Origin: Cochliopodium minus
Taxonomy: Eukaryota; Discosea; Himatismenida; Cochliopodiidae
Direction: 5' to 3'
DNA length: 28,909 bases
NCBI GenBank assembly: GCA_024220525.1
Contig: JAMYWO010000242.1
Location: 1-28,909 of the forward strand
Position numbers and translations under genes: made by a program. Under the pieces are notes generated by a model that was not told the DNA's origin, searched no databases, and saw only the letters and a program-made list of their open reading frames with translations. Of this stretch, positions 1-28,909 are shown piece by piece (the first letter of the stretch is position 1; every line of letters begins with the position of its first letter).

Positions 1-1743
1 AAGAATGATAAAATTGAATCAAATGATAAAATTGTTGATAATGGTCCAAATGTCATTGTTGTTGACAACAATCCAAAAGAACAAAATATTGAAAAAGTAA
101 AAATTTTTGAAAATAATTCAATCATGAAAACAGAGGAAATTGGAAATACTGTCCGAGATAATCAATCAGAATCTTCCAATAATGAAAATAAAATAAGAAA
201 CAGACTAAATTTGAATGAAAAAATATCTGATGTGGGAAAAACTAACAATACTCAAAAGCAAATAAAATTAAACATAAACATAAATGAGTCTAAAAATGAA
301 AATAAATTGTTGATACCTCAACCTAAGATTCACACAGGAACAGTGACAATTAATGAAAAAACCTTCAATATTAAAGAAAGCTTCAAATTCAGATATCTTA
401 AGATGAAAAATAAAAAAAAAATCAAGATAAAGAATTTGATAGAAAATTTAAAAGAACATACAAGTGTTTTTAAACTTGGTAAATACTTTGAACAAGGAAT
501 TTATGTTGAGAAAAATTTTAAAATAGCGTTTCACCTTTACCAAATCTCATTCACTCTTGGAAATAAACATGCATTTGAAAAATTGAAAATTTTTTTCAAA
601 ACTTTCAAAATTAAGTTTAGATTCCTTTGCAACAACAAATTGTTAAAGTTTTCTGTTAAAGATGGTCTTGATGAAGAAGAAACTTCACAAATCTTAACAC
701 TCTTTCATAATTTGAGAAGAAATTTAAATGAGGGATATTTGTTTGAACTGGCTCAACTTTGTGACAATGGAAAGTATTGGGAGAAGAATGTAGAATACTC
801 TTCTTTTTTATTTTTGTTCTCCAATCAACTTGGGAATTATCCAAGAGATGATGAAAGAATCATTATGGGGATCAATTCACTTGCATCTTTTTATGAAAAA
901 GAACAAAATTTGAAAAAAGCATTGTATTTTTACATTAGAGCAGATAATCAAACGAAAATTTCTGAAATATCCAAAATCTTTTATAAAGAAACTCTAGTTG
1001 AGAATTTTGATTTTACTATCAAATTGAGAATATCAAATTATCTCACAAATACAGTTCATATTGATTTTCATTCAAAAAGTTTGCAACTCGAAAACTTTTC
1101 TCTTTTTTTAATACAAAGCAATGATGAAAAAGAAGTGGAGTCTTTTGTTTACAATTTCAAATTGGACGTTTTAGTTCCCATTTTCGAAAAAGAAGGGTTA
1201 ACTGGATTGCTAAAATTAGGAAATTTTCTTTCTCAAATCAACCACAAAAATTTTGGTTTAAAGCTTTTAGCTGCCTTTCAAATTTATGAACTCGCTTTTC
1301 TCCTTGGAAGCTATTATGCCCTCAATGAAATTGAAATCCTCCTTAAAAGGAAGTCTTTGGTCAAGAGTTTTGAATTTTCTAAAAAAGAATACTCCATAAA
1401 GATCAAAAAAAGATTGTCTAAACTCCAGATCAATTATTTGTTGAGAACTCTTGACAACTTGAGATATGGCGTTAATGGAAATGTTTTGTTTGTTGTGGGA
1501 GAAATCTTTGAAAAGGGTGAGTTTTGTGAACCTAACCTTGAATATTGCATTGATTTTTACAATCATGCTTGGGAGTATGGAAATGTCGATTCATGCATCA
1601 AACTCGCTTCTTTCCACGAGGAAGGAAAGTTTTACCCAATCAACTTTGAAGTTGCTCTTTCTTTTTACAAAAAAGCAGGGAAAGTGGAAAAGGTTAAAGA
1701 ATTGGAAGATATTCTTGACGACATTCGCTTTTTGACCATTTAA
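1..1743 (+). CDS. Sel1-repeat protein, 5' partial
   Basis: The reading frame is open from the first base to the TAA at 1741-1743, about 580 codons, with no intron, so the gene probably begins outside the window. The first in-frame ATG is at 124. The N-terminal third is charged, low-complexity Lys/Asn/Glu sequence. From about 450 on there are degenerate Sel1-like (TPR-related) helical repeats, for example FKLGKYFEQGIYVEKN then AFHLYQISFTLGNKHAF (about 454-600), ELAQLCDNGKYWEKN (about 740-795), LKLGNFLSQINHKNFG (about 1210-1260) and two consecutive units at about 1490-1690. Sel1 proteins are usually adaptor scaffolds, and no enzymatic domain is seen. The fragment at 13271-14745 belongs to the same family. 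The family call is by motif spacing (G after LG.YFE, A..LY..A..LGN); a specific function cannot be given. Confidence 0.75.
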   Translation, partial: KNDKIESNDKIVDNGPNVIVVDNNPKEQNIEKVKIFENNSIMKTEEIGNTVRDNQSESSNNENKIRNRLNLNEKISDVGKTNNTQKQIKLNININESKNENKLLIPQPKIHTGTVTINEKTFNIKESFKFRYLKMKNKKKIKIKNLIENLKEHTSVFKLGKYFEQGIYVEKNFKIAFHLYQISFTLGNKHAFEKLKIFFKTFKIKFRFLCNNKLLKFSVKDGLDEEETSQILTLFHNLRRNLNEGYLFELAQLCDNGKYWEKNVEYSSFLFLFSNQLGNYPRDDERIIMGINSLASFYEKEQNLKKALYFYIRADNQTKISEISKIFYKETLVENFDFTIKLRISNYLTNTVHIDFHSKSLQLENFSLFLIQSNDEKEVESFVYNFKLDVLVPIFEKEGLTGLLKLGNFLSQINHKNFGLKLLAAFQIYELAFLLGSYYALNEIEILLKRKSLVKSFEFSKKEYSIKIKKRLSKLQINYLLRTLDNLRYGVNGNVLFVVGEIFEKGEFCEPNLEYCIDFYNHAWEYGNVDSCIKLASFHEEGKFYPINFEVALSFYKKAGKVEKVKELEDILDDIRFLTI

Positions 1744-1783
1744 TCTTTTTATAAAATTATACACCTCATTAAAAAAAAAAAAA

Positions 1784-3764
1784 ATGAAACAATTGTTGTA
1801 TAGTATTTTTTTTCTTTTCATATTGGCTTATTTCTCCGAGAAATATCTTCAAGATATCTATGTCAATCAATATGAAAATCTATATTCTCCCATCAAACAC
1901 AATATCATCAGGGAGATCTTCTGCACTAAAGGTAATTTATAATATAATCAACTAAATGCTTGAAAAAGATCTCAATATATAATCTATATTGACAAAAAAT
2001 CAGAATATATTGAGTATCCAAAAAAAATATTATTAATTTATAAAATGTGAAAAAAAAAAATTAAAAAATTAAACTATCTTACTGTCAAAAATAAATAATT
2101 TTCAAAAAAAAAAAGATATCAAAAAATTTTAATAACTCAACATTCTTTTTAAATATTAGATAACAACACAGAGTGTATGATAGAGTTGGAGAAACACTAC
2201 AAATATCAAGTGCCAATTATTGCAAGATCGCTGATCAAAGAGTGGTCGGCAATAGAGACGTGGAAAGACCTCAGTGAGCTTGCTTCTCAATTTGGAAAAA
2301 AAAGAAAAATTGTCCTCCAAACAGATGTTCAAGAGAACAGAGACTCCCCCTTTGTCACCACTACCCTAGGTGAATATGTTGATTGGTTAAAAGTAAAAAG
2401 TTTCAAAATAAAAAAATAAATAATAAAAAAAATAAAAAAATAAAAAAATAAAAAAATAAATAAATAAATCAATAAATAAATAAATAAATAAATAAAAAAA
2501 TAAAAAAATAAAAATAAAATAAAAATAAAATAAAATAAATAAAAATAAAATAAAAATAAAATAAAATAAAAAATAGAAAAAAATAAAAAAATAATAAAAA
2601 TAAAATGGAATTAATTCTCGAATAATTTCGAACCAAATGTAAAAAGAAATACAGGTTCATTAATGAGACAAAGTTGTACCAAAACAAAACGCATTTGCTT
2701 TTTTATTGGTCCGAAGGTAAAAAGTCCAATTAAATCAAAATAAAAAAAAAATCACAAAACACTTATTTGAAAAATAGAATATGGCGTTCCGAACGAAGAA
2801 GATGAGGAAGTTTGGGAAGAGCTCAACGAAATGGTTTTTTTTAAAAAAAAAAAATAATTTAACATCAAAAAATTAAAAAAAAATTTTAAAAAAATTAATT
2901 AAAAAAAATTAATTCATTTTATGTAATAGGAACCCATCTCCACCCATTTTTTTTCGAGATTTAACCTAGAAACAGGTAATTAATCAAACCTTTTTTTTTT
3001 TATTTTTTTTTATTTTTATTTTTTTTTCAGCTTTTTGGATGTCCAGTGCCGGGGCTATTACTGGATATCATTATGATAGGGATCCTTTTAATTTGTTGTG
3101 TCAGGTGGTAGGTGAGAAGAAAGTGGTGTTGGTTCCACCAGAAGACAATGATAAAATGTATCCCACTCAAAAGTGGGACAGAGGAGCAGGTAAAAAAAAT
3201 TATATAAATAAAATAAAAAATAAAAATAAAAATAAAAAAATAAAAAAATAAAAAATAAAAAAATAAAAAAATAAAAAATAAAAAAATAAAAATAAAAAAA
3301 AAATAAAATTTGAAATAAAAAATAAAAAATAAAAAATAAAAAATAAAAAATAAAAAATAAAAAATAAAAAATAAAAAACAAAAAAATTTATACTTATAAA
3401 ACTTATAAAATTTTGAAAATAAAATAAATTTTTAGTTTTGAGTGGTGTTGATTTTAGGATCGCTGAAGAGAGTGGTGAGACTCCAAATCGTCCTCTTTAT
3501 GCTTCCGCCAGAAAATTTGAGCTACATCTTCGCCCTGGTGATGTAGTACTGATTCCTTCTCTATATTGGCACGCCGTTAAAAGTTTGACTCACTCTGTTT
3601 CTGTTTCAGTCAGGATGTCCACCTTCTTGGATGAGATGAAGACTTTGCACCTTGACTTTATTGATGTTCTACACAACTTTGGATTTATCAAATTTAAAGA
3701 AGGTTGCACTTGTCATTCTAAACAGTCTCATTATATCAATGGTATCCCAAAAATCGAAGAATAA
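1784..3764 (+). CDS. JmjC-domain 2-oxoglutarate oxygenase with N-terminal signal sequence
   Basis: Seven exons (1784-1931, 2160-2392, 2647-2716, 2778-2833, 2930-2975, 3031-3189, 3436-3764) join in phase to give 346 aa. The start is the ATG after a run of 13 A, 40 bases past the previous gene. Residues 1-18 (MKQLLYSIFFLFILAYFS) form a hydrophobic signal peptide or anchor. The JmjC/cupin-8 core is complete: SSAGAITGYHYD gives the iron-binding H198-x-D200, GEKKVVLVPP carries a candidate 2-oxoglutarate lysine (K214/K215), and RPGDVVLIPSLYWH gives the distal H283. JmjC proteins of this size are Fe(II)/2OG hydroxylases or demethylases of the JMJD/HSPBAP1 type. The signal sequence points to the secretory pathway, as in JMJD8, but orthology is not established. 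Introns 2 and 6 contain long A-rich simple repeats, and exon 3 could start at a different AG. A possible AATAAA lies just after the stop. Confidence 0.85.
2410..2604. repeat. AT-only simple repeat, (AAATA)n/(AAAATAA)n
   Basis: This is a nearly pure A/T tract of short irregular units (aaata, aaaataa, aaaaataa) inside intron 2 of the JmjC gene. A similar tract fills intron 6 (3195-3380). It holds no coding signal. Confidence 0.9.
3195..3385. repeat. AT-only simple repeat, (AAAAAATA)n
   Basis: An intronic tract of repeated AAAAAATA-like units in intron 6 of the JmjC gene. The 3' half, about 3312-3377, is nearly a perfect 8-base tandem. Confidence 0.9.
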
Positions 3765-3837
3765 GTTGAAAATCATTAATTTTTGTATAAATAAATTAAT
3801 TTATTAAATAAATAAATATTTGAAGGCCCAAAAAAGT

Positions 3838-6800
3838 TTAATCTGCCTTTTTGGTATCAGAAGAAGAAATGTTTTTGAGCATCTGTTTTATTTTGGTTAG
3901 CAATTTCAAGCATTTCTGATCATCATTCTCATTAATGGAATTTTCTTTGTTATCTTTATTGTTAGAATCAATTTGATGATCATCCTTTGAAATTTCTTTG
4001 ATGAAATTTTCAAATTTGGTTTCGCTCTCACTTTCTTTCTTGTTTTCATCTTCACTCTCCTCCAACTTTTGGTTTAACTTTTGTATGATAACAGTGATCT
4101 CGTTGTTCATCTTCTTGATGAAAGGGTCGACAATCGATTTGACATCATTATTGTCAGATGAATCAAACAAAACCTCCAGGCCCTCCAAAAGACGCAAAAT
4201 GGAAAAGAGGTTAGAAAGAGAAAAATCGGAAAGTATAATTTTGATATCTTTTTGGATGGAAGAAATAAAATCCTCTAACTTCAAATGACAAGAAAAACAA
4301 AAACGAAATAACAAATGATGAACTCTAAAAAAACGAGCGTTCTCGTTATTTAGAAGGCAAGCTTCTGTGCCAAAAAACCCTTTTTGAAAAATGTCGAATT
4401 TGTAAACAAAGTCACAAACGGGAACAAACTTGCAGGAAACGAGGAAAAGAAAATCAAATAAAGAAGGTTCATTGAAAAGAGGGAAGTTGTTCACCAAGCT
4501 CTTTGAATCAACGTTTTCATTACTGCTTGAATAAATAATAATTTAAAAAAAAATCTGGTTAAAAAAATATAAAATTTTCAAAAAATGAATAAAATAAAAA
4601 AGAAAAAAAATTTATGAAAAAAAAATTTACCAGTTCTGAATTTCTTTTCCTTGATCGGAAAAAAATTTACTTTGCGAAAACATAGACAAGAGCAAAGGAA
4701 GAAACCCCTCGACGAGAACACCAGCAGCTCTGTCCTTGTCATGACCAGAAAGAAAAAAGTAAGTGAGGGAGGGGAGGACATCTAAAACTTTAGGGTGGTG
4801 AGAAGCTCGAAGAGAAAAAGTCTTCAAAAGTTGGGAGAAATGGGGGAGGAGGGGATGGAACCAGATGAGGATGGGGACGTGGAACTTTGGCAGCTTTTTT
4901 TCTTGGAGGAGGAGCTTTTGGTGGCAGAAGGCGTTGATCAGGGAGATTGCTAGCACGGGTTCTTCTTTTGTGAACTTTTTCAGGATTGGCAGGATGTTGT
5001 CTAGCATTGATCTTTTTGTAAAAAAAATAAAAAAAAATGTAATAATAAATATTGAAAAAAAAACAAAACAATAAAAAATTTTAAAAATTAAATTCAGAAA
5101 AAAAAAATAAAAATAAAAAGTTTTGGGTTCAACATTTAAATTGAGAAATGGAAAAAAATAAGTTAATAAAAATAAAAATAAAAATAAAAATAAAAATAAA
5201 AACTAAAAACAATTAAATAATTTTGATGTAAAAAAAAAATTAAGAAAAAAAAAAATTGTTGAAAAAATTTAAAAAAAAAAATGTTTTAAAAAAAAAAATT
5301 GTCTAACAAAGTGTTTTCCTCTTGTATGAGAATGTCACGGAGGAGATACAAAAAAGAGAGCTTGACCTCAGAAAGGATGTCCTTCTCAGAGAGAAACTGA
5401 GAAACTTCCTTGGAAACCTTCTTCTCATCGATGTTGAGGATTTTCTCGATGTGTTCCGAAAGATTGAGCTCTTTCCACACTAAGGGGAGGTGTTTGCTTG
5501 AAAGGAAGATCATTGTGTCGAACAAATTCAAAATTTTTTGGATTTCGCTCCACATTTGTTTCACTGATACAGCTGTTCGTAAATAATGAAAAAAAATAAT
5601 GATTGATAAAATTCATTTCAGAAAAAAATATATGTCACAAACTTTTGGAATTCCAACTTTATTATTTTAAAATCACATTATTTTAATTTCAGAACGGTCA
5701 AAATGAAAAATAATAATTTTTAAAATTAATTTCAGAAAAAAAAAATATATGTTTAATAATTTTAGATTCAACATTTTTATTTAAAAAATAACATTATTTC
5801 AATTCCAGACGATTAAAAAAAATTAATTTTAGAAAAAATAAATAAACTAAATACTCGAAGGTTTTTTTAAAAAAGTATTTTTTTTTATAAAATTTTTTTT
5901 ATAAATTTTTTTTTACCTCTCATTTCCTTCTTGTCCAATTTCCCTTTTAGTTTTTCATCATCTTCAGAATCTTTCTCATCATAGTCGGAATAAGAGTCAT
6001 CTCCCGTCCCCTCAACTTCCTCAGTTGGTGTGTCTTTTTCCTCCGGTTTCACATCTGATAATTCTTGATCATTTTCTTCATAGTAATTAGGAATTTCTTC
6101 GCTGTCAAAACTTGGACACAAAACATCTATCAATATCTAAATATAGAAATTAAAAAAAAAAAATAAAAAAAAATTTTTGACTATTGCAAAGAGTTTGTTT
6201 ATCCAAACAAGAAATTTTAAAATAAAAAAATTTTGAAGAAATATTTTTTGTTCTTTTTTTTATAAAATGTAAAATTTGTTATACTTTGTTGAGCAAACAC
6301 TAAAAACCAAGAATAGCATAGAAATTAAAATAAAAATAAAATATTATACTTTCTAAAGATATATATCCCAAAAATTTTTGTAAAAATCATTTGAATCAAT
6401 AACAGAACTCAAAAATTTAATGCTAAGAAATGATTCATTCTAATAATTAAAGATTTTTGTAATTTTTAAAAAAAAATACTTGGATGATAAGTTAAACCAA
6501 ATTTTGAAAATAAATGATCAAATATGATTGACATATATTGAATATGAATTGTATTCTTGTTCATATGGTATTGTGCAACATTATAATATCATTTGAAATT
6601 ATAATTATTTTGTTTTAGAATGTATAGTTTAATATACCCTCTTATCTTCCTCTTTTCCACATATAAACTTTTCAAAAATCTCCGCGAAATAACACACGTA
6701 GACCAATGCATATAATTTCTCGTGGTGGATGGATATCTCCATCTTGGAGGCTTTCGAAGAGATATAGGAAACCCCTTCAAAAAATTTGTACTTTAATGGC

Positions 6801-7021
6801 CACGTAGGAAGATTATTATTCCATTCCTCCTTATTCTTATTGGATTGATTGATCAATTCCTCAAACAACAGATCTATATCCTCAACAATGGGATAATCAT
6901 ACGTGCCCAACATCTCATAGGCTCTCCTTGCCTTTTCTTTGGGGGAAATGAGGATGTTGGTCCTGTTGTTCTCATTCGATCTCAATTCCTTTAATTTTTC
7001 CAAAAAATCTTTGTAATCCAT
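3838..7021 (-). CDS. Unrecognised 644-aa helical protein with an acidic segment
   Basis: On the minus strand, five exons (7021-6638, 6136-5917, 5572-5308, 5011-4631, 4522-3838) join with consistent phases (0, 1, 0, 2) and no stop, giving 644 aa. Residues 1-128 are mixed helix and include ISPKEKARRAYEMLGTYDY. A very acidic stretch follows (about 160-195, containing GDDSYSDYDEKDSEDDEK), then about 300 residues of amphipathic leucine-rich helices such as KLSFLYLLRDILIQEE and GVLVEGFLPLLLSMFSQ, resembling ARM/HEAT solenoids. The C-terminus is another Lys/Glu/Asp-rich low-complexity tail. I do not recognise the family. The weakest links are the 501-nt first intron, long for this window, and a GTTAGA donor at 5307; the first exon could instead be a separate small gene ending near 6629. 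The gene is head to head with the ankyrin gene at 7088 and ends 73 bases from the JmjC gene. Confidence 0.65.
5618..5826. repeat. Imperfect tandem duplication in an intron
   Basis: Inside the second intron of the 644-aa gene, a stretch of about 110 bases beginning tttcagaaaaaaatatatg (about 5618-5730) recurs diverged at about 5731-5826. Shared landmarks in order are ttcagaaaa, atatatgt, ttcaac/ttccaac with tttat, and acattattt.aatt.cag. The copies are too diverged for exact limits by eye. Confidence 0.5.
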
Positions 7022-7087
7022 CTCTCTGAGTTATATACAATTAAATTTTATTTTTATTTTGACTGATAATATTTGCAAAAAAAAAAA
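7022..7087. promoter_or_regulatory. 66-bp head-to-head intergenic region
   Basis: This is the only sequence between the start codons of the 644-aa gene (minus) and the ankyrin gene (plus), so it must hold both promoters or a shared bidirectional one. It is AT-rich and includes tatataac at about 7031-7038 and an A-run before the plus-strand ATG. No motif can be assigned with certainty. Confidence 0.4.
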
Positions 7088-8257
7088 ATGGATTTACTTT
7101 TAGCAAGGTATTTACTTCCTTTAATTTCTTTTTACAAAGCTTCATTCAACCAAATCAAGTGATTGTGGTGATTTGTTAGCAGTGAAAAATTGGAAGAAGA
7201 TCCTAAATTGATTAACAAAAAATTCAAGAATGAAAACTTTAATTTCAATTGCTCTGCCATACATTATGCTTCAAGATCTGGACATTTAGAAATATTGTAA
7301 GAATAAAATTTTAACTGAAAAATTAAATAAAAATTAAAATCAAATTAAAATTCAAACTAATTTGAATAAAAACTAATTTAAATAAAAGAAAAGAGTTGAT
7401 AACACAAAAAGCAGATATAAATGCACTTGATATAGAAAATTGGACACCTCTGTATTATGCAGTAAATAATGGGAACTTCGAAATAGCAAAGATCTTGGTT
7501 GAAAACGGATGCAAAAAAGATACCAAAGATACTCTTTACAACAGATCTGTTTAAAAAATTTGTTTTAAAATTTTTTTTTTTATTTTTTTTTTTATTTATA
7601 AGCCCTTGGATGTTGCCAATTACAGGCAATATGAAGATATCAATGAATTATTAGGTGTTCTGAGTAATAAAGAACCTAGTAAGTACGAAAAGAAAAAAGT
7701 CATGAAAGTAACAAGTCTGTTTATCTATTCCATAAATTATTAATTTTTATCAAAAATAAATAAAGGGAATTCACTTTAAAAATACTGAATTATTTCTTGG
7801 TAAATTACAATCAATTTATTTTTATTTTCAAAAAAAAAAATTTACTAAGGGAGATATGAAATTTCAAAAAAAACAATTCGTGTCATCGAAGATTTCAGAG
7901 AAAGTGTTGAAAAAGAAGACATAATTGTTGAAGCTTTCGACACTGTTCTAAAAATTTTTGTAATTTAAAAATAATTTTCCAATTAATTTATTAATTATAA
8001 ATTCATTTTTTAATTTTTTATTTAAAAAATTTTTTTTTACAAATAGGTAACTATCAGACACACTCATTCTTATGAGACTCATAAAAAAGAATCCATCATT
8101 GAAAAAGAGAAGTTGAGGAGTTCTGGTCTTTCTTCTCATGGTAAACAAAAAAAAAAAACTTTTAAAGGAAATTTCTTACCAAATCTTAACTTTTTTTATT
8201 ATAGAATTTATTCTTGTGAAAAAAAAAAAAGAAAGAGAAATGAATCATCCAAATTAA
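7088..8257 (+). CDS. Small ankyrin-repeat protein
   Basis: Seven exons (7088-7107, 7180-7296, 7389-7548, 7603-7678, 7850-7959, 8047-8140, 8205-8257) join in phase to encode 209 aa. Three ankyrin repeats fill residues about 25-120: CSAIHYASRSGHLEILKEL, then NWTPLYYAVNNGNFEIAKIL, then a shorter SPLDVANYRQYEDINELL. The 90-residue C-terminal part is charged, with no recognisable domain, and ends in a Lys/Glu-rich tail. Ankyrin repeats mediate protein binding, and no enzymatic motif is present. The second exon has a tandem acceptor (TAGCAG at 7177-7182), so one serine can be included or skipped. Donors include GTTTAA at 7549. The gene stands 66 bp from the divergent 644-aa gene. Its repeats differ in style from the large ankyrin gene at 24056, which uses TPFHYY-type units. 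Confidence 0.8.
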
Positions 8258-8308
8258 AATTTTTTTAATTTCAAATAAAAATTAAAATTTTTTTAATTTC
8301 AAATAAAA
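8253..8308. repeat. 28-bp direct tandem repeat, two copies
   Basis: Two adjacent identical copies of a 28-base unit beginning attaaaattt and ending aaataaaa lie at 8253-8280 and 8281-8308. The first copy overlaps the last codon of the small ankyrin gene. Confidence 0.9.
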
Positions 8309-8506
8309 ATTTAAATTTTTGTCGTAAAGTTCTTTGCATATCAAATACTTTCATTGTTCAATAATCGACTTTGATTTCAATTTCAATAATGAAATTCATT
8401 AATCATGAAACATTAAATTAATTCTATCAACTTTCATCATTCAAACTTAACCTCTATGAATTTTATTCTTCAAATTAATTTGAAAACATTAAAAAAAAAA
8501 AAAAAA

Positions 8507-9711
8507 ATGAACAAATTCTTTAAAGGATTCAATAATTTCTCCAAATCTAAATTCTCTGCCATGAAGATGTCCTCTTCTAAATTTTTCATCTTTTCCATCT
8601 CCTTCCTTTCCTTTTTCTCCACATCCTATTTGAAAAATGTTGATATTAACAATATCTATCAATTCAAAGGTAATGGAGCATGAAAACTCCTTCAATTAAA
8701 TTATATTTACAGAATGATATCTTTTATATTATGCTTATATCTTGAATATCTCTTTATATTTGCCATATTGATTCTCAATATTTATTTTATTAGCTATTGA
8801 TATCAGAGGAAAAGAAGTGGATTTCAAGAAATATGAAGGAAAAGGTAAGGAGATCTTTTTAAAATCAATATATTTTAGGATTTATTTATATATTGGTTCA
8901 AATTTATATATAATACTCCAATAATAACCTTCTTTTCTTTTGAAAGTGCTCTTGATTGGTAAAAATAAGAGAAAATTAAAAATAATAAAATTTTGTATTA
9001 ACCCCTTTTTCATCAGTCAATGTTGCAAGTGATTGTGGATTCACAGATAAAAACTATGAAGAGATGCAATGTAAGAATTGATTTTTTTATATCTTGTGAC
9101 AAACTTTTTATTGACAAATTATTCTCATCAAGATCTCCATGAGAAATACTCAAAAGATGGTCTCGAAGGTTTTTTCTAAAGAAAAAAAATTTTTAAATTT
9201 TTTTTACATAATAATATTTTTGAATAAAAAGTGCTTGCATTTCCTTGTAAGAAAGAATTTTGAATAAAAAAAAAAATCAATTGATTAATTTATTTCTACA
9301 AAAGGCAATCAAGTAATTTTCTTTTTTTTATAATTTTGAAAAACTAAACTTTTCATCGCTTACCAAGTTTGGTTGGCAAGAACCAGGTAACAACGAGGAG
9401 ATAGAACAAAGGGTATGTGGAAAACACAAAGCAACCTTCACCCTCTTCGAAAAGATCACCGTCAACGGAGAAGATGCTCATCCTATTTACAAGTGGCTCA
9501 AATCCGAAAAGCCTCTCGTCAGTGGAATCTACGAAAGAATAAATTGGAACTTTGAAAAAGTACCTTTCAAAAAATTCATAATTTTTTTTTAAAACATTTT
9601 TTTTTCAAAAAGTTTTTGGTGAACAAAAAAGGGAAAGTCCATGAAAGATACTTATCGAGAACATCCCCAAAGTCATTTGAAGGAGAAATCAAAAAATTGT
9701 TGGATGAATAA
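8507..9711 (+). CDS. Glutathione peroxidase (cysteine type, thioredoxin-peroxidase-like)
   Basis: Nine exons (8507-8669, 8794-8844, 8947-8958, 9017-9070, 9133-9168, 9232-9246, 9305-9312, 9368-9559, 9613-9711) join in phase to give 209 aa. The enzyme reduces lipid and hydrogen peroxides. The peroxidatic residue is Cys82 in NVASDCGFT, not selenocysteine. Gln113 in FPCNQFG and Trp173-Asn174 in WNFEKFL complete the catalytic set. Cys130 in RVCGKHKA matches the resolving cysteine of plant and yeast thioredoxin-dependent GPX enzymes. The first 54 residues are an extension: basic residues, then the hydrophobic run FFIFSISFLSFF, suggesting a signal peptide, anchor or organelle targeting. Exons 3, 6 and 7 are 12, 15 and 8 nt long; the 8-nt exon supplies most of the Cys111 codon, Asn112 and catalytic Gln113. 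The ATG follows 16 A's. The gene is convergent with RPT5 across 115 bases. Confidence 0.93.
8947..8958 (+). other. 12-nt microexon of the glutathione peroxidase gene
   Basis: TGCTCTTGATTG lies between aaag (8943-8946) and gtaaaaa (8959). It completes the conserved family string GKVLLIVNVAS, which supports it as a real exon. Confidence 0.85.
9232..9246 (+). other. 15-nt microexon of the glutathione peroxidase gene
   Basis: TGCTTGCATTTCCTT is flanked by aaaag and gtaagaa. It encodes VLAFP of the conserved VLAFPCNQFG block. Confidence 0.87.
9305..9312 (+). other. 8-nt microexon of the glutathione peroxidase gene
   Basis: GCAATCAA is flanked by aaaag (to 9304) and gtaattt (9313). It is needed to restore CNQ between FP and FGWQEPG. 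Without it the frame is lost and the conserved catalytic Gln is missing. Confidence 0.85.
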
Positions 9712-9826
9712 AAGAAACAAACAATTTCTTTTGATTAAAAAAATTATTAAAAGATTTCCAAAAACTTTAATTCTTTTTTTGAACTTACTTTAAATATTTT
9801 ATAGAAAGAAATTTTATTTATAATTA

Positions 9827-11753
9827 TTATGCATAATAAATGAGACTCTTTTTCTTTTTGGACTGGACTTCACCAACAGCCTCAACATAGTCTTCATGAG
9901 TCAACTCAGTGTTACCATTACGCAAAGCGATCATACCAGCCTCAACACAAACAGCCTTCAACTGAGCACCATTAAAATCAACAGTAGCACGAGCCAACTC
10001 TTGAAAATTAACATTGGGACTAACGTTCATCTTACGTGAGTGAATTTGCATGATGTTAGCACGAGAAGATTCGTTGGGCAAAGGAAATTCGATTTTACGA
10101 TCGATACGACCGGATCTGAGGAGAGCAGGATCCAAGATATCAACACGATTGGTAGCTGCAATAACCTTGATGTCGTCATTTTGTTGGAAACCATCCAATT
10201 GATTAAGAAGCTCCAACATTGTTCTTTGAACCTTTTTATTGAAAAAAAAAATTGAATATAGTTTAATGAAGAGAATTTATTCTTTATATGGTATTAATAT
10301 TAAGATGTATTAATATGAATATAGTTTAATGAAGAGAATTTATTCTTTATATGGTATTAATATTGAGATGAATATAGTTTGAAGGATATATTTAAATTGT
10401 GATTAAATGTTTATAGATGTTTGCATACCTCTCTATCTCCAGAAACATCACTGTCGAATCTCTTAGTACCGACAGCATCAATTTCGTCGATGAAGATGAT
10501 GGTTGGAGCCTTTTCCTTTGCGAGAGCGAAAGCATCTCTTACAAGCTTAGCTCCATCTCCTATAAACATTTGGACCAATTGAGGACCTGCCAATTTAAGA
10601 AAACATGATTTTGTTTGGGAAGCACAAGCTCTTGCTGCGATGAGAATAGAAAAAAAAAGGATTAGAAAAATGATTCGTAAATTTAAGTGGCAATTTAATG
10701 ATGGAGGTATTATTGATCATAAAAATTAATATCTTACCCAATAAAGTTTTTCCAGTACCAGGAGGACCTAAAGTAAAAAATGTGGTTAGATATGTGAAAA
10801 AATGTTTTGTATATGGGCCTATATATAATGTTAATAGAATGGGGAAATAGATAATGATTTGAAGAATTATTGAAATATCTTTTAAAAAATTTTTACCAAA
10901 TAATAATACGCCCTTTGGTGCTTGAATACCAACTTTTTTAAATCTATCTTTTTGTGTGATTGGAAGAACGACAGCTTCCCATAATTCAGTGATTTGAGTA
11001 TCAAGACCACCAATGTCTTTGAATGTCTCGGTTGGTTTTTCATCGACCTCCATGGCCTTTACTCTTTGATCATATTCTGGTGGCAAGGTATCTAATACGA
11101 GATAACTATCTTTATTTACGCCTATCAAATCACCAGGTCTTAATTTATCTACATCGACCAAACCAACAACAGGAAGAAATACAGTCTATAATAATCAAAA
11201 TGTTACGTTACAAAATGATCAGCAAAATAATAATTATTCAGATCATTATATTATGAAGCTGATATCCTTTGACAGAATTTTACCTGTCTTGTTGATGTTT
11301 TGATTACTGCACATTTTTCTTTTCTTTGAGAATCCAAATCTCTGAATGATCCTTCTTCTGGCTCTTCTTCAAGAGGATCAATGATCTTTTAGTTTTTGAA
11401 AATATATTATAAAGATAAAGGTGCGAATAAAATTGAAAAAAAAAATTTTTGTTGTCAACAATTATATTTAAATAATGTTTTTAAAATGTTATTATTACCT
11501 CAACAATATTTCCCACTAAATATGGGAGTTGTCTATTCATTTTAATTTTTTCTTGATTATCTTTTACTTTCAATTCTTCTTTCTTTATTTCTCCTTTTAA
11601 TCTATTTTCTGTTGATTTCAAATTTCTTATTTCATTTTCCAATACTCTCGTTCTTGATTGTATTTCTTGGACAGATGAATTCAATATTTCTTCTGGCAAA
11701 GATTCTTCTTTGGTATCACCCAATACTTGCTCCAATGTTTTTTGATTGCTCAT
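9827..11753 (-). CDS. RPT5: 26S proteasome regulatory AAA-ATPase subunit 6A (RPT5/PSMC3)
   Basis: Six minus-strand exons (11753-11499, 11385-11284, 11185-10897, 10767-10738, 10634-10429, 10231-9827) join in phase to 428 aa, close to the 439 aa of human PSMC3. The subunit sits in the hexameric ATPase ring of the 19S cap, where it helps unfold and feed substrates to the 20S core. In order there is an N-terminal coiled coil (about 30-75), the OB-fold region with [10 protein letters not shown], and the AAA domain with Walker A GPPGTGKT (216-223), Walker B IIFIDEID with D275-E276, and the arginine-finger region [13 protein letters not shown]. The C-terminus is LIYYA, matching the HbYX-type tail of Rpt5 that docks into the 20S ring. 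Exon 4 is only 30 nt and encodes just the Walker A loop. Confidence 0.95.
10254..10380. repeat. Intronic tandem duplication (about 63 bp)
   Basis: Within the last RPT5 intron, the unit starting gaatatagtttaatgaagag occurs at 10254-10316 and, nearly identical, at 10317-10369. A third truncated start (gaatatagttt) lies at 10370-10380. The near identity suggests a recent duplication. Confidence 0.88.
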
Positions 11754-11828
11754 AATATTTCTTCAATTGATTTTTTTTATTTTATTTTATAATGCAACAG
11801 CAAAAAATAACACCCAAATATTTTTTGA

Positions 11829-13119
11829 AAGAATATATGCAACAACAAAAATGAAGCAAAATATAATGGATATTTAATACATTTGATTGACAAACCTAAG
11901 ATTATTCAATGCAAAATAACTTATTCAAATAATAAAAAAAAAAGTGTTATTTTGGAACACTCTTGTCTATTAGATAGATATCAGATTCATCCCAACTGGT
12001 TATTTGACAATTTCCTCATTCCTTCCTTGATGTATTTATTATTCGATATATTCTGGGAGAAAAGAGAAGATAGGGTTCTTTTGAACAAATATTGGATCTG
12101 TTTCTTCTTATATGCAGTCTCTTATATCTTATTCATTGTAAAATAATTTCATCATAATCGATTTATGGACTTTGAAATAGGATATAATCAAAATTAATAC
12201 ATTTCAAAACAATCACATTATAACAAAAAATCATTCATCTCTATATTGGATATATAACTTACAATTTACAATTAATATTGATACTTTATCGATCATTTTT
12301 ACTAACAAATTTTCAATATAAAAATATAAATTTATGCTGATATGTCAATTATAAAAAATATTTAGATTTATTTTTTAACACAAATGATATAATTATGATA
12401 GAGATAATGAAATTGGAAGAGAACTTCTTAAATTTAATTTCAAAAAAAAAAAAAAATTATGATTATTTAATATTCTTTTTATCTAAATGGAAATCCAAAG
12501 GCATTAGAAATAACACTGACATACTTAGGATACAACAGCTACAAAAACGCAGGATCTCTTTTAATAACTAAGAGTTTGTATTTAACACTCAGCGTCTCAA
12601 TGATATTCCTCTCCAAAATCTTCTTCGAGGATTTTGAGGTTAAAGACGTAATGAAGTTCAGCTTTTTGGCTCAGATCTTCACTTTGCGCATCAAAAGAAA
12701 ACACTCCGCTAAGAGATTTCGCTTCAAGGTAAAGTTCTTCTTCTTTTTGGCTATCTATGTTGTCTACGGTAAAAAATAAAATATATATCATTTTTATTTT
12801 TATTTTTTGATGTTTTTATTTTTTATTTTTTTTTGATTATTTTTTTTTTGATTATTTTTTTTGATTATTTTTTTGATTAATTTTTTAAACATCTTTTTTT
12901 TTGTTAAATTTTTTTTTTTAAATTTTTTATTTATTTATTTCATTTTTTAATTTTTTTTTAATTTTCTTGATTTTATTTTATTATTTTTTTTTTTTTTTAC
13001 TATTTGAAAAGGTTTTTTGATTAATAACTTCATGATAAACTCCATTTTGTACCTTTCCGACGAACCTTTCATCTCTTTCGACTCTAAAATCAACAGTGCC
13101 AGCGCGACTTGGGTTTTAG
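11829..13119 (+). CDS. Putative multi-pass membrane protein, fragmentary
   Basis: Three coding-like segments join in phase: about 11829 (or ATG 12030) to 12137, 12501-12768 and 13012-13119. They are rich in hydrophobic runs, such as IPSLMYLLFDIFW, YWICFFLYAVSYILFI, YLTLSVSMIFLSKIFF, KFFFFLAIYVVYG and NNFMINSILYL, so at least four or five membrane segments are likely. I do not recognise the family. The 5' end is unclear. The open frame from 11829 has no ATG before 12030. An ATG at 11792, only 38 bases from the RPT5 start, opens a short frame that ends at AAATGA and would join the main frame only by a +1 shift. The 363-nt first intron holds no recognisable exon. The third exon ends in a good donor (GTAAAA at 13120), but the contig ends at 13269, so the 3' part is missing. 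Confidence 0.45.
12826..12890. repeat. T-run/GATTA microsatellite
   Basis: About four copies of a T-run followed by GATTA lie within the intron between 12769 and 13011. They form part of a longer T-rich tract to about 13000. Confidence 0.8.
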
Positions 13120-13165
13120 GTAAAAAATAATTTTAAAAAATAATTCAATATGATCATTGATAAAA

Positions 13166-13269
13166 TTAAAATTAAAATAAATTAAAATAAATTTAAATTA
13201 AAATAAATTAAAATAAATTAAAATAAATTAAAATAAATTAAAATAAATTAAAATAAATTAAAATAAATT
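13166..13269. repeat. 10-bp tandem repeat (AAATAAATTA)n at a contig end
   Basis: About ten near-identical copies of the decamer aaataaatta run to the gap at 13270. The assembly probably broke because reads could not span this array. Confidence 0.93.
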
Positions 13270-13270
13270 N
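13270..13270. other. Assembly gap (single n)
   Basis: A single ambiguous base sits where a tandem repeat ends and an unrelated open reading frame begins. The membrane-protein gene is left unfinished, so this is a scaffold join of unknown length. Confidence 0.85.
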
Positions 13271-14745
13271 ATGATAGAATTAATGATCCTCCTCCACCAT
13301 CTGAGAAGAAATTACATTCAAATCAAGATGAAATTAAAAAGAAAGAGAAGGATAAAAAAGAGGATGGGATTGTTGAGAAGATCTCTATATTTCAAAATCA
13401 AAATCTAAATGATGATAAAGAGAAAGAAGATTCTAAAGTCATTCCAAGAAAAGAAGCTTGTGAAGTCATTCCTAAAAAAGATTCTCCACTTGAACAAAAA
13501 GATGCCAAGAATTCAAATTTGGAGAAAACATTGATTCAAAATGAAAAGAAAGAGGATGAATCTGATCAAAAGAGAGAAGAATCAAAATTGAAAATAAAAA
13601 TAAAGATATTGGAGATGAGGGAAGATCATAGTGGGATAGAATTTAGGTTGATCGAAAAGAATTCAAATTTCAGTGAAGATTTCAATTTTGAATTCAAGAA
13701 TAAAGAATCGATTTATACTGAAGAAAGAATAATCGAAGAATTGAATTTCATAGAAAAGAAAGGAACTGATAAACTGATTTGCTTCAAAGAATTTCTTGAA
13801 GAATATCCTGTGCTAAAAAGAGAAGAAGAAATCGTTTTGAGATTTTATGAAATTGCACATATTCTTGGAGATCAAAATGCAATCAAGAAAATACAAGAAT
13901 TTCTCCAACAAAATATGGTGAAAAAAGAAATTGAAATCGTTCCAAACAAAATTCACATCATTTCTTTCCAAAAAAATTTGATTGACGAAAACAAAATAAA
14001 CGAAATGATTTTACTTTTTGAGAGTTTGAGAAAAGGAATGAACTCCAATAATTTGTTAGCGTTATCAAAACATTTTGAAAAAGGAGAAGTATTTGAAAAA
14101 GATGAAGTTTTGTCGAAAATTTTTTTTGGATATTATTCTCAAGTTGAGAAAGGAGATTTTGAAAATTCTTCCTTGAACATCAAAATCAAAAATGTGATAT
14201 TTTTTGAAAATGAAAAGGAGGATCTTTTTGAAACTGAAAATAAGATAACAAACCCAGGTTTTTCTCCACTGATTTCACTTTATAATTCTCTTGAAACAAG
14301 AAATGAAAATGAAGAAGAATTGTTGGGTTCAATTATTTTAAATGAAGAAAATAAAATTCTAAAAGGAAATAATCAAAATAATTTGAATGATGGTAATATT
14401 GAAGTCAAAATTTTAAAATCAATAATGAAAAACAATATGAACTCAAATAAAAAAGTTCCCAAAAATATAAACCTTGATAGTTCACAATATAGAATTGATG
14501 TTTTTGAAATTTTTGAAAGTAAATTTGAAATAGAAGAAGAATTTGAAGCAAAAATCAACAAGTCTTTGGACAAATATCAAAATACAAATATCAATAATTT
14601 GTTGGATGCTGTTGAAAAGGCAAGAAGTGGAGCAATATTTGAATTGGCGACTATTTTTGAAAGAGGAAGTCATGTTTTATTGGATTTGGGAATTGCATTT
14701 CGTTTGTATGAAATTTCTTATATTCTTGGAAACAAAAATTCTTTG
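13271..14745 (+). CDS. Sel1-repeat protein fragment, open at both ends
   Basis: This gap-bounded contig is one continuous open frame of about 491 codons, running from the gap at 13270 to the gap at 14746. The first in-frame ATG of note is at 13615, so the start is unknown. The first 130 residues are Lys/Glu-rich low complexity. Sel1-like units follow: LALSKHFEKGEVFEKDE (about 14058-14108) and FELATIFERGSHVLLD then IAFRLYEISYILGNKNSL (about 14638-14745). The last matches AFHLYQISFTLGNKHAF of the gene at 1-1743 almost position by position, and LFESLRKGMNSNNLLAL parallels LFHNLRRNLNEGYLFEL there, so the two are paralogues. The insert between the repeats is Asn/Glu-rich. The protein is likely a scaffold. 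Its placement in this scaffold is not proven. Confidence 0.7.
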
Positions 14746-14746
14746 T
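14746..14746. other. Assembly gap (single n)
   Basis: An ambiguous base interrupts the Sel1 frame. Sequence to its right does not continue the Sel1 domain and quickly reaches a stop. Confidence 0.85.
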
Positions 14747-14932
14747 NAAACAAAGCAAAATGAAAACGTATTTCTTGAAATGTGATGAGAAATATGTTGG
14801 ATCAAATATTTTTTGAATTGAAAGAACATCTATAGAAAAACATTGAATATGTGTTTAATTACATTTCTTAAAATCAATTTAGGATCTGCTCCATCATCAT
14901 ACAGGAATGTTCGATCATATCAAAAATCTAAA

Positions 14933-15748
14933 TCAAATAGAAACCTTCTTGACATCCTTTGTAGAAATCTTCTGGAATCTCAAAATGTAAAGAGATTCAT
15001 TCTTGGCACGTCTCTTGACAACAACAGAACCAACCAAGCCATACAAACGAGACAACCTCTCAATGATTTCTAAGGGTTGGTTTTGTTCGACAGCAACAAG
15101 ATAAAAAAGACCTCCTTCGTTTAAGAAAAGGGATATTTGTGGAAGCAGCTTGTTTGTCACTTGCATCCCGTCGATCCCTCCTGCCCAAGAATAATAGATC
15201 AGTTTGTCTTCTCCGCATTCTTCGAGCTCTTCTTCGGTGGTGGGTACGTAGGGGGCGTTGAAGAGGATGATGTCCACCTTATTTTTCATTTGATCGGAGA
15301 AACTATTCATCAAATCACAATTTATAACATCCAAATAGCCTTTCAAAGTTGAAAATATTTTAATAATCAATAATTCTTTCAAAATATCATATTGCATAAT
15401 ATATCTGTTGAACATATTTAATTTACCTTTCTTTGAATTCAATTTATGATTAATTTTGAATGTATCTCTTGTTGTGGGTAGAGCATAGGGATTTATATCA
15501 GTGGCCATATAATAAATATTTCTATCCAATAATAAAGAAAGAAATGTGGTTACACATCCTGATGCACTTCCAATTTCCAAACAAATTTGGGGATTGTTTT
15601 TAATGATCAATTCCCTGTCCAATTCCAAAGCATCTAAAAGAAGAAAGGTATCTTCTCTTGGTTCATAAATTTTATCATAAGTTTCAAAAGTGATATGATC
15701 AAGATTGGGTGTTGGAAATTTAATCTTCCTTTCAACAAGCTCATCCAT
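14933..15748 (-). CDS. HemK/Mtq2-type N5-glutamine methyltransferase (N6AMT1-like)
   Basis: Two minus-strand exons (15748-15427 and 15339-14933) encode 242 aa. The family methylates the glutamine of the GGQ motif in release factor eRF1, using S-adenosylmethionine, in the cytosol. YEPREDTFLLLDAL matches the conserved N-terminal block; CLEIGSASG is motif I; MATDINP carries the SAM-ribose acidic residue; FNAPYVPT is the catalytic (N/D)PPY block; and YSWAGGIDGM is a typical downstream block. Two Ala replacements stand out: GSASG for the usual GSGSG, and N135-A-P-Y138 for NPPY. The 87-nt intron (15426-15340) is a multiple of three without a stop, so an unspliced form would be 271 aa. I place it as an intron because the insert interrupts a conserved region and has GTAAAT and AAAG ends. 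The ATG at 15748 was chosen over an upstream GTG. Confidence 0.85.
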   Translation of the reverse strand: MDELVERKIKFPTPNLDHITFETYDKIYEPREDTFLLLDALELDRELIIKNNPQICLEIGSASGCVTTFLSLLLDRNIYYMATDINPYALPTTRDTFKINHKLNSKKGKLNMFNRYIMQYDILKELLIIKIFSTLKGYLDVINCDLMNSFSDQMKNKVDIILFNAPYVPTTEEELEECGEDKLIYYSWAGGIDGMQVTNKLLPQISLFLNEGGLFYLVAVEQNQPLEIIERLSRLYGLVGSVVVKRRAKNESLYILRFQKISTKDVKKVSI

Positions 15749-15870
15749 TTTTTTATCTTTTTCCAAAAAATTTCTCACAAGTTTTTCTTTGAAATAGTAT
15801 AAAAAAAAAATAGAATATTGTTAATTCTTGATAAGTTTATTCAAATAGTTAAATTTAAGCTGTTGGGGTT

Positions 15871-17233
15871 TTAAAGGTACTTGACAAGCCACCTGTTGGT
15901 CTCTTCAAGTGCTTTTTCGGCTTGTTCTTTTACAAAAGGGTCGTTGTAATCACCTAGTTCAAAAAAAAATAAATTAATTTTTGTAATGCAATAAAAAATA
16001 AAATACCTCTGTTTGCGAAACCATGTTGAACTTTTTCATACCAAGAGAAATGTGCTAGATAAAAATGAGTAGAAAAATTGAATAAATTAAAAAAGGAAAA
16101 AAAAAGTATAAATATTTTTACTAATCACATCACTGTCTTTCAAACCTTCTTTGGTTTGATTAATAGTTTCTTGGGAGACATGTTTATCTATTTCACTATT
16201 TAAAAATTGGAAAATTATTTTGTTTTTAAATTCTAAGAAAATTTTCAAAAATAAAAATCAATAACCTGCAAATGTAGAGGCACGGGCCTTTCATCAACTT
16301 TGCAGATTCAGCAGAAACCAACCCACCATGTATAGAAACACCTGCTTTGACGTATCCTTTTTGGAGAGATTGTACAACAACAGCTTTTAAAAAAGTTTTA
16401 AACTATAATTTTTTTTCAAAAAAAATTTCAATAAAATAAATTTACCTCCACCCCAACAGAATCCTGTAATTATATTAGATTATTAAAATAATTAATTTTA
16501 TCAACTGAAAAAAAATATTTATTCTTTTTTAAACCAATAATTCCGACTCTGGTGTACCCTTGTTTGCTTAACCAATCTACAACTCTTTTCACATCATCCA
16601 AAACTTCAGGGAATTTGGTGCTTCTCCAAGGTTGAACCCAACTTTGATTTAAAAAAAATATAAGAAATGAAAAAATTAAAAAATAAAAAAATTACTTCAT
16701 GAATCCTTCTCCCTAAAAAAATTAAAAAGAAATTGACAAACAAAACAAAAAGCAATTACACCAACTTCTCCTCTTTCTGAGGACCAGTGATTTCCATGGT
16801 AGAAATCTAGAAAATTTAAATATTATTTACTAAAAAAAAGATTTTTCAATTTAACCTGGTGTTACTGCAAAGTGTCCACATCTATTAATAAAATAAATTT
16901 AATTATTTTAAAATAATTTTGGAACATAAAAAATTATTACGAAGCTAAAAAGTCTCCTCTCAATTTTGTATTTGGGATACCAAATCCCCATATATCCTTT
17001 TAAATAGACCAAAATTATTTCTTTATATATCGAGATATTTATTTTACATGCACAACTATAACAGCGGTCTCTGTCTTTGTTGTTGGCTCAGATATGTAAA
17101 TGTCCAAATCATCTATTTTCAAGTCCTTTCCAGTTAGGGTTTGAGTATGAATACTTCCGAGATCTTGTTTGGGGATAATTAGAAATCCAAAATAAAATTC
17201 ATATAAAGATTTCGTTACCACTTTAAAATCCAT
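15871..17233 (-). CDS. Dienelactone hydrolase family protein
   Basis: Eleven minus-strand exons (17233-17048, 16996-16941, 16881-16856, 16806-16760, 16712-16696, 16641-16535, 16463-16446, 16383-16266, 16195-16122, 16054-16007, 15953-15871) join in phase to 259 aa, the usual length for this alpha/beta hydrolase family. Landmarks are TETAVIVVHDIWGFGIPNT, VRRV-like helix KRVVDWLSKQGYTRVGIIGF, the nucleophile Cys149 in GFCWGG, SIHGG, a probable catalytic Asp195 in CSEIDKHVS, and His227 in VQHGFANR, completing a Cys-Asp-His triad. Family members cleave dienelactones or other lactone esters, but the physiological substrate here is unknown. No targeting sequence is obvious, so it is probably cytosolic. 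Three exons are very small (26, 17 and 18 nt), and the 18-nt one carries the nucleophile. Donor choice before the 17-nt exon was fixed by phase and by the string GEGFM. Confidence 0.9.
16446..16463 (-). other. 18-nt microexon with the hydrolase nucleophile
   Basis: GATTCTGTTGGGGTGGAG on the minus strand is bounded by attacag and gtaaatt. It encodes most of GFCWGG, including nucleophile Cys149. Confidence 0.87.
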
Positions 17234-17446
17234 ACATAATTAAAAAAAGGAGGAGATGATATAATGAAAAGCTAACCAAGGTTTTTCCATCAGAATTGAA
17301 GAAAAGAGTAGTAAATCAATTTTTTTTTTTCAATATTTATTTCACCCGACACTATATTCATAAAACAAATGATTGCGAAAAATTGGCGAAATTTAAATAA
17401 GAGATCGTTATAAATAATTTTATGCAAAATTTTAATTAATTTTTTT

Positions 17447-20075
17447 TCAAAGTGAAGATTTTCCCCAGTTCTTGCCGCATTTGCGGTTGAATCTTCCAAG
17501 GGCCCAAATGGGGAAGATGTTCTTATAACCAGAGTAAGAAATGGCACAATTTGCATTGAAAACACCTTTGATATCTTTTCAAACAAATGATTATAATGAT
17601 TTGAACAGAATTAAAAAATTAAAATAAAAACAATAAATAAACCTTCTTGGGTCCAATCTCCATTCTTTTCTTGAGAATTCATGATAAACTCAACAGCGAG
17701 CTTGATGGGTTTAATATCAACAAGATGGTAGTTAGCCTTGAGGAGAGACAAGACAGCCCAAGAGGTGTTGACAACTTGAGACTTTTCGTTTTGGCACCAT
17801 TCCTTTTTGACACAAGACTGAAAAGTTTCCCCCCATCCTCCGTCCTTGCTTTGTCTTTCGAGAAGAAATTTGACAGCCTTTTGAACTTGTTCAGAGTTTT
17901 TGTAGTCCATGTCAAATTCACTGAGAGCTTCAATACCAAACCTACAAAAAAATTTTTAAAAGTTTAAAATTTTCTTTGAAAAAATTTTTTTTTTTACCAT
18001 ATGGCATAAGTGAAACATACGGCCCAACTTCCTAACCAACTTCCATCGATTCTTTGTACTTTCAAAACGAAATCCAAACCTTTTTGCATGGAATCCTTCA
18101 CTTCTTGGGTTCTATGGTGAGGATAAAATCTTTTGAAGATACTCAAAGCCTGGATACAAGCACTCGTACATTCAACATAACTATAATCAACCATGATACC
18201 ATAAAAAACCTCTGCAGGGTTCAAAAGTTCTACCCAATCAGGTCCTTAATAAAAAGAAAAAAAGGAGAATTGTTTTTTAAAAAGATTTTTGTAATGTTAA
18301 ACTTATCAAATACCTCTTTTAAGTTCATAGGTTGCCCAACCACCATCTTTGTTTTGGAGAGAAAGGATGACATTGATAGCATCGAAATAACGTTGATCAG
18401 AAAGAGGTTCGACAAACTTGCAGTGTTTTTTGAGTTGAAGAGATGCCTTAAGACCTTCACTAGTACAATCAGAAATAGGCCATCCATGATCTCTTGTAGA
18501 AAAAGGCCAGGCTCCTTTTGAAATGTGTCTGTAGTATTTTTCTTGATCTTGGACATCTTCCAACACTTGGGAACAATCAATAAACTCTGCTGCTTTAGAC
18601 AAAGGCTCTTTGAATTCATCGCACAAACCAGTCTCAATCATAGCTTGTACACTAAAAGCAGTATCCCATAATTGTGAGCCATTATAACCTTGCATCTTCA
18701 TACCGTCGGAAGAAATCCACAAATAGTCGTTAACTCTCTCTTGGTGCTTTTTGAAGTTTTCACTTTCAGGTCCCTCCTCCCAGAAAATAGACAACATGTT
18801 TATTGCTTTGTTCACTGGACCAATGTCGATGTGTTTAGTGTTGATGTCTTCTTGTCTGATGTGGTCAATGCACATTGACAATGCCTTTTCTCTTATCCAC
18901 TTGCTGTGAAAGGATTCATAAAAGTTTACAATGGCTGCACAGAGAAAAATAGAAGATTAAATTATAAAAGATTTTGTGATAAATGTTCTCTATTTATTTT
19001 TACAAAAAGTAATCTTGTTGAGAGTAGATGCAGGAGTATAAATATCAAGGGATGAAACATATCCTTTCAAGGAACTCCAGTTGATTTGATCATAAGATTC
19101 GTTGTAGATCTCTTCTCTTAAAGCCAAGATGAGGGGAGTGGGCTCGGGTCTTGCTTTCTTTCCATAAATGTAGCCCATAGGAAGATAAACTACTCTGCAA
19201 TGGCACCACCATCTACCAGGATGCATTGGCAACCAATTTGGGAGCAACCACAGTTCTGGTGGAACTGCATTCATTCCTTCCCATTCGTATACTCCAAGTG
19301 CACATAGCCAAAATTTGCCCCATGATGGAATTCCTTTTGCTCCATCATTGTTCAAAAGAAATTCTCTTGCCTTAATTATTCTTGAATCATCTCTATCCAA
19401 ACCCAATAATCTCAATGTCACATAATTCATCGTTGTACCAAAGATAGTGGATTTATCTTCCAAATGCAATCCCCATCCTCCATCATCATGTTGTATATTG
19501 GTGAGATATCTAATCATCTCCAATTTCTGAGCTTCTTCTAAGGGAGTTTTGGTAATATAACAAGTAAAAACCAAACCTGGAAGGAGAAAAAGAGGTCCAC
19601 CATAATCATTAGCCCAATGTCCATCTTGAAACATTGAATCAAATATTATATATTCCTATATTTGGTTTAATATATTAAAATCTTCATACCTTCAGTTTGA
19701 ATTTTTGAATAAAAATTCATAGCATTTCTTGCACTTTCTAATGGTGTTGTGGGTGTTTGCAATGGTGGACATTCTTCGCTCTAAAATGGATTTTTATAAT
19801 TCAAAGTTTATTAGGAAATCTCCTCTAATTAATTATTTTAAAGGAAGATGATTTTACAATATCCAATCCAAGAAAATATTTTTCGCACACTCTTTGTAAT
19901 CTTTCCGCATTTGAAGATACATATTTCCATACTTGTCTTCCCTTGTCAACTTCCAATCTCCAGTTGGTCAAATCAGTTTTTTCTTTGCATTCTTTTGGCT
20001 TTTGAATCTATATTGATTTTAAAGAATTAAAATTCATTTTCATAAATTTGATCTTTTTACCCATTGAGTGTACAT
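17447..20075 (-). CDS. CAS1: Cycloartenol synthase (oxidosqualene cyclase)
   Basis: Eight minus-strand exons (20075-20061, 20007-19858, 19780-19690, 19624-19004, 18934-18314, 18244-17998, 17941-17643, 17565-17447) join in phase to 720 aa, within the normal range of oxidosqualene cyclases. The enzyme folds 2,3-oxidosqualene into the first sterol ring system and is monotopic on the ER. The start is [19 protein letters not shown]-like; QW repeats are present ([39 protein letters not shown]). The acid is D448 in DCTSEG. Product-deciding residues match plant cycloartenol synthase: Tyr376 in QGYNGSQ (Arabidopsis Y410), His442 and Ile446 in HGWPISD (H477, I481), whereas lanosterol synthases differ here and have Val for Ile. 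The C-terminal block [13 protein letters not shown] is intact. The first coding exon is only 15 nt. The gene is divergent from MDH. Confidence 0.95.
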
Positions 20076-20418
20076 TGTTGTTTCCCTTTTTTTATTTTTG
20101 ATCTTATAAATTTTAAAAATGTAAAAATATTCGTTTTTTTATTTGGGATTTTTGTATATTGAAGAGATATTCCTTTGAAATTTGAATATTTTGGAGGATA
20201 TTGTTTGATTTAGAGGATGTTTGCTCGAGTTCAAAATTGAAATTAAATTTTAGACTTGATTATTTCATATTGGCCAAATTTAAAAAATACAACTTTATTA
20301 GATTGTATCTCCTTACTTTTTAAGAGAAATTTATGTGTAAAAGAACATATAAATTATATTTGTGTTGATTAATATAAAAATAAAAAAAATTTGAAGAAGA
20401 ATCTGGAATTATATTGAA
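20076..20418. promoter_or_regulatory. Divergent intergenic region between CAS and MDH
   Basis: These 343 bases separate two start codons pointing away from each other, so both promoters should lie here. The sequence is AT-rich, with T-runs near the CAS start and tataaatt at about 20349-20356 some 65 bases before the MDH ATG, a possible TATA-like element. I see no open frame or other element. Confidence 0.5.
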
Positions 20419-21491
20419 ATGTCATTTGTAAATATCTCCTTTTTTTCTTTTTTTTTTTTTGAATATACTCCTATCTAATATTTTTGAAATAGACAAAACA
20501 ACCAGTCACAGTCGTAATAAGTGGAGCAGCAGGCCAAATTGGGTATTCATTGATATTTAATATTGCAAGTGGACAAATGTTCGGAGAAGATCAACCAGTA
20601 AATCTTCATTTGTTGGATATAAAATTGGCAGAACAAGCATTAAAGGGAGTAATATTGGAAATAGAAGATTGTTCATTCCCACTTTTGAATAAAGTGATAC
20701 CCACATTCGAATATGATGAAGCATTTCAAAATGCAGATTATGCATTGCTTGTTGGAGCTATGCCAAGAAAAGAAGGCATGTTGAGAAAAGATCTATTAAA
20801 AGCAAACGTTGGAATATTCAAAGATCAAGGACAATCCATCAATAGAGTAGCAAAAAAGACAATCAAAATTCTTGTTGTGGGAAATCCAGCCAACACAAAT
20901 TGTTTTATATGCTCGCATTATGCCCCATCCATCCCAAAAGAAAATTTCAGTGCTCTAACAAGATTGGATCACAACAGAGCAATTACACAGATTGCACAAA
21001 GACTCAAAGTAGCAAGCAAAGATGTCAAAAATGTAATTATTTGGGGAAATCACAGCAACACCCAATTCCCTGATGTCAATCATGGTCATATCCAGATTGG
21101 AAATGGAAACAAATCCATTAGAGAAGCCATCAATGATAATAACTGGCTCAATGGAGAATTTGTTACCACTGTCCAACAAAGAGGATCACATGTTATTTCT
21201 GTCAGAAAGTCTTCATCTGCTGCCAGTGCTGCCAAAGCTATCACTGATCATATGAGAAATTGGGTTCTTGGCACTCCTAAAGGCGAATTTGTTTCCATGG
21301 CTGTTTTCAGTGGTGAATATGGTATTCCCAAAGGTGTTATCTACTCCTATCCTGTAACTTGTAGAGATGGAAAATATGAAATAGTCAAGGGTCTCCAACT
21401 TGATGAATTTGAAAAGAAAATGATGCAGATCACTTATGATGAACTCAAAGAAGAGGCAAATATTGCTTCTGAATTCCTCGATAAAAATTAA
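20419..21491 (+). CDS. MDH1: Malate dehydrogenase, cytosolic type
   Basis: Two exons, the first only 9 nt (20419-20427, encoding MSF) and the second 20493-21491, give 335 aa. The enzyme interconverts malate and oxaloacetate with NAD(H). Evidence includes the Rossmann loop GAAGQIG (14-20), LLDI with the acidic residue that favours NAD over NADP, the substrate loop AMPRKEGMLRKDLL (R95, R101), VGNPANTN, the catalytic pair Asp162 and Arg165 in ALTRLDHNRA, and His190 in WGNHSNTQ. These blocks are those of cytosolic MDH1 rather than the mitochondrial type, and there is no targeting peptide. The upstream ATG was chosen because the second exon starts directly in the conserved domain after a TAG acceptor and has no earlier ATG in frame. 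Confidence 0.95.
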
Positions 21492-21780
21492 AATTTTATT
21501 AATGATCGGCAAATTTCCCTTTCTTTATTAAAAATCTTTATTATAATCTCATTAGTTTACATTTTCACCTAACATTATGATCATAATCAAGAGCATTTCT
21601 TTCTTTTGAAATTTCTGATAAAAATATTTATTTTGGGATCTAATAATGATTTTTATATTTAGTTTCTGCATCTTGATTCAAAAATTCTGAATAGTTTTGT
21701 TGTTTGCAGATCTTTATATTTTGCGTTTTGAAAAATATAAAAAAACAAAAAAATTAATAAAAAAAAAATTTGTGTATAAT

Positions 21781-23884
21781 ATGGGAAATTCTACAAATTC
21801 AAAAGAAGACAAAAAAACATTGGAACATTTGAGTTCTGAACAAACAACATGTAAGAATTATATTTCTCTTTGTCATCAATATTTAATATAAAAACAATTT
21901 TAATAGTTTCAAGAGAACAGTTGTTGGAATTATTGGAGAAATTCAAAAAAAAATATTCTACAGGATATATGACAAAAGAAGAATTCATACAAGAAAATAT
22001 AACTCTCCAAGGAGGAAATGAAGTATTTTGGTCTGAGGTATATGATAACTTCACCAAAGGAAATGAAAGAACAGATAGAATAACATTTTCTGATTTCATT
22101 ATTGGTTTCAACAAATTAAAATTTTTATTATATTTTGGCTAATATTTTGAAATAAAAAGGATTGACAAGTATTACTGATGGAACTGAAGAAGAGAAATTG
22201 ACTTGGATGTTTAATATGTATGATGCTGATGGAAATAAAACCCTTGATAGGAATGAAGTACATAGTTTGGTGCAAGGACTTATCAAAGCCAATAATGAAC
22301 AAGATAAAACAAATGAAGAAATTAAAAATTTGTCAGATAAATTTTTTGATGAGATGGACAATGATAAGAATGGAACCATTGATATGCAAGAATTCATTAA
22401 TGTTTCTTTGATCACACCTTTCATAAAAGATTCATTGACATGTGTCATGACCCAATCTCTCGAAGGTAAATATTAATTAATTGCACATAAAAAGAAAAAA
22501 TTTTAATTATATTCTGATATAGTGGGGAAGAATGAAGATGAATTTTCTGAATTTGAAAATCAAGTGGCAGGTAAATTAATATAATCGAATTTCATATAGA
22601 AACCTTTCTCAAAGGGGATAATCATTTATGATCAAATGATTATTATATAAAATTAACTTCAAATTCTAAGTGTTAAATTTTAGTTTTAAAATTCCCATAA
22701 TTTAATTTAAAAAAATAATATGCAATTTCGTTATTTTTTTCACAAAATTTTTTTATCATAAATATTATTTTAGGACACAAGGGCAAAAGTGCAATGTTGA
22801 AAGATCCATCTGGAAAAACCATTTTCAAACCATTACATCCAACAGAATTTGAATTCTATCAAACCTTAAAGAATTATCCAGAAATTCACAAATTCTTTCC
22901 TATATTCCATGGAAGAAAGATGGTGCAAGAAGAAGATGGTGTCATCAGTTATGTCCAAATGCAAAATCTCACAGATGGATTGATCCAACCTTGCATTTGT
23001 GATCTCAAAATGGGATTCAAGGGATATGATCATACTGCTGGAAAACTCAAGATTGCTCAACAAGTTGCATTATGTACAGTTACAACATCATCAAGTTTGG
23101 TAAAAATAATTTTATATAAATAAGAATATTTTGCATATTCCTGAATAATCAAACATATTTTTCAATTTAAATTTATTATAAAAGGGTTTTCGTATGTGTG
23201 GTATGAGGTATTTTAATGGAACAGAGTTGGTTGTTAGAGATAAGCCATGGGGAGCAAAATTATCCAAGAGCACCATGCAAGATGCTCTCTTTCAATTTTT
23301 GACTCGTTGTCGTTTTGACGTTGCACAAGTATTCAGCGAGAAGCTGAAGGAACTTTTGGAGTGGTTCAAAGAACAAAAACTCTTTAAATTTTATTCCAGC
23401 TCCATTCTTCTTATTTATGATGCTTCTAGTTATGACACATCAACTGTGGATATTAAGGTAGTAGATTTTGCTCATACATTTCCTTCCACAGATGGAAAGT
23501 TGGATGATAATTATAAGTAAACTTTTTCATTTAATTTAATTTTTTTATTTTTAAAACTTTTTTTTTTTCTTCAGGGATGGTTTGATAAATCTTGTTAATA
23601 TTGTGGACAAAATATCTGCTTTGGCTTCTCATATTTACGAAAACCAAAAGAAGAAAGGTGAGCAATGGAGCAAGGCCTTTTTGGGTAATGATCGCGCAGA
23701 GTACACTAACGAAGACGGATCTATTCCTATCACCTTTAGAGAAACAAATTTGTGGAAAGTTGATCGTGATTTGCCTAACAGTGACAGTGATGGTTGGCAA
23801 TACGCTTCAAGTTACAAAGGTTCTTGGCACAGTGTAATGACCAAGAAAGATTCTGTTAGAAGAAGAAGATGGATCAAAAAATGA
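21781..23884 (+). CDS. EF-hand calcium sensor / inositol polyphosphate kinase / DysF-like fusion
   Basis: Seven exons (21781-21850, 21907-22104, 22160-22465, 22523-22570, 22774-23099, 23185-23516, 23575-23884) join in phase to 529 aa. MGNSTNS at the start is a candidate N-myristoylation signal. Residues 25-190 resemble NCS/calcineurin-B sensors: two degenerate EF-hands, then canonical loops DADGNKTLDRNE (111-122) and DNDKNGTIDMQE (156-167). Residues 205-450 are an inositol polyphosphate kinase, with QVAGH (205-209), PCICDLKMG (280-288, the PxxxDxKxG motif), SSLGFRMCGM (about 314-323) and VDFAHT (409-414). The tail DGWQYASSYKGSWH...VRRRRWIKK (499-529) resembles the dysferlin/Pex30 DysF C motif. 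Such kinases phosphorylate IP3 or higher inositol phosphates; which substrate is used here is unknown. Myristoyl and EF-hand parts suggest calcium-controlled membrane recruitment (inference). Between the last stop and QVAGH the kinase frame has no ATG, which argues for one gene. Confidence 0.82.
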
Positions 23885-24055
23885 AAAACATTCAATTAAA
23901 ATAGACCTTAAAAACTTTAAAATGGTTCTTAACGAAGCTTATTAAACAATTTTGCTTTTATTCTTTCTTTTCCGTCAACATTTAAATCTTTTTGAAATTG
24001 ATCAATCAATAATTAAACGATTAATTCTTTCAAAAAAAAAAAAAAAAATTTGATA

Positions 24056-27000
24056 ATGGACAATAATTTATTTTCACTCACTGATTCCTATGATAGATTG
24101 AATAATTCTTCTGACAGATTAGATAATTCCTCCAATCGTTTGGAGAATTCTCAAAATCAGTTGGATTTATCATCCAGCCAGACAGAGATCTCTAATTCAA
24201 ATAATCTTTTGGACATTTCTATGGAGATGTCGATGGATTTGATCTTGGATAGAAAATTGACAGAGAGTCATCTTTATTTCTTGTCCAGTGAGACCAATAA
24301 TGAGAAGATTTTGGAATTATTTTCGAATAAGGAAAATTATACGCTTATTGATGACTATCTCAAAAATTGCTTGCATTACTATTGTCTAAATGCAAATATG
24401 GATGTGGAGATATTAAAAAGTATTGTTAACAATAAAGCGAGTACGAGCTTGATAGGTGAATATTATATTTAATCAAATAGAAAAATTAATTTTCCTCTTT
24501 TGATAAATCAATCATAAAGATCAATTTGGGAAAACACCAATGCACTATTTAGCCACAAACAAATCTATCAGAAAAGAAATAATCGAAGTATTGTTCGAAA
24601 AATCAGATTTAGACCTGAAGGATAACAAAGGTGAAAAAATTTTTTTGCAAATTCGAATCAATTTATTTTGAAAAAAAATTTTTAAAGGGAAGACAGTATT
24701 TTCATATCTATCATCGAACGATTCTGTTCCCAATGATATATTGGCTTTTTGTTTGTTGAATGGAGTTGATCCCAAGAGAAAAGACAACACAGGGCGAATA
24801 TCCTTACATTACTACTCGTCAAATAGGCTAGGTAAACTACTTTTTGCTTAATCTTTTTCACTTGTAAAAGTAAATACTGATCATTTTAATAATTTTTTTT
24901 TTTTTTAATTTTGTTAGTTAGTAGTGACACCATTAAATTATATTTTAAATATAATAGTGATCCAAACTTGGTAGACCAGTTGAACAGAAAGACTCCGTTT
25001 CATTACGTGTCTATCAACAGGTGAGAATATTTTTTTTTTTATTTACAAAATGGTTTTTGAGTTATTTTGAAAAAGGAGGACTAACCACGAAGTGTTCAAA
25101 CTATTCTTTGAAAACAAAGGAGACTCCAATATTTTGGACAAACATCAAAAGTCACCGTTTCATTACTATTGCGAGAATGAATCAATCACCAACGAAAGCT
25201 TGCAAATATTTTTAGACAACAAATCTGACCCCAATTTGTTAAACAAGAACAGTAAAACTGCTTTACATATTTTGTGCTCTAATCCAAGTGTTGACATTGA
25301 AAAAATAAAGATGATGAGAGAAGCTGGACTCGATTTGAATTCGAAGGACCGATGGAACCGGATCTCCTTTCATTACTATTGCATGAATGAAAATTTATCC
25401 ATAGAACCAATCCGTTTTTTCATAGAGAATGAAGCAGGTAAAAAGAAATAATTTTTTATTTTAAATTTTTTTAAAATATTTTAATTATACTACTATTAAT
25501 AATTTCTTGTTTAGACCCTTACGCAAGGGATTCCAATTACAAAACTCCAATCCACGAGCTGTTTTCCAACTCAAAGATAAACAAGGAAATTATAGAGTAC
25601 ATCATTTCTTCTCAAGTAAACCTGGGTTTGAAAGATAGCAATGAGAGGACTCCCTTTCATTTTCTCATTTTGAACGAAGAAGTCAAAATAGACATGATTG
25701 AGCTGCTTCTTTTCCACAAAGTAGACATCAGAGAAAAATTCAAGTTTAAGAGGACTGTTATTCATGACTTGTTGTCCAAGAATAAGATCAACATTAGTCT
25801 TTTGGAATTTTTGCTCGGGTGCAACTTTGACATCAACTTGATGGACGAAAACCAAAAGACTCCTATTCATTATTACTGTTGCAATGAAAACATAGAAATG
25901 GAAATTTTGGGTTAAAAAAAAAATGATTTCTTATTCAATTCTTTCTGATTTTATTCTTATTTTTTTTTCTTCAATAAAGATTTCTTGCTTGTGAACAAGG
26001 TTGATGTAAATGTCAAAGACAAAAACGAAAAGACTCCTTTCCACTATCTCATTTTGAACAAAGGCAGCAACGAAGAGTTGATAAAGAAGATGATTCTCAA
26101 TAAAGCTGATGTTAATCTTTCTGGGCAAAAAAAGAAAAATGTTGTTCACTTTTTGGCTTCCAATGAGGTTTTTATTTTAAATGATTTATTGTTATTAAAT
26201 TTTATAATTAATTTTTTTTGAAAAAGAGTGCTCCAAGGTCCATTTTCGAGTTTTTTAAGCCTCATTTTGATCCAAAGCTATTCAACCAAAAAGATGAGAA
26301 CAACAAGACTCCTTTTCATTATTTGTCCCTCAACAAGTCCAAAAAAGTAAGTTTGGAGGTGCTGAGCTATTTTCTGGAGATTAATGCTGACCCCAACTTG
26401 AAGGATGGAAACTACAAGACTCCTTTTCAATATTTCACAGATATCCAAGATTTAAACGAAGAAATTCTCCAAAATTTTTTGGATTACAAAGCAGGTAAAC
26501 AGAAAATTTAAAAAATCATTTTTTTTTTATTTTTTTTTTTTACAAAAGATATAAATTCACGTGACAAAAATAACCGGACCCCTTTTACTTACATTTCGGA
26601 TAATCCTAGAACAACCCCAAAAATGATCGAGATTCTCCTTGGTACATCAGATATTCCACAAGAACCTGATGATTCATCAAAAACTCCTTTACATTACTAT
26701 TGTTACAACAGGAGCATCTCTTTGGGTAATAATTTTTAAAAGTTTAATTTTTAGTTTAAATCAAAAATTAAAATTCACGAAAGAATGTTTGCCCCGCTTT
26801 GTCGAAATTTACAAAAGTAAAATCAACCATCCGGACAGGCATTCGAGAACACCTTTCCATTATTTATGCACAACTAGGAGCTCCAACTATAATATGCTTA
26901 ATCTTTTTCTTACCAACAATGCAGACCCTAATATTGTTGATAACTACCAAAAAAAGACGCCATTTCATGAACTCTCTTCCAACAAAATTATTAATACTCC

Positions 27001-27903
27001 CATAATGAAACTTTTTTTCTCTTGTGGTGCAGTTCCTAACATACAAGGTATTTATCATTTGGTTTGTTTTGTATTTTTTTTAATTTATAAATTGATTTCT
27101 TAAGATCAATCAAAACGTTCACCTTTTCATTATGCCTCCGCAAATGAACATTCTACTATCGAGTTACTAAGGGTATTTCAAAAAAAAAAAATTAAAAATG
27201 ATTTTAAAAGCTGAAATATTTTTTTTTAAAACAAAAAAAAAAACAAGTTGTTTTTAGAAAACAAAGGAGATCCAAATATCAGGGATGGGTTAGGTAAAAC
27301 CACAATGCACCATCTAGCTTGCAACGACATTTTTTGCATTGAATCCATTGAAATGATGTTGTCTCACAAGATCGATATCCATGCTCTTGGTAAAAAAAAA
27401 AAAATATTATTTTTGAAAAAATATAAATTTATTTTTCATTTTAATCAACTCTTTAGATTTTTCATTTCAATTTATTTTTCATTTTAATCAACTCTTTAGA
27501 TTTTTCACAAAACAGTGTTTTGCACTATGCTGTTAGCAACATTAAAGTTACTATTCCAACTTTGTATTATATACTCGAACTTGGTGTGACATTCAAGCAA
27601 CAGCAAACCTTAACGCCTCTCCATCTCGCTAATTCCAGCGACCAATACTTGAAAGTGGCTCTTCTTTTGGCTTACAACGGTTGCTCTAAATCTCTACTTA
27701 AAAACTTGATTGAGACATGTGATCCTTTCTCTAAATCCTACCAGCTTTATACAGAGTTTAAAAAGATGTACATTTTTTTGTTTTAATTTTTTTAAACATC
27801 CAATCTCTTTATTTCTTTCTCCAGGAAAACAATCTGGAATACCAAGAGGCACATTTTATACCCTTCACAATTCAAGAAATATGTTTTCTTTTTACTTTGT
27901 TTC
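24056..27903 (+). CDS. Large ankyrin-repeat protein, 3' end in gap
   Basis: Fourteen exons (24056-24455, 24520-24630, 24688-24831, 24918-25020, 25076-25437, 25515-25910, 25980-26167, 26227-26494, 26549-26725, 26784-27047, 27105-27172, 27248-27389, 27500-27767, 27825-27903) join in phase to about 990 codons. Residues 12-40 are four seven-residue units with leucine every seventh position (SDRLDNS, SNRLENS and so on). About 24 ankyrin repeats follow, of an unusual style: the helix-1 block reads KTPFHYYCxNEN rather than TPLHLAA, and loops read ADPNLLD. Nine of 13 introns are phase 1, often splitting a GAT codon in the inter-repeat loop, as expected if the array grew by exon duplication. The end, TIWNTKRHILYPSQFKKYVF, is a W..H..P..F tail common after ankyrin arrays. 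Only the last few residues are missing. The acceptor of exon 5 could be 25076 or 25079. Confidence 0.85.
27427..27507 (+). repeat. 43-bp tandem duplication carrying a splice acceptor
   Basis: The stretch atttatttttcattttaatc through tagatttttca occurs twice with a 43-base period, at about 27427-27464 and 27470-27507. Each copy includes an identical ctctttag acceptor (ending 27456 and 27499). Only the second keeps the ankyrin frame; 43 is not a multiple of three. Confidence 0.9.
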
Positions 27904-27904
27904 N
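27904..27904. other. Assembly gap (single n)
   Basis: An ambiguous base sits inside the last ankyrin exon. The sequence to its right has fewer A/T homopolymers and does not continue the protein convincingly. Confidence 0.8.
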
Positions 27905-28034
27905 TATAATGGCACCCTGTTGCTCCCTGTTAACTATCTGTATTTTGAGTGAAAACAGGCTGTTTCCTATACGTTAGGGTAAACTCATCAAATAAAGAAA
28001 TAATTTGATCTTATCTATTTTAGAATGAGGGTTT

Positions 28035-28196
28035 TTAATAAATTATTCTGTAAGGATTCCAAATTCCTTGAATGGAAGGAGTATAAGTGAACTTGATCTT
28101 TTGCATTGAGTGAGATTTGTTTCCCCATCTGTTTCTGATTTCGTAGAAGACATCCAAAACCTCCTCAATATATTGGAAGGTATCCTCTCCATCATA
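28035..28196 (-). other. Coding-like stretch, unrecognised
   Basis: A 53-codon minus-strand frame ending at a TAA (28037-28035) reads like protein: EEVLDVFYEIRNRWGNKSHS and TYTPSIQGIWNPYRIIY, rich in Trp, Tyr and Arg. It has no ATG at its start and would need an upstream exon that I cannot find. It could be the last exon of a gene or a remnant. The stretch 27905-28034 shows nothing. Confidence 0.35.
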
Positions 28197-28369
28197 TCAA
28201 GATTAAAATTTAATATAATGAAAATAACAAATGTCATAAGAAAAATATTTGGTTAATTATGTGAACCATCATAGGTATGTAAATATTAGTTCAAGCAACA
28301 TGTGAATCAACGTAACATAATTATTGTCTCACTTCATCAAGCTGACTTTGTATTTGTTTCTGTCAAAAG

Positions 28370-28760
28370 CCTCCAGACAATGGACAAAGTGAAAAGGAAG
28401 AACTTGAAGGGAAAAAAATTTTGTCTGTCAAGTTTCTTTTATCGCTCCTGATTATGAAATTTCAGAGAATACTAAAATAGAAAAAGTCTGCAAATGTTTC
28501 ATTGATAGAACAGATGATGGAACGAATGGAACACCAACTTTCTTCAAACATCTTCGTAATTTCTTGATAATGGAAAGGAAAAAGGTAAATGGTTATTCGT
28601 AAAGGGAATAACTTTTCTCAGAAAACAAATGGATAACCTTCATCCTTGGACAGGTTTCATTTATAATTTCTTGAAAGGAAAGCCAAAAAACAACGAACAA
28701 AAAAATAAAGATAAGATCACCCCTCCTAAATTTATTGATATAGATAATATTCTTGGTTGA
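28370..28760 (+). other. Coding-like stretches in several frames, possible remnant gene
   Basis: Protein-like sequence appears in three plus-strand stretches that are not in one frame: PPDNGQSEKEELEGKKILS (about 28370-28440), IAPDYEISENTKIEKV to NFLIMERKK (28441-28590) and KQMDNLHPWTGFIYNFLKG onward, ending in TGA at 28758-28760. I see no normal-sized intron between them; a 23-base GT-AG candidate exists between the last two but is half the size of the smallest intron elsewhere in the window. This may be a decayed gene, or a contig with sequencing errors. The family is not recognised. Confidence 0.35.
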
Positions 28761-28909
28761 CAGCCCAATCAAGAAAAAGAGAATGGGAGCTTTGAATGGG
28801 AACAGTTCTAGGAAAACTCTTTTTATTTCTGAAATAATTATTCCACACCTCATTTTGGACAAACCCAGAGCAGAAGTGACCAAATTTTTCAACTGTTTGA
28901 AGGAATTGT
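28732..28909 (-). CDS. Unrecognised protein, C-terminal fragment
   Basis: A minus-strand frame open from the window edge to a TAA at 28734-28732 encodes 58 residues, including QTVEKFGHFCSGFVQNEVWN and IQSSHSLFLDWAVNQEYYLY. The aromatic-rich, non-repetitive content makes it look coding, but there is no recognised family and no start. Its end overlaps the end of the plus-strand coding-like stretch by about 29 bases, so at most one of the two may be a working gene as drawn. Confidence 0.35.
   Translation of the reverse strand, partial: QFLQTVEKFGHFCSGFVQNEVWNNYFRNKKSFPRTVPIQSSHSLFLDWAVNQEYYLYQ

Follow-up and report, generated by a model that had tools for sequence, protein, structure and literature searches.

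In animals, Ca2+ control of IP3 phosphorylation needs an IP3 3-kinase together with calmodulin, which these kinases use as a separate protein. Other enzymes, such as NOX5, plant CCaMK, and USP32, have a built-in EF-hand regulator, and we know of no inositol kinase among such EF-hand–fused enzymes. Kinases of the IPMK type, which have both inositol phosphate (IP) and PIP2 3-kinase activity, carry to our knowledge no EF-hand or DysF part. Free Ca2+ sensors of the NCS family (recoverin, hippocalcin, NCS-1, and KChIP) normally have an EF1 disabled with a Cys-Pro (CPxG), a competent EF2 being also a norm of the family, in which EF2 to EF4 are variably Ca2+ competent. The DysF proteins dysferlin, TECPR1, and Pex30 are ferlins, tectonins, or ER membrane peroxins; we know of none that carries an inositol polyphosphate kinase (IPK) and of no earlier connection of inositol phosphate signaling with a DysF domain.

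The stretch of DNA analyzed here (the window) comprises the first 28,909 bases of a 62 kb contig (C242), and the genome searched alongside it amounts to 44.65 Mb in 598 contigs. The window contains a gene in which an NCS-like Ca2+ sensor precedes an IPK and a probable DysF domain. Its product has in common with NOX5, plant CCaMK, and USP32 the principle of an EF-hand sensor fused to an enzyme, and differs from them in the class of that enzyme.

Gene model and domain order

The preliminary description of this DNA had proposed that an EF-hand module and an IPK are joined in a single 529-aa frame, and the spliced gene model bore this out. Seven exons on the forward strand (21781-23884) join into 1590 nt encoding 529 aa plus a stop codon without a frame break on translation, the frame being open from the ATG at 21781 to the stop at 23882-23884. 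All six introns have GT-AG borders, five of them with a GTAA donor. The donor at 22105, inside the NCS domain, is weak (GTTTCA), yet its position is the one required by NCS homology. Residues given earlier for the landmarks were correct (EF loops at 111 and 156, QVAGH at 205, PCICDLKMG at 280, and VDFAHT at 409), and the sensor and kinase stretches that aligned to PDB entries are separated by a gap of 17 residues. Local G+C content in the window is 24-33%, and the introns mark its genome as eukaryotic. The features of the gene are as follows.

21781..21850, + strand: exon 1, beginning MGNSTNSK with an N-myristoylation-type Gly at the start (translation and phmmer)
21907..22104, + strand: exon 2, N-terminal half of the NCS-like domain, EF1/EF2 region without canonical loops; donor GTTTCA
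22160..22465, + strand: exon 3, C-terminal half of the NCS-like domain
22222..22257, + strand: EF3 loop DADGNKTLDRNE, residues 111-122, with Lys at position 6
22357..22392, + strand: EF4 loop DNDKNGTIDMQE, residues 156-167, canonical
22466..22522, + strand: intron between the sensor and the linker exon, 57 nt, phase 1; donor GTAAATAT, acceptor GATATAG
22523..22570, + strand: exon 4 (linker), 48 nt, encoding QVA and the first base of the Gly after it; flanked by phase-1 introns
22561..23611, + strand: IPK domain, residues 205-439 (exons 4-7), with PCICDLKMG and VDFAHT
22774..23099, + strand: exon 5, N-lobe of the kinase and PCICDLKMG
23185..23516, + strand: exon 6, C-lobe of the kinase and VDFAHT
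23575..23884, + strand: exon 7, final kinase helix and C-terminal domain, uninterrupted
23633..23881, + strand: probable DysF (dysferlin) domain, residues 447-529 (IYENQ...DSDGWQYA...VRRRRWIKK), matching the C-terminal part of Pfam Pex24p

Several other genes or open frames were noted. A lactate/malate dehydrogenase-type gene (MDH; Ldh_1_N and Ldh_1_C) at 20550-21491 (+) ends 289 bases upstream of the ATG at 21781. Pieces of a squalene/oxidosqualene cyclase gene lie at 18306-19634 (-), the N-terminal piece being nearest to lanosterol synthase (PDB 1w6j, 5.6e-78), and this is, from its sequence, apparently an ordinary sterol-pathway gene. The frame at 24050-24469, just downstream of the gene described here, gave no Pfam match; an open frame at 26639-27100 (+) has weak ankyrin-repeat matches, and one of 539 aa at 124-1743 (+) has a Sel1-repeat match. 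Elsewhere in the genome, an open frame reported as 6091 aa long, at C21:206455-206670 (L021), is Asn/Ser-rich in the 1039 aa read, and this part has repeated CxxC...H...C motifs near its start.

Kinase family and C-terminal domain

The full IPK domain with QVAGH, PCICDLKMG, and VDFAHT, as previously proposed, was evident in both searches, and the matches of kinase and sensor alike lie far above chance. Pfam IPK (PF03770) matched at 5.6e-44 (150.8 bits against a curated cut-off of 22.2) over positions 1-189 of the 190 in the profile, and residues 203-439 matched human IPMK at 1.6e-29 (phmmer against PDB with the full-length query; best 60 of 150 matches). When the kinase domain alone was used as the phmmer query, 16 PDB matches were obtained up to E 10, all of them IPK-family proteins; IPMK came first (5.9e-30), followed by IP6K (2.7e-18), IPMK 2iew (7e-12), and lastly IP3 3-kinase (best 5.4e-8). 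The alignment to IPMK (human 6m88 and Arabidopsis IPK2alpha 4frf) extends over nearly the full length of the kinase domain, with QVAGH (human), PCIxDxKxG, SS[IL]L..Y, and DFAH common to both.

A genome-wide search for IPK sequences recovered at least seven stretches on four contigs (C242, C36, C9, and C246), which we read as four genes. PCICDLKMG, VDFAHT, and the Lys of FKPL in the window protein align with human IPMK, and their key residues are invariant in all four paralogues. The motifs PxxxDxKxG and DFxH are catalytic and the Lys has a nucleotide-binding role; DFAH instead of DFGK agrees with IPMK/IP6K. The C9 (L003) and C246 (L004) genes have, by eye, a hydrophobic stretch ahead of QVAGH/QIGGH in place of an EF domain, and Pfam at E 0.01 showed IPK alone in both, which suggests that they encode membrane-anchored kinases without a Ca2+ sensor. 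Relationships among the paralogues were read from pairwise identities rather than from a tree. The kinase domains of the window and C36 genes are 40% identical, whereas the identity of either one to the unfused paralogues, to human IPMK, and to AtIPK2a is only 29-34%; the unfused C9 and C246 kinases are 48% identical to each other.

As judged by pairwise score alone, IPMK ranks ahead of IP6K and IP3 3-kinase for the window kinase, whose sequence is thus IPMK-like rather than IP3-3-kinase-like. Membership in the IP3 3-kinase family was rejected, the similarity being weak. What the window protein does have in common with IP3K A, B, and C is the concept of a Ca2+-linked control of an IP kinase; its sensor, in contrast, shares one chain with the kinase and resembles NCS proteins rather than being calmodulin, and the sequence similarity is much weaker (5.4e-8) than that to IPMK. 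The contrast with calmodulin-controlled IP3 3-kinases that had been drawn earlier is therefore apt as regards function but not as a comparison within one family, since the kinase is closest to IPMK.

The last 83 residues form a probable DysF (dysferlin/Pex30/TECPR1) domain, a third part of the protein that the preliminary description did not mention. The C-terminal part of the Pfam Pex24p profile, which we take to be DysF, was the only part of that profile matched, at 0.0011 (18.6 bits) in the full protein, 2.9e-5 (23.7 bits) in a 103-aa C-terminal piece, and 2.3e-4 (20.7 bits) in the last 83 aa, all under the curated cut-off of 26.8 bits; no separate DysF model gave a match. We regard a DysF identity as likely but do not count the domain among the members of that family. 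None of eight shuffled versions of the last 83 aa matched Pex24p, and three matched other families weakly (best 0.034, the level of chance). Against PDB, the C-terminal piece found four weak entries, namely Sas-4 (0.079), dysferlin twice (0.22), and Anastral spindle 2/Sas-4 (0.23). The dysferlin alignment (E 0.22) falls on the GW-YA and RRRRW patterns common to both proteins, which we take to be those of the dysferlin DysF repeats. In a whole-genome Pex24p scan, exon 7 was not listed and the one match, on C97, was to another part of the profile; a search of the rest of the genome for another DysF copy gave only a non-significant match (E 0.4). A single-sequence AlphaFold2 model of the last exon was too poor to use (pLDDT 60.5). 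One report describes in vitro binding of phosphatidic acid by the DysF domain of Pex30 and human dysferlin and mentions reported sphingomyelin binding by that of TECPR1 (PMC12101078).

The two membrane-binding parts predicted for the window protein would suit a lipid substrate, and it is conceivable, though in our view doubtful, that the kinase, once recruited to the membrane, works chiefly on lipid (turning PIP2 into PIP3) or, like IP6K, on higher inositol phosphates instead of IP3. The dual IP and PIP2 3-kinase activity of IPMK-type kinases and the position of IP6K chains as the next best PDB family (2.7e-18) are consistent with such a preference, whereas the best match of all is the human IPMK kinase domain.

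Calcium sensor, paralogue, and junction

NCS-like sequence extends across the full sensor domain: residues 5-185 matched hippocalcin-like 1 at 1.6e-19 (phmmer against PDB with the full-length query; best 60 of 150 matches), and the recoverin alignment begins at residue 1 or 2. Pfam gave EF-hand_7 at residues 100-170 (1.4e-11), EF-hand_1 with its best stretch at residues 149-170, and USP32_N at residues 24-112. The window protein is like recoverin, hippocalcin, NCS-1, and KChIP in its MG start, the domain length of about 190 residues, the similarity over residues 5-185, and two EF loops with ligand residues. It differs from them in that EF1 is disabled without the usual Cys-Pro, reading YSTG rather than CPxG, in that EF2 has no competent loop (by eye), and in that the domain is fused to an enzyme. 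Of the two EF loops earlier described as canonical, EF4 is so; EF3 is nearly canonical, with Lys at position 6, which is normally Gly. The usual ligand positions of EF3 are kept despite this Lys, and its Ca2+ affinity is uncertain. The MGNSTNSK start presumably fits the N-myristoylation motif, as had been proposed, and the same genome contains N-myristoyltransferase matches (3.8e-28). From this start and this gene we infer that the sensor-kinase is membrane-anchored through a myristoyl group.

The most telling evidence for one fused gene lies outside the window, on C36. The C36 gene, modeled with six exons and 423 aa, opens with an EF-hand-like domain of its own followed by the IPK, the same order as in the window. 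A single gapped local BLASTP alignment takes in EF domain, linker, and kinase (residues 44-436 of the window protein against 29-407), with 127 identities over 402 positions, 32 gap positions, and an E value of 2e-56. The EF domain of C36 is weak in Pfam (EF-hand 0.028, below the cut-off), and its N-domain as a query matched KChIP4 at 4.7e-6 (phmmer; 33 sequences up to E 1). When the window sensor was searched against the genome, C36 ranked tenth of 12 matches (E 0.0044; 0.035 in another search); other EF-hand stretches ranked higher, which is to be expected from the degenerate loops of C36. The C36 equivalent of EF3 reads DLNKERKLTKEY and lacks the final Glu, EF4 is shortened, and both the MG start and the DysF tail are absent; C36 therefore looks like a Ca2+-blind relative, whereas the window copy looks like a Ca2+ sensor enzyme. 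Since C36 retains the fold of the EF domain although its loops are not competent, the domain may work without Ca2+.

This raises the alternative that the EF domain serves for structure or docking rather than as a Ca2+ switch, and that regulation comes from the DysF and myristoyl membrane contacts alone. Besides the retention of the domain in C36 with degenerate loops, the Lys at position 6 of the window EF3 would fit such a role. We nevertheless consider it unlikely for the window protein, in which EF4 is intact together with the liganding positions of EF3, and for which the match to an animal NCS protein (1.6e-19, full-length query) is better than for C36 (4.7e-6, N-domain query).

The sequence at the junction of sensor and kinase would also allow for two products of one gene, a free NCS sensor and the fused kinase, with splicing setting the share of sensor that is tied to the enzyme. 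Retention of the 22466-22522 intron is predicted to bring in an in-frame stop at 22476, directly past the NCS domain, and thereby to yield a 194-aa free NCS protein; skipping of exon 4, a 48-nt in-frame cassette flanked by phase-1 introns, is predicted to keep the frame and lose QVA. In-frame stops are, however, expected by chance in AT-rich introns, and the C36 junction has no separate linker exon, so that we hold regulated production of two proteins to be improbable.

The possibility of an independent kinase gene was addressed by its potential start codons. The preliminary description stated correctly that the kinase frame has no ATG between the last in-frame stop and QVAGH. An in-frame ATG is present at 22794 (residue 215), just past QVAGH, so an independent kinase could start there, minus its first motif. 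We scanned every ATG after the last EF exon for routes that reach a GH-keeping kinase through zero or one GT-AG intron of 40-600 nt. None of the four such ATGs in C36 feeds a kinase with GH, whereas among the five in the window one weak arrangement does, made up of MQFR and an intron of 44 nt (donor GTTATT). The first kinase Met of C36 is residue 233, deep in the N-lobe and 58 residues after the AAGH start (175), while the unfused C9 and C246 kinases start 34 and 43 residues ahead of QVAGH/QIGGH within one exon. Both junction introns have a GTAAA donor.

Two neighboring genes, a free 194-aa NCS protein made by read-through of the 22466 intron and ending at 22476 and a separate downstream kinase starting at the ATG at 22794 without QVAGH, would be spaced plausibly, the 297 nt from the stop at 22476 to exon 5 (22774) being near the 289 nt from the MDH stop to the ATG at 21781, but we rejected this reading as very improbable on the C36 paralogue, on the alignment through the junction, and on the start-codon scan (zero or one GT-AG intron of 40-600 nt, more complex routes lying beyond it): it would have to hold twice because C36 repeats the arrangement, with none of its four ATGs feeding a GH kinase and its first kinase Met 58 residues past the AAGH start, and both the upstream starts of the unfused kinases in one exon and the GTAAA donors at the two junction introns speak against it. 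C36 also lends independent support to a single fused gene, sensor first and kinase second, as it repeats that order and offers no start codon from which a complete kinase could be made alone. Together, these results leave the sensor-kinase fusion well supported at the sequence level. The common order of parts in C36, its alignment with the window protein, and the small number of independent kinase starts indicate that the fusion probably predates a duplication.

Proposed Ca2+/IP3 feedback

The same genome has a phospholipase C (PLC) gene (L023, C23:119784-120203) whose 631-aa frame contains X (7.1e-57), Y (2e-34), and C2 (1.7e-15) domains above the cut-off, its EF-hand matches being below it. 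It also encodes an IP3-receptor N-terminus (L024, C411) with Pfam Ins145_P3_rec (4.3e-37) and a MIR domain. A PLC-IP3-receptor loop is therefore represented, and given these genes and the N-myristoyltransferase, the likeliest role, by inference, is that of a kinase under Ca2+ control, acting in Ca2+/IP3 feedback at membranes.

By its sequence, the window gene places the sensor before the kinase, its kinase core is intact, and of its two Ca2+ loops one is canonical and the other nearly so; a paralogue, though diverged, has the same order. We accordingly favor, with a probability of about 0.6, a three-part enzyme that combines an NCS-type Ca2+ sensor, probably anchored by a myristoyl group, with an IPMK-like kinase and what is probably a lipid-binding DysF domain, and that takes part in Ca2+/IP3 feedback. 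In such an enzyme, Ca2+ released through the IP3 receptor would bind EF3/EF4 and change the shape of the sensor, exposing the myristoyl group or a hydrophobic groove. The enzyme would then move to the membrane, with the DysF domain helping, and the kinase, freed or positioned by the change in the sensor, would phosphorylate PLC-derived IP3 and perhaps also PIP2 or higher inositol phosphates. A rise in Ca2+ would thus speed the removal of IP3, the messenger that caused it, and feed higher inositol phosphates; C36 would then encode a paralogue that is blind to Ca2+ and lacks the myristoyl group.

NCS sensors, IPKs, and DysF domains belong to known families, and their combination appears to be new as far as could be checked in a partial coverage of the literature: judged by titles and the beginnings of abstracts, none of the matches listed in that coverage described an EF-hand/IPK architecture. 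No relatives were confirmed in collections of viral and prokaryotic contigs, as expected, which says little about eukaryotes. More tentatively, and only as a possibility, the protein could be an undescribed Ca2+-myristoyl-switch inositol polyphosphate kinase, in which one chain senses Ca2+, reads lipid via DysF, and consumes IP3, closing the PLC-IP3-Ca2+ loop, and of which one duplicate became Ca2+-blind.

If this is true, a single chain would represent another evolutionary route to Ca2+/IP3 feedback, built on an IPMK-type kinase, for which animals need two proteins. The protein would also be a compact subject for a direct test of Ca2+ dependence in an inositol kinase, with its Ca2+-blind C36 sister as a natural control. 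A protist Ca2+ sensor, an inositol-phosphate kinase, and a probable lipid-binding tail within one protein could in this way wire Ca2+ signaling directly to an enzyme that may remove the messenger behind Ca2+ release.
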